64,000 bases of DNA from Chitinophagales bacterium (lineage in GTDB: Bacteria; Bacteroidota; Bacteroidia; Chitinophagales; JABDMM01): assembly GCA_013001465.1 (NCBI GenBank), contig JABDMM010000033.1, forward strand, positions 1-64,000, read 5' to 3'. Both the position numbers and the translations under genes were made by a program. Position 1 is the first letter of the stretch, and each line of letters begins with the position of its first letter. The notes beneath the pieces were generated by a model. That model did not search any database and was not told the DNA's origin. It worked only from the letters and a program-made list of their open reading frames with translations. Positions 1 to 64,000 of this stretch are shown here, one piece after another.

Positions 1-1
1 G

Positions 2-982
2 TCTGATGCTTGGAACATTCTTTTCGGAATGAAGAACAGCAGGGTAAAAAAGAACCAAAAAGAACTTGCAGAAGCAGAAGAGCAACTTAATCAGGCCGAA
101 GCCGAAGCTAACAAGAGGTATAGAGACAGGCTTAGAAATGCAGATATAAAAGACTCTCTGGACAGGATCATCAGTCAGGTACAGGGAATGATTCGAATTA
201 TCGAGGAGATGATCGTCACCACAGACACCCAGATCGCGGCTTTAAAGAATAGAAAGGAACTTGCTTTTGAAACCAAAGAAAAGGCTGCAAAGGTGATGGA
301 GGAACGCTTAGTAGAGTTAGATGATCTTGAGGCAAAATTGAAATCTGCAGAAACTGAATTGGAGGAGATGGATAATGGCAGCCCCGAGTATACTCAACAC
401 CAAAAGAGGATTGCAGATATGAAAGAGCTGCGTGCTGAGTTAAAAGGCAGGTATAATATCGCGATGGGAATTCTTCATTCTAAAGAAAGGTTTGTGGATC
501 AGATCGTTGTTCACCTTGAAGCTCAAACTACAACGAAGAACAATCTAAAACAGCTTATAGGCCAGCTCAAAAGTGATACTGAAGAAAGAATAACCACGTA
601 TGAGTCGGGATTGCAGTTAATTCAATCCGCAACTGCCCAGGAGGCAGCTTCGATCTATGAAGATGCAGGAACAAAAACAGATCAGTTAATAACCGAAATA
701 GCCGCAAAAGTTTTTGTGTCGTCCGAGCAGGATAGAATAGAACGATTGAAAAAGCACCCATCCAGAATGGCTGAACTTCATAAAGTTTTAGTCGCAATGG
801 CACAGGCAACTCAAGAATATAAGGAGAAAGACCTGATACTAATGAAAGAGCACGGAGAAAAATATGGAATTGACATTTCTCAGCAGTTCTCATGGAAGTA
901 TGAAAATGAAGAAACAGATAAAGAGGAAAAGCGAAAACCGGATTCAAATGAGAAGAAGGGAGTAAATGAACTCTTGGATTAA
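2..982 (+). CDS. Coiled-coil protein, first visible gene of the AAA cassette (5' end outside window)
   Basis: The frame is open from base 2, ahead of the first ATG at 29, and reads SDAWNILFG directly into it, so the ATG at 29 is probably internal and the gene starts before the window. The product is almost wholly helical: heptad-rich, very charged stretches cover roughly residues 10-150 (counted from the ATG), followed by a second helical region to about 275 and a lysine/glutamate-rich tail. There is no membrane segment and no signal peptide. The helical second half has a loose resemblance to TelA-like (toxic anion resistance) proteins, which I cannot confirm by eye. Fifteen bases separate it from the next gene, and all six genes to 7507 run the same way, so it is probably a cytosolic structural partner of the AAA ATPase. 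Function unknown. Confidence 0.8.
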   Translation, partial: SDAWNILFGMKNSRVKKNQKELAEAEEQLNQAEAEANKRYRDRLRNADIKDSLDRIISQVQGMIRIIEEMIVTTDTQIAALKNRKELAFETKEKAAKVMEERLVELDDLEAKLKSAETELEEMDNGSPEYTQHQKRIADMKELRAELKGRYNIAMGILHSKERFVDQIVVHLEAQTTTKNNLKQLIGQLKSDTEERITTYESGLQLIQSATAQEAASIYEDAGTKTDQLITEIAAKVFVSSEQDRIERLKKHPSRMAELHKVLVAMAQATQEYKEKDLILMKEHGEKYGIDISQQFSWKYENEETDKEEKRKPDSNEKKGVNELLD

Positions 983-997
983 CACGAATAACAGCAA

Positions 998-2107
998 GTG
1001 AAGACCACCGATATAATCGATCATTTTACCGAGCTTGACCGTAGCATTCTCAAAGGTGAAGATGCCTATGTTGAGTACTTCAATTACATGAGACGGGTAT
1101 TTACGATCCTGATCGATTCCTTCAATAGCAGAACACTTGAGGATCCGGAAGAGATCAACATTCTAAAATCATTTGTGCAAAAGTTTCTCAATACGATCGA
1201 GGCCTTGCGACTGAAGTATCTTTATGAGCAAGATTATCAAATGAAAATCGACCTTACAGACTCATCTTTTCCGAATCATATCGAATTGAGGAATCTGGAG
1301 GCCGATATGGTTGTCCGCGATGAAGAGCTTAAGAAAATGCCTACCGAAGAAGCTTTGAAAAGAGCGACTTTGGACTACCTTTTTCAAGAAAAAGAGGAAC
1401 CCTATCCTCTGTTAAGGCAACTCGGTAAACTTTGTTATTTCAAGATGTTAAAAAAGGACCGGGTTTTTACGACATTTCAGGCAGGTGAATTGGTAAGGCT
1501 AAATGAAGGTTTTCAAAAGGACACGATCAGGCAATATCTCTTTTCATGGGCGTCTTATGATTCGGTAACCAACAGGCCGTTCGTATACATCCTGATATTC
1601 GACCACAATGATCACAAGAACAAATTAATGGGAAATAAAGCGGCTTTCCTACCATTCGTTAATGTCTGTAAGAAGTTCACACATAATTCAGGCCCTCTAA
1701 ATGTTGTTGCCCGTGATATCGATGAAGCCCTCGAGGATGTTCACCCTAAGGTTCTTAAAAGAATTGACCTGGGCCCGCTTTATGGGGCATATTCAAAAGA
1801 TAACCACCAGATGACGAATGTCATTCAAAAGCATTTCAAGCAAAGTGAGTTTGTATTTCTCTTTACTACAGAAATCGTGTTTTCGATAGGAGAGAAAAAG
1901 TCCAAAGGGATACTATCAACGGATAAATTGAGGCAGATCTTCTTTGTGGATGAGTCAAATAAAGACTGTCTTGAACGACACGTGTCCCAAGTTGACAAGT
2001 TTTTACTGGCGTCGCACGGTGTTGTCCAGCATTTAACTGAGTATCACAGAGAGTATATAGACAAGCTCACAATTCCCCCTATTACATATACAGAAAAAGA
2101 AGGTTAA
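998..2107 (+). CDS. Unknown cytosolic protein of the AAA cassette (369 aa)
   Basis: Starts at a GTG 15 bases after the preceding gene; no better-placed ATG exists. I do not recognise the family. The first 130 residues look helical (several amphipathic segments); residues of about 145-300 look like mixed alpha/beta structure with hydrophobic strands such as PFVYILIFDH near 200 and FVFLFTTEIVFSIG near 285. No membrane segment, signal peptide, nucleotide-binding loop or catalytic signature is visible. One base separates its stop from the ATG of the AAA ATPase, so the two are almost certainly translationally coupled and the protein is a likely partner or adaptor of the ATPase (inference from position only). 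Confidence 0.82.
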   Translation: MKTTDIIDHFTELDRSILKGEDAYVEYFNYMRRVFTILIDSFNSRTLEDPEEINILKSFVQKFLNTIEALRLKYLYEQDYQMKIDLTDSSFPNHIELRNLEADMVVRDEELKKMPTEEALKRATLDYLFQEKEEPYPLLRQLGKLCYFKMLKKDRVFTTFQAGELVRLNEGFQKDTIRQYLFSWASYDSVTNRPFVYILIFDHNDHKNKLMGNKAAFLPFVNVCKKFTHNSGPLNVVARDIDEALEDVHPKVLKRIDLGPLYGAYSKDNHQMTNVIQKHFKQSEFVFLFTTEIVFSIGEKKSKGILSTDKLRQIFFVDESNKDCLERHVSQVDKFLLASHGVVQHLTEYHREYIDKLTIPPITYTEKEG

Positions 2108-2108
2108 G

Positions 2109-4073
2109 ATGGAAAGAACTGAAGCCCCTCTATTCCCGATCAGAGATGAAAATCTTAACGAGTTTAAAGATGAGGTAACGGCTTATCTTAAATCTGTAAG
2201 CTATAGTCCGGATAGTAGAAAAGTTGAAAAGGACGGAATAGATTTAAGCTTTCTAATCCATTCCAAGACCTTAGGTGTTGGACAAGAAGACGAGATATCT
2301 ATACTAAAGAATGCGGTTCGCATTAGTGATGATCGGATAATTCTTTCGAACACTGTCAATTTTATTATCAATGCATTAAGAGACGGTCTTTCTATAGGAA
2401 GATACCTTTCTGAACTGTATAAAAAATCATCAGGACTTGAAACGCTTGTTAAGCGCAATAAAGAAGGCTCATTGCATCAATCTGAACAACCTGAATTTCA
2501 CGATAAACTTGAAACACAGAGTGCTATTTATCTTTTTACTTCAGCTTATTATATCGTTTGGAGATTAAACGATTACAGGAGTGACGAAGTGTCTTCTATA
2601 AACATTGAATTTGGTGGGGTTCCCGAGATAAGTGTATCGAGACCAAGCAATTCTGTCCAATGCATGCTTTACTATTATGGAGCATATCTGGAGAGATCAG
2701 GGAGTATAAATAATGAACTCGAGATGCTGAAGATCACCCAGGTTTATTTTGAAAGAATGATCGAAGAAATTCATCTTCGGAAAGATGCATTTAAATATTT
2801 GTCGTTCTTTGAGAACAATCATTATAAACTGGAACACTCCGATTTTATAATCCAGGGATTCGAAAGTGGTTTCTCCTCATCGGTTCACAGCGTGACCTTC
2901 AATAAGATCAGGATGGAGGAAATAGTGGCGAACAGGGAAGCGAAGCACATGTTCAAGAGGTTTGCAGAACGTTTGCTGTGTCATGATTTTGAGGAAGGAA
3001 GAAATCCTATGCTTGAACTTGGCGGCTTGCCTAGTATAACGATGGGAGATGGCCGACCGGGAACTGGTAAGAGTATGTTAATAGCAGCGACAGCCACATT
3101 TATTCAGGAAAAAGCGGATTGGTTGGGAATTCCATTTCTCTTCTGGCCACTTCCGGATAATATAATTTCAACTTATCAAGGAGGCTCTGCAGAGCGAGCT
3201 ATAGAGTGGTTTAGACCGATGAATGATGCGCATAAAATAATATTCGCACCGATCGATGATGCAGAGAATAATCTTGAAGACCGAACCCGAAGAGGAGTTT
3301 CCGCCGGAGTCAGAGAGTTTATTGGTGTTTTCCTTCGAAGTACTGAAGGAGCTTATGCCGTGAATTATGGTAATAAGATGGTGAGCTTGTTTACAAATAT
3401 TCCTGACCAAATAGATAGAGCGGTGTTATCCAGAGTTCAATATCGTGTTCCTATCGACGGAGCCAAAGATGTGATCGACTTTATTGATCAAGATTATTTG
3501 TGGTGGTCGAAGTATGAAAAAATGATGCCTGGTCTAATTGCCATGAAAGATCCAAAATACAAGTATTTAAGTGGCCAACAGGAACTAAATTCGCTCTCAG
3601 AAAGCTATACCGATGATTTCAAATTTACACAACCGGGAGTGGAAGAGGTTTTTCGGGAAGTATCTCAGAAAGTGAACCCCGATGAGCAAGACTTTTTTGG
3701 AAAATTTTATGACAGGATACAAGACCGATATCAATTCTTTTCTTCGAGAGACCTAAGGAATATCCAGAAAGCAGTTGATGCCAGACTTATAGATTTTGAT
3801 CTACCGGAAGCATGGTGGGAATCACCCGAAACTTTCTTCAAGCAGGACTACGAAAACAAGTTGCGAATGTTGAAAGAACTGATGATCGAGAATATGAAAG
3901 ACGTTTCTTTCAAAGATATTCGTCTTCAGGAAGCGTTGTTTTACATAGATACAGCCGTGAGAATTAATGAAAGCGGTATAGAACGAGAGATAGCGGAAAC
4001 TGCCAAGGAGATGCACATAAGATCGGAAGCTTCAGAGCGACTGAAAAACGGAAACATTCAAATAGAAAACTAG
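2109..4073 (+). CDS. Classical-clade AAA ATPase (654 aa), motor of the cassette
   Basis: A single AAA module lies at about residues 290-460 after a roughly 280-residue N-terminal domain that I do not recognise. Walker A is GRPGTGKS (G315-S322). The pore-loop region reads STYQGGSAERAIEWF (about 358-372), matching the aromatic-containing loop and following helix of Cdc48/katanin/FtsH-type AAA proteins. Walker B ends in D383-D384 with E386 close by. The second region of homology is FTNIPDQIDRAVLSR (428-442), including sensor-1 T429/N430 and an arginine-finger candidate R442 or R446. A helical C-terminal region of about 190 residues follows. No protease or helicase domain is attached, so it most likely remodels or moves a protein partner. 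Neighbours on both sides are within 1-3 bases. The family is clear, the biological role is not. Confidence 0.93.
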   Translation: MERTEAPLFPIRDENLNEFKDEVTAYLKSVSYSPDSRKVEKDGIDLSFLIHSKTLGVGQEDEISILKNAVRISDDRIILSNTVNFIINALRDGLSIGRYLSELYKKSSGLETLVKRNKEGSLHQSEQPEFHDKLETQSAIYLFTSAYYIVWRLNDYRSDEVSSINIEFGGVPEISVSRPSNSVQCMLYYYGAYLERSGSINNELEMLKITQVYFERMIEEIHLRKDAFKYLSFFENNHYKLEHSDFIIQGFESGFSSSVHSVTFNKIRMEEIVANREAKHMFKRFAERLLCHDFEEGRNPMLELGGLPSITMGDGRPGTGKSMLIAATATFIQEKADWLGIPFLFWPLPDNIISTYQGGSAERAIEWFRPMNDAHKIIFAPIDDAENNLEDRTRRGVSAGVREFIGVFLRSTEGAYAVNYGNKMVSLFTNIPDQIDRAVLSRVQYRVPIDGAKDVIDFIDQDYLWWSKYEKMMPGLIAMKDPKYKYLSGQQELNSLSESYTDDFKFTQPGVEEVFREVSQKVNPDEQDFFGKFYDRIQDRYQFFSSRDLRNIQKAVDARLIDFDLPEAWWESPETFFKQDYENKLRMLKELMIENMKDVSFKDIRLQEALFYIDTAVRINESGIEREIAETAKEMHIRSEASERLKNGNIQIEN

Positions 4074-4076
4074 ATC

Positions 4077-5345
4077 TTGGAAAGATTAATAGAAAACGGA
4101 CTTTTTGGAAGGGGTTTGATTCACCTTAACAAACCCGCTTTAGTCGATCGCTATAACTCATGTCTCGAAGACATTGGTTTACCGACGAGTGCTTTGGATA
4201 ATTTCCATATCGATGGTTGGGGTTGGAGTCCCGAAATTGCTGATGAAATGGAGAATAAATTCTATCTCTCACATTATGGCCCGGCGAATCCTTATGCTAT
4301 AATAATTAGCCCACTGCAAGAAGACCGACCAATTTATTTTCCATATCATTCCTTCGACAGGCGAATGATGAAAGAAGTTTTTCGACAATGCGGAAGCCAG
4401 ATATCGGACCTCACAACCGAGACAGCAATTTGGATCGATGTTGATCAGGAGATCATGAAATACAGGTCACCGCAAGACTTGTTGATGATCGAGTCGATTA
4501 ATTTAAAGTTTAACTCCACCAGTCATTTGATGAAGGCGGCAAGAGAACAAAGAGAGTTAGTAAGAGTCTTTTATGATGAAGAGAATGCATGGGGCGACCA
4601 GCAGCTGCATAAAAAGATCATCGAGAGTTGTACAAAATATGGAGATCTTCGGTTTCGAAGCCTTGATATACCGGATATTCCTTTCACCAATGTCAGGTCA
4701 TTCTATTCACGTGCCTTTGAAGGAGTTTTTATTTTTAGAGACCTTCCGGGTCAAAAGCCATTATTGGTATTCAAGGGTGATGTGAGTCAGTTTTCAGGAG
4801 AACTTCATCATGGGCATATCGAGTATTCCCTCCATGATAAAAACTTATTAGATAGATTGTTTACAGAGAGGCTGTGTGATATCGACTGGCGTTGGTATAA
4901 GGAGAATGAGGATAGAATAAAGAGAATACAGTATTGCCTGCTTGCAGATGCCATTACTGAAGAATATCCGGATATTAAGTTGAGAGAAGTCACAGGCCCG
5001 AGGAGAAAAAGACTGATCCTTGAATTGGAAGAAAAATTAAAATTAGAGGCGGCATACTTCGAACTCGACCGTATTATGAAACTGTTGGCCAGCAAAAAAA
5101 ACCCGGATGTGAAAGACCTGTCAGATCGATGCCGGATGTTGCTTGCTCACCCTTATGAGTTTGTTCCGGAAGTAACCAAAGATGTTATATGGCAGTTGCT
5201 GGTCAATATGTCACCAGTCGACACTTACCAGACATTTCTCTATGATAAAGAATTGTTCTATGATGAGTATCAGAAATGGAATCATTCGAAAAAGAATTGG
5301 TCGATACACTTTCTAAAACAAGAATACATTTTACCATTTCAATAA
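4077..5345 (+). CDS. Unknown protein of the AAA cassette (422 aa)
   Basis: Starts at TTG 4077, three bases after the ATPase stop; the N-terminus reads MERLIENGLFGRGLIHL. I do not recognise it; it may fall in one of the Bacteroidota-specific DUF families but I cannot name one safely. Residues 1-170 look alpha/beta (IYFPYHSF, AIWIDVDQEI), residues 190-255 contain more strands, and residues from about 270 on are mainly helical. There is no signal peptide or membrane segment. Tight spacing on both sides places it in the same transcript as the ATPase and the two membrane proteins, so it could link the cytosolic motor to the membrane part (inference). Confidence 0.82.
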   Translation: MERLIENGLFGRGLIHLNKPALVDRYNSCLEDIGLPTSALDNFHIDGWGWSPEIADEMENKFYLSHYGPANPYAIIISPLQEDRPIYFPYHSFDRRMMKEVFRQCGSQISDLTTETAIWIDVDQEIMKYRSPQDLLMIESINLKFNSTSHLMKAAREQRELVRVFYDEENAWGDQQLHKKIIESCTKYGDLRFRSLDIPDIPFTNVRSFYSRAFEGVFIFRDLPGQKPLLVFKGDVSQFSGELHHGHIEYSLHDKNLLDRLFTERLCDIDWRWYKENEDRIKRIQYCLLADAITEEYPDIKLREVTGPRRKRLILELEEKLKLEAAYFELDRIMKLLASKKNPDVKDLSDRCRMLLAHPYEFVPEVTKDVIWQLLVNMSPVDTYQTFLYDKELFYDEYQKWNHSKKNWSIHFLKQEYILPFQ

Positions 5346-5350
5346 TCCAT

Positions 5351-5896
5351 ATGAATATTGCACTACCGGTAATATTATTTTTTCTTCTGGGTATACTTTT
5401 ATACTACATCGATCTGAAAGTTGGCGTTCAACTTTATAGAAAGTGGTATAAGCTAACACACAAAGATCCTTTACCTGTAGGAATTCAGAGAGGTTTTATA
5501 GTAAACTCTTCGCTCGAATCACTATTTGGGATCGCTTTGATCTTAATAGTTGCTGAGGTACTGCTGTCTTTCCAAATTGGTAACTCTCCACCACTGCTTG
5601 ATATTCTACTTGGTGTGCTTGGATTTATCGGATTAATGCTTGGTTTCTATCTGGGAGGCATTCTAATGAAAGGCATGGGGAAAACTATAGGTTATCTTGA
5701 GCATATTGAAAAAGGTGAATTGGATCTGGGGAAAGAACTGGTTAAAGGTGTAAAGAAAGCAAGAGAAGCAATAAAGGAAGAAAAGACCAACAGCACAGAT
5801 GATTCCGAAGTACAAGAAGAGCATTCGGAAACAAAAGAGGATGATAAACCAGAGAAGGATTGGAGAGACGGGGTAGATGACTTTTTGAAAAAATAG
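5351..5896 (+). CDS. Small membrane protein of the AAA cassette, three helices and an acidic tail (181 aa)
   Basis: I place the start at ATG 5351, where a membrane helix begins at once (MNIALPVILFFLLGILLYYI); the in-frame ATG at 5276 would add 25 polar residues lying wholly inside the preceding gene and is less likely. Three hydrophobic segments are visible at about residues 4-22, 50-70 and 75-100. They are followed by a basic/amphipathic stretch and then a very acidic tail (about 130-175) rich in Glu, Asp and Lys. Family not recognised. It starts five bases after the preceding stop and ends three bases before the next ATG. Confidence 0.82.
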   Translation: MNIALPVILFFLLGILLYYIDLKVGVQLYRKWYKLTHKDPLPVGIQRGFIVNSSLESLFGIALILIVAEVLLSFQIGNSPPLLDILLGVLGFIGLMLGFYLGGILMKGMGKTIGYLEHIEKGELDLGKELVKGVKKAREAIKEEKTNSTDDSEVQEEHSETKEDDKPEKDWRDGVDDFLKK

Positions 5897-5899
5897 AAT

Positions 5900-7507
5900 A
5901 TGGAAGAAACTTTAAAGGAGTTAAAAGAAGAGAAGGAGCGAGGTCGATTATACTGGTTCATGCGAAACTCATCAAGAGCTCTGTGGTCCTGGATGAAGAA
6001 ACACTGGATATTATCTATTCTAATATTTCTAGTGTTTATTTACCTTGGCATCACAGGTAGAGCAATCTATCAACCGTTTTTATTGAACTTGAGGAAATAT
6101 TTTGTTCTCACGATCATTGTAGTTGTAGTGATTTATTGGTTGATGAGGATATTCTTCAATTCCAGAATTGTTGGAAAGCTTGTTTCGGCCATAGTATTAA
6201 TCGCATTTGTTTTCATGTCGGTAACCCTGGGCCAGCGAGTCTACGAGTATCTTGGTCTATATATTCACTATATAAGTTTAAATAAGGTTGAGTTAACTGA
6301 ATTGCCAACTACAGATCATGAGCGAATCCATCCTCTAAACTCGATACAAACTCTTGCCAGACAGGAGGCTCTGTCTGAAACGGAAGAAGCGACACGGCCA
6401 ATGTTCATAAGAAGAAGAGATGGAAGCTTTGATTTCTCAATGAGCATAGGGCCTTCCCCAGAGTACCCCGCACAGCGATTAGAAAAGAATATGTATCGGG
6501 TAATCAGTGTCTCCGCCACGACCCCTGCACCCGATTTTTCTAAAAAGAATCAATATGATGCGAACTTTGATGTGGGTCCATTCTTACTGTTTTCTAAGAA
6601 CATAAATACAGCCTCGATAAAATCTTTTAACTTTTTTCAATTTTTCAATTATGAAATAGGTGAACCTTTCTTTCTTGAAGACAACAGTGGGAATTGGGTA
6701 CAAGTAGTTCCTCTCATTCGATGGAAAGGGGTATTGATTCCCAGACCTGTATTTGGGGGAGTTTTAGTGTTTCATCAGATAGAATCAACTGGCATAAGTC
6801 GGTACTTAAGAAGAATATTCACCGGTGTAGGTGATTTCATTCCTTCGAATAAAATTGAAAGCTTCTCATATCTCAAAGGGCAACATCTCTTACCAATAAA
6901 GGTTGCGAGGTTTATTGCGGAAAGTTTCCGCTTTCAGGAGGGCTTTTTTGCACCAATGCCTGGATATCACGAAGGAGACATTCGGATACCCGACATGCCA
7001 CAGGATCAAAACGAGCAACCGTTTTTCACGTATTTCAATATTCCAGCCAGAGGTGGGATACTTTGTAGTTATTTTGGCCTTGAGCCATATCAGGAGACAA
7101 AAAAGGGCCTTAATACTTCACTTATCATTCCGGGAGATAGCGATAATGAAGTGTTTTTCAAAGATCACTCCGAACAGAGGGATGGATTGATAGGGTCAAG
7201 TGCAGTACCGTCTAAAGTTATAGAAAGTAAAAAGAACTATGACTGGTCTAAAAACCACCCGGCAGAATCGAGACCTTATATAAAAGAGATCGGAGGTAAG
7301 AATAGATTTTTCTGGTTGAACACGGTTGTAACAAACATGGACGACACGGGTACTGATTTTATTGGAGGGACAATTCCGGATGTCACAATAACAGATGCTA
7401 AATATGGTAGAGTGGTTTGGATCGAGCAGAAAAATTTAACATCTCAAGGTCAATGGAAGGAGCAAATATCTGAGGAATTGAATTCTATTTGGGAGCAGCG
7501 AAATTAA
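5900..7507 (+). CDS. Membrane protein with three N-terminal helices and a large C-terminal domain (535 aa), last gene of the AAA cassette
   Basis: A basic N-terminus (about 35 residues) is followed by three membrane segments at about 36-56, 63-80 and 88-108. With a cytosolic N-terminus by the positive-inside rule, three crossings put the remaining 425 residues on the outer face of the inner membrane. That domain contains strand-rich sequence (NWVQVVPLIRWKGVLIPRPV near 275) but no motif I can assign; it is not obviously a peptidase, hydrolase or sugar-binding domain. It is the last gene of the run and its stop overlaps the stop of the convergent esterase gene by four bases (TTAA). Confidence 0.82.
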   Translation: MEETLKELKEEKERGRLYWFMRNSSRALWSWMKKHWILSILIFLVFIYLGITGRAIYQPFLLNLRKYFVLTIIVVVVIYWLMRIFFNSRIVGKLVSAIVLIAFVFMSVTLGQRVYEYLGLYIHYISLNKVELTELPTTDHERIHPLNSIQTLARQEALSETEEATRPMFIRRRDGSFDFSMSIGPSPEYPAQRLEKNMYRVISVSATTPAPDFSKKNQYDANFDVGPFLLFSKNINTASIKSFNFFQFFNYEIGEPFFLEDNSGNWVQVVPLIRWKGVLIPRPVFGGVLVFHQIESTGISRYLRRIFTGVGDFIPSNKIESFSYLKGQHLLPIKVARFIAESFRFQEGFFAPMPGYHEGDIRIPDMPQDQNEQPFFTYFNIPARGGILCSYFGLEPYQETKKGLNTSLIIPGDSDNEVFFKDHSEQRDGLIGSSAVPSKVIESKKNYDWSKNHPAESRPYIKEIGGKNRFFWLNTVVTNMDDTGTDFIGGTIPDVTITDAKYGRVVWIEQKNLTSQGQWKEQISEELNSIWEQRN

Positions 7508-8631
7508 TTTTCTCCAAACAGGAATAATAGTGGTTTATGGACTCTTTTAGACCAGGCTTTTTCGTTATGGAATGCACCTTCATCCAGGTGCCAAACATAG
7601 TTGTATCCTTTATTATCGAGGAGTTTCATCATTCTATCCACTCCAGGTTGTAATTCCTTTTCCAGCTCCTCCGTTCCATTATCTATATAAACCTTTATGT
7701 TGCGTAGGTTCTCAGTATCATTTTTTACATGAGAAAGATAAGAAAGGTCATATTTTGGTATATCAAAAGCAGGCGATAGGCAAGCTGCTTTTCCGAATAC
7801 TTCAGGATATTCCCAAGTCAGGATAAAAGAAATCAAACCACCCATCGATGAACCCATAATGGCAGTGTTACTTGGGTCAGTTTTGGTTCTATATGATGAA
7901 TCGATGAATGGTTTCAGATCGTTAACCAGCCAGGAGGCATATGTCTGCCCCTCTGTTAGATATGAATATTCATTTGTTCTTTTAGCGGTATTGTATATTG
8001 CAACAGCAATGAACTCTTCAGCCTGATCAATAGCAAACAGACTATCAGAAACTTCATCAACCCTCCAGTCGTTTCCGGTATAAGAAGTATAGGGATTGAA
8101 AACGTTTTGACCATCATGCATATAGAGCACCGGAAATCTTTTATCTGCGTCATATTCATATGAAGGAGGGAATCGCACGATAACATGTCTGGAGGCTAGC
8201 CCCTTTGTTGGCATATCTTTATGAAGGAGAGCATTTCCACTAACACCCATAAGGATATCAGTGTTTTTCCAGTGCTTTATTTCTAAAGAGATGGATGTAT
8301 CTTTTGTAACTCTTACTTTGAAATTGCCCCTCACTTTTTCATCATCGGTAAGAGCTTCTGTCATCCAGCTACCTTTCGTTAACTTGAATTCTATTGTCGT
8401 ATCGGAATAGAACTTGAAGTCACCTACCCATTTTTGGTTTTCTTCCTCGAAATCAAAATGAATTTTAGATGGATCCCAAAACCCAAATTTAGAATGGTTG
8501 CCGCTAATATAGACTCTTTCCGAAGAAGGGTCGATGTTGTTGCTTTCAACTTGAATTTTGACGTGATGTTCCTGATCCTTGCAAGAGAAGAGAGTAGAGA
8601 GGAATATAAGAATAATGCAATAGCGTATCAC
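7504..8631 (-). CDS. Putative esterase lipoprotein with N-terminal starch-binding-like domain
   Basis: The signal peptide ends in a lipobox (LFSC, Cys near residue 17), so the product is predicted to be a lipoprotein. Residues of about 25-130 resemble a CBM20-like beta domain (VYISGNHSKFGFWDPSK, then IEFKLTKGSW). Residues of about 140-375 are an alpha/beta hydrolase of the esterase D / enterochelin esterase type: PVLYMHDGQNVF, a nucleophile elbow GSSMGG with S262, and a late histidine in EGAFHNE. It probably cleaves an ester on a sugar or siderophore-like substrate, but the substrate cannot be read from the sequence. It lies one base downstream of the DUF349 gene on the same strand, suggesting cotranscription. 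Confidence 0.88.
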   Translation of the reverse strand: MIRYCIILIFLSTLFSCKDQEHHVKIQVESNNIDPSSERVYISGNHSKFGFWDPSKIHFDFEEENQKWVGDFKFYSDTTIEFKLTKGSWMTEALTDDEKVRGNFKVRVTKDTSISLEIKHWKNTDILMGVSGNALLHKDMPTKGLASRHVIVRFPPSYEYDADKRFPVLYMHDGQNVFNPYTSYTGNDWRVDEVSDSLFAIDQAEEFIAVAIYNTAKRTNEYSYLTEGQTYASWLVNDLKPFIDSSYRTKTDPSNTAIMGSSMGGLISFILTWEYPEVFGKAACLSPAFDIPKYDLSYLSHVKNDTENLRNIKVYIDNGTEELEKELQPGVDRMMKLLDNKGYNYVWHLDEGAFHNEKAWSKRVHKPLLFLFGEN

Positions 8632-8632
8632 A

Positions 8633-10339
8633 TCAATTTTTAGGAATGAGTTTATACTTTTCCTTGAGGTCGTTTAATAGCTCTTTTTGGGCGTCAATTT
8701 TCTTTATCAATTCATCTCTTAAAGGATTTGCATGATTGGTGTTTTTAAAGAAACCCATTTTATCCTCAAGAGAATAAAGCTCTGACTGGGTTTTGGATAT
8801 CCTGTCTCGCATTTGATTACGTTCCTTTCGAAACAGATCTTCTCTTTTACTGCTATCCTTGTACCCGTCGAGTTTGTGTTTAAATTTCAGTATATCTTTT
8901 TCATGCTTATCCATATCTAAAGCCGAATATATCTTGCTCACTGCTTTATTATATGATTGATTTATTGAGTCTATCGATCCCGAAGGAACTTGATCGATCG
9001 CTTTCCATCGAAGGGCAAAGTCTTTTAAAGCCTCCAGATCTTCATCTTGAACGCCCTTTGAGGTATAATTATTGATCTCTTTGATGAGGTCTTCTTTTAA
9101 AACTAAGTTTTCCCTTCTCCGATCATCGATGGTAGCATAAAACTCTTTCTTTGCTGCAAAAAAATCATCACAAGCACTCTTAAATTTTTTCCATAATTTT
9201 TGTTCATCAGACCTGTTTGCCGGACCTATCTTTTTCCATTCTTTCTGAAGTTGAATGAATTGTTCAGTTGCTTCTTTCCAGTCTTCGGAATCCTTGATGT
9301 CACCGGCTGCTTCGATCAACTTCTTTTTAGCTTCCTTATTTTCTTGTTGCTGAGCTTTACTTTTATCGAAATGGGCTTTCTTCTTTTCAAAAAACAGATC
9401 GCATGCTTTTTTGAATTCAGCCCAGCATTCATCATTTTGCTTTTTGTTCAAAAACCCGGTCTTTTTCCAAAGTTGTTGGATTTCGATAACCTCTTCTGTG
9501 TGTTTCTGCCAGTCTTTAAATTTGCTAATATCAAGCTTATTCAAGCTATCAACTTTTTCTATCAGTGCTTTTTTTTCATTGTAAGCTTCTTCATGAAACT
9601 TGTGTACCTCTTCATAATGGTGATGGATTCGTTCATAGATTTTATTGACCGTATCGTAGTATTTGTTTCTTACCTCAGGCCACTTATCTTGAAGAGTTGG
9701 GCCTATACTGCTCCATTCTTTCTGATAAACTCTAATTAAGTATTCAACCTGTTTAACAGATTCGATGGCGTTGAGAGACTCGATTTTGTGGATCAATTCA
9801 TTCTTGAGTTCAAGGTTCTTTTCAAGGCTATATTCTCTGAGCTCTCTGTAAATTTTTGCATTATAATAGAATTCATCTACCAATACATTGAAATCGTGTT
9901 GAAGCGATTTTTCATCAGTTGGATTTACATGACCACTATTGTGCCACCTTTCTTTAATAGCATTGAATTCATCAAATGCAGGACCAGCTTCTTTTTCTTT
10001 TTTAATCAAGAGCCTAAGCTCATCGATAATCTTGGTTTTGTCGACGACATGTTTTTTCTTATCATCTTCGGTTGGTTCTTGTTCTTCCTGTGACTTTTCT
10101 TCTTTAACATCCTTTTTCGCTACATCAGATGCTGAATCATCATTTTTTGGTTCATTTTGATTCGAAGTCTCTTCGCTCTCAGATCCGGTATCAGCAGATG
10201 TTTGCTCAGGAACAGGATCAGTAGAATCGTTCTCAGTGCTTTCAGAAGTTTCCTCAATCTGATTTTCATCTGTGGTCCCTTCAGGATCAATATGATTCTC
10301 TAATTTACTTTCGTTCTCTATTTTATTTGACTCTTCCAA
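8633..10339 (-). CDS. DUF349 repeat protein (568 aa)
   Basis: The first 110 residues are a disordered, strongly acidic segment (Glu/Asp/Ser/Thr). After it come five copies of a helical unit of about 65 residues with a conserved tryptophan and a KEWKKIGP-like signature, starting at about residues 112, 185, 260, 341 and 415; these match DUF349 repeats. A charged coiled-coil tail (about 485-568) follows. DUF349 proteins are common in Bacteroidota and have no firmly established function; the predicted fold is elongated helical. Its gene precedes the esterase gene by one base. The upstream 250 bases hold a nested inverted repeat (10473-10530) that could lie in its leader. Confidence 0.9.
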   Translation of the reverse strand: MEESNKIENESKLENHIDPEGTTDENQIEETSESTENDSTDPVPEQTSADTGSESEETSNQNEPKNDDSASDVAKKDVKEEKSQEEQEPTEDDKKKHVVDKTKIIDELRLLIKKEKEAGPAFDEFNAIKERWHNSGHVNPTDEKSLQHDFNVLVDEFYYNAKIYRELREYSLEKNLELKNELIHKIESLNAIESVKQVEYLIRVYQKEWSSIGPTLQDKWPEVRNKYYDTVNKIYERIHHHYEEVHKFHEEAYNEKKALIEKVDSLNKLDISKFKDWQKHTEEVIEIQQLWKKTGFLNKKQNDECWAEFKKACDLFFEKKKAHFDKSKAQQQENKEAKKKLIEAAGDIKDSEDWKEATEQFIQLQKEWKKIGPANRSDEQKLWKKFKSACDDFFAAKKEFYATIDDRRRENLVLKEDLIKEINNYTSKGVQDEDLEALKDFALRWKAIDQVPSGSIDSINQSYNKAVSKIYSALDMDKHEKDILKFKHKLDGYKDSSKREDLFRKERNQMRDRISKTQSELYSLEDKMGFFKNTNHANPLRDELIKKIDAQKELLNDLKEKYKLIPKN

Positions 10340-10472
10340 TGCAGATGTTATTATACAATTGTATGCTGATTGTCGACAAAAGTTTCATCCCGCATCCGAA
10401 AACTGCATGCTTAATAGCATCGGAAATCGTCCACGAGCAAAGGGAAACAAACCACAACCTGCAATAAAGTGT

Positions 10473-10530
10473 ATTGCCTTTGTGAAACTTTCAATCCTTT
10501 AATCTACATAAAGTTAAGTATAAAGGCAAT
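10473..10530. repeat. Nested inverted repeat, possible structured RNA element
   Basis: Outer arms ATTGCCTTT (10473-10481) and AAAGGCAAT (10522-10530) are perfect complements. Inside them AACTTT (10486-10491) and AAAGTT (10510-10515) are again complementary, leaving an 18-base loop. Together they could fold as one hairpin with an internal loop of 4 and 6 bases. It could act in the leader of the DUF349 transcript or be a small RNA; function unknown. Confidence 0.45.
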
Positions 10531-10540
10531 TTCAGGCATA

Positions 10541-10571
10541 AAAAAAGCCCTTCCGTGGAGGAAGAGCTTTT
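10541..10571 (-). terminator. Rho-independent terminator after the 58-aa ORF
   Basis: On the minus strand the sequence reads AAAAGCTCTTCC, a five-base loop, GGAAGGGCTTTT and then a T run. This is a strong stem with one G-T pair and a U tail. It lies 21 bases past the stop of the small gene at 10593, whose transcript it would end. Confidence 0.75.
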
Positions 10572-10592
10572 CACCTTAACCAAAAAGTTCTA

Positions 10593-10769
10593 CTAGTAAT
10601 CGGCGTTTGCTGTCTCAACAAGTTCCAGTCTTACTTTTTGGACTTCACCTAACTTGTTTACGTATTCGTTTAAATATCCTTTTGATAATAAATCCTTAGC
10701 TTCAGATTTTAGCACTCTATACTTATCAAGTAATTTCTTAAATCGGTATAAATTCAGTATTTGTATCAT
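10593..10769 (-). CDS. Small hypothetical protein (58 aa)
   Basis: ATG at 10769, stop at 10593. The product is basic and helical: it begins MIQILNLYRFKKLLDKY and ends VETANADY. No signal peptide or membrane segment. Support for it being real: it fills an otherwise empty intergenic region, it has an amphipathic heptad-like pattern over nearly its full length, and a terminator on the same strand follows its stop. I do not recognise a named family. Its upstream neighbour (10889) is divergent. Confidence 0.65.
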   Translation of the reverse strand: MIQILNLYRFKKLLDKYRVLKSEAKDLLSKGYLNEYVNKLGEVQKVRLELVETANADY

Positions 10770-10888
10770 AATAATTTGGTTTTAGTGTTTGTATTTATTG
10801 TTCTTATAACAAACTACGTGCCAAAAATGTTTTAACTTCTTTAAGTTATTGAATAACAGATCATTAATTTGTAAAAAAGTCTTAGATC

Positions 10889-12520
10889 ATGCAAAACAGA
10901 CCATCATCAGCTTATTTTGCAAGCCGTTCTGAGGTAATTGGGATCAATGGAATGGTTGCGAGTAGTCACAGTCTTGCAAGTGCTGCTGGCATCGAGATCC
11001 TAAAGAAAGGTGGAAGTGCAGTAGATGCTGCTATAGCTGCAAATGCTGTTTTGGCGGTAGTTGAACCAACAGGTTGTGGTATTGGCGGAGATCTGTTCGC
11101 AATTTGTTGGATCGAAGGGGATAAAAAACTATATGGACTGAATGGAAGTGGTCGCTCTTCTCTGCTGTCAGACATAAATCAAATCAAAGAAAGAGGGTAC
11201 TCAACTATTCCAAAGTTAGGCCCGCTCTCCATTACTGTACCGGGATGCGTGGATGCATGGTTCGAACTACACAACAAGTTTTGCAACCTTGAAATGGAAG
11301 AGATCCTAAAGCCTGCTATTTATTTAGCTGAAAATGGATTCCCTTTAACGGAGGTTATTACATTTTATTGGAACAGAAATATGGCTGCCTTTAAGGAGTT
11401 CCCATCTGCTTATGCGCTTTTTGGGAGTGAAAAAAGAGTAAAAGGAGAACGGATCAAAAATGAGAGCCTTGCTAAAACCCTTTCAGTAATAGCAAAAAGC
11501 GGGAAAGATGTTTTTTATCAAGGTGATATAGCAAGAAAAATTTCAGACTTCATTGTCCAATCCGGAGGTAATTTTTGTGAAGAAGATCTGAACAGACACT
11601 CCTCCATTTGGGTTGATCCACTAAGTATAAATTATAGGGGTTATGATATTTGGGAGTTACCACCTAACGGACAAGGAATTGCCGTTCTTCAAATGCTCAA
11701 TATGCTCGAAGAGTATAATCTGGCGGATATCAAATGGAACAGTGCTGAGTATATCCACTTGCTTGTCGAGGCAAAGAAGTTAGTATATGAAGACCGCGCA
11801 AAATATTATTCGGATCCGGATTTTTCCGATTTTGATTATAATCGATTATTAACAAAATCATATGCAAAGGAGCGATCTCAGTTTATAGATCTTTCTGTAG
11901 CATCGAAGACTGTTTCTGCTGGTAGTGTTTCTGAAGGTGACACGGTTTATCTCTCGACTGCGGATCAATGGGGTAACATGGTTTCTTTCATCCAAAGCAA
12001 CTATATGGGAATGGGAAGCGGTATTGCTCCTCCAGGATTAGGATTTATGTTACAGAACAGAGGGTGTTCGTTTTCTTTAGATAAGAACCACGCAAATTGT
12101 CTTGAATCTGGCAAGCGGCCGTTTCACACTATTATTCCCGCATTTGTAAGCAAGGAGGATAAGCCAATGATCAGTTTTGGATTGATGGGAGGAGACATGC
12201 AACCACAAGGACATGTTCAGATCATTTCAAACATTTTCGATCACGGAATGAACTTACAGGAAGCAGGAGATGCTCCCAGAGTTAGGCATGAGGGGTCGTC
12301 GGATCCAAATGGAAACCTGGCAGTTGAGTTAGGCGGTACTTTGTTTCTCGAGCATGGTTTCAGCGATGATACAATTGCTGATCTTGGCAGAAGAGGTCAC
12401 AATGTTAAAGTCCAAAAAGGGGGCTATGGTGGCTACCAAGCCATAATGAAAAATCAGAAGCAAAACGTCTATTACGGTGCATCCGAGTATCGCAAAGACG
12501 GATGTGCTTTGGCTTATTGA
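10889..12520 (+). CDS. Gamma-glutamyltransferase-like Ntn hydrolase (543 aa)
   Basis: The family is shown by NGMVASSHSLASAAGIEILK near the N-terminus, the GGSAVDAAIAANA and TGCGIGGDLFA motifs, and the processing site region EGDTVYLSTAD. The nucleophile should be T352, which would become the N-terminus of a small subunit of about 190 residues after self-cleavage. A substrate-loop GSGIAPPGLGFML and late GLMGGDMQPQGHVQ also match. There is no signal peptide, so unlike the periplasmic E. coli enzyme it is probably cytosolic, as in the YwrD-like subgroup. Substrate (glutathione or another gamma-glutamyl compound) not determined. It stands alone on the plus strand, and its stop abuts the stop of the convergent gene. 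Confidence 0.9.
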   Translation: MQNRPSSAYFASRSEVIGINGMVASSHSLASAAGIEILKKGGSAVDAAIAANAVLAVVEPTGCGIGGDLFAICWIEGDKKLYGLNGSGRSSLLSDINQIKERGYSTIPKLGPLSITVPGCVDAWFELHNKFCNLEMEEILKPAIYLAENGFPLTEVITFYWNRNMAAFKEFPSAYALFGSEKRVKGERIKNESLAKTLSVIAKSGKDVFYQGDIARKISDFIVQSGGNFCEEDLNRHSSIWVDPLSINYRGYDIWELPPNGQGIAVLQMLNMLEEYNLADIKWNSAEYIHLLVEAKKLVYEDRAKYYSDPDFSDFDYNRLLTKSYAKERSQFIDLSVASKTVSAGSVSEGDTVYLSTADQWGNMVSFIQSNYMGMGSGIAPPGLGFMLQNRGCSFSLDKNHANCLESGKRPFHTIIPAFVSKEDKPMISFGLMGGDMQPQGHVQIISNIFDHGMNLQEAGDAPRVRHEGSSDPNGNLAVELGGTLFLEHGFSDDTIADLGRRGHNVKVQKGGYGGYQAIMKNQKQNVYYGASEYRKDGCALAY

Positions 12521-13981
12521 TCACAATTCCACCAACCTCAAAAGATCATCCAGGATTCCTTCCTGACTCGGGCGTTTAGCATTCTTGCTAACGATGTTTC
12601 CATTCTTATCCATGATCATATACCGTGGAATACTGGTGATCCCAAACTCTTTGCAAACAGGAGCACCCCAGCCACCTGGCGAAAATCCATGAACTCCTTC
12701 AAGTCCGAATTTTTCTATTGAGGATTTCCAGGTTTGTTGGTTTTTATCAATACTGATGTATAGAAAAACAATATCTTTTTTCTGTTTGCTCGTTAACTGC
12801 TCTTTCAACTTTTTTGCAAAAGGAAACTGTTGTCGGCAGGGTCCACACCAGCTTGCCCAAAAATCAATATAAACTACCTTGCCCTTTAAGTCATCAAAAG
12901 TGAATTCCTTCCCATCTGTGCCCAGCAGGACCACACCATGCTTTTTACTTCCCTCTTTGGCAGACATGGAAGCTTCGTATGCGGATTTCTGGCTTTTCGG
13001 ATCTTTTGCGTTTAATTGTTCTTTATTGTTCTCTGCAACCCAATCCGAATATTTTTTCCCTCCAGGCAGGTTCTCCAGTGCTTTTTGGTAATGCCTAAGG
13101 ACAGATGGAAGAATGTTTTCAGCTTCATTATCAAGATATATTGCCTTGAAATAGTTGAGCGGTTCTTTCTTCAAGTGTGTCCTAACGTATTCCATAATTT
13201 TATCTGTCTTTATATCATCACTGTCAAACTTTGCAAAACTGTTGACCATATAAGTGAAATAACTGACATAATGCGGTAAGAATGTTCTGTAAGTTGGGCT
13301 AATCATAACTCCATCAGTGATCATTGATGGATGATTGAATTTTTTTACCATAATAAGAGGAATTTCAAATACCTCTCCTCCTTTACTTTGCTGCGTCTTT
13401 ACTGTAGAAGAATAGATCAATAGACCCCAATAGTTGAATTCTATTTCATTGAAGATCAGCTTTTTGAAGCTGGTTGTAAATTGATCTTTTTTATCATATT
13501 CCGAATAATAGTGCCAGTGAGCTTTTCTGTTATCGAAAAGCTTCATTTCGATATCATCAATGTGGCTATTGGTAAGCATTGTACTCATGGCATCCCAACT
13601 ATAGTGATCTTGGAATTTTTTAGAGAAAGCAGTATAGAATTCATTATTAGCAGCTCCCTCACCTTTAAATTCCAACGTTTCTAAGTTCTGGACATCAGCG
13701 TGGATCTCCAGATTAACACCAGGTTCAATAAAAATTGGCAATTCAATAGAGTTCAAATTAATTATAGCAACTTGAGGATCTGTAATTTGTAGAGGGATAT
13801 CGAATTTTTTCCCCTTGACGTTTACCAACTGAATTGACTCGCTCCCTGGTAGATAGCTATCATGAATAGCAATTGAAAATTCTTTTGATCCAAGGTTATT
13901 GATAGTACCGGATAAAATAGTTTCTTCCTGACCAAATAGAGACAATGGTATTACTAATAGAACAGTTAAAATCTTAAGCAT
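12521..13981 (-). CDS. Secreted thioredoxin-fold (TlpA/ResA-like) thiol-disulfide protein (486 aa)
   Basis: A signal peptide (about residues 1-18, ending SLFGQ) directs it to the periplasm. Residues of about 20-115 form a beta domain like the DUF4369-type domains often found ahead of TlpA domains in Bacteroidota; residues 120-330 are helical and unassigned. The C-terminal thioredoxin domain (about 345-486) has [11 protein letters not shown] with the redox CGPC pair, and a cis-proline region [14 protein letters not shown]. It likely reduces or exchanges disulfides of envelope proteins. Monocistronic by position; the stop abuts that of the convergent gene. Confidence 0.9.
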
Positions 13982-14062
13982 AGTTTAGTTGATTTGCATG
14001 AAACAGCAATAGCAGTGCAAAATTAGTTCCAATTTTGGGAACAATCAATAAAATTGCAGCTA

Positions 14063-14251
14063 TTATACGAGTTGGAGTTCAGTGCAGGACTGCATGAAGT
14101 CCTGTCCGAATTTTTTAACACACCATTCGTAAAGTTCGAATACTTCCGATTCCAGTAAATTATGAATTGCTTTGTAGTATTCCTTTGTAAACAATTTAGG
14201 ATCGAAACTGACTTTTTCAAGGACGATTTTTGCATACTCCAGAGAACTCAT
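14063..14251 (-). CDS. Small conserved-looking protein (62 aa)
   Basis: Begins MSSLEYAKIVLEKVSFD and continues through a helical body to a C-terminal FGQDFMQSC segment. It has normal codon use, a helical pattern with well-placed aromatic residues, and no signal peptide. An overlapping frame at 14023-14235 gives a low-complexity, cysteine/asparagine-rich product and is rejected. I believe small proteins of this look recur in Bacteroidota but cannot name the family. It lies 103 bases after the stop of the helicase gene on the same strand. Confidence 0.65.
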   Translation of the reverse strand: MSSLEYAKIVLEKVSFDPKLFTKEYYKAIHNLLESEVFELYEWCVKKFGQDFMQSCTELQLV

Positions 14252-14354
14252 ATATTCTATTTGAAGAGGTTAAAAATGATTGCTAATATTATACGTTAGG
14301 TAGATTCAATAGTTCCTTTTTCATTTCTTATAAAACTTTCCAATCCAATTTTTA

Positions 14355-17300
14355 TTATATATCCACTGCTACTTTTTCACCTTTCTCATACTTTTCTTTT
14401 GCATGATTACACCATTTGCAATCTTCGCTTCCGCAGCCTCGATTAAACTCAAAATTTTTGATTTGGTTATAGACCGACTTTATCTGTGTTTTAACCATTT
14501 CCAGATCATCATTTGAAATAACAACCGAATGAGGTTCGGGAATGTTCCCAAACTTATCAGCTTCTATAAAATCAAAATTAACATGCTGAACAGTCCAATT
14601 TAACTTAGGATCATTCATTATCAAAAGTTTATAAAATACAGCTTGTCTCCATAAATTTCCGCCGAAATTTTCAACATGATGTTTAGTATCCTTTCTGACT
14701 CGCTGTCCAGGCCTGTTAAAAACTTTATACTTATCTACATTATTTTTATAGTTTCCTGTTTTGTAATCAATTAAGACTACATTATTGCCATCAATCTCAA
14801 CCTTGTCGATCTTCCCATTAATTTTACAGTCATCAACGAGAATGTCTTTGCATCTCATTTCGATCTTAACTTCAGAACTCCACTGGGATCTTCTTTCCTC
14901 ATAGTATTTTGAGAGCGCTTCTTTCCCACTGATCATTCTCTGTTCAAAGTCTTTTCCATGAAATGATCCTCTTTTTCTAAACATCTCTTCTTCGAATAGA
15001 TGCAATAAAACCTCCTTAGCAGGTATCGCGGATCCTTTCATGCTCTTAAAGAAATACTCAAGTGCATGGTGAGCGACAGATCCAAATACAATTGCTGAAT
15101 TTTCGATCATCGGAACACCTACGATATATTCAAAATAAAAAGAAAGGGGACATTCTAAAAACTTATTTAGATGGGAAACACTCAAACTATACCTGTCCAC
15201 GCGGGCCTTGATAAGAGGTCTATCAATTAGCGGTACCGTAACTTCCTCATTTTTACTATGCTTATCCAATATATATGGAAGCTGTTCTTGAGGCGTTATT
15301 TCGACAGAGTCGCTAAGTGAATAAACGCTTTCGGCAAGTTCGGAAATGAATATGGATTGATTCTCCACTACGTCTTCAATAGTTTCAGGTAATGTTAAAA
15401 CCAGATTGCTTTTACAGCGGGTGATACCAACATAAAATAATCTTCTTTTTTCTTCCTGATCATCACCATCACTTGATCTTATAAGTTTTTCCGGAAAGGA
15501 AAAGCCCCAACCGCCCCATTTTTTCTCCCAATGTTTCTTGATGCACCCTAGCATAAACACGTGCTCAAACTCTTTTCCTTTGGAAGAATGAACAGTTGAT
15601 AGAATAACACCCTTAGAAGATCCGATCGTATTTGAACGCAGTATTTTGAAACGCAATCTTTTAAACAAGTTGACCTTTTCAATAAATTGATCCAGAGTAA
15701 TATATGGAGCTTTTTCACTTTCATTCTTGATGAAAGTGAAAAAGCTATCCAGATCTTCAAGCATTTCAATATGCTTTTTCTGCTGTGAGACATATGTTAG
15801 AATTCCAGAGTATAAGAAATTGTCAAAAATTCGTGAGATGATTTCATTATCAACAAGTTGAATCCATTTCTCAATGTTTTGACTCAGTCGAAGCAGGTTG
15901 TGGTAATTGTTGTTCGTAATACTGCTGAACAGGTTGTTCTCTACAAATTGGTCGGCTTCACTTATGAGTTGTCTTAGCGAAAAGTATTTCTTTTTGAACT
16001 TATCTGTGTATCTCAATTTATGCTGCAATTCCGCTACGACCAGAGGGTCGATATCAAAATAAGGCATGTTTAAAATGGAAAAAAGCAGATGGTCGTTTCT
16101 AAATGGGGTTTTTCTTTCCTGACTCACATAGTTTGCTATCAGCAATAGTGACTCCACAAGTTTAGACTCGAGGATATTGGTATTGAGTGAGATTTGGTAT
16201 GGTATGTTTCTAGCTTCCAATAGCTCACGAACATTATCTGCTAAAGCATTTTTAGGATATAGAACTGCGATTTCAGAGGGAGGAACTTTATCGGTCGATA
16301 ATAATTTTTCGATCTGCCTAACTATATAAATTGCTTCTTGCTGTGGATTCTTGCACGTTAAAATTTTTGGAACGATATCAGCATCGGCAACAGCAGGATT
16401 TGATGCTAACAGGTTCTTATCAAATGAAACTCCATCCAAACTATTCCCAAGTCTCCTTATGTTATTGGATATTAAGCTTTTGGAAAGGTTTAGTATGTTT
16501 TGTGAACTTCTGTAATTTTCTTCTAATACTATAACTTTCAGGGAGTCTTTAAACTTTTCATAGAATAGCTGAATATTCTCAATATTAGCTCCCTGAAATC
16601 GATAAATAGATTGGTCGTCATCTCCTACGACGAATAAATTCGGATCATCCCAGTAGTTGCAAAGAAGGTTAAGGATTTCAAATTGAGAACCGCTCGTATC
16701 CTGAAACTCGTCAACTAAAATATATTGGAATTTCTCCTGATAGTTTCTAAGCAGATCTTCAGAGGAGTTGAATGCCCTAATTACCCAGAGTATCATATCA
16801 TCGAAGTCATATCTCTTTTTTGCGATCATTCTTTCGCGATAGATATCGTAAAGTTCAACAGCTGCAATAAATTTCAGTTTTCGACTAAGCTTATCCTTCT
16901 TTAGATCGCTTGTTTCAATTTCTTCTTTGGTTATTCGAATCAATTCTTTAGGGTTCATGCTCTCTTTCTTCATGTCTTCGAATAAACGTTTAAGCATATT
17001 CGCAGAAGAATAGAGATCTCGACTACCTGCTTTCATAGGATTTTTAGGATCCAGTTTCAGTAAAATTTCCTGTAATATTTCGATCTTATCGATATCGGAT
17101 GCTAATTCAAGTCCATGAATGCCAAATTCGTCTGGATGTTCAAGAATAACACCATTGCAGAAAGCATGAAATGTTTGAATATTGATCCGATGTGCTAATG
17201 GACCAATATAACGGATCAGCCTTTTCCTCATTTCAACTGCTGCAGTATCGGTATAAGTCAGACATAGAATATTATCTGCTCCGGTATCCGTGTTTTGCAA

Positions 17301-17453
17301 AAGGTATCCAATTCTTGTTGTTAATAGTTCAGTTTTTCCCGTACCTGGACCGGCAACAACCATAACAGGACCATCTATTTGTTCGACAGCTTCACGTTGC
17401 TTTTTATTTAATCTTGCAAATGCTTCATTATATGCTTTTGATTTCTGAATCAT
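14355..17453 (-). CDS. UvrD-type helicase fused to RecB-type nuclease with probable Fe-S cluster (1032 aa)
   Basis: Superfamily 1A helicase motifs appear in order: GPGTGKTELL (motif I, about 34-43), VDEFQDT (II), DDDQSIYRFQGA (III), LEENYRSSQ (IV), STVHSSKGKEFE (V) and RLFYVGITR (VI). The C-terminal 270 residues are a PD-(D/E)XK nuclease of the RecB/AddB type: GSVAHHALE, then KIDKVEID and LIDYKTGNY with the catalytic D and K. Cysteines C768, C1007, C1012 and C1015 bracket the nuclease as in Fe-S AddB and Cas4 nucleases. It should unwind and cut DNA ends in recombination repair. Joining helicase and nuclease in one chain without an adjacent partner gene is notable. A perfect inverted repeat lies just upstream. 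Confidence 0.93.
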   Translation of the reverse strand: MIQKSKAYNEAFARLNKKQREAVEQIDGPVMVVAGPGTGKTELLTTRIGYLLQNTDTGADNILCLTYTDTAAVEMRKRLIRYIGPLAHRINIQTFHAFCNGVILEHPDEFGIHGLELASDIDKIEILQEILLKLDPKNPMKAGSRDLYSSANMLKRLFEDMKKESMNPKELIRITKEEIETSDLKKDKLSRKLKFIAAVELYDIYRERMIAKKRYDFDDMILWVIRAFNSSEDLLRNYQEKFQYILVDEFQDTSGSQFEILNLLCNYWDDPNLFVVGDDDQSIYRFQGANIENIQLFYEKFKDSLKVIVLEENYRSSQNILNLSKSLISNNIRRLGNSLDGVSFDKNLLASNPAVADADIVPKILTCKNPQQEAIYIVRQIEKLLSTDKVPPSEIAVLYPKNALADNVRELLEARNIPYQISLNTNILESKLVESLLLIANYVSQERKTPFRNDHLLFSILNMPYFDIDPLVVAELQHKLRYTDKFKKKYFSLRQLISEADQFVENNLFSSITNNNYHNLLRLSQNIEKWIQLVDNEIISRIFDNFLYSGILTYVSQQKKHIEMLEDLDSFFTFIKNESEKAPYITLDQFIEKVNLFKRLRFKILRSNTIGSSKGVILSTVHSSKGKEFEHVFMLGCIKKHWEKKWGGWGFSFPEKLIRSSDGDDQEEKRRLFYVGITRCKSNLVLTLPETIEDVVENQSIFISELAESVYSLSDSVEITPQEQLPYILDKHSKNEEVTVPLIDRPLIKARVDRYSLSVSHLNKFLECPLSFYFEYIVGVPMIENSAIVFGSVAHHALEYFFKSMKGSAIPAKEVLLHLFEEEMFRKRGSFHGKDFEQRMISGKEALSKYYEERRSQWSSEVKIEMRCKDILVDDCKINGKIDKVEIDGNNVVLIDYKTGNYKNNVDKYKVFNRPGQRVRKDTKHHVENFGGNLWRQAVFYKLLIMNDPKLNWTVQHVNFDFIEADKFGNIPEPHSVVISNDDLEMVKTQIKSVYNQIKNFEFNRGCGSEDCKWCNHAKEKYEKGEKVAVDI

Positions 17454-17482
17454 AAACTATTTTTGTAACAAATATCAATCAT

Positions 17483-17507
17483 CAAAACGCAATGTACTTG
17501 CGTTTTG
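17483..17507. promoter_or_regulatory. Perfect inverted repeat between divergent genes
   Basis: CAAAACGCAA (17483-17492) and TTGCGTTTTG (17498-17507) are exact reverse complements around the five-base spacer TGTAC. The element sits in the 70-base gap between the divergent helicase-nuclease and asparaginase-like genes, with its edge 16 bases from one ATG and 30 from the other. That position suits an operator for a dimeric regulator acting on both genes; a transcribed hairpin is the alternative. Confidence 0.55.
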
Positions 17508-17523
17508 TAATAAACTGAGATTC

Positions 17524-18033
17524 ATGAAAATTAAAGTATTTGTAACCGGTGGTACCTTTGATAAAGAGTACGATATGATCAATGGTAAACTGTATTTTAA
17601 AGATACACACCTTCCGGAAATTTTTGCCTTAGGTAGGTGCAATTTAGATATCAACATACGCACATTGATGATGATAGATAGCTTGGACATGACTTCGGAA
17701 GACCGTGAGTTGATCGTTCGGCAGTGCAAAAGATCGAAAGAGGATAAAATCCTGATCACTCATGGCACGGATACTATGGTAAAAACTGCGATGGAACTAG
17801 CATCAGAAGGTATAGACAAGACAATAATTCTAACAGGGGCGATGATTCCCTATAAATTTGGTAGTTCTGATGGATTTTTCAATCTTGGAAGCGCTCTCGC
17901 ATTCGTACAGGTTTTAGAACCAGGGGTTTATGTTGTAATGAATGGCAGGTATTTCCGTTGGAATAACGTTAGGAAAAACAGAAAAACGGGATATTTTGAA
18001 GAAATTTCTCAAACTAATGAAACCTTAATTTAA
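17524..18033 (+). CDS. Single-domain asparaginase homologue (169 aa)
   Basis: It matches the N-terminal catalytic domain of L-asparaginases: FVTGGTFD with the nucleophile candidate T11, ITHGTDTM (H80-M85) with the second catalytic Thr-Asp pair, and ILTGAMIPY. Typical enzymes have about 330 residues with a C-terminal domain that completes the active site of the neighbouring subunit; here the protein ends after the first domain with an intact stop, followed by a terminator, so it is a short homologue and not an obvious truncation. Similar one-domain proteins occur in other bacteria. Substrate uncertain. It is divergent from the helicase-nuclease gene. Confidence 0.85.
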   Translation: MKIKVFVTGGTFDKEYDMINGKLYFKDTHLPEIFALGRCNLDINIRTLMMIDSLDMTSEDRELIVRQCKRSKEDKILITHGTDTMVKTAMELASEGIDKTIILTGAMIPYKFGSSDGFFNLGSALAFVQVLEPGVYVVMNGRYFRWNNVRKNRKTGYFEEISQTNETLI

Positions 18034-18097
18034 AAGTTGCCGTATCAATAAACAGGTGATAAGTAAACTAGCATAATAAAGGCTTTTGGTTAAGGAA

Positions 18098-18132
18098 GAA
18101 AAAACTTCGTGGATAATCTGCGGAGTTTTTTC
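18098..18132. terminator. Bidirectional terminator between asparaginase-like gene and mfd
   Basis: GAAAAAACTTCG (18098-18109) pairs with CGGAGTTTTTTC (18121-18132) around an 11-base loop, with A runs and T runs on opposite sides. It lies between the ends of two convergent genes and could stop transcription from both sides. Confidence 0.7.
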
Positions 18133-18135
18133 TTT

Positions 18136-21100
18136 TTAGGGACTTTCCAACTTTTGACTCGCATTGACTCCTTCAAACTGATCTTCTACATATTTCTGGA
18201 TCCGCTCTAATTTCTCATCTGCTATCTCCATCGTTTCAACCGGCTCTATTGTCAATATTAAATGCTTCGGAGTTTGTTTCAGGGAAAAATCTTCGGGATG
18301 AGTTTGTATATATGTAAGTACCTCACCAAAAATTTTTGATTCGTAATAAGGAGATTCTTTATTATCGACAAAGAAGCATTTCAAAATATTATTCTTAAAT
18401 AGAATCCTGTCGAAGCCAATTTTAAGTGCCAACCATTTTAATCGGATCGCATTAAAAAGTTCAAACACTTCAATTGGAAGTGGTCCAAAGCGGTCTACAA
18501 GATTAGACCTGAAATCATCCAGCTCTTCTTCGTTCTTAATATTGTTCAGCTCTGTATATAAGGATAGTCGTTCATTGATATTTGTAACGTATGCGTCAGG
18601 TATCAACATGTCCAGGTCAGTTTCGATTTGGCAATCCTGAATAAATTGTCTGTTTTCATTCAACTCTATCGCATAGAGGTCTTTGAATTCAGTTTCTTTC
18701 AGCTCCCGCAGTGCTTCATCAAGGATCTTATGATACATATCAAATCCGATCTCCGAGATAAAACCACTTTGCTCTGCGCCGAGTAAGTTTCCTGCACCTC
18801 TGATATCCAGGTCACGCATGGCAATATTTATTCCGCTTCCCAGATCTGCAAATTCTTCGATCGTCTTCAATCTCTGTCTGGCTTCTCGTGTAAGGGTGCT
18901 TACTGGCGGTCTAAAGAGATAACAGAACGCTTTTTTATTTGAACGCCCAACCCTTCCACGGAGCTGATGCAGATCGCTAAGCCCGAACATATGAGCATTA
19001 TTGATGATGATCGTATTTGCATTAGGTATATCAAGGCCTGATTCGATTATCGAAGTACAAAGCAAAACATCGTATTCTCTATTTATAAAAGCAAGCATGA
19101 TCTTTTCGAGCTCTTTCCCATCCATCTGTCCGTGTGCCACAGCAACATCTATATTTGGAATGATCTTTTGCAGCATTGCTTTTACTTCAACGATATCCTT
19201 AATTCTGTTATGAACAAAGAATACCTGCCCACCACGATAGACTTCGTATTCTATACTTTCTTTGATCACTTCCGGGTCAAAGGTGTGCACTTCAGTCTGA
19301 ATCGACTGCCGGTTTGGTGGTGGAGTTCTCAATATCGACATATCTCTTGCACCCATCATGGAGAATTGTAATGTTCTCGGTATTGGAGTTGCTGTGAGCG
19401 TAAGCGTATCGACATTTACTTTCATTTCTTTCAGTTTGTCTTTTACCGATACTCCGAATTTTTGCTCTTCGTCGATGATCAACAATCCCAGATCTTTAAA
19501 CTCTACTTTTTTTCCGGCTAAAGCATGAGTGCCAATGATGATATCCAGCTTCCCTTCTTTCAGCTGTTTCAAGATCTCAGTTTTCTGCTTTGCTGATTTG
19601 AAGCGGTTCACAAATGCAACATCGCAAGGAAAGTCTTCTAAGCGTTCCTGAAAAGTTCTGTAATGCTGCATTGCCAGGATCGTTGTTGGAACGAGAAGCG
19701 CAACCTGCTTGCTGTCGGCAACAGCTTTGAATGCTGCTCTGATCGCAAGTTCTGTTTTACCAAATCCAACATCTCCGCAAACAAGCCTGTCCATAGGAGT
19801 TTCATCCTCCATGTCCTTTTTGATCTCTTTAGTAGCTTTATTCTGATCAGGTGTGTCTTCATAGACGAATGATGCCTCGAGCTCTGTCTGAAGATAGGTG
19901 TCTTTGTTAAATGCAAAACCTTTCTGAGCTTTTCGTTTGGCGTACAGTTTAATCAGATCCTCAGCAATATCCTTGATCTTGCGCTTTGTTCGTTTCTTAA
20001 GTTTATTCCAGCTGTCGGATCCGAGCTTATTGATTCGTGGTGTGTTTCCTTCCTTTCCGGAATACTTGCTGATCTTATGAAGTGACTGAATAGAAACATA
20101 CAATAGATCGTTGTCTGCATATTTTATTCTCACAGACTCCTGGACGTGACCGTTTACCTCAATTTTTTCAAGACCAGAAAACACTCCTACTCCGTGGTCG
20201 ATATGCGTTACAAAGTCTCCTGGAGAAAGCTCGCTTAACTGCTTCTTCAACAATGCCTGATCTCTGGAGAATCCTTGCTTGAGTTTATATTTATGGTAAC
20301 GGTTGAAGATCTGATGATCAGTGTAACATGCCAGTTTTAAATCTTCATCGATATATCCTTGATGAATGGCATGGTAAAAGGGATAGAATTCAACACCTGC
20401 TTTCAGATCTTCGAAAATATTGTAGAACCGTTCTATTTGTCGCGGATTATCTGAAAATATCAGGCATTTAAAATTGTTGGATTCAAGCTCTTTGATATTT
20501 TCTATAAGCAGATCGAATTGCTTATTGAAAGATGGTTGTGGTTTTGTATTAAAATTAACAACTTCTTTGCTTATCACAGCGGTGTTGCCACATTCTATCA
20601 CGGGCAATGCATTGAGGTTATTCAGAACATCATCAGAATTTTGGAACACATGATTGGCTTCCCCCTCAAGCAATGGGTGTCCAGGATGATTCATGGATTC
20701 TTTGACTATATTTTCCCTGACTTTTTCTGCTTTTTCCATGCAGTCATCCAGTATCTCTTTTAAAGCATTGATGTCTTTAACCCAGACTACAGTTGATCCT
20801 AGTATTATGTTGAGAAAGGAAGTCTTCTCATCAAGTTTAAAGTCTGTTTGTATATTAGGTACGATCGAGAATGATGCGATCTTTTTTGTTGAGAGCTGAC
20901 TGTTAGGATCGAAATTTCTGATAGACTCCACTTCTTTATCGAATAACTCGATCCGGTAAGGATGATCGTTACCATATGAAAATATATCGATGATGCCACC
21001 TCTAACAGAAAATTGACCTGGTTCGTAAACGAAATCGACCATCTCGAATTGGTGTAGATGGAGTTTTTCAATGAGGTCATTGGTATCAAGATATTCACCG

Positions 21101-21450
21101 TCTATGATCTCTATGCTGTGTTCGTATAGCATTTCGGATTTAACAACTCTTTCAAATAGAGCTTCCGGGTAGGTAACAATTAACTCTCCACGTGTTTTTG
21201 AATGTGCGAGCTGGTTCACAACCTCTGTCCGCATTCTAACATTACTGTTATTCATCTCATCAAACTTCCCAGGCCTCTTAAATGAATCAGGAAAGAACAG
21301 AACATCCTTTTTCTCGTTCAGGCTATTTAGGTCATTATGGAAGAAGGCTGCTTCTTCGCGATCTTCCATAATGAAAAGGTGATGTATGTTTTTTTTCTCG
21401 AAGGTAGCGGAGGCGACGACAGACAAAGCGGATCCGGTCAATCCTTTCAA
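18136..21450 (-). CDS. mfd: Transcription-repair coupling factor Mfd
   Basis: Mfd pushes stalled RNA polymerase off DNA and recruits UvrA. The sequence shows the UvrB-like N-terminal module (RGGIIDIFSYG near 147), the RNA-polymerase-interacting domain (GDFVTHIDHGVGVF), and the RecG-like translocase with GDVGFGKTE (Walker A), IIDEEQKFGV (Walker B), TLTATPIPRTL and HQLRGRVGRSNKKAFCY. A C-terminal TRCF domain follows. The first conventional start in frame is TTG at 21450, giving 1104 residues, but this falls inside the conserved HLKGLTGSAL motif, and the same frame continues upstream without a stop to 21562 (see separate entry). The true protein is probably about 30 residues longer. Seven bases of the hydrolase/mfd junction suggest cotranscription with the upstream hydrolase gene. 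Confidence 0.95.
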   Translation of the reverse strand: MKGLTGSALSVVASATFEKKNIHHLFIMEDREEAAFFHNDLNSLNEKKDVLFFPDSFKRPGKFDEMNNSNVRMRTEVVNQLAHSKTRGELIVTYPEALFERVVKSEMLYEHSIEIIDGEYLDTNDLIEKLHLHQFEMVDFVYEPGQFSVRGGIIDIFSYGNDHPYRIELFDKEVESIRNFDPNSQLSTKKIASFSIVPNIQTDFKLDEKTSFLNIILGSTVVWVKDINALKEILDDCMEKAEKVRENIVKESMNHPGHPLLEGEANHVFQNSDDVLNNLNALPVIECGNTAVISKEVVNFNTKPQPSFNKQFDLLIENIKELESNNFKCLIFSDNPRQIERFYNIFEDLKAGVEFYPFYHAIHQGYIDEDLKLACYTDHQIFNRYHKYKLKQGFSRDQALLKKQLSELSPGDFVTHIDHGVGVFSGLEKIEVNGHVQESVRIKYADNDLLYVSIQSLHKISKYSGKEGNTPRINKLGSDSWNKLKKRTKRKIKDIAEDLIKLYAKRKAQKGFAFNKDTYLQTELEASFVYEDTPDQNKATKEIKKDMEDETPMDRLVCGDVGFGKTELAIRAAFKAVADSKQVALLVPTTILAMQHYRTFQERLEDFPCDVAFVNRFKSAKQKTEILKQLKEGKLDIIIGTHALAGKKVEFKDLGLLIIDEEQKFGVSVKDKLKEMKVNVDTLTLTATPIPRTLQFSMMGARDMSILRTPPPNRQSIQTEVHTFDPEVIKESIEYEVYRGGQVFFVHNRIKDIVEVKAMLQKIIPNIDVAVAHGQMDGKELEKIMLAFINREYDVLLCTSIIESGLDIPNANTIIINNAHMFGLSDLHQLRGRVGRSNKKAFCYLFRPPVSTLTREARQRLKTIEEFADLGSGINIAMRDLDIRGAGNLLGAEQSGFISEIGFDMYHKILDEALRELKETEFKDLYAIELNENRQFIQDCQIETDLDMLIPDAYVTNINERLSLYTELNNIKNEEELDDFRSNLVDRFGPLPIEVFELFNAIRLKWLALKIGFDRILFKNNILKCFFVDNKESPYYESKIFGEVLTYIQTHPEDFSLKQTPKHLILTIEPVETMEIADEKLERIQKYVEDQFEGVNASQKLESP

Positions 21451-21564
21451 ATGAAGGTTTGTTTTATTGTCTATCGAATCTGAAATAATACTTATCTGCC
21501 TGCTCTCTCCATATAGTTTCTTAATGAATTGCAGGTCGATCTTAACTCCTGTCTCTATTTTAAT
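21451..21564 (-). other. In-frame coding extension at the 5' end of mfd without a normal start codon
   Basis: Read on the minus strand in the mfd frame, this stretch has no stop from 21564 down to 21451 and translates to a plausible Mfd N-terminus (KIDLQFIKKLYGESRQ, then DNKTNLHLKG). No ATG, GTG or TTG occurs in it. An AGGAG sequence (21547-21551 region) stands about six bases ahead of ATC at 21538-21540, so that ATC (or a base error in an original ATG) is the best start candidate. A stop TAG at 21565-21567 bounds the frame. Confidence 0.6.
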
Positions 21565-21570
21565 CTACTT

Positions 21571-22392
21571 TTATATGTATGTTGAAATCCAATCAACCGC
21601 AAATTTAATGACTTCTTCTTTGTTGATGTCATTATGTAATTCATGGTAACCGTTTTCCCAAATTCTCAATGTAACATGCTTATCCTTTCTTTCGGCTAGT
21701 TTTTTTGTTGCTTCATGTGATGTAAGCTTGTCCTCTTCTCCATGCATAAGCAATATTGGGATGCTTAGTGCCGGGGAATCATGAAGGATCCATTGTCCAT
21801 TATTCATGATCGTAAAAAATAACTCAGTGGTAATATAGTCATGAACGAGAGGGTCTTCCATATATTTTTTAACCTCATTTTCATTTCTTGAAATAAATCC
21901 GGCATTCAATTTGGTTCTATCAGTATACTTCGGGTATATGTTCTTTACAATTTTTGCCAAAGCAAATTTAAAAGCCGGAGGCTTTTCTGTGAGTTCTATC
22001 CACGGGCTTGTCACGATCGCGGCTTTAAAAGGCTGCAAAGGAGATGTCAACAAATATCGTAAAACAATATTGCCACCCATGCTATGTCCATAGATAAACA
22101 TCGGAAGATCTGGATCTACTTGTCTTGCTCTTTCATAAAGTTTATCGATCGTTCCAAGCAGTTGTTCTTCGTTGGAATGTCCTTTTTTCCCTGTGGTTCT
22201 TCCATGTCCTGGAAGATCTGTAGCGAAGACACTGATACCAATTTCATTAAAAGCAGCGGCTACATGGGCATACCTTTCGGAATGCTCTCCCAGGCCATGG
22301 ATTAAACATAGCAATGCCCGAGGTTGATCTACTTCCCACGAGATAGCGGATAAAGTAATATCCTGAAAAGGTATAGTGAAACGATGTGACAT
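21571..22392 (-). CDS. Alpha/beta hydrolase, monoacylglycerol-lipase type (273 aa)
   Basis: Matches the serine aminopeptidase / monoglyceride lipase group: LIHGLGEHSERY near residue 31, DLPGHGRTTGKKG with a cap-lead sequence, the nucleophile elbow GHSMGG with S104, the acid in LLMHGEEDKLTS and the histidine in GYHELHND near the end. No signal peptide, so cytosolic. It likely hydrolyses monoacylglycerols or lysolipids, substrate not certain. It lies directly upstream of mfd on the same strand and is divergent from the EEP-family gene at 22460. Confidence 0.9.
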   Translation of the reverse strand: MSHRFTIPFQDITLSAISWEVDQPRALLCLIHGLGEHSERYAHVAAAFNEIGISVFATDLPGHGRTTGKKGHSNEEQLLGTIDKLYERARQVDPDLPMFIYGHSMGGNIVLRYLLTSPLQPFKAAIVTSPWIELTEKPPAFKFALAKIVKNIYPKYTDRTKLNAGFISRNENEVKKYMEDPLVHDYITTELFFTIMNNGQWILHDSPALSIPILLMHGEEDKLTSHEATKKLAERKDKHVTLRIWENGYHELHNDINKEEVIKFAVDWISTYI

Positions 22393-22459
22393 GATCGTTG
22401 AATTAAGGTAAATATATTACATTTAGAAGCAAGGAGGTTCATACTTAAATTCTAGAATT

Positions 22460-23509
22460 ATGATCAGGCGCATGCTTAATTTAATAATCATACTCGTTCT
22501 TTTGTTTGGATTCTATGTTCTCGCAATGATCTTGTTTAACTGGGCGACGGACTATCGTCCGGGTGATACCACTGCGGTTCAAACGAAAAACCAGGGTATT
22601 CCAATCGACACTGTCGCTGAAAAAAGTTTTCTTATCTGGAACATAGGGTTTGGAGGACTAGGCGAGGAGATGGACTTTTTTTATGATGGAGGTAAATCTG
22701 TTCGGCCGAAAAAAGTACTCGTAGAAAAATATTTGGAGGGGATCCATTCTTTTTTGGAGGGTAAAAAGAATCTCGATTTTATTCTATTACAAGAAGTAGA
22801 TAAAAGATCCAAGCGTAGCTATAGAAACAATGAGGTGGAAAGCATCTCAAATATTTTTGAAAATCACAGTTCTGCTTTTGCACCGAACTACAAGGTGAAG
22901 TATATCCCTATTCCATTTGAGAAACCATTGGGTGGTGTCTTGAGTGGTTTACTTTCTTTAAGTAAATTTCAAGCGGATGAAGTAACACGTTATCAGTTTC
23001 CAGGAAATTTCTCTTTCCCGAAAAGCCTCTTCTTTTTAGATCGATGTTATCTTAAGATGAGATATAAACTTCCGGATGGAAAAGAACTCATCGTTATCAA
23101 TACGCACAACTCTGCCTATGATGATGGTAGCCTGAAAAAAATTCAGATGGAGTACATGCGTGCAGATATCCTAAACGAATATCAAGAAGGAAATTATGTA
23201 ATTGTTGGTGGCGATTGGAATCAATGTCCGCCAAACTTCGATTGCTATAAATTCAAAAAAGCTGAAAGCCCCTACGAGCAAAGAAATATTGAAGAAGACT
23301 ATTTGCCTGGTTGGACTTGGGGCTATGATAGCGAGGTTCCTACTAATAGAAAACTTGCAAAACCATATGATCCCGAAACTACATTCACAACTGTGATCGA
23401 CTTTTATCTTTGCTCTCCGAATATTGAAATCACCAAAATAAAAACTCACGATCTCGATTTTGCCTATTCGGATCATCAACCTGTCGAGCTCCATGTTTTA
23501 CTTAAATGA
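22460..23509 (+). CDS. Membrane-anchored endonuclease/exonuclease/phosphatase (EEP) family protein
   Basis: An N-terminal hydrophobic helix (about residues 7-27) anchors it or serves as an uncleaved signal. The EEP fold follows: SFLIWNIGFGG, ILLQEVDKRS with the metal-binding Glu, INTHNSAYDDG, GGDWNQCP with the Asp-Asn pair, and a terminal YSDHQPVELHV with the catalytic Asp-His. Proteins of this family cut phosphodiester or phosphate-ester bonds in DNA, inositol phosphates or sphingolipids; the substrate here is unknown, and an envelope location suggests a lipid or scavenging role (inference). Its stop overlaps the ctlX start by four bases (ATGA), so the two are translationally coupled. Confidence 0.88.
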   Translation: MIRRMLNLIIILVLLFGFYVLAMILFNWATDYRPGDTTAVQTKNQGIPIDTVAEKSFLIWNIGFGGLGEEMDFFYDGGKSVRPKKVLVEKYLEGIHSFLEGKKNLDFILLQEVDKRSKRSYRNNEVESISNIFENHSSAFAPNYKVKYIPIPFEKPLGGVLSGLLSLSKFQADEVTRYQFPGNFSFPKSLFFLDRCYLKMRYKLPDGKELIVINTHNSAYDDGSLKKIQMEYMRADILNEYQEGNYVIVGGDWNQCPPNFDCYKFKKAESPYEQRNIEEDYLPGWTWGYDSEVPTNRKLAKPYDPETTFTTVIDFYLCSPNIEITKIKTHDLDFAYSDHQPVELHVLLK

Positions 23510-24411
23510 AGGAATCGATAGCTTCTCATCTACTTATGATCCGCCCTTCTGCTTTTAGTTATAATAAGCAGACAGCGTTATCAAACAGCTTTCAGGAAAA
23601 CATAAAACCGAAAACAGGATCCATCGCTGATTTGGCGATAGCAGAGTTCGATAAAGCTGTGGAGATTCTAATTGGCAAGAATTTATTGGTTGGGGTTTTA
23701 GAGGATGATCTGGCATTGCCTGATGCGGTATTTCCAAACAACTGGTTTGTTACTACAAATGATTGTTTGGTTTTATGTCCTATGGAAAGCGAGTTGCGAA
23801 GAAGGGAGCGCAATCCAAATATAATAGCAACGATCTTGAATAACTTTAAAGTCGCTGAAGTTATTGACCTTTCTGCTTTCGAGAGTGAAGGTCAATTTTT
23901 AGAAGGTACCGGGAGTATGGTTTTTGACAGGTCAAATAAATGTGTTTTTTCAAGTGTGTCATCCAGAACAGATCAAAAGTTGCTTCAAGAATTTTCAAAA
24001 TTGATCGATCATGAATGTCTGATGTTTGAAACAGTAGATAGATATGGCAATCCAGTCTACCATACTAATGTTATGATGAGTATAGGAAATGAAGTTGCAG
24101 TGGTGTGTTTTGATGCAATAAAACTTGGTACTGATAAAGTAAGAGACAGATTAAAATCATTCTCAAAACAGATCATCTCAATCAGCATGGACCAAATGGA
24201 GAATTTTTGTGGTAATATTTTACAGGTAAAAAATGAAAGGAACAAGTTCTGGTTGATGTCAGAAAGAGCTTATAAAAATTTCAATCCCGCACAACTCGAT
24301 TTGATATCCGAAAGTGGAGAGATAATTTCTATTCCATTAAACGTAATAGAAAAGTGCGGTGGTGGTAGTATCCGATGTATGATCGCAGAGATTTTTCTTC
24401 AACCTCAATAA
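23506..24411 (+). CDS. ctlX: Citrulline-utilisation-type hydrolase CtlX (301 aa)
   Basis: Belongs to the guanidine-group-modifying superfamily (arginine deiminase/amidinotransferase fold). Signs: LLMIRPSAF at the start, LPDAVFPNNWF (about 71-81), PMESELRRRERN, the substrate-site histidine in VYHTNVMMSIG (about 184) and the nucleophile C291 in GGSIRCMIAEIF near the C-terminus. This is the arrangement of CtlX proteins, for which release of ammonia from citrulline or a related ureido/guanidino compound is the assumed reaction. Overlaps the EEP gene by four bases upstream; its 3' end overlaps the convergent phosphoesterase gene by seven bases. Confidence 0.87.
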   Translation: MKESIASHLLMIRPSAFSYNKQTALSNSFQENIKPKTGSIADLAIAEFDKAVEILIGKNLLVGVLEDDLALPDAVFPNNWFVTTNDCLVLCPMESELRRRERNPNIIATILNNFKVAEVIDLSAFESEGQFLEGTGSMVFDRSNKCVFSSVSSRTDQKLLQEFSKLIDHECLMFETVDRYGNPVYHTNVMMSIGNEVAVVCFDAIKLGTDKVRDRLKSFSKQIISISMDQMENFCGNILQVKNERNKFWLMSERAYKNFNPAQLDLISESGEIISIPLNVIEKCGGGSIRCMIAEIFLQPQ

Positions 24412-25073
24412 TTATCTACATTCTTTTGTACTATATAGTTATCTGTTCCTAGTTCGTAACAGCACAGATATCCCATGCCTGTTTTCTTCTTATAAATGCA
24501 TCCAAAATCAATATTGATCAATGGTGAGCCGTTGGAATTTGCTTTGATTGCTTTTTTCATCGCTTGTGGTGTATGACCGTGTACGATTTTTTTGCCTTTA
24601 GCTTTCTCAGCATCATATTCCATATTCCTGATCCACATCATGGAGTAGGTATCTTTAAATGGCTTTTCAAGACTGAAGTCAAATCCCGCATGCACCATAT
24701 AAAACTTCTTATGGGAGGAATAGTATTCCAGAGATTTAAAAAATTTTCTGTATTTCTTATCTATCTCAGAAAAACTTTGAACACCAAAGCTTTTGAGGGT
24801 TTGCTTTCCTCCTTGTGCCATCCAGCTTTGCCAGGCAGGACTTCCGGTTTCCACATCTACATAACTATCATGATTGCCTTTGAGGCATATTGTATTATAC
24901 CCCGACTTCCGTAATTTTAGAATTGTATCGATCACTCCTTTACTGTCAGGTCCACGATCGATATAGTCTCCAAGTAAGAAAAGCTTATGCTTTTTCTTCA
25001 GCTTAATTTTCTCAAGCAAGAAATTAAACGTTTCATTGCAACCGTGTATATCTGAAATTGCGAATGCCTTCAT
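24405..25073 (-). CDS. Metallophosphoesterase, PP1-like / diadenosine tetraphosphatase type (222 aa)
   Basis: The two-metal phosphoesterase motifs are complete: SDIHGC (residues 7-12), GDYIDRGPDS, KGNHDSY, a histidine in VHAGFDF and HGHTPQ. Length and spacing match bacterial serine/threonine phosphatase 1 and ApaH-like enzymes. It may dephosphorylate proteins or cleave dinucleoside polyphosphates; the sequence cannot separate these. Cytosolic. The 116 bases between it and the next minus-strand gene upstream show no clear signal. Confidence 0.9.
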   Translation of the reverse strand: MKAFAISDIHGCNETFNFLLEKIKLKKKHKLFLLGDYIDRGPDSKGVIDTILKLRKSGYNTICLKGNHDSYVDVETGSPAWQSWMAQGGKQTLKSFGVQSFSEIDKKYRKFFKSLEYYSSHKKFYMVHAGFDFSLEKPFKDTYSMMWIRNMEYDAEKAKGKKIVHGHTPQAMKKAIKANSNGSPLINIDFGCIYKKKTGMGYLCCYELGTDNYIVQKNVDNY

Positions 25074-25189
25074 AGATTCAAGTCAACCAGTTATTCTTTG
25101 AATAAGTGTAGAAGAAAAATTAAATATCTGATATTTCCTAAATAATCTGATCGAATTGAAATATAGTTTCCAACAAAGTGGATTTTAGA

Positions 25190-26539
25190 CTAGCGACCAG
25201 GATAGAACTTTAGTGATCCGCTGGCTCTAAAGGTAACGATACGATTATCTTTATTACCGGCTTTATTAGCCGTCATGAAAATATCAGGTCCGAAACCCAG
25301 GCTCATTTGACGAGCTACAAATTTTTCAACTCCAAACCCTGCCATGTAAGACATATGATATCTCTTTTCTTCTGATAAGGTAAAGTCTCTATCGAATGAA
25401 CGCTCAAGGGAAGAAGTAGCGGAATTGTGTGTAAAGTTATTAGATCTCGGTGGCTGAGGTTCTGAGTTATCTGGTTCAAAAATGTAGTTGAATTTTTCTT
25501 CTAGCTTAATATGATTCGTAATTCCACCTTTTAGGAAAAGACGCCAGCTGTTTTTTCGAACAAGGTTATATCTTATGCTGATCGGTATATCGACTGACTT
25601 TATTATTGAAGTATAGTATACCGGGCATCTATATCTTGTTGCAGTGTCGCAGTCAAATATGCTGGTTTCATACTCTATAACAGAGTAGTTTAATCCGGTA
25701 GATACTCCAAATTTCCCTTTGAACATTGCTTCCATGCCTAAACCAATATTATAACCGAACCGAGGCATCAAATTATCATCCAGATAGCTTAACGATGTCC
25801 CACCACTTAGACCAAGGTTATAATTCCATTTATTATCAATCTTAGCATAATGATCACCAATTTCAAATCTCAATGCTCTTTCTTCAGATTCTATTAGTAG
25901 ATGTTCGTATGGATCAAACGGTTTTAAGTGTTTAAAATTCCAACTGTTTCTTTTTCTTCTACTCGTAAACTCAATTTCGTTTTCTTCTACGATAGCGAAT
26001 AAATTCATTTCTTCGATTTCATCGGACACCAGGCCTACTGATGAGTTAAAATCAGAATTATTGCCTGGAATTATATTAAGATCCTCCTGATGAACCTTTC
26101 TTGTTGAGCTATTTATTTTAATGGTCTTTGGAATATTCGTTTTAGTATAACTCCTTGTATTGCTTAACTTATCAACCGCAGCCAAAGGTTTGTTTACAGT
26201 TTCATCACATTCAGCTTCATAAATCAGGAAGTTCTCATTACAATCAAATAATGCCGGTTCCTGGGATCTTAACCCCATACCGATCTCTGATTCTTGAATT
26301 AACCCGTTGTGTTGTGCAGAATGTTGAAAGGTATGATTATCTGAGTAAAGAAAGCCAGCTGCGGTAAGCGCACCTATCAATATGAGACCAATCGTTGACA
26401 GATTCCATATCCATGCTCCACCAACCTTGTTTCCAGGTTTATCAAGTAGTTCCTCCATAGCGCTCCAATCTGAAGGATCGTAGCTCGCTTTGAACTTCGA
26501 CAGTTTGTCTTTTATAATATCGTCGAATCTATTTGACAT
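25190..26539 (-). CDS. Anti-sigma-like protein fused to an outer-membrane beta-barrel domain (449 aa)
   Basis: Residues 1-40 form a short polar segment (DDIIKDKLSKF, then DPSDWSAMEELLDK) of the type seen in Bacteroidota anti-sigma proteins; a single membrane helix follows at about 42-65. After a long low-complexity linker, residues of about 225-449 look like an outer-membrane barrel of the PorT/OmpW style with alternating strands and a terminal aromatic/basic segment. Its start overlaps the sigma-factor gene by 11 bases, which supports a regulatory pair. One chain would then span from cytosolic sigma binding to an envelope domain, though a fold able to sit in the outer membrane while anchored in the inner one is hard to picture, so the barrel may be soluble or unusual. 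Confidence 0.8.
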   Translation of the reverse strand: MSNRFDDIIKDKLSKFKASYDPSDWSAMEELLDKPGNKVGGAWIWNLSTIGLILIGALTAAGFLYSDNHTFQHSAQHNGLIQESEIGMGLRSQEPALFDCNENFLIYEAECDETVNKPLAAVDKLSNTRSYTKTNIPKTIKINSSTRKVHQEDLNIIPGNNSDFNSSVGLVSDEIEEMNLFAIVEENEIEFTSRRKRNSWNFKHLKPFDPYEHLLIESEERALRFEIGDHYAKIDNKWNYNLGLSGGTSLSYLDDNLMPRFGYNIGLGMEAMFKGKFGVSTGLNYSVIEYETSIFDCDTATRYRCPVYYTSIIKSVDIPISIRYNLVRKNSWRLFLKGGITNHIKLEEKFNYIFEPDNSEPQPPRSNNFTHNSATSSLERSFDRDFTLSEEKRYHMSYMAGFGVEKFVARQMSLGFGPDIFMTANKAGNKDNRIVTFRASGSLKFYPGR

Positions 26540-27083
26540 AATTCTTTAGTAAATAGCTCTGTTCCTTTAATATCATTTTTTGAAGCTTTGCCCTTGCTTT
26601 TGCCAGATTTGACTTTGATGTCCCTTCGGCGATACCGAGCTTAGCAGAAATTTCTTTATGAGAGAACCCATCCATAACATAGAGGTTAAAAACTGTCCGA
26701 TACCCAGGAGGAAGTTTTTGTATCAGTTCGAGAATCTCTTTTGCAGACAAAGTATCTAAGACATCTACAGTCTTGGACACAGGTGCAGCATGTTCTAAGG
26801 TTGCATGATGCTTATGTCGTGCTTCCTTACGATAGTGATCTATTGCACTATTGATCATGATTCTGTAGATCCAACCATCTAGATTGCCGATCTTAGGTTT
26901 GTATTTTGCAATGGTATTGAACACTTTGAAAAAACCGACATTCATGATTTCCCTGGCTTCCTCTCTATTGGATGCATATCGCATACATACGGCTAGCATT
27001 TTCCCATAATAAGATTCGTATAACTTTTTTTGGGAGAGCCTGTTTTGTTCTATACAACCTTGTATGATGTCGTTCATGTTCAT
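26529..27083 (-). CDS. ECF-family RNA polymerase sigma factor (184 aa)
   Basis: Region 2 is visible as the helices around YESYYGKMLAVCMRYASN and DGWIYRIMINSAIDHYRK; region 4 as LPPGYRTVFNLYVMDGFSHKEI followed by LGIAEGTSKSNLAKARAKL. I place the start at ATG 27083 (MNMNDIIQG), which gives the usual ECF length; an in-frame ATG at 27173 would add 30 residues without similarity and across an inverted repeat. The downstream gene overlaps by 11 bases and encodes the probable cognate anti-sigma protein. Likely to direct transcription of its own operon and a small envelope-related set (inference). Confidence 0.92.
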   Translation of the reverse strand: MNMNDIIQGCIEQNRLSQKKLYESYYGKMLAVCMRYASNREEAREIMNVGFFKVFNTIAKYKPKIGNLDGWIYRIMINSAIDHYRKEARHKHHATLEHAAPVSKTVDVLDTLSAKEILELIQKLPPGYRTVFNLYVMDGFSHKEISAKLGIAEGTSKSNLAKARAKLQKMILKEQSYLLKNYVK

Positions 27084-27101
27084 GTAGACCACCCTGGTTG
27101 T

Positions 27102-27133
27102 GTGAGAGATCTTGTGGGTTATCTTTCTCTCAC
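27102..27133. promoter_or_regulatory. Inverted repeat upstream of the sigma-factor gene
   Basis: GTGAGAGA (27102-27109) and TCTCTCAC (27126-27133) are perfect complements separated by 16 bases, starting 19 bases upstream of the sigma-factor ATG. It may be an operator or a leader hairpin. Its presence argues against the longer sigma-factor start at 27173. Confidence 0.4.
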
Positions 27134-27381
27134 TTAACTGTGCTTCCTTAAAGTTATTGCAGATTTCGGACATTTACACCATACTTTATATCATATTTAA
27201 CAAACTATTGTCATATTCCGTATCAAAAATGACGTATAAGCCAAACTAAGCGTTGCTTTTAGATCATGGGATAACTACATTTATTCTCTTTTTATTAAAT
27301 AATTGAAGATGTATTGTGATCTCGGATTGACTACCAGATGCTTATGAAATCAGCTATAATTACTTTTTTCAGTTTAAAAAA

Positions 27382-27810
27382 ATGACTAAAAAATCAAAAA
27401 AAGCGGAAAGCTTTATCAGAACTCCCGGTTACCCTGGTGGAAGTGCTGCGATGAGGAAATTCATTGAGAAAAACCTAAAGTATCCCAAGGAGGCATTGGA
27501 GAATAACATTCAAGGAAAAGTTAGAGTGAAGTTTAAGTTAAATCAGAATGGAAAGGTTACCAGCGCACTTGTAGAAAAAGGAATAGGCCATGGTTGTGAT
27601 GAAGAAGCTTTGCGATTAGTTAAACTGTTGAATTTTAAAGCAGTCAAAAATCGTGGGGTTAAAGCCACTTTTGAGAAAACTATTTCAATCCCATTTTACT
27701 TCAAACGAAAACCTACTGCAGAGAAGAAGATCGTATATCAACTTATAGAGTCTTCTAAGGCTGAAGAAAAAAATACCTATACTTACACCATCTCAATCAA
27801 CAAGCAATAG
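27382..27810 (+). CDS. Orphan TonB C-terminal domain protein (142 aa)
   Basis: Residues of about 15-115 match a TonB C-terminal domain: PGGSAAMRKFIEKNLKYP, then NIQGKVRVKFKLNQNGKV and GCDEEALRLVKLLNF. A normal TonB has an inner-membrane anchor and a periplasmic linker; here neither is present and no signal peptide is visible, so as read the protein would be cytosolic. A seven-A run ends at the start codon, and a 14-16-codon open frame just upstream (from 27338/27344) overlaps the ATG by ATGA, so a lost N-terminal signal through a frameshift is possible but not shown. Three bases ahead of the methyltransferase gene, probably cotranscribed. Confidence 0.85.
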   Translation: MTKKSKKAESFIRTPGYPGGSAAMRKFIEKNLKYPKEALENNIQGKVRVKFKLNQNGKVTSALVEKGIGHGCDEEALRLVKLLNFKAVKNRGVKATFEKTISIPFYFKRKPTAEKKIVYQLIESSKAEEKNTYTYTISINKQ

Positions 27811-27813
27811 TAG

Positions 27814-28455
27814 ATGCACTTATTACCAGCAGAAGTTGAAAAATACATTGAAGATCACAGCAAAAAAGAAGAAGAGCAACTCTATGATCTGAACCGGGAA
27901 ACTCATCTGAAAATAATGAATCCACAGATGATCGCCGGACATGTTCAAGGGAAGTTTTTACAAATGATCAGCAGTATGGTTAAACCTGCCAGAGTTCTTG
28001 AAATAGGTACTTTCACAGGATACTCAGCGATATGTTTCGCTTGTGGTTTGCAAGAGCAAGGTGAGATCTATACCATAGAGTTTAATGAAGAGTTGCGGCC
28101 AATGATCGAAGATCAATTTGATAAAGCGGGACTTTCAGATAAGATACATCTTCATATCGGAGATGCTGCTGAGGTTATACCCACGCTGGACGGACCCTTC
28201 GATATTGTATATATTGATGCTGACAAGATCAATTATCATCGATATTTCGATCTTTCATTTCCTTTAGTTCCAGTTGGGGGTTATATTATTTCTGATAATG
28301 TATTATGGAGCGGAAAGGTCGCCCAAGCTCAAAAAGATAAGGAGACAAAGGCTCTGGATGACTATAATAAAAAACTGGTCAATGATCCAAGGATTGATAA
28401 CGTCTTAATTTCTGTAAGAGACGGTATAATGATTGCCCGAAAAATTGCACAGTAG
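27814..28455 (+). CDS. Class I SAM-dependent O-methyltransferase (213 aa)
   Basis: Matches the caffeoyl-CoA O-methyltransferase / catechol O-methyltransferase-like family: VLEIGTFTGYSA (SAM-binding loop, about 64-75), YTIEFNEE (acidic ribose ligand), HIGDAAEVIP, and the metal-binding DIVYIDADK with IISDNVLWSG. It transfers a methyl group to a hydroxyl of a small aromatic molecule; the substrate is unknown. Cytosolic, full length, directly after the TonB-domain gene. Confidence 0.93.
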   Translation: MHLLPAEVEKYIEDHSKKEEEQLYDLNRETHLKIMNPQMIAGHVQGKFLQMISSMVKPARVLEIGTFTGYSAICFACGLQEQGEIYTIEFNEELRPMIEDQFDKAGLSDKIHLHIGDAAEVIPTLDGPFDIVYIDADKINYHRYFDLSFPLVPVGGYIISDNVLWSGKVAQAQKDKETKALDDYNKKLVNDPRIDNVLISVRDGIMIARKIAQ

Positions 28456-28503
28456 AGCCAATATTTGTTCATAAGCTGGTAATTTCTATATCCCCAGGTA
28501 CAA

Positions 28504-28511
28504 TAATTTTG
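28504..28511 (+). promoter_or_regulatory. Possible Bacteroidota -7 promoter box for the glucosaminidase gene
   Basis: TAATTTTG matches the TAnnTTTG -7 consensus of Bacteroidota and lies 28 bases before the ATG at 28540, in a short intergenic gap. No clear -33 TTG is seen at the expected spacing. Confidence 0.35.
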
Positions 28512-28539
28512 AATTTCAGAAGGTTTAATTTGAAATTAC

Positions 28540-29913
28540 ATGAAGTACCTATTTCCATTTCTTTCACTATTTCTTTTCATATCTGAGATCTCGGCTCAGA
28601 GCGATGTTGAAGATTATATCCAGCAATTCAACCGGATGGCAGTTGAAGAGATGCACAAATTTGGGATACCGGCATCCATAACTCTGGCTCAGGGTATACT
28701 CGAATCTGGGAGCGGTAAGTCAGGACTGGCAGTGAGATCCAATAATCACTTTGGAATTAAATGTCATACTGGGTGGGCAGGAAGGAAAACCTACCATGAT
28801 GATGACAAGAAGAATGAGTGCTTCAGAGTCTACACAGAAGCATCCGAATCCTTCAGGGATCATTCGTTGTTTCTGTTCCACAGAAGTAGATATTCTTTTC
28901 TTTTTGAACTGGAAAGAACAGACTATAAAGAATGGGCAAAGGGTCTCAAAAAAGCCGGCTATGCTACAAATCCGAAATATGCACATCTGCTGATCAACCT
29001 TATTGAAAGGTACAACCTTCACGCTTACGATCTTATAGAAGACATGGAAATGTATGCTGAGATGGAGAAAAAGAAAAATGCAGACGAAAACGAGCAGGAA
29101 TTGTCTGAAGAACTTGCCAATGTTGGTGGTCCTATAACTGATGAGGTCAAACCTATTATTAGTCAGCACTCAGGAAATGTATTCCTTTTCAACAGAATTA
29201 AAACAGTTATCTCAGGCCCGGATGATAATCTGGTGAGCATCTCCCAGAAACATAATATCAAGATCAAAAGGCTTAAAAAGTATAACGAACTTTATGACGG
29301 AGAAGACTTAACTCCGGGGATGAAAGTGTTTCTTCAACCAAAAAGAAAAAAGGGTCCTTACCGTTATCATGTAGTAAAACCTGGCGAAAGCATCCGAGAA
29401 ATTGCTCAGATGTATGGTATGAAAGCAGGCGACCTCTATGAGAAAAACCATATGCAAGCCAACGATCAGGCAGCGCCTTCTGAGTTACTATCATTGAGAA
29501 AAACAAACGATAACACACCTGCCACAATTTCTTATGAGGAGTTTCTTAGGAATAAAAACGAAATGATAAAACAGAAAGAAAGGTTAGAAAAAAAGGTTGT
29601 GGAGTCTCCGGCTCCAATTGTTGCTGATAAAAAGGAGAGGATAATTGAAAGCCCTCCACAAATTGACGAGCTTGTTAACAACGAGAAACCCAGTGAGGTT
29701 ATCGAAGAAGTTGCAGAATTGAATGAGGACGGTGATGAAATTATTGAAGCCGCAGCAGATGTCGCTGAAGAAGCAATATATACCGTTCAGAAGGGTGACA
29801 CACTCTATTCTATCGCAAGATGGTTTAAGACATCAGTAGAGAACATTAAAGCCTGGAACAACTTAGAATCCAATGCACTCGCAATTGGGCAAGCGCTTAT
29901 AGTTGGAAAATAA
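28540..29913 (+). CDS. Secreted glucosaminidase with LysM repeats (457 aa)
   Basis: A signal peptide (residues 1-19, ending ISAQS) leads into a glucosaminidase domain of the LytG/FlgJ type (about 22-160): PASITLAQGILESGSGKSGLA with the catalytic Glu, NNHFGIKCH and YHDDDKKNECFRVY. LysM-like regions follow at about 225-265 and 280-320, and a clear LysM is at the C-terminus (VQKGDTLYSIARWF to GQALIVGK, about 413-457), after a Glu-rich linker. It should cleave glycan strands of peptidoglycan in the periplasm, held there by LysM. The gene stands alone between the methyltransferase and hpt. Confidence 0.93.
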   Translation: MKYLFPFLSLFLFISEISAQSDVEDYIQQFNRMAVEEMHKFGIPASITLAQGILESGSGKSGLAVRSNNHFGIKCHTGWAGRKTYHDDDKKNECFRVYTEASESFRDHSLFLFHRSRYSFLFELERTDYKEWAKGLKKAGYATNPKYAHLLINLIERYNLHAYDLIEDMEMYAEMEKKKNADENEQELSEELANVGGPITDEVKPIISQHSGNVFLFNRIKTVISGPDDNLVSISQKHNIKIKRLKKYNELYDGEDLTPGMKVFLQPKRKKGPYRYHVVKPGESIREIAQMYGMKAGDLYEKNHMQANDQAAPSELLSLRKTNDNTPATISYEEFLRNKNEMIKQKERLEKKVVESPAPIVADKKERIIESPPQIDELVNNEKPSEVIEEVAELNEDGDEIIEAAADVAEEAIYTVQKGDTLYSIARWFKTSVENIKAWNNLESNALAIGQALIVGK

Positions 29914-29946
29914 TCATGTTTTCCACATCTTTGGGCAAAATTAGTA

Positions 29947-30489
29947 GTGCCTGAAGAATTGAAAATAAAAGACCTGCATTTTAGTAAGTTCATCAATAGC
30001 GATAAGATCCAGACTGCGATCAAAGAAATCGCATACTTGATCAATAGAGATTACAAGGATAAAAACCCTCTGTTTTTAGTGATTCTTAATGGTGCATTTA
30101 TGTTCGCATCAGACTTACTAAAATGCGTTGAGATCCCATGTGAAGTTTCCTTTGTTAAATTGAAGTCTTATCATAAAACAGAATCATCGGGTGTTATAAA
30201 GAAACTGATCGGTATTGAACATGATCTCTCAAATAAAGATATTATCATAGTCGAAGATATCGTCGACTCGGGTAGGACCATCAATGACGTATTACCCCAA
30301 ATTAACTCCTTGAACCCGAAGAGTATTAAGATCGCGACTCTTCTCTACAAGCCGATGTCTATCGAACATGAGGTAGATCTGGCTTTTATCGGTTTTGAAA
30401 TACCTGACGCGTTCGTTGTTGGCTATGGTCTCGATTACGATGGACTAGGCAGAAATCTTCAAGATATCTACCAGCTAAGCGAAAAGTGA
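29947..30489 (+). CDS. hpt: Hypoxanthine phosphoribosyltransferase
   Basis: Purine salvage enzyme joining hypoxanthine or guanine to PRPP. The PRPP-binding signature IIIVEDIVDSGRTIND (about 98-113) and the flanking KLKSYHKTESSG flexible loop match the family, as does LVILNGAFMFASDL near residue 45. Length (180 aa) is typical. GTG at 29947 is the best start; no ATG is available upstream before a stop. A CATCTTTG sequence 10-20 bases upstream, with TTG 20 bases further, may be its promoter. Followed by adk at 40 bases. Confidence 0.93.
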   Translation: MPEELKIKDLHFSKFINSDKIQTAIKEIAYLINRDYKDKNPLFLVILNGAFMFASDLLKCVEIPCEVSFVKLKSYHKTESSGVIKKLIGIEHDLSNKDIIIVEDIVDSGRTINDVLPQINSLNPKSIKIATLLYKPMSIEHEVDLAFIGFEIPDAFVVGYGLDYDGLGRNLQDIYQLSEK

Positions 30490-30499
30490 TTTAATGTAT

Positions 30500-30507
30500 T
30501 AAATTTG
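30500..30507 (+). promoter_or_regulatory. Possible -7 promoter box for adk
   Basis: TAAATTTG fits TAnnTTTG and lies 22 bases before the adk ATG, in the 40-base gap after hpt. A -33 TTG is not evident, so the call is weak. Confidence 0.35.
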
Positions 30508-30529
30508 CTCTCTTAATCTAATTTCATTT

Positions 30530-31108
30530 ATGATAAATTTAATTTTGTTTGGCCCTCCTGGAAGTGGTAAAGGGACCCAGGCTGAAAATATTGTCAAGAA
30601 GTATAGTTTCCTTCATATCTCTACCGGAGATCTATTGAGAGAGGAAATGAAGAATGAAACCAAATTGGGCCTGAAAGCGAAAAACTTCATGGATAAAGGA
30701 GATTTGGTCCCTGATGAAGTGGTTATCGGAATGCTTGAGGATAAACTTAGAAACAATCAACAGGCGAAAGGAATAATTTTCGATGGCTTCCCCAGAACGG
30801 TGAATCAAGCTAAAGCTTTGGACAGAATGCTGGAAACTCTCAATAAATCTATTGATAGAGTGTTATCATTAAAAGTAAATGATGAGGTGCTCGTAGAGAG
30901 ACTATTGAAGAGAGGTGCGATAAGCGGCAGGGCAGACGATAGAAACGAATCTGTTATCCGTAACCGAATAGAAAAATACTGGAATAAAACATCTCCTGTA
31001 GCAGAATATTATGATAGCAAATGTGTCCTTATGGAGATCCCGGGCGAGGGAAGTATAGGCGAAACGTTTGAGCTTCTTTGCGGTCAGCTGGAAATGCTGG
31101 TTGAATAA
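30530..31108 (+). CDS. adk: Adenylate kinase
   Basis: Interconverts ATP + AMP and 2 ADP. The P-loop GPPGSGKGTQ (about 7-16), HISTGDLLREE, the GFPRTVNQA substrate segment and the arginine-rich RADDRNESVIRNR region are all present. With 192 residues it is the short-lid form, without a zinc-binding LID. Followed at 12 bases by obg. Confidence 0.96.
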   Translation: MINLILFGPPGSGKGTQAENIVKKYSFLHISTGDLLREEMKNETKLGLKAKNFMDKGDLVPDEVVIGMLEDKLRNNQQAKGIIFDGFPRTVNQAKALDRMLETLNKSIDRVLSLKVNDEVLVERLLKRGAISGRADDRNESVIRNRIEKYWNKTSPVAEYYDSKCVLMEIPGEGSIGETFELLCGQLEMLVE

Positions 31109-31120
31109 ATAACATCCGCC

Positions 31121-32128
31121 ATGGCGCTGAAGCAGAACTTTATTGATTACGTAAAGATCATGTGCAGATCGGGGAAAGGAGGCGCTGGATCGGTTCACTT
31201 CAGAAGAGAGAAGTATATTCCAAAAGGAGGACCTGATGGTGGTGATGGTGGCCGCGGAGGTCATATAATTCTCAAAGGGAACCCCCAACTGTGGACTCTA
31301 CTCCATTTAAAATACAGAAAACATGTCATTGCCGGTCACGGCCACAATGGTGGATCTCAAAACAAGACAGGTGCAGATGGTGATGATGTTATACTCGAAG
31401 TCCCTTTGGGAACTGTTGCTAAAGATTTTAATACAGGTGAAGTTGTATTTGAGATCACTGAAGATGGTCAAAAACACATACTGGTAAAGGGCGGTCGTGG
31501 TGGTCTTGGAAATTCACATTTTAAATCTGCGACAAACCAAACCCCAACCTATGCCCAACCCGGTGAAGAAGGAAAAGAAGAATGGAAGATACTGGAGCTC
31601 AAGGTCCTTGCAGATGTTGGCCTTGTAGGTTTTCCAAATGCCGGAAAGTCTACATTATTATCTGTGGTCTCAGCCGCTAAACCTAAGATTGCCGAATACG
31701 CCTTTACAACCCTTACACCAAACCTCGGTATCGTTAATTATCGTGACCACAGGTCTTTTGTGATGGCAGACATTCCCGGAATAATCGAAGGAGCGCATAA
31801 AGGAAAAGGTTTGGGTTTGCGATTCCTGAGACATATAGAACGAAACTCTGCGCTACTCTTTATGGTGCCTGCCGATAGTGAAAATATAATGAAGGAATAT
31901 AAAGTCCTGGTCGAAGAACTGAAAAAATACAATCCTGAATTGTTGGATAAGGAACGGATGTTGGCAATCACGAAATCAGATCTGGTAGATGACGAATTGA
32001 AAGAATTGATCATAGAAGATATCAGCACAACTATTCCATATGTATTCATTTCTTCCATCACCTCATCAGGTATCGACCAGTTGAAAGATGAGCTTTGGAA
32101 GATGTTGAACAAACCTGTTGAAGCCTGA
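31121..32128 (+). CDS. obgE: Obg/CgtA family GTPase
   Basis: The glycine-rich Obg domain spans about residues 1-158 ([23 protein letters not shown]), then the GTPase domain: [11 protein letters not shown] (G1), TTLTPNLG (G2), [16 protein letters not shown] (G3, Obg-type), TKSD (G4) and a late SS-I-T-S-S region (G5). Obg proteins support 50S ribosome assembly and stress control. The variable C-terminal OCT domain is absent, as is common. Overlapped or abutted by the next gene. Confidence 0.96.
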
Positions 32129-32129
32129 T

Positions 32130-33014
32130 ATGCTTCTCAATATTTTTTTTCTTGTTTTAACTTCGGTGATCTGGGGATCCTCCTTTATTCTAATGAAAAA
32201 AGGTCTTGCTGAATTTAATCCAATTGAGGTTGCAGCGATCAGATTAAGTGTGACCTTTTTCACGATGCTTCCTTTCTTTTTTATAGCAGTAAAAAGAATC
32301 CGCAAGGAGCAAGTTAAATGGTTGTTTGTTGTTGCCATACTAGGTAGCGGTTTGCCGGCAATACTGTTCGCAACTTCTATTTCAAAAATTGATAGCTCTG
32401 TCGCAGGAATCGTGAACTCAACGGTACCCTTATTCACTCTTGTGGTAGGGGTGGTCTTCTTCAGTATAAAACAAAGATTGATTAAAATAATTGGTGTTTT
32501 TATCGGCCTTGGCGGTGCTGCAATTCTCGTTTTCTATAATAGCGATGGCCAGGTTAACACCAACTACGCATATGCAATGCTCGCAGTTCTGGCCACAGTT
32601 TGTTACGGTTTCAACACGAATATTCTAAAAACTCACTTCAACGATATCAATCCACTTCACCTTATCTCTATGATGTATGTAGTGATAGGGATTCCAGCAA
32701 TGATATTTCTATTGTCATCAAACGTTTCAGCGAAGTTTACCGGTGAAGCTGCTGTATGGCAAGCTTTTGGTGCTATAGTTATTCTCGGTATACTCGGTTC
32801 AGCTTTTGCGATGTTCTTTTTCGTCAAACTTCTGCAGCGTACTTCGGCGTTGTTTGCGTCGACCGTGACGTATCTAATTCCTATTGTTGCTGTGATGTGG
32901 GGTTTATATGATGGAGAATCAATCGGGATCGTTCAAATGATCGGGATGCTCTTTATTTTATCGGGAGTTTATCTCGTCAATAAGGTTAGTCGTTCTCAGA
33001 ACTCACCGCTATAA
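32130..33014 (+). CDS. EamA-type drug/metabolite transporter (294 aa)
   Basis: Ten predicted membrane helices in two five-helix EamA halves; hallmark SVIWGSSFILMKKGL near the N-terminus and PIVAVMWGLYDGE in the second half. I choose ATG 32130, one base past the obg stop, over TTG 32118, which would add four residues inside obg. Inner-membrane exporter of an unknown small molecule. Its 3' end overlaps the convergent ridA gene by 29 bases. Confidence 0.9.
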   Translation: MLLNIFFLVLTSVIWGSSFILMKKGLAEFNPIEVAAIRLSVTFFTMLPFFFIAVKRIRKEQVKWLFVVAILGSGLPAILFATSISKIDSSVAGIVNSTVPLFTLVVGVVFFSIKQRLIKIIGVFIGLGGAAILVFYNSDGQVNTNYAYAMLAVLATVCYGFNTNILKTHFNDINPLHLISMMYVVIGIPAMIFLLSSNVSAKFTGEAAVWQAFGAIVILGILGSAFAMFFFVKLLQRTSALFASTVTYLIPIVAVMWGLYDGESIGIVQMIGMLFILSGVYLVNKVSRSQNSPL

Positions 33015-33378
33015 GCGAGATCTCTACGTTTACATTTTTAGGCAAACGCGATACCTCTACTGTTTCCCTTGCCGGTTTGATATTTTCAAAAACAGAATTG
33101 TACACCTTGTTCATACTGTTGAAATCATCCATGCTCTTCAAGAATACACTAGCCTTCACAACATTTTCAAAACTCATATTTGCAGCTTCCAATACATATC
33201 CTAGATTTCGAAGGACTTGATTTGATTCTTTTTCAATACTCCCGTTTACCATGGAATCCGTTGCTGCATCGATCGCAATTTGCCCTGAGGCATAAAGTGT
33301 ACCGTTGATCAAAATTGCCTGACTATATGGGCCAATTGGTTTCGGAGCTTTATCTGTATATATAATTTCCTTACTCAT
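32986..33378 (-). CDS. RidA family protein (enamine/imine deaminase)
   Basis: The 130-residue product starting at ATG 33378 (MSKEIIYTDKAPKPIGPYSQ) has the size and motifs of the RidA/YjgF/UK114 family: YASGQIAID, LKSMDDFNSMNKVY and KPARETVEVSRLPKNVNVEI with the conserved substrate-binding Arg. These trimeric proteins hydrolyse reactive 2-aminoacrylate-type enamines. The upstream in-frame ATG at 33474 would add 32 residues overlapping the divergent gene and is rejected. Confidence 0.93.
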   Translation of the reverse strand: MSKEIIYTDKAPKPIGPYSQAILINGTLYASGQIAIDAATDSMVNGSIEKESNQVLRNLGYVLEAANMSFENVVKASVFLKSMDDFNSMNKVYNSVFENIKPARETVEVSRLPKNVNVEISLIAVSSEND

Positions 33379-33421
33379 GTAAATGCTTTTGTAATTTAGA
33401 CACTCTAAAATATCAAATGGA

Positions 33422-34120
33422 ATGAAAATACTACTGATCGGTGAAGATAGAAGAATAGAAGAGATGAAATGCAAGTTAAAAGGTCTGGAGTTTGAGATCG
33501 ATCGCTCTGATGGAGATGAGGATGAGGATTATCAGGACTATGATGTCATATTCGATCTGAATTTCGATGATAATCCGGAAAGAATTGATCTGTATACCTC
33601 ATTAAAAAATAAACACATATTCCTTTCCACAGTCAAAATCTCCCTTGCAGAAGCTGTTTTTATCTCTGAAACGAAAGTGAAATGTAAGCTTTATGGTATT
33701 AATGCTTTAGCAGGATTTATCGATAAGGAATTGTGGGAGGTAAGTGTATTTCAGGATTACCTGAAGGATGACCTGGAGAAAGTTCTGAATGATATGAAAG
33801 TCAGTTTTCAATTAGTACAGGATAGAATTGGTATGGTCACCCCCAGAATATTATTTATGATAATAAATGAAGCATGTTATACAGTTCAGGAAGGAACCGC
33901 CAGCAAAGAAGACATCGATCTTGCAATGAAATTCGGTACAAATTATCCCGCCGGACCTTTCGAATGGGCAGATAGGATAGGAATTTCCGATGTTTTTGAA
34001 TCGCTAATTTCAATTTACGAGGATACCAAAGATGAAAGATATAAGGTCTGTGCGCTCTTGAAAAGGCAATATCTATTGAACAGACCGTTTTTTAAGAAAA
34101 AAGTTTTAGAAAGCACCTGA
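33422..34120 (+). CDS. Degenerate 3-hydroxyacyl-CoA dehydrogenase homologue (232 aa)
   Basis: The C-terminal half (about 135-225) clearly matches the 3HCDH C-terminal domain: GMVTPRILFMIINEACYTVQ, then SKEDIDLAMKFGTNYPAGPF. The N-terminal half stands where the NAD-binding Rossmann domain should be but is only about 130 residues. Its opening loop reads IGEDRRI instead of GxGxxG, an acidic stretch (DGDEDEDYQDYD) follows, and the normal active-site segment with histidine (GLHFFNP in active enzymes) reads GINALAG (G92-G98). So it probably does not bind NAD or dehydrogenate. It opens a run of four plus-strand genes and overlaps the next by one base. Confidence 0.85.
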   Translation: MKILLIGEDRRIEEMKCKLKGLEFEIDRSDGDEDEDYQDYDVIFDLNFDDNPERIDLYTSLKNKHIFLSTVKISLAEAVFISETKVKCKLYGINALAGFIDKELWEVSVFQDYLKDDLEKVLNDMKVSFQLVQDRIGMVTPRILFMIINEACYTVQEGTASKEDIDLAMKFGTNYPAGPFEWADRIGISDVFESLISIYEDTKDERYKVCALLKRQYLLNRPFFKKKVLEST

Positions 34121-35415
34121 TGATCCATGTTTTCTCTATTTCTCTATCTCCAAGGCTTGAATACATACTAGCGTTCTTAATTAAAGATTTTTTTGGAAGT
34201 GACTTCGAGTTGTATACGGATCTTTCAGAATTTGAAATGCTTGAAGGACCAAAGATATCTTATGGTAAAAGAGCGGAACGGAGTATATATATTCCTTCTC
34301 AAGGTCTGCTATTCGAAAATGGCATTCACCCGCAGACAATTGAAATAGATGGTGGACCAAAAAAGGAATTTTTTAAGGTTGATGGTGAGGGATTTGATGT
34401 GTTATCTGCCTGTTTCTATTTGCTTTCACGTTATGAAGAATATTTGCCTTCAAAGCGAGATAAGTATGGTAGATTTTCGTCTGAAGATTCAATTTTAGGC
34501 AAACACGATCTGTTAGATCGACCTTTAGTTGATGAGTATGCGATCGATCTGAAAACTGAAATCGAAAGCAAGTTTGGTTGTCAATTAAAAGAACGCAACT
34601 ATACCTTTCTTCCAACCTATGATATAGATATTGCTTTTGCTTATAAAGGTCGGGGAATCTGGAGAACTGCCGGTGGTATTGGAAGATCATTGATCCATGG
34701 TGATTTCAAAAGCATCAGTAAAAGAGTAGCAGCGATCACTGATGTAGAAAGCGATCCCTTTGATACGTTTGCTTTGTTAGATGAGATCAATAAAGAAAAC
34801 GATCTAAAGCCTATTTACTTTTTCCATGTTGGCGAATATGCTTTTCTAGATAAGAATGTGAGCGTAAAATACGAGCCTTACAGGAGTTTGATCGAGAATT
34901 TATCTAAAAAATATGAGATTGCTTTGCATCCCTCGTATCAGTCAAATGCGGATATAGGTAAATTAGTTAGTGAGAAAGAAAAACTGGAGACTATTACAGG
35001 AAAGCAGGTTTTTAAAAGCAGGCAGCACTTTCTGATGCTGGAACTACCTAAAACATATAGACTACTATTAAAGTTAGGAATAAGATCAGATTATAGCATG
35101 GCGTTTCCGGATCGACCCGGATTTAGAGCAGGTACTTGCACTCCATTCAAATTTTATGACCTGGAACTTGAAGAGGAGACCAAATTGACTATTTATCCAT
35201 TTCAACTAATGGATACAACATTCCCTTCCTATATGAAGGTTGATTTTAACAGAGCCGTTGAGATTTCAAAGAGAATAATCGATAGCGTTCGAAGTGTGGA
35301 AGGTACATTTGTTTCATTGTGGCATAATAATTCACTGAGCAATCACGAGGAATGGAAGGGTTGGCAGAGCTTTTATGAAGAAGTTGTAAAGTATGCAAAG
35401 CAAGAGTATGATTAA
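34120..35415 (+). CDS. Polysaccharide deacetylase family protein (431 aa)
   Basis: Residues 1-150 form an N-terminal domain common in Bacteroidota proteins of this kind (DUF7033-like, by my recollection). The NodB-like domain starts at about residue 160: FLPTYDIDIAFAY with the metal-binding aspartates, HVGEYAF, ALHPSYQSN with the histidine, and SLWHNNSLSN late in the chain. It probably removes acetyl groups from a cell-surface or wall glycan, but no signal peptide is visible, so a cytosolic or biosynthetic step is also possible. Overlaps the previous gene by one base and the next by 23. Confidence 0.85.
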   Translation: MIHVFSISLSPRLEYILAFLIKDFFGSDFELYTDLSEFEMLEGPKISYGKRAERSIYIPSQGLLFENGIHPQTIEIDGGPKKEFFKVDGEGFDVLSACFYLLSRYEEYLPSKRDKYGRFSSEDSILGKHDLLDRPLVDEYAIDLKTEIESKFGCQLKERNYTFLPTYDIDIAFAYKGRGIWRTAGGIGRSLIHGDFKSISKRVAAITDVESDPFDTFALLDEINKENDLKPIYFFHVGEYAFLDKNVSVKYEPYRSLIENLSKKYEIALHPSYQSNADIGKLVSEKEKLETITGKQVFKSRQHFLMLELPKTYRLLLKLGIRSDYSMAFPDRPGFRAGTCTPFKFYDLELEEETKLTIYPFQLMDTTFPSYMKVDFNRAVEISKRIIDSVRSVEGTFVSLWHNNSLSNHEEWKGWQSFYEEVVKYAKQEYD

Positions 35416-36319
35416 ACTACTCGAAAGAGGAAAGATCGATGATAAAAAATGGAATGGCTGCGTTCATTTCGGATTCAATGGATTGCCTTATGGTTACACC
35501 TGGTATCTGGATGTGGTCGGTGAACAGTGGAAAGGGCTGGTATTTGGAGATTATGAAGCTGTTTTTCCATTGGTTTACAACAAGAAGTGGGGATTCAGTT
35601 ATCTATATCAACCTCTCTTTACCCAACAACTTGGAATTTTTTCACTCGATCCTTTGCCCGCTAAGATTATCGACCAGTTCTATAATACCATTCCTCAGGA
35701 ATACAGACTTATAGAAATTCAGGTAACACCCCACAACTGGAAAGAACGGTCCGACTTTGAAACTACGATGCGTCCTAATTTCCTCCTTGACCTAAACAAG
35801 CCATATGAAGAGACCAGAGCGTCATATTCAAGTAACTTGAAGAGGAATCTAAAGCAGGCCGAAAAGGCTTCCAACAGAATTGTTAATCAGGTAAAGGTCG
35901 AAGAGTTTGCAGACTTTTATCGCAAGCATACTGCCCCCAAAATTGCAGGCTACAACAAGAAGACATATTTCATGATGATGCGGTTGATCTATAATTGCCA
36001 GCATTATAATATCGGCTTTCTTAATGGAGTTCGGAATGATAAAGGCGAACTACAAGCAGCTGGCTTTTTTATTACCAATCAGAAATATATTATAAATTTA
36101 GCTCCGGCGACTAGTAATAACGGAAGAAAAAATGGTGCTATGGCCATGCTTATTGATTATATTGTACGTTCAAATGAGAATCAGGCTAGAACTCTTGATT
36201 TTGAAGGATCCTCAATAGAGTCTATAGCTAAATTTTATAAAAACTTCGGAGCGGAGGAAAAGAAGTTTCTACAACTTAGGAAAAACAAATTGCCATGGAT
36301 TTTAAAACTACTGAAATAA
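35393..36319 (+). CDS. GNAT/FemAB-like acyltransferase (308 aa)
   Basis: Two GNAT-like halves appear typical of the FemAB fold: YGYTWYLDVVGEQWKGLVFGD near the start, YSSNLKRNLKQAEKA at about 145-160, and a C-terminal acceptor part with AGFFITNQKYIINLAPAT and LDFEGSSIESIAKFYKNFGA. Such enzymes transfer an aminoacyl or acyl group to a cell-wall or glycan intermediate. Starts either at ATG 35393 or ATG 35408, both inside the preceding gene. Pairing with a polysaccharide deacetylase suggests a shared envelope pathway. Confidence 0.75.
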   Translation: MQSKSMIKLLERGKIDDKKWNGCVHFGFNGLPYGYTWYLDVVGEQWKGLVFGDYEAVFPLVYNKKWGFSYLYQPLFTQQLGIFSLDPLPAKIIDQFYNTIPQEYRLIEIQVTPHNWKERSDFETTMRPNFLLDLNKPYEETRASYSSNLKRNLKQAEKASNRIVNQVKVEEFADFYRKHTAPKIAGYNKKTYFMMMRLIYNCQHYNIGFLNGVRNDKGELQAAGFFITNQKYIINLAPATSNNGRKNGAMAMLIDYIVRSNENQARTLDFEGSSIESIAKFYKNFGAEEKKFLQLRKNKLPWILKLLK

Positions 36320-36978
36320 CCGGTGACATGATATATAACCTCGGAGAGAATAATTCAATGATTTCGGACGTTATTGCGGAGATCAGAGATGTTAAAATTC
36401 AACAGGATAGAGAACGGTTCAGACGCAATGTAGAGAAGGTCGGTATGTATATAGGGTTTGAGCTAAGTAAAACGCTCGCTTATAAGGAAGTTGAAGTAGA
36501 AACATCACTTGGAATAGCCAAATGTAACAAGCTAGTTGAGCAACCAGTGATTACTTCTATTTTGAGAGCGGGTCTTCCACTGCACAATGGCTTGTTGGAG
36601 GTTTTTGGAAATGCAGACAGTGCATTTGTATCTGCATATAGGAAGCATCATAAATCTGGTGACTTTACAATAAAATTGGAATACGTAACATGTCCCGACC
36701 TAACAGATAGAATTGTGATCATCGTAGATCCAATGATCGCCACTGGAGCGAGTATTGTGCTCACAATGAATGAAATGTTTAAATACGGTGATCCTAAGGA
36801 GATACATGTAGTTTCAGTGATATCGTCTACGCAGGGAATTGAATATATGCAAAGCCATGCGTCGGAAGTCAGACTTTGGACAGCTGCCATCGACGACGAG
36901 TTAACGGCGAAAGGGTATATTGTTCCGGGCTTGGGAGATGCAGGTGATCTCGCATACGGCGGCAAAAAACAAGTGTAA
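36295..36978 (+). CDS. upp: Uracil phosphoribosyltransferase
   Basis: Converts uracil and PRPP to UMP. Signs: TSILRAGLPLHNGLLEVF, the PRPP loop IIVDPMIATGAS (about 142-153), and a C-terminal VPGLGDAGDLAYGG which binds the uracil ring in the family. At 227 residues it is slightly longer than the E. coli enzyme because of an N-terminal extension. Overlaps the end of the acyltransferase gene by 25 bases, so probably the last gene of that transcript. Confidence 0.93.
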   Translation: MDFKTTEITGDMIYNLGENNSMISDVIAEIRDVKIQQDRERFRRNVEKVGMYIGFELSKTLAYKEVEVETSLGIAKCNKLVEQPVITSILRAGLPLHNGLLEVFGNADSAFVSAYRKHHKSGDFTIKLEYVTCPDLTDRIVIIVDPMIATGASIVLTMNEMFKYGDPKEIHVVSVISSTQGIEYMQSHASEVRLWTAAIDDELTAKGYIVPGLGDAGDLAYGGKKQV

Positions 36979-37031
36979 TTTTCGAAAAGCGCTTTTAAAA
37001 TGTTATCTTTATAAGCTTGATAATTTAGTAG

Positions 37032-38060
37032 ATGAAAAGAACGTTTATTCTCATATTATTCGCCTTCAGTATCAGTTTTAGCCAGGGTCAAGATATTCAC
37101 TTCTCGCAATATTACTTTTCTCCATTGACATTAAATCCGGCACACACTGGAAATATAAACGGTCTGTTTAGAGCAGCAGCGATATATCGTAACCAATGGT
37201 TTACAATTCAAAAACCTGCTGGTCTTGGCACAGGACGGTCACCTTTTGAAACTTACGCAGGATCTTTTGATATAAAAGTGTTTCCCGGAGGCTTGGAGCC
37301 AGACAGGTTCGGTGTAGGACTAATGGTTTTCCATGATAAAGCCGGGAATGGAGCTTTAACAACACAATCTGCTATGCTATCTATTGCTTATCATAAAGCG
37401 ATCGATCAATTTGGCAGGCATCAGATTTCATTAGGTTTTCAGGGAGGTATGACACAGAAAAGGATATTTATAAATGACCTCCTCTTTGAAAATCAATTGG
37501 TGGATCTTGGATTTAACCCAAGCTTGCCAACTGGCGAAGAAGGCCGGTTTGACAGTCCTGAAAGATATGCAGACTTTCATGTTGGTGCGATGTATCAATC
37601 TTCAATTACAGATTATTTTCGATTCTATCTGGGTTTTGCTTTGAATCACATCGGTACACCGGTGGAGTCATTTTTCGGTGAAACTAATGAACTCAACCAC
37701 AGATATGTGGCTCATGGAGGTGCTGAGATCCAGTTAAATGAATATGCTGTTTTAGCGCCAAGTTTTCAGTTTCTCCTACAATCAAATGCACAAGAGTGGA
37801 ATGTAGGTGCAGCTTTTCAATACCAGATGACAGACCCTACAGCTCTGTTTATCGGTGCTTGGACAAGGTTGTTCGATGCAGCAATCCTTACCGCTGGGTT
37901 TGAGCATAAAGATATTAGAATGGGTTTGAGCTATGATATCAACTATTCTGACCTCAGGTCTGCTTCCCAGGCACAAGGTGCACTCGAAATGTCGATGATA
38001 TATATCTTTAAAAACCATGAGCAGCGTGTTCATTATGAAAGATATTGTCCTAACTTTTAA
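37032..38060 (+). CDS. PorP/SprF family type IX secretion outer-membrane protein
   Basis: A signal peptide (about residues 1-19) is followed at once by the family hallmark QDIHFSQYYFSPLTLNPA. The rest is strand-rich and aromatic, as in outer-membrane barrels of the PorP/SprF family. SprF is needed to secrete the gliding adhesin SprB and works with type B sorting-domain clients; the gene here is followed 48 bases later by just such a client, so it probably exports or anchors that protein. Preceded by AAAAGCGCTTTT, a small palindrome that could end upp transcription. Confidence 0.93.
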   Translation: MKRTFILILFAFSISFSQGQDIHFSQYYFSPLTLNPAHTGNINGLFRAAAIYRNQWFTIQKPAGLGTGRSPFETYAGSFDIKVFPGGLEPDRFGVGLMVFHDKAGNGALTTQSAMLSIAYHKAIDQFGRHQISLGFQGGMTQKRIFINDLLFENQLVDLGFNPSLPTGEEGRFDSPERYADFHVGAMYQSSITDYFRFYLGFALNHIGTPVESFFGETNELNHRYVAHGGAEIQLNEYAVLAPSFQFLLQSNAQEWNVGAAFQYQMTDPTALFIGAWTRLFDAAILTAGFEHKDIRMGLSYDINYSDLRSASQAQGALEMSMIYIFKNHEQRVHYERYCPNF

Positions 38061-38107
38061 TTGAATCCTTCGACCAATCCCAATTAATTAAAACGGACAA
38101 GAACCGA

Positions 38108-41100
38108 ATGACAGTAATTAGATTACTCGTATTTATCGCCTTTAGCTTTATTGCACTCAACTCTAATGCTCAGATGAGGATTACAGGAGATAGTATTCTT
38201 TGCGGTGACTCACTTGTTCTTGAGGCAAATGTGAGGAATATTTCAGCTACCGAATACAGAGTTGATTCAATTGGGTATAGTCCTTTCCCTTTTGGTGGTT
38301 TTCAACTTATTTTCAGTGGTGCAAACCAACTTTTTAATGGTCTGGGAATGGGTTTCAATTTTTGCTTCTTTGGTAACCAGTACAACTCTATAAGTATTGG
38401 CAAATCGGGTTGGCTTTCTTTTTCTGTTAATCCACCGGGTTCTACAAATTATAACCCAACTCCTCTCCCATCTGCGGCAGCTGGAATGCCTATTAATTCG
38501 ATAATGGGTTTGTGGACCGATCATTCTGCAGAATTATGTGCATTCCCGTGTACCTGGATTCAAACCGGTGGTGTTGCTCCATTTAGAAGGTATGTTGTTA
38601 CTTATGTAAATCTTCCTCACAACACCTGCGCCGACACTTCCTTCTTTCAGATTATTCTTTACGAAACAACAAACATTATTGAATGCCACATTGGGTACAA
38701 ACCTTTTTGTCCTACCGGGGTCGGAGGAGGAGCTGCCACTATTGGTATTCAAAATATTACCGGCACTACGGCATATACTCCACCCAATCGAAATGTTGCA
38801 AACTGGACAAGAGTTAATGAATCATGGCGCTTTGTCCCAAACAACATTAGCTGGTTCGATGCAACGAATACGAATATAGGTAGTGGAGATTCTATAAAAC
38901 TTCTTCCTTCGGGTCCAACTTATATTTATGCGCAGTCTCAGACCTGTAACGGTGACACAGTAATGGATACCATTGTAATTGAGTCACCTTTGGTTAGTGC
39001 AATAATATCCGGGAACGGAAATTATACAAGTTGTAGGGATTCATTCATAGTTACAGCAACAGATCCTATTCCCAGAATCGGAAGCTGGACAGTTGTCTCC
39101 GGTGGAGTGACTTTAGATGATCCAGATTCATTATCCACCTGGGTAAGGGGAATTTCTGGAACTACACAGCTGGCATGGTCTGTTTTTAATGGCTGTGATA
39201 CTATTGTCGATTCTGTAACGATTTTCTATTCTCCACCAAACTTTAATTTTACAGACTCTCTTTTACCATCTTGCCCGAATGATTCAAGCGGAGAGATCCA
39301 TGTTAATCTGGCAGGTGGAAATACGCCATATATATTCAACTGGAGTGTAGGTTCAGGAAACCCAAACTTATCCGCTCCAACAGGGCAGGTTTCACTTACA
39401 ATGGTTGATAGCTTAGGCTGTAGTTTGGATACGGCCTTCTTTGTTCCTCAATACGCGCCTCAAAACCCGATCGCGTTCTCATCTAATATCCAATGTCATG
39501 GGGATAGCACCGGAACAGTATCCGGTTTTACTTTCCCTGGTGGTTTTGAACCTTGGGAATATGCTCTGGTTAGTCCAGACAGCTTTCAAACCTCTTCTAC
39601 ATTTACCGGCTTGCCGGCAGGCAATTATGATCTTTACTTTCGAGATTCGGTTGGGTGCTTGTATGTGAGGAATGCGGTTGTTGCTCAGCCCGATAGTTTC
39701 GATGTCACTCTGGCATTGATCAATCCCGTTTGTGGTAATGATACAACCGGTAGTGTTGAAGTTTTAGTTTCCGGAGCCTTGCCACCGTATCAATATTCTA
39801 TTGATACACCCAACTATCAGGGAAGCAATATGTTCATGAATTTACCGGTAGGTCCAGATACAGTCTTCATCAGAGATAATATTGGTTGCATAACGTCAGT
39901 CGCTTTTCTGTTAACATCAGCTCCGCCTTTGATCATTTCGATCGACACACTTTCAGCTATAGATTGTTATTTAGCAGCGAATGCATCTATTGAATTGACC
40001 GCCACAGGAGGAATTGGGAATTACTTGTTTTCTGATGATAACTTAATGTACTTCCAGGATTCAGTCTTTACAGGTATTTCAGCAGATACATTTTCTTTCT
40101 ATGTTTCAGATTCTTTAAATTGTATTGACTCCTTCGATGTTGTTTTTACTGAACCAGATTCTTTGTATATAACTTCAACAGGATCTTCATTGGATTGTTT
40201 TGGAGATTCGGATGGAACCATTGCGGTGAGTGGGATCGGTGGAACTTTGCCTTATACATTTGTACTTAGTAATGATACAATCAGCACAGATACATTTTTT
40301 AATTTAATAGCAGGTACATATGATAGTATATATATTGTCGATGCCAATGGCTGTGTAGCTGTAACTGCTGATTCAGTAGTTTCTCCACCACCGTTTGTTG
40401 TGGATTCATCATTTGCCGATTCGGTGCTATGTGACATGGGCAATGATGGTGAACTTATCATGTATGTTTCAGGGGGTACTCCCGGATATACTTACAGTCT
40501 GGATAATTTTACATATCAGGCCGATAGTAATTTTTCAGGCTTGTCAGCTGGTAACTATACTCTGTATGCAATGGATATGAATGGTTGTATTGTGCAAACC
40601 ATGGATACAATTCATCAGCCTCCTTCCCTGATCGATGCCAACCTTGCGGATAGTTTACTTACGGATGTTAGTTGTAACGGGCAGTCAGATGGGCAAGCAA
40701 TAATTATTCCTACTAGCGGCATCCCACCATATATGTATTCCATCGATGGCGGTACTAATTTTCAAAGTTCGGATACGTTCATGAACCTTTCTGCCGGACT
40801 ATATTCTGTTTTAGTTTCAGATGCCAACGGTTGTACAAGTCAAACAGACTTTACTATTACGGAACCCCTGGCTTTTCAGTTAACTGTTTCTACGACATCT
40901 ACTAACTGTTTTAATGGCTCCGATGGAATGATCACGATCGCAGCTTCAGGAGGTACAGATCCTTATATTTATTCGATCGATAATGGTAATAACTATCAGG
41001 TAGATAGTTTTTACAATGGCCTTTCTTCTGGAGGATATCAGATTTTGGTCTTGGATTCAAATGGATGTTCCAGCTCAGATACTGCATTCGTTAGTGAACC

Positions 41101-42127
41101 TTCTGAGTTTATAATTACAGCATTGCCAAGCGCTGTAAGCTGTTTCAGTTACTCAGATGGCTCTGTTGAGATCGTAGCAACCGGAGGCACTCCCCCGTTC
41201 ATTGCGTATTCGATTTCAGATGATGGAATAAACTTTACTTCTCAAAACAACAATATCTTTTCTAGCCTGCCAAGCGGAAATTATGTTGCTGTTGCAAGTG
41301 ATGGGAACGGATGTCCGGCAAATACAACATTTGACATACTTGAACCTCCATTGGATACTTTTAATATTCAGATCGATCCAACTTCCTGCTTCGGGGCCCA
41401 ATATGTTAATGGAGTAATAAATATAGCCGGCGCAAATGTGAACGCTCCATATTTGTTTTCATTAGATGGAAGTAGTTTTAGTTCAGATACACTGTACCCC
41501 GGTTTAGCAAGTGGATTACATACATTGATCTGGCAAAACATCAATGGATGTTTCGATACACTGGAGTTGTTTGTAGAAGAACCGGATCCAATATTGGTGT
41601 TTATAGATCCGGATACTTTGGTTTTACCGCTCTCCCAGAGTCAGCAGGTATTATCTACAATTTTGGGCCCAACAAACATTACATACCAGTGGTTACCGTC
41701 GAGTGGTTTAAGTTGTTCAGATTGTCCAGATCCAGTGGTCTCGACTTTTGGTCCGTCTCCGGCGATCTATACTTTACTTGTTGAAGTTGACGATGCTGAT
41801 GCAAACCCTCCATGTTTTGGCGAGGGGACACTGGTAGTAATTATCGATCATCAACCAAGATATTTTTTCCCGAATGCCTTTACTCCGAATGGAGACGGCG
41901 AGAATGATATTCTTTATGTATACGGTGAACATATAAAAGCGATCGATCTCCAAATTTATGATCGTTGGGGAAATAAAGTCTTCGCGAGTAATACCCAGAG
42001 CTTTGGATGGGATGGAAGATATAAAGGAGAAATGCTATCTCCGGGCGTTTATTCATATAAACTTACCGTGGAATATTTAAGCGGACAAAGAGATTATGAG
42101 CAAGGATCGGTTACTTTAATGCGGTGA
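38108..42127 (+). CDS. Giant SprB-repeat cell-surface protein with T9SS type B sorting domain (1339 aa)
   Basis: Signal peptide at about 1-21 (ending NSNAQM). Residues of about 40-230 form a beta-rich N-terminal domain; residues of 270-380 are Ig-like. About ten SprB-type repeats of roughly 80 residues follow (about 387-1160), each with a C-x-n-D/G-x-G opening and a G-G-x-x-P-Y/F-x-Y/F motif. The C-terminal about 87 residues (FFPNAFTPNGDGENDILYVYG to the end) are the CHU_C / gliding motility-associated domain, the T9SS type B signal. It should be exported by T9SS and displayed on the surface as an adhesin or filament. The stop overlaps the convergent glycosylase gene by 17 bases. Confidence 0.93.
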   Translation: MTVIRLLVFIAFSFIALNSNAQMRITGDSILCGDSLVLEANVRNISATEYRVDSIGYSPFPFGGFQLIFSGANQLFNGLGMGFNFCFFGNQYNSISIGKSGWLSFSVNPPGSTNYNPTPLPSAAAGMPINSIMGLWTDHSAELCAFPCTWIQTGGVAPFRRYVVTYVNLPHNTCADTSFFQIILYETTNIIECHIGYKPFCPTGVGGGAATIGIQNITGTTAYTPPNRNVANWTRVNESWRFVPNNISWFDATNTNIGSGDSIKLLPSGPTYIYAQSQTCNGDTVMDTIVIESPLVSAIISGNGNYTSCRDSFIVTATDPIPRIGSWTVVSGGVTLDDPDSLSTWVRGISGTTQLAWSVFNGCDTIVDSVTIFYSPPNFNFTDSLLPSCPNDSSGEIHVNLAGGNTPYIFNWSVGSGNPNLSAPTGQVSLTMVDSLGCSLDTAFFVPQYAPQNPIAFSSNIQCHGDSTGTVSGFTFPGGFEPWEYALVSPDSFQTSSTFTGLPAGNYDLYFRDSVGCLYVRNAVVAQPDSFDVTLALINPVCGNDTTGSVEVLVSGALPPYQYSIDTPNYQGSNMFMNLPVGPDTVFIRDNIGCITSVAFLLTSAPPLIISIDTLSAIDCYLAANASIELTATGGIGNYLFSDDNLMYFQDSVFTGISADTFSFYVSDSLNCIDSFDVVFTEPDSLYITSTGSSLDCFGDSDGTIAVSGIGGTLPYTFVLSNDTISTDTFFNLIAGTYDSIYIVDANGCVAVTADSVVSPPPFVVDSSFADSVLCDMGNDGELIMYVSGGTPGYTYSLDNFTYQADSNFSGLSAGNYTLYAMDMNGCIVQTMDTIHQPPSLIDANLADSLLTDVSCNGQSDGQAIIIPTSGIPPYMYSIDGGTNFQSSDTFMNLSAGLYSVLVSDANGCTSQTDFTITEPLAFQLTVSTTSTNCFNGSDGMITIAASGGTDPYIYSIDNGNNYQVDSFYNGLSSGGYQILVLDSNGCSSSDTAFVSEPSEFIITALPSAVSCFSYSDGSVEIVATGGTPPFIAYSISDDGINFTSQNNNIFSSLPSGNYVAVASDGNGCPANTTFDILEPPLDTFNIQIDPTSCFGAQYVNGVINIAGANVNAPYLFSLDGSSFSSDTLYPGLASGLHTLIWQNINGCFDTLELFVEEPDPILVFIDPDTLVLPLSQSQQVLSTILGPTNITYQWLPSSGLSCSDCPDPVVSTFGPSPAIYTLLVEVDDADANPPCFGEGTLVVIIDHQPRYFFPNAFTPNGDGENDILYVYGEHIKAIDLQIYDRWGNKVFASNTQSFGWDGRYKGEMLSPGVYSYKLTVEYLSGQRDYEQGSVTLMR
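39260..41590 (+). repeat. Array of about ten SprB-type protein repeats
   Basis: Successive units open with cysteine-containing segments such as SCPNDSSGEI, QCHGDSTGTV, VCGNDTTGSV, DCFGDSDGTI, SCNGQSDGQA, NCFNGSDGMI and SCFSYSDGSV, about 75-85 residues apart. The repeats differ widely at the DNA level, so the array is old and not a recent tandem duplication. Confidence 0.85.
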
Positions 42128-42734
42128 GCCTGCTTTTACCCGGGCTCGTCCATTTATTGCCTTTGATCCGGAATCGCCACGGCCAGTAACCAGCATTTCC
42201 TGCACTTTCACATCCAACTCTTGGAGCTGATGAAATTTGTGAATTAGTCAGATTTATATTCCTGTCTTCGATCCAGATAAGATCGCTTTGAAGATCAACT
42301 CCATTGTGATGTGTTCGAATGCCCATGGCTTCACTTAAAATACCGGGTCCGGCTGTTAAGTTTGGCCTTATTTCTTTGAGTTTTCTCCTCTTTATCATGA
42401 GATCAATACCTTCGACCGGCTCTACAGCTCTTATCAACACAGCATCTGCCTCACTTTCACTATTCGTAATGACATTGAATAGATGGTGAATACCATAGCA
42501 GAGGTACACATATGCAATTCCGCCATTATTGAAAAAAACTTCCGTTCGTTTCGTACGCTTATTTTGATATGCGTGACATGCTTTATCGGTAGCACCTTGA
42601 TAAGCTTCAGTTTCTACGATAACTCCGGAAGTATACAACCCATCAACTTTACTGCATAATACTTTTCCAAGAAGCTCTTTACTTATTTTCACCACATCCT
42701 TTCTTCTGTAAAAGGATTTATCGATCTTGCTCAT
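42111..42734 (-). CDS. DNA-3-methyladenine glycosylase (AAG/MPG type)
   Basis: Removes alkylated and deaminated purines from DNA in base-excision repair. The family's signature features are present: ELLGKVLC, GVIVETEAYQGATDKACHAY with the catalytic Glu, GGIAYVYLCYGIHHLFNVI, AVLIRAVEPVEG and a late PRVGCESAGNAGYWPWRF. Length 207 is typical. The stop codon lies inside the end of the convergent adhesin gene. Divergent from the RsmI-like gene 21 bases away. Confidence 0.94.
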   Translation of the reverse strand: MSKIDKSFYRRKDVVKISKELLGKVLCSKVDGLYTSGVIVETEAYQGATDKACHAYQNKRTKRTEVFFNNGGIAYVYLCYGIHHLFNVITNSESEADAVLIRAVEPVEGIDLMIKRRKLKEIRPNLTAGPGILSEAMGIRTHHNGVDLQSDLIWIEDRNINLTNSQISSAPRVGCESAGNAGYWPWRFRIKGNKWTSPGKSRLTALK

Positions 42735-42755
42735 GTTACTAATATATTATATTAA

Positions 42756-43460
42756 ATGAAAGGAAAAATATATTTGCTTCCATCTCCTCTTTCGGAACAA
42801 AACATATCTGTCATTCCTGAACATTCAAAGACCATAGCTCAGCAAATAGATATTTTTCTGGCGGAGAATGAAAGATCGTGTAGAAGATACTTGAGAAAGA
42901 TCGGGATCATGACGGAATTTGATGAGAACAATATGAGAGTGCTCGATAAGAAGAGCACTGATGAAATGTTACTTGATTACATAGCCTTAGCTAAAAGCGG
43001 CTCCAACTTAGGAGTTGTATCCGAAGCAGGATGCCCATGTGTAGCTGATCCAGGAGGAAGGTTTGTAAGATTTGCACACAAAGAGAATCTGATAGTGAAA
43101 CCTTTAGTTGGACCTTCATCTATCCTGCTTGCCCTTATGGCATCTGGTTTTAGCGGTCAACGCTTTGCTTTTCATGGATACTTGAATGTTAAGAAAGATA
43201 GGCGTAAAAAAGATATTGGCAAACTTGAATTCCAATCGAAACGGTTCGGTCAAACGCAGATATTTATGGAAACACCCTATAGAAATTTACACCTGTTTGA
43301 AGATATTTTAGAAGTTTGTAGTAATGAAACACAGTTGTGTCTTGCAGTGGATCTCACAGACGTCGAGGAAAGGATTCAAACTTTATCCATTTCGGAATGG
43401 AAGAAAAGAGAAATCCCTTCGATAAATAAGAAACCAACTATTTTTCTGATTCAGGCATAA
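42756..43460 (+). CDS. RsmI-like tetrapyrrole-methylase-fold methyltransferase (234 aa)
   Basis: Related to RsmI (2'-O-methylation of C1402 of 16S rRNA) by the fold motifs GVVSEAGCPCVADPGG and VGPSSILLALMASGF. It is shorter than RsmI (about 280 residues) and its N-terminus KIYLLPSPLSEQN differs from the VGTPIGN of typical RsmI. Bacteroidota often carry this form next to or instead of RsmI. Substrate not certain. Its 3' end overlaps the convergent TraB/GumN gene by 23 bases. Confidence 0.85.
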   Translation: MKGKIYLLPSPLSEQNISVIPEHSKTIAQQIDIFLAENERSCRRYLRKIGIMTEFDENNMRVLDKKSTDEMLLDYIALAKSGSNLGVVSEAGCPCVADPGGRFVRFAHKENLIVKPLVGPSSILLALMASGFSGQRFAFHGYLNVKKDRRKKDIGKLEFQSKRFGQTQIFMETPYRNLHLFEDILEVCSNETQLCLAVDLTDVEERIQTLSISEWKKREIPSINKKPTIFLIQA

Positions 43461-44307
43461 TGGCCTTTACCGCATATCCATCATTTCTAAAAAATTCAAG
43501 CAACCCTTTTCCCCCAGGCAAATGCAGCGCACCAACAGCGATAAAAACAGGGTACGACTGCATCAACTTTTTACATCGCTGAAACATTGTTTTGTTTCTT
43601 TTTACAATAAGCTCTTCATGAAATGACTTGTTTGCAGAATAATCATAGCTAGCCTTCAAAAGACCATCGAGATCTGCTTTGCGGTAGAGTTCAATAAACT
43701 GAAGCATATCACGTTCGTTGGAGTCAAGATTCGCTATTTCAGATTTTAAAATTTCAATCTGTGAACTAACAGGGATCGAGGTTATTGCATCAATCTGTTC
43801 TTCTGGTTTCTCAAGTGCTCTAATTTTTTTACCTTTTTCCAGAGCAAGCTTGTAAAGGTAAATATCCAGGATGGGTAAGGTATCCTTTTTAACAGAATAA
43901 TCATCCATGAACATAAAAGTTAAAAAAAGAGGATAAACATTATCAAATAACACTATTGGTATTCCAATCTCATCGTCAAAGAAGTCTTTTATTTTGCGAT
44001 AATATTCATCAGGAAGCATTTCTTTGATGGAGTTCCCTTCGGTCATGATTATCGTTCCCATCAATGACAACATATCTATTGAATCCGGGACAAGTTCCAT
44101 CGCGAACATATCGGTTTTATTAAGCGCTTCTGAAACGGAAGGATCGAGATCAAGGAATTTTGGATCGTTTAGATGTACAGTTCCAAAAATGTATGATGGT
44201 TTTTCAAGACCATTAGCGGAAATCTCCCACAAGAGTGAATTTTGAGCTGAAGTGCTGAAACTTAGCAGCAGGAAGATGAATATTTGAAGAAAATGATTCG
44301 TCAACAT
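43438..44307 (-). CDS. TraB/GumN family protein (289 aa), secreted
   Basis: Signal peptide ends near SFSTSAQ (about residue 21). The TraB/GumN family is shown by LWEISANGLEKPSYIFGTVHLND (two-histidine-like GTxH motif at about 42-46), RALEKPEEQIDAITSI, and the C-terminal FIAVGALHLPGGKGL with the second GxxH. Members are thought to be metal-dependent proteases (Tiki-like) or conserved structural relatives. Probably periplasmic. Divergent from the DUF3109 gene, 34 bases away. Confidence 0.9.
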   Translation of the reverse strand: MLTNHFLQIFIFLLLSFSTSAQNSLLWEISANGLEKPSYIFGTVHLNDPKFLDLDPSVSEALNKTDMFAMELVPDSIDMLSLMGTIIMTEGNSIKEMLPDEYYRKIKDFFDDEIGIPIVLFDNVYPLFLTFMFMDDYSVKKDTLPILDIYLYKLALEKGKKIRALEKPEEQIDAITSIPVSSQIEILKSEIANLDSNERDMLQFIELYRKADLDGLLKASYDYSANKSFHEELIVKRNKTMFQRCKKLMQSYPVFIAVGALHLPGGKGLLEFFRNDGYAVKAIMPESEK

Positions 44308-44341
44308 TATATTTTATTTTTAACGAAAGATTATTCAAATT

Positions 44342-44920
44342 ATGATAATTATTGGGAATGTAGCGGTTAGTGATGCAGTTGTAGAGGAGCAGTTTACGTG
44401 CGATTTGCAGAAATGTAAAGGAGCATGTTGCGTTGAAGGAGATAGTGGTGCTCCATTAGAGTTGGATGAAATGAATTTCATTGAGGATGAATACGATCAC
44501 TTTAAAGAATTTTTAACTGAAGAGGGGCGCGAAGTGATCGAAACCGTTGGGCATTTCATCCATGATAAAGAAAGCGGTAAGATGAAGACTCCGTTGATTA
44601 AGGGAGCTGCTTGTGCTTACATAAGGTATGAGGATGGCATTTCATTCTGCGGTATCGAAAAGGCGTGGGAAGCCGGAAAAACACATTTTAGAAAACCTGT
44701 TTCTTGTCACTTGTATCCTGTGCGAATCGAACAGTTAAAAGAGTATGAAGCTGTAAATTATGAGGAATGGTCGATATGCGCTCCTGCCTGCAGCCTGGGA
44801 CAGAAAATGAAGATGCCGGTTTACAAATTTGTGAAAGATGCGCTTATTCGCAAGTATGGCCCTGATTTTTATGAAGCACTCGAAGCAGCAGTAGCTTATA
44901 AGAACAACGACAATTCCTAA
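44342..44920 (+). CDS. DUF3109 family cysteine-cluster protein (192 aa)
   Basis: The cysteines stand as TCDLQKCKGACCVEGD near residues 20-35 and CAYIR, CGIEKAWEAGKT, SCHLYPVRI further on. This matches the DUF3109 family, related to YkgJ-type zinc/iron chelating proteins. No signal peptide; cytosolic; function unknown, perhaps Fe-S or zinc binding. Its stop shares CTAA with the stop of the convergent gene. Confidence 0.88.
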   Translation: MIIIGNVAVSDAVVEEQFTCDLQKCKGACCVEGDSGAPLELDEMNFIEDEYDHFKEFLTEEGREVIETVGHFIHDKESGKMKTPLIKGAACAYIRYEDGISFCGIEKAWEAGKTHFRKPVSCHLYPVRIEQLKEYEAVNYEEWSICAPACSLGQKMKMPVYKFVKDALIRKYGPDFYEALEAAVAYKNNDNS

Positions 44921-45471
44921 AGCGACCAGGAGGATAATGCGGAGTACTCTGCGCCACTTTCCTTCAACTCAGATTCAAAAAGTACAATGCTTTTTACATC
45001 TAAAACTTTGGAATCCCAATGTACATTCTTCTTTATCTCGAACAATCCTGCTTTCTTATATCTTGCAACTGTGATGTGTGGTATTGGATCTTTCTTTAGT
45101 TGACGATCCAAAAGAACCATTGCCAAACTCATTGCCAGATCTTTGAATTCAACACTATCTTTAAACCTGGCCCACAACATTCCAGAACGCTGATCCCTTT
45201 TAATATTTTCAAATCTGTCAAAGTGTAACTGAAATGGTGTTATATGGCGTAAACCCTCCTCTATTTTTGATTTGATATGCACCAATTCCTCTGCCGGCCT
45301 TTCTCCAATAAATAAACAGGTTACATGAGCGTTTCTGTTAGCAACCCATCTAATATTTTTGATCGTGACATTTTTTTCCCGAAAAAGATCTATAGATTGA
45401 AGGATAGGATCGCTTGGTACGATTCCAATAAATAACCTGTGCTTACCTTCTGATCTCAAACTTGTTTTCAT
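44917..45471 (-). CDS. thpR: RNA 2',3'-cyclic phosphodiesterase (ThpR/LigT)
   Basis: Two HxTx motifs mark the 2H phosphoesterase family: HVTCLFIGE (about 50) and HITVARYKK (about 140). Length (184) is typical of ThpR, which opens 2',3'-cyclic phosphates on RNA ends. The start overlaps the acylphosphatase gene by 29 bases, so the two are coupled. Confidence 0.9.
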   Translation of the reverse strand: MKTSLRSEGKHRLFIGIVPSDPILQSIDLFREKNVTIKNIRWVANRNAHVTCLFIGERPAEELVHIKSKIEEGLRHITPFQLHFDRFENIKRDQRSGMLWARFKDSVEFKDLAMSLAMVLLDRQLKKDPIPHITVARYKKAGLFEIKKNVHWDSKVLDVKSIVLFESELKESGAEYSALSSWSL

Positions 45472-45706
45472 GAATTACTTGCAGGGGTTCAATTTCAATA
45501 TGGTCAACTCTGGCAGACGAAGGCCCGATCTCACACCAATCAATAAACTCCTCGAGCTTATCTCCACTTGCTTCAATGTATACTGTTCCGTCTTCTTTAT
45601 TCTTTACAAACCCATCTATTCCAAGATTAACTGCTTTGTTTTTACACGAATTCCGATAAAAGACACCTTGAACTTTACCGAAGACTTTAATTTTTACTGA
45701 TTTCAT
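45443..45706 (-). CDS. Acylphosphatase
   Basis: Small enzyme (87 aa) hydrolysing acyl phosphates. VFGKVQGVFYRNSCKNKA carries the conserved Arg of the phosphate loop and the following Asn-type substrate region; GIDGFVKNKEDGTVYIEASG completes the signature. First of a coupled pair with thpR. Confidence 0.93.
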   Translation of the reverse strand: MKSVKIKVFGKVQGVFYRNSCKNKAVNLGIDGFVKNKEDGTVYIEASGDKLEEFIDWCEIGPSSARVDHIEIEPLQVIHENKFEIRR

Positions 45707-45828
45707 TTTGACATTGAGAAAACACCGAAATTCATATTAACTGTTAATTTTACAAAAAACCTGTGGATTATATAGAGATATTTTATCCTCATTGTTTATC
45801 GTCGATTAACGTTTAAGTCATTTATAAA

Positions 45829-47181
45829 TTGAAGTATATAATAATACTGTATATTTTTCTGATCAGTATATTGCCGAGGCTGGATGCACAGATATTTCTG
45901 GACTCCACTGTGTTGGACTCAACAGTCCTTATCGATAATCTGGATATCCCATGGGAAGTGATATATGGCCCTGATGATATGCTTTGGGTCACTGAACGAT
46001 TTGGCCGTGTAAGTCGCATAAGCCCAAATACAGGAGCTCAAAATATTGTTTTAGATATCTCTGCTCAAGTAACCGATGTGGGTGAGTCAGGATTGCTGGG
46101 ATTGGCTCTCCATCCAGATTTTACCAATAACCCTCAGGTGTTTTTAGTTTATACATACAAAACCGGAGGTGAGTTTTTTGAGCGCCTGGTTAAATACACT
46201 TATAACGGAAGCCAACTTCAAAACCCTCAAATTTTGCTCGATAGTATAGCGGGTAATAATATCCATGACGGCTCTAGAATTATTATAACAGCTGATTCCA
46301 AGCTTTTATTTACCACTGGGGATGCAGATGATCAGAGTACACCACAGAACTTACAATCTTTAAATGGTAAAACGATAAGACTAAATCTGGATGGAAGTAT
46401 ACCTTCTGACAATCCTCTTACTGGAAATCCGATTTGGACATGGGGGCACCGAAATGCTCAAGGATTGGCAAAACACCCTTCAGGAAAAATTTTTATTTCT
46501 GAACATGGAACATCCATAGACGATGAATTCAACGTAATTAAAGGAGGAAGTAATTACGGTTGGCCGTTTGTTGAAGGGAATTGTGATCTGCCTGCGGAGA
46601 TACAGTTTTGTCAGGATTCTGCTGTTGTTGAACCTTTGATGACCTGGACACCGTCGATTGCACCCTCAGACATAGTATGGTATGGAGATACTGAAATACC
46701 AGAATGGGAGTCATCCTTTTTAATGGTAGTATTAAAAGAAAAGAAAGTAGTGAGATTGAAATTGGATAATACGCAGTCAAATGTAACAGACACAGCAACA
46801 TACTTTGAGGATTATTTTGGTCGTTTAAGAGATATCTGTGTTGATCCTGATGGAAATATATACCTGGCAACCAATGGAAGCTCTTGGATAAATAGTGATC
46901 CATTTTCGCATAAGATCATAAAGATCTCAAAAAGCCAGGCGACGGTTATAATTGAACCCGAAGATAAGTTTCTGAATGTGTCTTTTAGAGACAGAACATT
47001 AACCCTGCTTACCGACAGGAGTCAGATCGGAAAAAACTACAGAATTTTTGATATCGATGGTAAAGAAGTTTTAAGAGGAGAATTAGTAGACAGAAAGAGT
47101 ATAGTTCCTTTTGATAGAAGCAAGGGGCTTTATATTATAAAAATAGAGAACGTTTTAACCCAAAAGTTCATTGTTCACTGA
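45829..47181 (+). CDS. Secreted PQQ-dependent sugar dehydrogenase family protein with T9SS tail (450 aa)
   Basis: TTG start at 45829, then a signal peptide (about 1-20, ending LDAQ). A six-bladed beta-propeller of the soluble glucose dehydrogenase / HHIP type follows: PWEVIYGPDDMLWVTER, LLGLALHPDF, DGSRIIITADSKLLFTTGD, WTWGHRNAQGLA and SNYGWPFVEGNCD. The final 80 residues (VDRKSIVPFDRSKGLYIIKI onward) look like a T9SS type A sorting domain, so it is exported across the outer membrane. It would oxidise sugars with PQQ, substrate unknown; no PQQ synthesis genes are in view. First of the envelope redox group that continues with MbnP- and MbnH-like genes. Confidence 0.88.
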   Translation: MKYIIILYIFLISILPRLDAQIFLDSTVLDSTVLIDNLDIPWEVIYGPDDMLWVTERFGRVSRISPNTGAQNIVLDISAQVTDVGESGLLGLALHPDFTNNPQVFLVYTYKTGGEFFERLVKYTYNGSQLQNPQILLDSIAGNNIHDGSRIIITADSKLLFTTGDADDQSTPQNLQSLNGKTIRLNLDGSIPSDNPLTGNPIWTWGHRNAQGLAKHPSGKIFISEHGTSIDDEFNVIKGGSNYGWPFVEGNCDLPAEIQFCQDSAVVEPLMTWTPSIAPSDIVWYGDTEIPEWESSFLMVVLKEKKVVRLKLDNTQSNVTDTATYFEDYFGRLRDICVDPDGNIYLATNGSSWINSDPFSHKIIKISKSQATVIIEPEDKFLNVSFRDRTLTLLTDRSQIGKNYRIFDIDGKEVLRGELVDRKSIVPFDRSKGLYIIKIENVLTQKFIVH

Positions 47182-47247
47182 CGAAGTGTAACTGTGATTA
47201 CATACTTTCTTCATTAAAGAGCTTACATTGTCAGAAAAGAAAATAAT

Positions 47248-47973
47248 ATGAAAACAAGAAACATTTTATTAATTGTGTTTGCAGCAGCATGGATATTCTC
47301 GTCGTGCGGTGGATCAGAAGGAGAGACGGACCTCCAGATAAACCTGAATGCAAAGTTTGAGAACCAGGATCTTGTTTTGCAACAAGCAGTAAATGATCCA
47401 TTGGGAAACCAACTCAGATATACAGTATTTAAGTTTTATTTATCAGATATAGTCTTGGTCAAGGATGATAACACAAAGTTTGAAATCTCCGATATCGAGT
47501 TAGTGGACTTTAACACAGGTTCAACGTTTAGTATCGAAGCTGATATTGAAGAAGGAAGCTACAAAGCGCTGGAGTTCGGTCTAGGAGTAAGTCCAGACTT
47601 GAATGCTCAGGACCCATCTATGTTTGCAAATGATCATCCGCTTTCCAGTTTTACCAATACATTCTGGACCTGGACAAGTAAGTATCGTTTTGCATTGATT
47701 GAAGGCGATATCGATACCAGCGGCAATGGAAGCTTTCCTTTGAGTTTTATTTATCACACCGGTCTGGATACATTGTATACGTTGAAGTCGATGCCATTAA
47801 GTTTAAATGCTACCGGTGGATCGGTTACTATCGATCTCAATGTTCAGGCAGATGAGATCTTTTTTTCTACCGGAAAGGAAGTGGATTATATAAATGAATC
47901 AGCTACACACACCATGGATAACCTGAGCTTGGCAGCAAGGGTTATGGAAAATCTTTTTGCTGCGATCCAATGA
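47248..47973 (+). CDS. MbnP-like lipoprotein (241 aa)
   Basis: Signal peptide with lipobox FSSC (Cys near 20). The sequence matches the MbnP family: a beta-rich body, YTVFKFYLSDI, LVDFNTGSTFS, and the TNTFWTWTSKYRF segment with W140 and W142. In Methylosinus trichosporium, MbnP is a copper-binding periplasmic protein and its di-heme partner MbnH turns a tryptophan of MbnP into kynurenine. Here two MbnH-like genes follow, so the same chemistry is likely, though which Trp would be changed is not determined. No methanobactin peptide gene is in view. Confidence 0.88.
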   Translation: MKTRNILLIVFAAAWIFSSCGGSEGETDLQINLNAKFENQDLVLQQAVNDPLGNQLRYTVFKFYLSDIVLVKDDNTKFEISDIELVDFNTGSTFSIEADIEEGSYKALEFGLGVSPDLNAQDPSMFANDHPLSSFTNTFWTWTSKYRFALIEGDIDTSGNGSFPLSFIYHTGLDTLYTLKSMPLSLNATGGSVTIDLNVQADEIFFSTGKEVDYINESATHTMDNLSLAARVMENLFAAIQ

Positions 47974-47977
47974 TCAT

Positions 47978-48994
47978 ATGAGAGGGATTTTCTTTCTAAT
48001 ATTTATTTTAACTCTGGCATCTTGTAATAAAGATCCGTCGCAAGAACTTTTTCCGGGAGATGAATATGTCTTTTTGGAGTTGCCTGCCGGTTTCCCGCCA
48101 CCTGCTATTCCACTGGAAAACAAGCTTAGCAAGAATCGTATTGCACTTGGTAAAAAACTATTCTACGATAAAAGGTTCTCAAGGAATAAAGATGTTTCGT
48201 GTGCATCCTGCCACTTTCAGGAAAATGCTTTCGCCGATAAAGACCGATTAAGTACCGGAACGAATGGAACCTTGGGTTTTAGAAATGCTCCATCGCTTGC
48301 AAATGTGGCCTACCATAATTCTTTTTTCCGTGATGGGGGAGTTCCTACTCTGGAGCTTCAAGTATTGGTCCCGTTAGATAGTAAAGAAGAAATGGATATT
48401 GAGATGAAAGATGTAATTGATTTGCTGAATGCAGACCCGGAATATGTGGAGCTTTTTCAAACATCATATCAGCGGGAACCTGATCCGTTTGGATTTACCA
48501 GAGCAATAGCAGCCTTCGAAAGAACATTGATCAGTGGAAATTCTGCTTACGACAAATATAATAACGGCGAATCTAGTGTTTTCAATGAAAGCAAAAAAAG
48601 AGGCATGAACCTCTTCTTTAGCAATAGAACAAACTGCTCTTCTTGCCATTCGGGTTTTAACTTTACGAACGATTCTTTTGAAAATAATGGTTTATATATA
48701 GAGTATGCTGATTCCGGTAGAATGCGGGTAACGCTTAGAGAAAGTGACAGGGATCTTTTCAAGGTGCCTTCTCTGCGAAACGTCGAGGTCACAAAACCGT
48801 ATATGCATGATGGAAGTTTTGAATCCCTTGAAGATGTTATTGAACATTACAATTCAGGGGGTGTTGAACACATTAACAAGAGCGACCTTGTGAAAGCACT
48901 ATCTCTTTCAGACCGGGAAAAGGAAGATTTATTAGCCTTTCTATATACTTTAACAGATGAAGAATTCTTAAAGAATCCTGATTATAAACCTTGA
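47978..48994 (+). CDS. MbnH/cytochrome c peroxidase-like di-heme lipoprotein, first copy (338 aa)
   Basis: ATG 47978 begins a signal peptide with lipobox LASC; TTG 47957 would add seven residues inside MbnP and is less likely. Two c-type heme sites: CASCH and CSSCH. Further family marks are RNAPSLANVAYHNSFFRDGG, and VTKPYMHDGSFESLEDVIEHY. Together with MbnP four bases upstream this fits an MbnH-like enzyme that oxidises its protein partner; hydrogen peroxide reduction as in cytochrome c peroxidases is the alternative. Confidence 0.9.
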   Translation: MRGIFFLIFILTLASCNKDPSQELFPGDEYVFLELPAGFPPPAIPLENKLSKNRIALGKKLFYDKRFSRNKDVSCASCHFQENAFADKDRLSTGTNGTLGFRNAPSLANVAYHNSFFRDGGVPTLELQVLVPLDSKEEMDIEMKDVIDLLNADPEYVELFQTSYQREPDPFGFTRAIAAFERTLISGNSAYDKYNNGESSVFNESKKRGMNLFFSNRTNCSSCHSGFNFTNDSFENNGLYIEYADSGRMRVTLRESDRDLFKVPSLRNVEVTKPYMHDGSFESLEDVIEHYNSGGVEHINKSDLVKALSLSDREKEDLLAFLYTLTDEEFLKNPDYKP

Positions 48995-49002
48995 TAAAAT
49001 TA

Positions 49003-50085
49003 ATGCTGAGAAAGATCACATATTTACTGTTAACAGCCGGGTTGCTTTATTCCTGTCAAATTGAAGATAATCCTATCGGAGACGGTCTTGTTATCCCAAG
49101 TATTTATGATCCTTCTGAGTATCCTCTTCCTGCTCCTTTTTTCTTTCCGCAAGCCCAGGTTGGATTGGAGGATAACCCCGTAACTAATGCTGGCTTTGAT
49201 CTTGGAAGACATTTATTTTATGAAAAGAGACTATCAATAGACAATTCTATTTCCTGCGGAGGATGCCATAAACAGGAATTTGCTTTTTCCGATGGAGGTG
49301 AAGCTTTTTCTGTAAAAGTGGATGGAAGCCTTACTGCCCGAAATACGCCATCTCTGGCTAACTTGGGATATATGACCGATATTTTTTGGGACGGACGTCA
49401 AAAAACCCCGCGTGATGCTGCAGCAGATGCTGCAATGGATGAACAGCATATTATCTGGGATGCATCTCTCGATTTACTTGCAAATGATACACTCTACAGG
49501 AGGTTGTTTTCAAAAGCATTTGTTGATGGAGCGATCACTAAGGAAAATACAATTTCTGCAATTGAACAATTCATGAGGGCACTGATCAGCGACAACTCTG
49601 ATTTTGACAAATTTTTAAGAGGGGAATACACCATGACACCTTCAGAGTTCAACGGATTTGAGCTATTCAGAAGTGAGGTTGGGGATTGCTTCCATTGCCA
49701 TTTTTCTTCAGCATTACTCACGGATAACATTTTCCATAATAATGGACTCGATTCTGTTGAAAATGTACTCGATTTTGAAGATTACGGCCTTGGAGATTTT
49801 ACCGGCGACTTAAACGATTATGGCCTTTTTAAAACTCCTACAATTAGAAATTTATCCTTTACTCCTCCCTATATGCATGATGGAAGATTTCAAACTGTTG
49901 ATGAGGTCATTGATTTTTATGCTGAAGGTTTACAATCCTCGCCAACTATTGATCCGTTAATGAAGAATCTAGGCAATAATGGAAACCAGTTAACCAACCC
50001 CCAAAAAGCTGATCTCAAAGCCTTTATACTAACTTTGGATGATCACGACTTTGTGAATAACCCCGCATTTTCGGACCCGTTTTAA
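49003..50085 (+). CDS. MbnH/cytochrome c peroxidase-like di-heme lipoprotein, second copy (360 aa)
   Basis: ATG 49003 opens a signal peptide with lipobox LYSC; an upstream TTG at 48991 overlaps the previous stop and is less likely. Heme sites are CGGCH and CFHCH; FTPPYMHDGRFQTVDEVIDFY matches the first copy. It differs from that copy over most of its length, so the two are old paralogues. It lies eight bases after the first copy, so all three redox genes are probably one transcript. Confidence 0.9.
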   Translation: MLRKITYLLLTAGLLYSCQIEDNPIGDGLVIPSIYDPSEYPLPAPFFFPQAQVGLEDNPVTNAGFDLGRHLFYEKRLSIDNSISCGGCHKQEFAFSDGGEAFSVKVDGSLTARNTPSLANLGYMTDIFWDGRQKTPRDAAADAAMDEQHIIWDASLDLLANDTLYRRLFSKAFVDGAITKENTISAIEQFMRALISDNSDFDKFLRGEYTMTPSEFNGFELFRSEVGDCFHCHFSSALLTDNIFHNNGLDSVENVLDFEDYGLGDFTGDLNDYGLFKTPTIRNLSFTPPYMHDGRFQTVDEVIDFYAEGLQSSPTIDPLMKNLGNNGNQLTNPQKADLKAFILTLDDHDFVNNPAFSDPF

Positions 50086-50189
50086 ACCGGTCTTCAGCTT
50101 TCTCTTAACTCAGATTTGTAAATACCAGACGAGGTTTCTACCAATTCTTTATATTTACTTTTACTATTAAGTAACAAAATCTTAACCCA

Positions 50190-51212
50190 ATGAAAGTTAT
50201 AAAGTTTATACTGCTTACAGTAGTTATTCTCATCGGTGCTGTATTGCTCATTACAGCGATCATGCCTAAAGAATATAAAGTTCAGGAATCGATCGAGATC
50301 AGTAAACCTGCTGATGAGATATATGATTATGTCTCAAACCTTAAAAATTGGGAAAGTTTTTCCCCATGGGCAGAAAGGGATAATACACTTGTCAATGAAT
50401 ATTCAGGTCCAGAATCCGGAGTGGGATCTAAAATGTCATGGAAAGGTGAAGTAACAGGTGTTGGAAGCCTCACAATAAGTGAAGCTGATCCCGGGAAATC
50501 GATCACTACCGATCTGGTTTTCGTTGAACCGTTTGAAGCAAGTTCTAATGGTTTTTGGAAATTTGAAGAAAATGAAGGGAACACTAAGGTAACTTGGGGA
50601 AACTATGGGAAGAATAAATGGCCGATGGAAGTAATATTTATGAAACTGTTCGGATTTAAAGAGATTAGCAAGGACTTTAATAATGGACTAGCCAATCTTA
50701 AAGAAGTTATGGAAAGCATGCCAGACAAACCATCATATTCGATGAGCGAGTTTAGAATAAGTGAAGTGGAACCAATTGCGATGTATTCTATTACCGAAAC
50801 CATGAAAATGTCTGATATGGAAGCTAAAATGGGCGATCACTATGGAGCACTCATGAAGCATATCATGGATAATGGTCAGGAAATGTCGGATGCCCCTCTG
50901 GCGGTTTATTATGAATGGAATGTAGAAGATGGTGTTACCAAAGTAGAATGCGGAGTTCCTGTTGCTGAGCCTAAAAAAGGCAATGGAATGATCGAAGTTT
51001 CTCAAACACCTGGTGGTAAGGTGGTGTGGGTATCGTATATAGGTGCTTATGATAACCTTGGGGTAGCACATGAAGCTATGGACACATATATAAGAAGCAA
51101 CAATCTGGAAGTTACAGGACCAGTTTGGGAAAGGTATGTTGGCGATCCTACAGAGGTAGAAGAAGAGGAGCTGGAGACTATTATTTATTATCCTGTAAAA
51201 GAGAGGAGTTAA
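50190..51212 (+). CDS. Membrane-anchored SRPBCC domain fused to GyrI-like domain (340 aa)
   Basis: A hydrophobic N-terminal helix (about residues 4-24) is followed by a START/polyketide-cyclase-type domain (about 30-170: ISKPADEIYDYVSNLKNWESF, with VTWGNYGKNKWP). The second half (about 185-340) is GyrI-like small-molecule binding domain: VEPIAMYSITETMKM and the late YYPVKERS. Both halves are ligand-binding folds, so it probably senses or binds a small hydrophobic molecule at the membrane; no catalytic residues are seen. The stop overlaps the convergent gene by four bases. Confidence 0.83.
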   Translation: MKVIKFILLTVVILIGAVLLITAIMPKEYKVQESIEISKPADEIYDYVSNLKNWESFSPWAERDNTLVNEYSGPESGVGSKMSWKGEVTGVGSLTISEADPGKSITTDLVFVEPFEASSNGFWKFEENEGNTKVTWGNYGKNKWPMEVIFMKLFGFKEISKDFNNGLANLKEVMESMPDKPSYSMSEFRISEVEPIAMYSITETMKMSDMEAKMGDHYGALMKHIMDNGQEMSDAPLAVYYEWNVEDGVTKVECGVPVAEPKKGNGMIEVSQTPGGKVVWVSYIGAYDNLGVAHEAMDTYIRSNNLEVTGPVWERYVGDPTEVEEEELETIIYYPVKERS

Positions 51213-53416
51213 AAAATAACAACTTTCCCTTCAGAATAATAGCCTTTATTGCTGTGGACTCTTATGGTATACAAACCTGCTTCAAGTTTACTGCAGTCGT
51301 ACATTGTATGATGTTTTCCAAGTACCTGGATTAGTTCCGAATATATTCGCCGGCCTTTTATATCGATAAATTCAATCGTTAAACTTTCCATAAAAGGAAG
51401 CTCCAACGAAAGGTAAAATTCATCATTTGCAGGGTTGGGATAGATCTTCAAACGATTGTTTTCAGTAATGATATCCTCAATTGATGTCAGCACGATGGTA
51501 TCACAATGAGTGTCACTTCCTTTAATATTGGAAACTGTCAGGCAGACTTCAAACGCTTCCATTTCAGTATAGGTATGAACTATAGGACCTGGTCCAACTG
51601 CAGTTGTACCATCTCCAAAATCCCAGGCCCAACTATTGACACTTCCTTTGGAGTCATCAGTAACCGTAATTTCAAGGCCGTTCAAACTCGAAATGAAATC
51701 TGCCTGTGGAAGAGTAACAGCTTCAATTTTTATTGTCTGGCAAGTTTGATCACTACCGGCAAAGTTACTGGCAGTTAAGCAAACCTGATAAAATCCAGTG
51801 TCTCCATACTGGTAAAAATCAGGGGAAGCTAAGATCGAAGTATCCCCATCTCCCCATTCCCACAAATAGGAGTTTCCGTCTCCGAGAGAATTGTTTGTGA
51901 TGGAAACCGAACTGTCCTGTGATCCCACAATTACACTGAATGCGGCTGTAGGCGCGACCAGATCTTCAATTTTGAAATCATCTATTATATATAAGAATGG
52001 ACTTCCCGGACCTGCAGATGGATCCGTTGTTCTATTAATACCTACATAGTAGATATCTGTAGTTGCAGGTTGAAATGATACTGCATATCGTTCATAGTCT
52101 TGACTTGCGACACTATCAGATCCTAAAACAATCATTCCCATAGTATCCGGGTTATTGCCGATACCTATTTGAAAATTCTCCTGAATGGGATCCCCATTGC
52201 TCAAAACTCCGGTCCTGTGATAATAATTTATGGAATACGGAATACCGGCTGTTAGGCGAACACAAGTACTGTAAGCCCAATCGTTTTCTGATTGAAGTGT
52301 ATTTGAGTTAGCGGACAACACGAAACTTCCGTTTTTAGCAAAATTGGCTTCGAAGATCCCAAAACCATCACCACCACCATCCAAATTATCAAATGTCCAA
52401 GCCCAGCTTTTGAGGTCAGAAAAATCGAACAACTCGAAACCGGTGGTATAATCCATTGCGTCAAGAACAACGGTATCTGCAGATCCGATGATCTTCACCA
52501 AACTATCATTACGAATGTTCCCATCTGCGTTAAGCTCTGTCCAGCAGTCTAAAGAATACAATTCATCCATCGAAAGGTCGATGGGGTTTGTAAATGTGTA
52601 TGTGCCTGTTTCGAATGTATTCAAAGCCGGACTGAAGGTAGCTGTCTCTGTTATTGGAGCTCCAAGATCTAAAGAATATGAAACCGGTACAGATGTGAGT
52701 GGATCTGTCCCTAGATTTTGAATCTCAACGGTTATTGATTCTGATGTCTCCAGTTTACATGAGTTTGCAGTTGGAGAAATTATCGATGAAAGACGACTGT
52801 CTATGTTGAAATAATCAATCACCTCAATATTGTCTACCGCCAAAATATATTTATCTGTCGAATTGTTTCTCCAGGCTATGAATACATCGGTATTGCTGAA
52901 ACCAAAATTGAAAAGATCGATACTTCTACTGATCCATGTAGAGGATTCACCTGTACCAGCTGGAGGATCCTGAACGGAAAAAACCATACTGCCATTGTTT
53001 AGAAAATCAGCCGCTGTTGGATTCGTTATACCAACTCCATCCAGCACCCAAAGTTCATACCCATCAGGAAACTGAGGATCCAATGCCCTGGCATCCCATT
53101 TTACAGTAGCGAGCTGACTTATACTCATTTTAGGAGTTATCATCCAGTTATCCGATTGTGGTACTCCATTACCATTATCGGTATACCAGCTGGTACTTGC
53201 CGCCATCCTTGAAGAGCCGATGTCGATGATTATCCAGGGGTCGGTAAAGTCAGAAACATCTGGACTTACTGTGCCTGTATCATTTTTAATCAGTAGAAAG
53301 CTTGAGGGGATCGTAGTCCCCGAAAAGTTTTCAGAAAAAACGATGTTCTGTCCAAAACTAAACGAAACAGAAATGAATAAAAGAAATGTAAGTACGATGA
53401 ATTCCCTTTTTAACAT
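51209..53416 (-). CDS. Secreted PKD-domain protein with T9SS type A sorting domain (735 aa)
   Basis: Signal peptide ends near SFSFGQ (about 22). Residues of about 25-200 form a choice-of-anchor J / cleaved-adhesin-like domain (FSENFSGTTIPSSF, QSDNWMITPKMS); a second jelly-roll-like domain lies at about 320-490. Two PKD-type domains follow (about 490-570 and 573-650, with YLWEWGDGDT and WAWDFGDGTT). The last 80 residues (RLKIYPNPANDEFYLSL onward) are a T9SS type A sorting domain. It is likely an exported adhesin or polymer-binding protein. Confidence 0.9.
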   Translation of the reverse strand: MLKREFIVLTFLLFISVSFSFGQNIVFSENFSGTTIPSSFLLIKNDTGTVSPDVSDFTDPWIIIDIGSSRMAASTSWYTDNGNGVPQSDNWMITPKMSISQLATVKWDARALDPQFPDGYELWVLDGVGITNPTAADFLNNGSMVFSVQDPPAGTGESSTWISRSIDLFNFGFSNTDVFIAWRNNSTDKYILAVDNIEVIDYFNIDSRLSSIISPTANSCKLETSESITVEIQNLGTDPLTSVPVSYSLDLGAPITETATFSPALNTFETGTYTFTNPIDLSMDELYSLDCWTELNADGNIRNDSLVKIIGSADTVVLDAMDYTTGFELFDFSDLKSWAWTFDNLDGGGDGFGIFEANFAKNGSFVLSANSNTLQSENDWAYSTCVRLTAGIPYSINYYHRTGVLSNGDPIQENFQIGIGNNPDTMGMIVLGSDSVASQDYERYAVSFQPATTDIYYVGINRTTDPSAGPGSPFLYIIDDFKIEDLVAPTAAFSVIVGSQDSSVSITNNSLGDGNSYLWEWGDGDTSILASPDFYQYGDTGFYQVCLTASNFAGSDQTCQTIKIEAVTLPQADFISSLNGLEITVTDDSKGSVNSWAWDFGDGTTAVGPGPIVHTYTEMEAFEVCLTVSNIKGSDTHCDTIVLTSIEDIITENNRLKIYPNPANDEFYLSLELPFMESLTIEFIDIKGRRIYSELIQVLGKHHTMYDCSKLEAGLYTIRVHSNKGYYSEGKVVIF

Positions 53417-53441
53417 AAAAACTTACTTTTTTTAAGACCAC

Positions 53442-53449
53442 AAAAATAG
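53442..53449 (-). promoter_or_regulatory. Possible -7 promoter box for the PKD-domain protein
   Basis: On the minus strand TATTTTTG fits TAnnTTTG and lies 25 bases before the ATG at 53416, inside the 138-base gap to the biotin-carrier gene. No clear -33 TTG is seen. Confidence 0.35.
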
Positions 53450-53554
53450 ATTTTTTCCAGCCGGATATCTCTACTTTTGGATAATGAGATAGCTAAATTA
53501 CTTTGAGTTGACAATACATCAAGCTAGAGTTTGAATAGAGCTCGTTTATTCAGA

Positions 53555-54046
53555 TTATTTCTCGAAAGACAATAGAACTTCACCCTTTTCCACCGTATCG
53601 CCTGTTGCAATTTTAACCTCTTTAACGATACCCTCTCCAGGTGATTTTATGATATTTTCCATTTTCATTGCTTCGAGGATCAGTACAGTCTCACCTTCTG
53701 AAACCTTTTTTCCTGATTCAACAAGGATTTCTAAAACCATCCCCGGCATCGGAGCTTTTATGTTTGCTACTTTCATTGCCGCCGATGAATCTATCCCTAA
53801 TTCATTCAATAACAGATCATATTTGTCCTCGATCTCGATAGAGTGAACTTGTCCGTTTATTGTTAACTGTATGTGTTTATGACTATCATCTATACGGTTG
53901 ATAAGAATATTGATAGACTTACTATTGACCAGCCCGTGGAATTCAGAATTGCCTATCTTTTGAATATCCCACGATTCTGACAGTTTTAATAGATCAGAAG
54001 TATTAATTTTGTACTCTTTTGCGTTATCTACAGTAGCTTTTAACAT
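53555..54046 (-). CDS. Biotin carboxyl carrier protein-like subunit (163 aa)
   Basis: The C-terminal 70 residues are a biotinyl domain with PMPGMVLEILVESGKKV and the biotin-accepting lysine K128 in EAMKMENII. The N-terminal 90 residues are like the spacer domain of acyl-CoA carboxylase carrier subunits. No biotin carboxylase or carboxyltransferase gene is near, so the partner must be elsewhere (propionyl- or acetyl-CoA carboxylase are likely). The gene is isolated, on the minus strand, next to the divergent M1 peptidase gene. Confidence 0.9.
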   Translation of the reverse strand: MLKATVDNAKEYKINTSDLLKLSESWDIQKIGNSEFHGLVNSKSINILINRIDDSHKHIQLTINGQVHSIEIEDKYDLLLNELGIDSSAAMKVANIKAPMPGMVLEILVESGKKVSEGETVLILEAMKMENIIKSPGEGIVKEVKIATGDTVEKGEVLLSFEK

Positions 54047-54114
54047 ATAGCTTAATAAACATTTATTACAGCAAAGCTATTAAATAGAAACAACAACAAT
54101 TAATCTATTAAGAC

Positions 54115-56724
54115 ATGAAATTCTTCCCTCAGCTATTTAACTTAAGCATGCTACTGTCTTTCGGTATTCTAATTGCCGGTTGCTCTGGAAGTAAGAACCT
54201 CACAACAGATTATTCAGGATATACCCAACTCGACACAATAGATGTTATCGGAAGTTTGTCAGAAATAGAGTATCAGGCAACAGCGACAAGACATTTTGAT
54301 TTGCTACATACCAAACTGGAAATCAAGCTCAATTGGGAAAAGCAATTTGTTCTTGGTGAGGCTTACCTTACTCTTACACCATACTTTTACGATGAGACCC
54401 AATTAGTGCTGGATGCTAAAGGTTTCGATATTCATAAATTAGGAATGTTAGATGGTGAAAAAGTTAAATTGTTGGACTTTAGTTACGATTCTTCTCAGAT
54501 AACAATAGACCTTGCCGACACCTACACCAAGAGTGATACATTTGATATATACATTTCTTACACAGCTAAGCCAAACCATCTGGTTAAAAGTGAACCGTCA
54601 CTTAAGGATAACAAAGGTCTTTATTTTATCGACCCTTTAGATGAAGATCCAAACAGACCCCAACAAATATGGACACAAGGTGAGACTGAATCCTCTTCTT
54701 GCTGGTTTCCTACGATCGATAAACCAAATGAGCGATGCACGCAGGAAGTAATAGTCACTGTGAACAGTAAGTTCAAGTCGTTTTCAAATGGTTTGCTTAT
54801 TTCTCAGGTTGCTAATGGGGATGGTAGCAGAACAGATCATTGGAAGCAAGAGTTGCCTCACGCACCTTATTTGTTCGTTCTCGTTGTTGGAGATTATGCA
54901 GTTGTAGATGACAGCTGGAGAGATATTGAAGTAGATTATTTCGTAGAACCGGAATATGAAGAGCATGCCAAAGACATTTTTGGGCACACACCTGAGATGC
55001 TGGAGTTTTACAGCAATTTCTTTGGTGTGGATTTTCCCTGGGAAAAGTATCATCAGGTAGTGGTAAGGGATTTCGTTGCCGGAGCGATGGAAAACACTTC
55101 AGCAACGGTACATTTTGAAGGATTACATAAAACAAAAAGGGAAATGTTAGATGGTGACCATGAAGATATTATCGCTCATGAAGTTGCGCATCAGTGGTTT
55201 GGTGACCTTGTGACATGTGAGTCTTGGGCCAACATTCCTCTTAATGAAGCTTTTGCGACCTATGGAGAGTATATATGGTTTGAACATAAATATGGTCAGC
55301 AAGAGGCTGACTTGCATCTGTATTATGACCTGGTTAACTATATGAATGAGTCCAGATCAAAGCAGGTGCCATTGATACGCTTCTTTTATGACCATCCGGA
55401 TGATATGTTCGACAGGCATAGCTACCAAAAAGGTGGCAGGGTCCTTCATATGCTTAGAAAGTATGTTGGAGAAGAAGCTTTTAAAAAGTCACTACAAGTA
55501 TATTTACAGGACAATGCATACCAACCTGCTGAGATCCACAACCTCAGGCTTGCATTTGAAAAGGTGACAGGAGAAGATCTAAACTGGTTTTTTAACCAAT
55601 GGTTTATGAAAGCCGGCCATCCTATTCTAGATGTTAATTATGTTTATGAAGAAGGAGTAGCCAGAGTAGAAATTGAACAGTCCCCGAGTACTGAATCTGC
55701 AGGTTTGTTTCGATTGCCTGTCGCTATTGATATTTATACCGAAAACGGGGTAGAAAGGAAAGATATCGTAGTAAAAGATAGAGTTACTGAAGTAGAGATA
55801 AAATCAGCAACGAAACCACTATGGATCAATTTTGATGCAGATAAGATGTTACTGTGTGAAAAAGAAGAAACTAAGCCAATGTCAGATTGGGCTTATCAGT
55901 ATAAGAATGGTCCGCTAATGATGGACAGGTATGAGGCTGTCATATATGCAAGTAAAAATCAAAGCGAACCACTTGCTTATGAAATCCTTTCAAGTGCTTT
56001 ACAAGATTCATTTCATAAAATCAGGGAAAAGGCTATCTACAATATCGATGTAGCATTGGAGGACAAAGCAGATATAGCGGAAATAATACGTGAGATAGCT
56101 CTAAATGATCCGGAATCGAAAGTTAGGTCAGAAGCGATTTATAAACTGATAGAACTAGATCCTCCTTATGTCACAGAATCAATTGAGCAAGCTCTGAATG
56201 ATGATTCTTATCTCGTGATCTCTTCGGGACTTGACGGTTTATTGGATGTCGATAGTATTAAAGCTTTGAATTATGCAGAACAATATTTGGAAGTTGAAAC
56301 TTTTGATATTCAAACCGTCGTAGCTAAAGTTCTTTCTAGAATAGGAACGGTAGACCATTATAGTTTTTTCTCAGAAAAGGTAGCGCAACCTGGAGGAGAC
56401 TACCTACAGTATAATATTATCTATTATTTCGGCAACTACTTAAGCAAAATGAGCTATACTGAGATTCAAAAAGGTCTCCCGCTTTTAAAAGAGAAAGCTA
56501 TTGGTGCAGAGGAGAACAGGTGGATCAAGATGGCTGGAAAAGAATCAATAGAGAGAATTGAAGTGGCGTATGAGCGAAAAAAACAGGACTTACAGCTTGA
56601 ACTAAAACAGACTGATGGAAGAGATCTTGGAAAGATTGCTGAGCTGGAGGATAGAATCCAAAAATCGGATTCGGTGCTTCAAATGGTTGGCGATGTTCTT
56701 GATGAAATTGAGATGATGAATTAA
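54115..56724 (+). CDS. M1 family aminopeptidase, lipoprotein (869 aa)
   Basis: Lipobox IAGC at C23. The M1 N-terminal beta domain (about 50-240), then the catalytic gluzincin domain: GAMEN (exopeptidase motif, about 323), HEVAHQW (H355, E356, H359) and the third zinc ligand E378 in LNEAFATYGEY. A C-terminal helical HEAT-like repeat region spans about 600-869. It trims amino acids from peptides in the periplasm or on the envelope. Shares TTAA with the convergent ABC transporter gene at its stop. Confidence 0.94.
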   Translation: MKFFPQLFNLSMLLSFGILIAGCSGSKNLTTDYSGYTQLDTIDVIGSLSEIEYQATATRHFDLLHTKLEIKLNWEKQFVLGEAYLTLTPYFYDETQLVLDAKGFDIHKLGMLDGEKVKLLDFSYDSSQITIDLADTYTKSDTFDIYISYTAKPNHLVKSEPSLKDNKGLYFIDPLDEDPNRPQQIWTQGETESSSCWFPTIDKPNERCTQEVIVTVNSKFKSFSNGLLISQVANGDGSRTDHWKQELPHAPYLFVLVVGDYAVVDDSWRDIEVDYFVEPEYEEHAKDIFGHTPEMLEFYSNFFGVDFPWEKYHQVVVRDFVAGAMENTSATVHFEGLHKTKREMLDGDHEDIIAHEVAHQWFGDLVTCESWANIPLNEAFATYGEYIWFEHKYGQQEADLHLYYDLVNYMNESRSKQVPLIRFFYDHPDDMFDRHSYQKGGRVLHMLRKYVGEEAFKKSLQVYLQDNAYQPAEIHNLRLAFEKVTGEDLNWFFNQWFMKAGHPILDVNYVYEEGVARVEIEQSPSTESAGLFRLPVAIDIYTENGVERKDIVVKDRVTEVEIKSATKPLWINFDADKMLLCEKEETKPMSDWAYQYKNGPLMMDRYEAVIYASKNQSEPLAYEILSSALQDSFHKIREKAIYNIDVALEDKADIAEIIREIALNDPESKVRSEAIYKLIELDPPYVTESIEQALNDDSYLVISSGLDGLLDVDSIKALNYAEQYLEVETFDIQTVVAKVLSRIGTVDHYSFFSEKVAQPGGDYLQYNIIYYFGNYLSKMSYTEIQKGLPLLKEKAIGAEENRWIKMAGKESIERIEVAYERKKQDLQLELKQTDGRDLGKIAELEDRIQKSDSVLQMVGDVLDEIEMMN

Positions 56725-58547
56725 AACTGCTGAAGTTCTACCAAGCGGTTGTAGACACCATTGCTACTTAATAAATCCTGATGTGAACCACGTTCTACAA
56801 TTCGGCCATTGTCCATTACTAAGATTTCATCTGCGAATTGAATTGTGGATAGCCTATGAGCGATAACAATAGATGTTCGATTCTTCATCAACTTCAACAG
56901 CGCATCCTGCACCAGCTTTTCGGATTCAGAATCCAATGACGAAGTTGCTTCATCTAAGATCAAGATAGATGGGTTTTTCAAAACAGCTCTTGCTATGGTT
57001 AAGCGTTGCCTTTCTCCGCCACTTAAGTTCATACCACGATCACCGATTGTTGTTTCATAACCATTTTGACTGCTCATGATGAAGTTATGCGCATTTGCTA
57101 CACGGGCGGCCTTTTCAACATCCGCTCTACTAGCGGACTCATTGCCCATGAGAATATTGTTGTAGATAGTATCATTAAACAGAATGGGATCCTGGCTAAC
57201 CACACCGATCATAGATCTTAACTGATTAAGATCTATTTGTCGAATATCGATATCATCAATCAATATCTTACCAGATCTTGGTTCGTAAAATCTCGGGAGC
57301 AGATCCACTAAGGTGGACTTTCCTGATCCGGATTGCCCTACCAAAGCAAACATTTTACCCTTGGGTAGATAAAAGCTCACATCAGAGAGTACCTCAACTT
57401 CTTCTCCATCAACATAGCTAAACGACACGTTCTCATAAGATATTCCTGATCTGAAATTTTCAAAACTCACCGTAGAAGTATTTTTAACAACTTCGATAGG
57501 TGTATCCATTACATCGCTCACTCTTTCTGAAGAAGCGAGACCCCTTTGGATATTGTAAAAAGCAGTGGCAAACTTCTTAGCCGGTGGGATCAGTTGAGAA
57601 AATATGAGCATAAACCCAATAAAAGTTTCTGCTTGTAATGGATTTGTTTCATCCAGAACCAGACCGCCACCAAACCAAAGTACGATAGCTACGATAATTA
57701 TTGTAAGAACTTCGGACAGTGGAGATGAGAGATCTCTTCTTCGTAAAACCTGGTTACTAATAGAGAGATAAGATCTGTTTGTATCCTCAAATTTATTCCT
57801 AAGGTTGCTACCTGCATTGAAAGACTTAATGATGCGAAGGCCACCGATCGTCTCATCAAGAATGGAAGTAAGGATACCTAATTTTTGCTGACCGATACCT
57901 GACTTTTTCTTGAGACTTCGGCCAACCTGACCTATCAATATTCCCGTTAACCCGATCATAATAAGAACAAATATGGTAAGCTGTGGGCTCATAAAGAGCA
58001 TCGTGATCAAGTAAACAATTATTGTGAAAGGTTCCTTAAAAGCAACTTCTAAAGTGCTCATTATACTTTTTTCGATCTCGTTCACATCTGCATTCATTCG
58101 TGAGATCAGATCCCCTTTCCGTTCCTTTGAAAAATAGGAAAGAGGAAGTGCAAGGATGGTATCATATAATTCTTTTCGAAGATCAAAGACCACACCATTT
58201 CGAACCGCAGCCATACAATATAGCGCTGCATAGCGGAACAGGTTCTTTAAGAAGAATATTGCAACGATCAGGAAACAAAACCAGATCAGCGTTTCTTCTT
58301 TGCCGTGAGCTTCCATGTAGCTGCCCATTCTGAAATAGAACATATCGATGATCGCATCTACTGAGAAGCTGAATTCAGGAGCTTCAGAAACCGGCGGTTT
58401 TTTATCGAAAAGAAGTTCAAGGAATGGAATAATAAGGACAAGAGAAACGAGAGAGAAGATAACATAGAAAGCATTGAAGACAATATTCAACACGACATAC
58501 TGTAGATAGGCTTTAGCGTGTTTTAAAATTCTTAAATACTCCTTCAT
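56721..58547 (-). CDS. ABC exporter, fused permease/ATPase (MsbA/LmrA-like, 608 aa)
   Basis: Six membrane helices in about residues 15-340 (a full exporter TMD) with the intracellular loop RKELYDTILALPLSYFSKER. The ATPase domain carries Walker A GQSGSGKST (about 403), the Q-loop, the signature LSGGERQRL, Walker B ILILDEATSSLD and the H-loop IVIAHRLSTI. It probably works as a homodimer exporting lipid or another hydrophobic substrate; the substrate is unknown and MsbA identity is only by similarity. Divergent from rbfA. Confidence 0.92.
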   Translation of the reverse strand: MKEYLRILKHAKAYLQYVVLNIVFNAFYVIFSLVSLVLIIPFLELLFDKKPPVSEAPEFSFSVDAIIDMFYFRMGSYMEAHGKEETLIWFCFLIVAIFFLKNLFRYAALYCMAAVRNGVVFDLRKELYDTILALPLSYFSKERKGDLISRMNADVNEIEKSIMSTLEVAFKEPFTIIVYLITMLFMSPQLTIFVLIMIGLTGILIGQVGRSLKKKSGIGQQKLGILTSILDETIGGLRIIKSFNAGSNLRNKFEDTNRSYLSISNQVLRRRDLSSPLSEVLTIIIVAIVLWFGGGLVLDETNPLQAETFIGFMLIFSQLIPPAKKFATAFYNIQRGLASSERVSDVMDTPIEVVKNTSTVSFENFRSGISYENVSFSYVDGEEVEVLSDVSFYLPKGKMFALVGQSGSGKSTLVDLLPRFYEPRSGKILIDDIDIRQIDLNQLRSMIGVVSQDPILFNDTIYNNILMGNESASRADVEKAARVANAHNFIMSSQNGYETTIGDRGMNLSGGERQRLTIARAVLKNPSILILDEATSSLDSESEKLVQDALLKLMKNRTSIVIAHRLSTIQFADEILVMDNGRIVERGSHQDLLSSNGVYNRLVELQQF

Positions 58548-58617
58548 GCTTTAAACCGGACAAATATACAACTACTTGTTGCGAAACTTTAATAAATGAA
58601 AGATGCCTCTAATGTGC

Positions 58618-58625
58618 TACTTTTG
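58618..58625 (+). promoter_or_regulatory. Possible -7 promoter box for rbfA
   Basis: TACTTTTG fits TAnnTTTG and ends nine bases before the rbfA ATG at 58634, so the transcript would have a very short leader. No clear -33 element. Confidence 0.35.
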
Positions 58626-58633
58626 GTAACAAT

Positions 58634-59002
58634 ATGAATTCGAAAAGACAAAATCAGATCGCAGGCGCTATAAAAAAGGAATTCAGCAACATATTATTGC
58701 GCGAAGCGAATCATATATTTCCTGCCAATGTGCTTATAAGTATTACAAAAGTCACTGTAAGCCCCGATCTCTCGATCGCTAAGATCTATTTCAGCATCTT
58801 CAATGCAAAGGATCCGGAAGAGATCATGGAGGCACTTCATGAGAATCAGAAAGAATTGAAACGATCCCTGGCTAAAAAGATCAGAAACTTCAGGAGGATC
58901 CCAGAACTTGAATTCTTTAGCGATGATGGGATCGAACATGCACAGAAGATAGATGATATTTTTAAAAGCATAAAGAAAGAAGACGACAACTCTAAAGAAT
59001 GA
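58634..59002 (+). CDS. rbfA: Ribosome-binding factor A
   Basis: Assists 30S maturation. The 122-residue chain has RQNQIAGAIKKEFSNIL near the start, ISITKVTVSPDLSIAKIYFS (KH-like core) and the late RIPELEFFSDDGIEHAQKID, all typical. Overlaps the next gene by four bases (ATGA). Confidence 0.94.
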   Translation: MNSKRQNQIAGAIKKEFSNILLREANHIFPANVLISITKVTVSPDLSIAKIYFSIFNAKDPEEIMEALHENQKELKRSLAKKIRNFRRIPELEFFSDDGIEHAQKIDDIFKSIKKEDDNSKE

Positions 59003-60228
59003 ATTTTCCTCTCTTAGTTGCGTCGAGATACCTTTTCTCAAAAAAATCCACTAATGCGATCAACGTGATCTCAGTTATCGCCATGTCAGGGATGGCTATT
59101 GGTACAATGGTACTGGTTTTGCTTCTCTCCGTTTTCAATGGTTTTGAAAACACCATACTAAAGCTCTACAATTCCTTCTATCCCGATCTGATCATCCTGC
59201 CAGCTGAAGGGAAAACATTTTCGGTTGATCATGAAATGGTAGATATACTGAAAGAGTCTGAAAGCATTGCTGCTTATACTGAAGTCCTTAATGAAAACGT
59301 CTACCTGGAATATGATGATAACGATTATATCGGGACCTTGAAAGGTGTGGATATGAATTATAGAAGGGTTACCGGCATCGATTCCTTTGTAGTGGATGGC
59401 GATTATATGCTTGCTGATACTGGAAGAAGTTATGCTTATGTTGGAAGTGGCATTGCGATCGCTTTAAACCTTTCTGTAGAGCGAAATATCTTGCCAGTTA
59501 AGGTACATGTTCCTCGCAGAGGAAAGTCTACGTCCGCACTACCGCAGAATGCTTTCAGGATCGGATATTTATACCCGTCAGGTGTATTTAATCTTCAACA
59601 AGAGATCAACAACAAATATGTGATCACGGATATTGACTTTGTAAGGTCGATCCTCGAGATGAGTGATGAAGTAAGTTCAATTGAGATAAAGCTTAAAGAT
59701 GGTAAGGGAATTCAGTCTGTGAAAAATGATCTTCAGGAAAAAGTGGGTCCGGGATATATGGTGAAAACCAAATTTCAACAACAAGCATCATTATATAGTG
59801 TGATGAAAACGGAGAAATGGACGGTGTTTGCGCTACTTACTTTTATCATGTTTGTGATCTCATTCAATATTCTTGGTGCGCTATCTATGCTTGTTCTTGA
59901 AAAGAAAAAAGATGTTTCGATCCTTAAGTCTCTTGGTGCTTCAGACAAAATGATCCATTCCATATTTTTTCTTCAGGGTACGATAATGTCTTTAATCGGC
60001 GGAATTGGAGGTATTGTGATCGGATTGTTTATCTGTGTGATGCAGATAAAATTTGGAATTATCAGGATTCCGGGAAGTGAGAATTTTATTATAGATGCTT
60101 ACCCGGTAAAAATTGAGTGGCAGGATATCGTGTTAGTGCTGATCGCGGTATTGTTGATCAGCGCCATTGCTTCCTGGTTGCCTTCTAGAAGAGCGACAAA
60201 AGCGCAAGCGACGTTTAGGGAAGCATGA
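58999..60228 (+). CDS. FtsX-like ABC permease, LolC/LolE type (409 aa)
   Basis: One helix near residues 20-45 (VISVIAMSGMAIGTMVLVLLL), a periplasmic MacB-PCD domain (about 50-260), and three C-terminal helices (about 275-300, 325-350 and 370-395). LDVSILKSLGAS-type coupling motif (VSILKSLGASDKMIHSIF) is characteristic of lipoprotein-sorting LolCDE permeases. It should need a separate ATPase. Translationally coupled to rbfA. Confidence 0.9.
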   Translation: MNFPLLVASRYLFSKKSTNAINVISVIAMSGMAIGTMVLVLLLSVFNGFENTILKLYNSFYPDLIILPAEGKTFSVDHEMVDILKESESIAAYTEVLNENVYLEYDDNDYIGTLKGVDMNYRRVTGIDSFVVDGDYMLADTGRSYAYVGSGIAIALNLSVERNILPVKVHVPRRGKSTSALPQNAFRIGYLYPSGVFNLQQEINNKYVITDIDFVRSILEMSDEVSSIEIKLKDGKGIQSVKNDLQEKVGPGYMVKTKFQQQASLYSVMKTEKWTVFALLTFIMFVISFNILGALSMLVLEKKKDVSILKSLGASDKMIHSIFFLQGTIMSLIGGIGGIVIGLFICVMQIKFGIIRIPGSENFIIDAYPVKIEWQDIVLVLIAVLLISAIASWLPSRRATKAQATFREA

Positions 60229-60232
60229 TAGT

Positions 60233-60631
60233 TTAGCTTGTTGGGTTTAAATTGATACTATAGATCTTGTATAAATTGGGGTCTCGCTGATAGAAGAACT
60301 TATCAAGTACATCATACATATTTTTCCCTCTGAAATATGAAGTGTTTAGCTCACCCTCGCCGAGTTCGATCCACTGAATAGTATAAGAATTTTCTTTTTG
60401 ATGATGAATTTCAACATATGCCATCATCTTTTTCAACGCTTCGATCTTATCGATGCCTATCTCAGAATGGTACAAGAAAGATTGCTCGTGTCTGGGATTT
60501 ATAGTAATGAGGTCGAGATCTACATGATTATCCTTGGAGCTGTAATTAAAAAGTGTGTTTTCACTCTTCAAGCCAAGTTTCCTGGCGATCTCATTCTGAA
60601 GTTTGACTATCTCGATGGAAACATCCGACAT
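60233..60631 (-). CDS. Unknown protein linked to clpP (132 aa)
   Basis: A soluble alpha/beta-looking protein with a helical start (SIEIVKLQNEIARKLGL) and strand-rich core. I do not recognise the family. Its ATG lies three bases after the clpP stop, so it is almost surely cotranscribed; it could act with the ClpP paralogue (inference only). Small opposite-strand frames here are shadows. Confidence 0.75.
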   Translation of the reverse strand: MSDVSIEIVKLQNEIARKLGLKSENTLFNYSSKDNHVDLDLITINPRHEQSFLYHSEIGIDKIEALKKMMAYVEIHHQKENSYTIQWIELGEGELNTSYFRGKNMYDVLDKFFYQRDPNLYKIYSINLNPTS

Positions 60632-60634
60632 GGG

Positions 60635-61219
60635 CTATAGATCTTCTTTAACAGCGTCTACTATCCCATATTCTAAAGATTCATCAGCATTCATCCAATA
60701 ATCCCGGTCAAAATCCTTCATTACTTTCTTGAACTTCTGTCCACAGTTATCTGCCAGGATATGAGCGCTAAGTTCTTTCGTTTTCAAGATCTCTTTTGTT
60801 GTGATCTCGATATCGGTAGCTTGACCAAAAACACCACCGATGCTTGGCTGATGGATCATGACTCGGCCGTGAGGATAGATAAATCTTTTACCTTTCACAC
60901 CTGCAGAAAGCAATATCGAACCCATGGAAGCAGCCAAGCCCATACAAACAGTGCTGACAGGAGACTGAAGCATCTTCATGGTATCCATTATCACCATACC
61001 TGAAGTAACAATTCCTCCAGGACTATTGATGTAAAAAGTAATCTCTTTGCCTGGATCTTCTGCATCGAGGTAGAGTAGTTTGTTGATTATTCTCTCGGCA
61101 GAACCATCATGGACTGGACCCCACAAAAATACTTTTCTCTTTTCTAAAAACTTTCTTTCAAATCGATTGAAATCAGATAGCTTTTCAACTATTTCTTCGA
61201 GTTCGGAATATTCTCTCAT
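60635..61219 (-). CDS. ClpP-like protease subunit, divergent paralogue (194 aa)
   Basis: The catalytic triad is present: S98 in GLAASMGS, H123 in VMIHQPS and D173 in DRDYWM. ITFYINSPGGIVTSG is the conserved oxyanion region. The N-terminus (EKLSDFNRFERKFLEKRKVFLWG) lacks the usual ClpP opening and axial-loop sequence, so this looks like a ClpP2-type paralogue; the housekeeping ClpP/ClpX pair is not in this window. It probably forms or joins a tetradecamer fed by a Clp ATPase. Confidence 0.9.
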   Translation of the reverse strand: MREYSELEEIVEKLSDFNRFERKFLEKRKVFLWGPVHDGSAERIINKLLYLDAEDPGKEITFYINSPGGIVTSGMVIMDTMKMLQSPVSTVCMGLAASMGSILLSAGVKGKRFIYPHGRVMIHQPSIGGVFGQATDIEITTKEILKTKELSAHILADNCGQKFKKVMKDFDRDYWMNADESLEYGIVDAVKEDL

Positions 61220-61316
61220 TAGATTTTTTTGAAAATTAATTGGAAATTAAAAGTAAGACAATTCGATTAGTAGTTAAACTGACTTTAAGAATAAAAGTTC
61301 AGCAAAAGGAGAGGAT

Positions 61317-61793
61317 TTAGACATGGCGGACGGATAAGAGCTTGCCCTTGTCGTATTTTTCAACTTTAATGAGAGAGCCGGAATCGTTGTAATACATCCA
61401 ATCCCCGTCTTTGAGGTTACATTTCTTGAAGTTTTTGGTGGTTTTGCATACATATTGCCCACGAAGCTTTACAACTCCGTTTTTCCAGTATCGGACATAT
61501 GCGCCACAATACTTTTTGTTGAAGTATCCATAGGCAAGATATTCAAGAAGGAGTTCATCTTGTTCATTCAGGATCTTAAAGTAGTTCAGATTATCCTGGT
61601 ATTGCAGAATATCATCTGTACTTGTGAGATACCGTTTACAGATCTCCCCTTCATAATTTTTCCGCTCACAATACTGCTTTGTTTCGGTTGATACAGCATA
61701 TTTAATAACTGTATCTACATCTAACTCATAATCTTGAGCATGCAGTTTTGTAATGGATAATATAAAGATCAGTATGTATAACGATCTAAACAT
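61317..61793 (-). CDS. Secreted MORN-repeat protein, YwqK-like (158 aa)
   Basis: Signal peptide at about 1-19. The C-terminal half has MORN_2-type units (CGAYVRYWKNGVVKLRGQY, KDGDWMYYNDSGSLIKVEKYDKGKL). Proteins with these repeats are often annotated as YwqK-family antitoxin-like, but no toxin gene adjoins and the signal peptide argues against that role. Function unknown. Confidence 0.8.
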   Translation of the reverse strand: MFRSLYILIFILSITKLHAQDYELDVDTVIKYAVSTETKQYCERKNYEGEICKRYLTSTDDILQYQDNLNYFKILNEQDELLLEYLAYGYFNKKYCGAYVRYWKNGVVKLRGQYVCKTTKNFKKCNLKDGDWMYYNDSGSLIKVEKYDKGKLLSVRHV

Positions 61794-61852
61794 TCTGAGG
61801 CTCTTTCATAAATATTTAATCATATATTAAAACTCTATATGTCTAATACGCT

Positions 61853-61876
61853 AATATGTAATTTGTGTTACATATT
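61853..61876. repeat. Perfect inverted repeat in the 61794-61926 gap
   Basis: AATATGTAA (61853-61861) and TTACATATT (61868-61876) are exact complements around TTTGTG. It lies upstream of the MORN-repeat gene (minus strand) and could be its operator. Confidence 0.4.
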
Positions 61877-61906
61877 TTATTGATCTAATGGTTGATTTGA
61901 ATTACA

Positions 61907-61925
61907 CTGTCCACAAACGGGACAG
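61907..61925. terminator. Small hairpin just past the TMTC-like gene
   Basis: CTGTCC (61907-61912) pairs with GGACAG (61920-61925) around a seven-base loop, directly downstream of the stop at 61927 on the minus strand. The T run on the minus strand is weak, so the terminator call is tentative. Confidence 0.35.
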
Positions 61926-61926
61926 T

Positions 61927-63843
61927 TTATTTGGCCAGGTTTTGGTCTAGTTTCGCAGCTTTCTCGAGATACTTTTGTGCTTCTTCTTGTTTATCAAGGT
62001 TTTGTAAGGTGATCCCAAGCTCATAATTCAACCTGGCATCATTAGGAGCATATTGAATTGCCTTTTTAAAATTCAATTCGGCAGATCCATAGTTTCCTGA
62101 TAAAGCATAGGCTATTGCCAGATTATGGAAATTTGACTTGTTCAGATCACCATACTCGATGCTCTTTTCCAAATATTGGATTGCTTTGGCATAGTTCTGT
62201 TTATATTGTCCATAGATACTTCCCAGAACTCCTTGGGTTGCGATATGTGTTGGATTGATCTCTAAAACTTTTTCGAGATAAAATATAGCAGAGTCACCAT
62301 TTCCAAGGTGCTTATATGTCAACCCTAAATTGTACAACGCCCAATGGAATTTTGGATTTATCATTACTGACTTCCGGAAAGCTTTGTTTGCCTCAATAAT
62401 TTTTTCTTTCTCCTTCTTATTACCAGATAAATACCGATTCTGTAATGTATTGCCGTAATAGTAGTGCACCTTGGCGCTATTTGGCACTGTCTTGATATCT
62501 GAAGAAAACAATGAGAGATTATTATACCAATCTTTGTTCCTATCGATCGTTTTCCAGCTGTAGATCAGCATTATCGGTGCTAAAATGATCAGAGTTCGGA
62601 TCAATAATTTATTACTAATGACAGATGCTCCGGCGAGGGCGTATCGATTGATCAGAATAGCAATGATCAGGCAAAAGCCTACCGATGACATAAAAGCAAA
62701 ACGTTCTCCCATCGGAGCGCCGATGTTGAAAAACAGGTTGCTCGTGATCGAAAGGGGAACAAGATAGAAAAGAATGGAGAAGGCAATTAAATTTCTCCGA
62801 AAAATAAAGATCACACTTAGGAGCAATGCACTGGTATAAAGCACAAGCCAGAAGATGGATTCAATATTCCAGTTTCGGATGGGGATCTGGTTAAAAGAAT
62901 AATCAGAAGATAGCGGATGCGGAAAGATCATCAACATAAAATACTTTCCCAGGATGTGAAAGATGGTCGAGTATTTTGCCATCGATTCAGACCCGAAAAA
63001 CGGGTTTTCCATAATATCGGAGCTGTCGCTTCCACCGGGCATTCCAACCAGGCTTGCTCTGATCACAAAATAGATCACGAAAACGGCCAGCAAGGGAAAA
63101 AACGTCTTTAAAATCACTTGTTTCAGTGATTTCCTGCTTTGAATGAACACAGCAGCCGGAGTTAAAATTAAAAAGCTTACTGCTGTCTCCTTTGCTAATA
63201 GCGACAGATAAAAACAAAAAAGCCCGATGATAATAAAAAAGAGGGATCTGGATGCCTGAAACTTGATTATGAAGATCATAGAAGACAAAGCAAGGAGGAG
63301 ACATAGTATTTCGTCTCGGCTTTTAATATTGGCAACAACTTCGGTGTGAATGGGGTGAGATGCAAAAAGCATTGTAGCGATCAGAGCAACATATATATTG
63401 TTACTGATCAATTGGATAGCTATAAACAAGAGCACTGTTAGAATCCCATAAAGCAAAATATTGCTGAGATGACCAACCATCGGTTTATTGCCAAAAAGTT
63501 CATATTCGATGGCGAAAGTCAGTAAAGACAAAGGTCGATACCTTCCTCCGGTAACTTCTAGCTGTTCACCATACATTCCAACGAACATATCCTTGGAAAG
63601 CAGGTCTGGAATCCCAGAGAATCCCTTTTGGGTAAATTCGTTTTCAGTTATGACGATAGAATCATCGAAAGTATAGCGATGATTGATGGTATTTGAGTAC
63701 AATAGAATCGAAAAAAGGAACAATGCGAAAAAGAAAAAAAAACTTTTCTTTTTAGTAACTGAATTCGTTTTGTGTAAAGGATTTATGGGCGAAATTTTAC
63801 TTTTCTCTCCTTTCGATTTTCCGGATTTTCTTTTATTCCCCAT
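61927..63843 (-). CDS. TMTC-like integral membrane protein with TPR tail (638 aa)
   Basis: A basic start, then about ten membrane helices (about residues 35-405) with GT-C-type features: an early FDDSIVITEN acidic motif and GRYRPLSLLTFAIEYELFG. The C-terminal third (about 440-638) has at least five TPR units (KFHWALYNLGLTYKHLGNGD, THIATQGVLGSIYGQY and so on). The layout is that of TMTC/DUF1736 O-mannosyltransferase-like proteins, which transfer sugars from lipid donors to proteins. A role in protein glycosylation is likely but unproven. Divergent from coaX by 47 bases. Confidence 0.88.
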   Translation of the reverse strand: MGNKRKSGKSKGEKSKISPINPLHKTNSVTKKKSFFFFFALFLFSILLYSNTINHRYTFDDSIVITENEFTQKGFSGIPDLLSKDMFVGMYGEQLEVTGGRYRPLSLLTFAIEYELFGNKPMVGHLSNILLYGILTVLLFIAIQLISNNIYVALIATMLFASHPIHTEVVANIKSRDEILCLLLALSSMIFIIKFQASRSLFFIIIGLFCFYLSLLAKETAVSFLILTPAAVFIQSRKSLKQVILKTFFPLLAVFVIYFVIRASLVGMPGGSDSSDIMENPFFGSESMAKYSTIFHILGKYFMLMIFPHPLSSDYSFNQIPIRNWNIESIFWLVLYTSALLLSVIFIFRRNLIAFSILFYLVPLSITSNLFFNIGAPMGERFAFMSSVGFCLIIAILINRYALAGASVISNKLLIRTLIILAPIMLIYSWKTIDRNKDWYNNLSLFSSDIKTVPNSAKVHYYYGNTLQNRYLSGNKKEKEKIIEANKAFRKSVMINPKFHWALYNLGLTYKHLGNGDSAIFYLEKVLEINPTHIATQGVLGSIYGQYKQNYAKAIQYLEKSIEYGDLNKSNFHNLAIAYALSGNYGSAELNFKKAIQYAPNDARLNYELGITLQNLDKQEEAQKYLEKAAKLDQNLAK

Positions 63844-63890
63844 CGCTATATATGTAAAAATATATATTTGCCTTAAACAAGCAGATCGAT

Positions 63891-64000
63891 TTGAATTTAA
63901 TAATTGATATAGGAAATACGAGGAGCAAACTTGCTTTGTTCAACAGTAATCAACTTGAAGTGAAGGAAGCAACCCAAATGCTTACTTCGGCACAGATCGA
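63891..64000 (+). CDS. coaX: Type III pantothenate kinase, N-terminal fragment (cut by window end)
   Basis: TTG 63891 opens a frame reading MNLIIDIGNTRSKLALF, the nucleotide-binding DxGNT motif of CoaX, the first enzyme of coenzyme A synthesis. The gene runs off the right edge. Only 36 codons are visible, so the name rests on one strong motif. Confidence 0.85.
   Translation, partial: MNLIIDIGNTRSKLALFNSNQLEVKEATQMLTSAQI

Follow-up and report, generated by a model that had tools for sequence, protein, structure and literature searches.

A six-gene AAA ATPase and membrane-protein cassette of Bacteroidota with a four-gene core that extends to Proteobacteria

We analyzed a 64,000-nucleotide stretch of DNA from a Chitinophagales bacterium (hereafter, the window) and found that six adjacent genes at its start, g1 to g6, constitute one system, which in Bacteroidota is kept or lost whole. 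Genes g1 to g4 form a core that is conserved across phyla, and g3 carries the classical motor motifs of an AAA ATPase. We consider it probable, at roughly 0.7, that the six genes encode a single AAA-driven, membrane-linked machine. The best explanation overall, to which we give somewhat less than even odds, is a remodeling machine on the cytosolic side of the inner membrane, in which g3 would pull on, disassemble or recycle the helical protein g1.

The six open reading frames of the cassette lie on the + strand and are separated by 15, 1, 3, 5 and 3 bases (Table 1). An earlier note on this DNA had described six same-strand genes 1 to 15 bases apart, and this spacing is confirmed when g5 is taken to start at 5351. 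We corrected the g5 start from 5276, the position given in the open reading frame list, because the listed start overlaps g4 and every aligned relative begins no more than two residues from the methionine at 5351. Base 1 of the window is also base 1 of the contig; as a result, g1 is truncated and the left edge of the cassette is lost. The g1 fragment lacks its first ~133 codons, as it aligns with a 461-residue relative from residue 134 onward, and the missing 5′ part was not found in the rest of the assembly. In relatives, g1 leads the set and its full-length product has ~445–465 residues. At the other end, g6 abuts a convergent esterase gene on the - strand (7504–8631), which meets its end and places the right edge of the cassette at 7507. 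Searches of g1, g2, g5 and g6 against Pfam and NCBIfam gave no match above the cut-off, and searches of the same four proteins against PHROGs and PADLOC gave nothing convincing.

Table 1. Features of the cassette, with positions in the window
Feature	Positions	Strand	Description or basis
g1	2..982	+	All-helical coiled-coil protein, C-terminal 326 residues; 5′ end missing
g1 C-terminal short motif VNELLD, behind variable tail	962..979	+	Motif comparison of copies
g2	998..2107	+	369-residue soluble protein, no known family
g3	2109..4073	+	654-residue classical AAA ATPase; Pfam AAA match
g3 Walker A GRPGTGKS	3051..3074	+	55/55 orthologs
g3 aromatic pore loop STYQG	3168..3182	+	55/55 orthologs
g3 Walker B, Asp-Asp replacing usual Asp-Glu	3255..3260	+	54/55 orthologs
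g4	4077..5345	+	422 residues, soluble, DUF6638 (PF20343)
g5	5351..5896	+	Membrane protein, ~three helices, charged tail
g6	5900..7507	+	N-terminal three-helix membrane part (residues ~37–108) and ~425-residue conserved domain

To survey one large family in the same class, we sampled one genome per genus (121 genera) and found g3 in 40 of them. Separate searches with g1, g4 and g6 returned the identical 40 of 121 genera with no discordant genome, a pattern that partly reflects shared descent and does not represent 40 independent events. These four genes are present in one copy per genome; the single exception is a draft genome whose g6 is divided over the ends of two contigs. Gene order is also well kept, with all six genes in order at 43 of the 47 Bacteroidota loci that we fetched. 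At two other loci the order is retained around a large unrelated gene, with g4 to g6 beyond the insertion, and one locus is interrupted by contig ends. In one complete genome, g1-g2-g3, g4-g5 and g6 are found at three separate places, and every gene has been kept, which argues for function and not mere proximity. Orthologs are thus not usually scattered, and the all-or-none presence, the conserved order and the retention of the split parts bear out the earlier proposal that the genes form one linked machine. Within the large family, we saw the whole block in two or more chromosomal settings (neighbors named by eye from sequence), one near an ABC-F protein gene and pirin-like genes and another near genes resembling NhaD, glutamate dehydrogenase and AnmK; the block thus behaves as a unit. 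In 21 loci, g3 and g4 are separated by a NudK-like Nudix gene.

Presence of the cassette is patchy. It was detected in 5 of 60 relatives and in 6 of 393 genomes of a phylum sample, and a scan of the whole genome-contig collection revealed two loci only. This patchiness, which extends to the 40 of 121 genera, and the occurrence of more than one chromosomal setting could point to a stress-response or anti-phage system instead of housekeeping envelope biology. However, none of the six proteins had a significant match among the PADLOC defense-protein models, no component appears hypervariable or toxic, conservation of g1 and g3 is high, and the chromosomal sites are met repeatedly. A role of this kind is unlikely.

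Using tblastn against a plasmid collection, we detected g3 and g4 in Sinorhizobium, Shinella, Rhizobium and Vibrio. Each of these loci carries g1-g2-g3-g4 in the same order. Profile comparison with the proteobacterial homologs using hhalign yielded 98.4% for g1, 99.9% for g2, and 100% for both g3 and g4 (DUF6638). Homologs of g5 and g6 were not found beside the proteobacterial core, and the g5-g6 pair was seen in Bacteroidota only. The deep core thus comprises four soluble proteins, to which membrane parts were added by lineage. In Sinorhizobium and Shinella, the core is followed by a DUF2333 (PF10095) membrane protein, which resembles g6 in its presumed outer domain and its position at the end of the locus. 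A relationship between DUF2333 and g6 or g5 was considered and rejected, as hhalign indicated that DUF2333 is homologous to neither. No membrane gene was recognized directly after the core at the Rhizobium leguminosarum and Vibrio loci, and the membrane link may therefore be lineage-specific. The machine of six genes envisaged in the earlier note is narrowed at depth to g1 to g4, since no homologs of the membrane pair were found beside the proteobacterial core. As a side observation, SMc02733 appears in a ChvI DNA-binding screen; equating this tag with a core gene is a guess.

The g3 protein matched the Pfam AAA family (PF00004) above the cut-off, with an E value of 2.6e-8. When its profile was searched against the PDB, VCP, Cdc48, proteasomal Rpt4 and Vps4 topped the list. 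Like these classical AAA proteins, g3 has a Walker A motif, an aromatic pore loop, a sensor 1 Asn and an arginine finger region; the profile matches span the large AAA subdomain only. The Walker A pattern G.PGTGK[ST] and the pore loop pattern S[TSE][YF]QG are each present in 55 of 55 g3 orthologs, which supports the original assignment of g3 as a classical AAA ATPase with an aromatic pore loop. In contrast to these proteins, g3 has an N-terminal region of ~260 residues that is its own and has no Pfam match, and its partner proteins are unrelated to theirs. It also differs in its Walker B motif, in which the catalytic Glu is replaced. Asp-Asp is found at this site in 54 of 55 orthologs, with D383 and D384 invariant in the alignment. 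Asp-Asp is a deviation from the usual motif within a clear classical AAA family match, and with Asp in place of the catalytic Glu, ATP hydrolysis by g3 could be slow or atypical. A Pfam sequence search of g3 for an MIT domain, at E values up to 1, gave no match.

In the large same-class family, g1 is the best conserved of the six proteins, with a mean pairwise identity of 84%, compared with 80% for g3 and 54–71% for the remaining proteins. Such conservation is unusual in a coiled coil and is consistent with many contacts or binding surfaces. The stretch DTEqR...Y has positions that vary little or not at all across phyla. A variable tail and an acidic-LL-like motif close g1 in 48 of the 48 Bacteroidota copies compared, and the acidic-LL terminal motif is absent from the proteobacterial copies. 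The AlphaFold model of g1, made from a shallow alignment of three sequences (the window and two loci), had an overall pLDDT of 61 and contains a helical hairpin (74 and 82 residues), for which local pLDDT is mostly ~75–92. A profile search of g1 against the PDB returned only coiled-coil matches, such as keratin. The hairpin model and these matches agree with the first description of g1 as a helical, coiled-coil protein, and we predict that it is a long helical rod that ends in a linear motif.

A protein that forms a helical hairpin, carries a terminal motif and is encoded next to a classical AAA ATPase recalls ESCRT-III/Vps4-like or PspA-like membrane remodeling, in which g1 would be a relative of PspA/Snf7 and g3 a relative of Vps4. 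Vps4 is indeed one of the closest solved structures to the g3 AAA domain, and PspA/Snf7 genes adjoining AAA ATPases are reported in bacteria in the AAA passages of a survey of PSP systems (PMC11237479). The cassette resembles the PSP/ESCRT-like contexts in those passages in that the gene for a helical protein adjoins those for an AAA ATPase and membrane proteins. However, g2, g4, g5 and g6 match none of the parts that the passages describe, and g1 is not detectably PspA. As a candidate PspA/Snf7 relative, g1 had no Pfam match, and its hhalign score against Bacteroidota PspA was 0.1–0.3%, compared with a yardstick of 98% for a true distant ortholog. A fold search with the g1 model gave no significant match among the 50 PDB entries listed, all of which were above E 0.01, and neither Snf7 nor PspA was among them. 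The entries listed include ciliary proteins, F-BAR domains, alpha pore-forming toxins and chemoreceptors, which we read as generic helical bundles matched by a partial model. In addition, VCP and Rpt4 outscore Vps4 against the g3 AAA profile, and no PspA gene was found in this genome. Kinship with ESCRT or PspA is the least probable of the explanations that we considered.

That the cassette is a TelA/XpaC variant (tellurite or toxic-anion resistance), in which g1 would be the TelA relative, is scarcely more probable and is very unlikely. Both proteins are helical and of similar length, and there is a weak fold match: a phage TelA model ranked 12th among the viral fold matches of g1 (E 6e-3, probability 1.00), although many viral models of similar rank are generic coiled coils, including SMC-like ones. 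The two proteins share neither sequence similarity nor neighbors. Full-length g1 did not match PF05816, its hhalign score did not exceed 0.3% even with seven TelA sequences, and HMM searches between g1 and TelA gave no cross-hits. The neighborhoods of seven TelA genes (15–19 kb around each) contained no relative of g1 to g6, and this genome yielded no TelA gene. The resemblance to a Vps4/ESCRT or TelA-like layout that had been raised as a hypothesis is thus not borne out.

Among the partner proteins, g4 is a clear member of DUF6638 (PF20343; E 1.9e-42, 146.1 bits compared with a Pfam gathering cut-off of 27), a family for which the Pfam entry states no function. The g2 protein carries the motif hPKxLKRIxLGPxY, which is shared across phyla. 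PDB profile searches with g2, g4 and g6 gave no match. As previously suggested, g5 and g6 are predicted to be membrane proteins, each with approximately three hydrophobic helices in a hydrophobicity scan (no trained topology predictor). Charge bias places the charged tail of g5 in the cytosol and the 425-residue domain of g6 probably outside the inner membrane, the latter in agreement with the earlier reading. The g5 tail ends in a conserved motif, DWRxGVDDFLKK here and mostly ARERLKDKGxL in family f25. The structure model of g6 had a pLDDT of 33.

In the mechanism that we favor, a g3 hexamer would dock on g1 through the terminal motif or tail of g1, with g2 and g4 possibly acting as adaptors. 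The g3 pore loops would then pull on g1 assemblies, take them apart or recycle them, making g1 the substrate or track of g3. Through its cytosolic tail, g5 would anchor the complex at the membrane, and the large outer domain of g6 may tie it to a periplasmic event or partner. Such action would resemble that of AAA-plus-helical-substrate remodelers generally, without descent from ESCRT-III/Vps4. The assignment of g1 as the substrate, or worked-on rod, of the AAA ring is tentative. It draws on the place of g1 in the operon, its conservation and its tail motif, and the proteobacterial copies, which lack this motif, count against it. More speculative is a fuller version, in which an AAA-plus-rod machine unrelated to ESCRT would assemble or disassemble g1 polymers at the inner membrane by means of g3, g5 and g6 would couple this activity to the outer envelope, and the membrane module would have been swapped between lineages.

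Alternatively, the AAA ring may not act on g1 at all. The g1, g2 and g4 proteins would then be adaptors or a scaffold that brings another client to g3, for example an envelope protein or a g5/g6-bound complex, with g1 as a rigid spacer or coiled-coil regulator. Three conserved soluble partners exceed the needs of a simple substrate-motor pair, linear motifs are common on AAA adaptors, and we found no ESCRT-like or other polymer fold for g1. However, conservation is higher in g1 than in g2, g4 or even the motor, which would be unusual for a mere spacer. We consider this alternative possible but doubtful, and somewhat less probable than remodeling of g1 by g3.

We found no paper on this machine in a partial literature that did not extend to preprints, and in that scope it is previously undescribed. 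The same literature yielded no paper on DUF6638 and, for DUF2333, one incidental and unrelated mention in a paper on T6SS, while the AAA passages of the PSP survey (PMC11237479) describe other gene sets. Its AAA motor belongs to a known kind, its partner set does not, and most of the system's proteins match no known family. Because all tested parts are kept or none, and because the core crosses phyla, the organisms that own the system appear to need it as a unit. If g1 is a polymer worked by the AAA ring, the cassette would represent an AAA-driven envelope machine that evolved independently of ESCRT. The presence of the core in the genetically tractable Sinorhizobium meliloti and Rhizobium makes direct testing possible.

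The interval between the classical AAA ATPase gene (g3) and the DUF6638 gene (g4) holds a gene for a NudK-like Nudix hydrolase at locus L020 and at 20 other loci with relatives of the cassette. At L017 (genome G364), the Nudix gene is followed, before g4, by a 1618-aa gene that was judged by eye to be CheB/CheR-PAS-like, and a 1490-aa gene occupies the matching position at L019 (genome G142). At L013, g4 is separated from the membrane protein gene g5 by a small gene that by eye resembles REP/IS200-type transposases. A single ORF at a contig end (L016; contig C70 of genome G022) joins g3 residues 1-393 in frame to g4 residues 40-416, reflecting either a deletion or an assembly chimera.

The source record of the Sinorhizobium meliloti locus (L101; Ak57) is labelled pSymB and is 3.7 Mb long; this length is nearer that of a chromosome than that of pSymB, and the label may be wrong.

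In the window, the cassette is followed by two genes on the opposite strand.

Genes beside, within or joined across the cassette and its relatives
Feature	Location	Strand	Remark
Esterase with starch-binding-like domain	window 7504-8631	-	4-base overlap with g6 end
Protein with five DUF349 matches	window 8633-10339	-	second gene downstream
Nudix hydrolase gene	L020:7902-8489		
1618-aa gene	L017:2523-7379		
1490-aa gene	L019:2659-7131		
Transposase-like gene	L013:11532-11954		
g3-g4 joined ORF	L016:10270-12693
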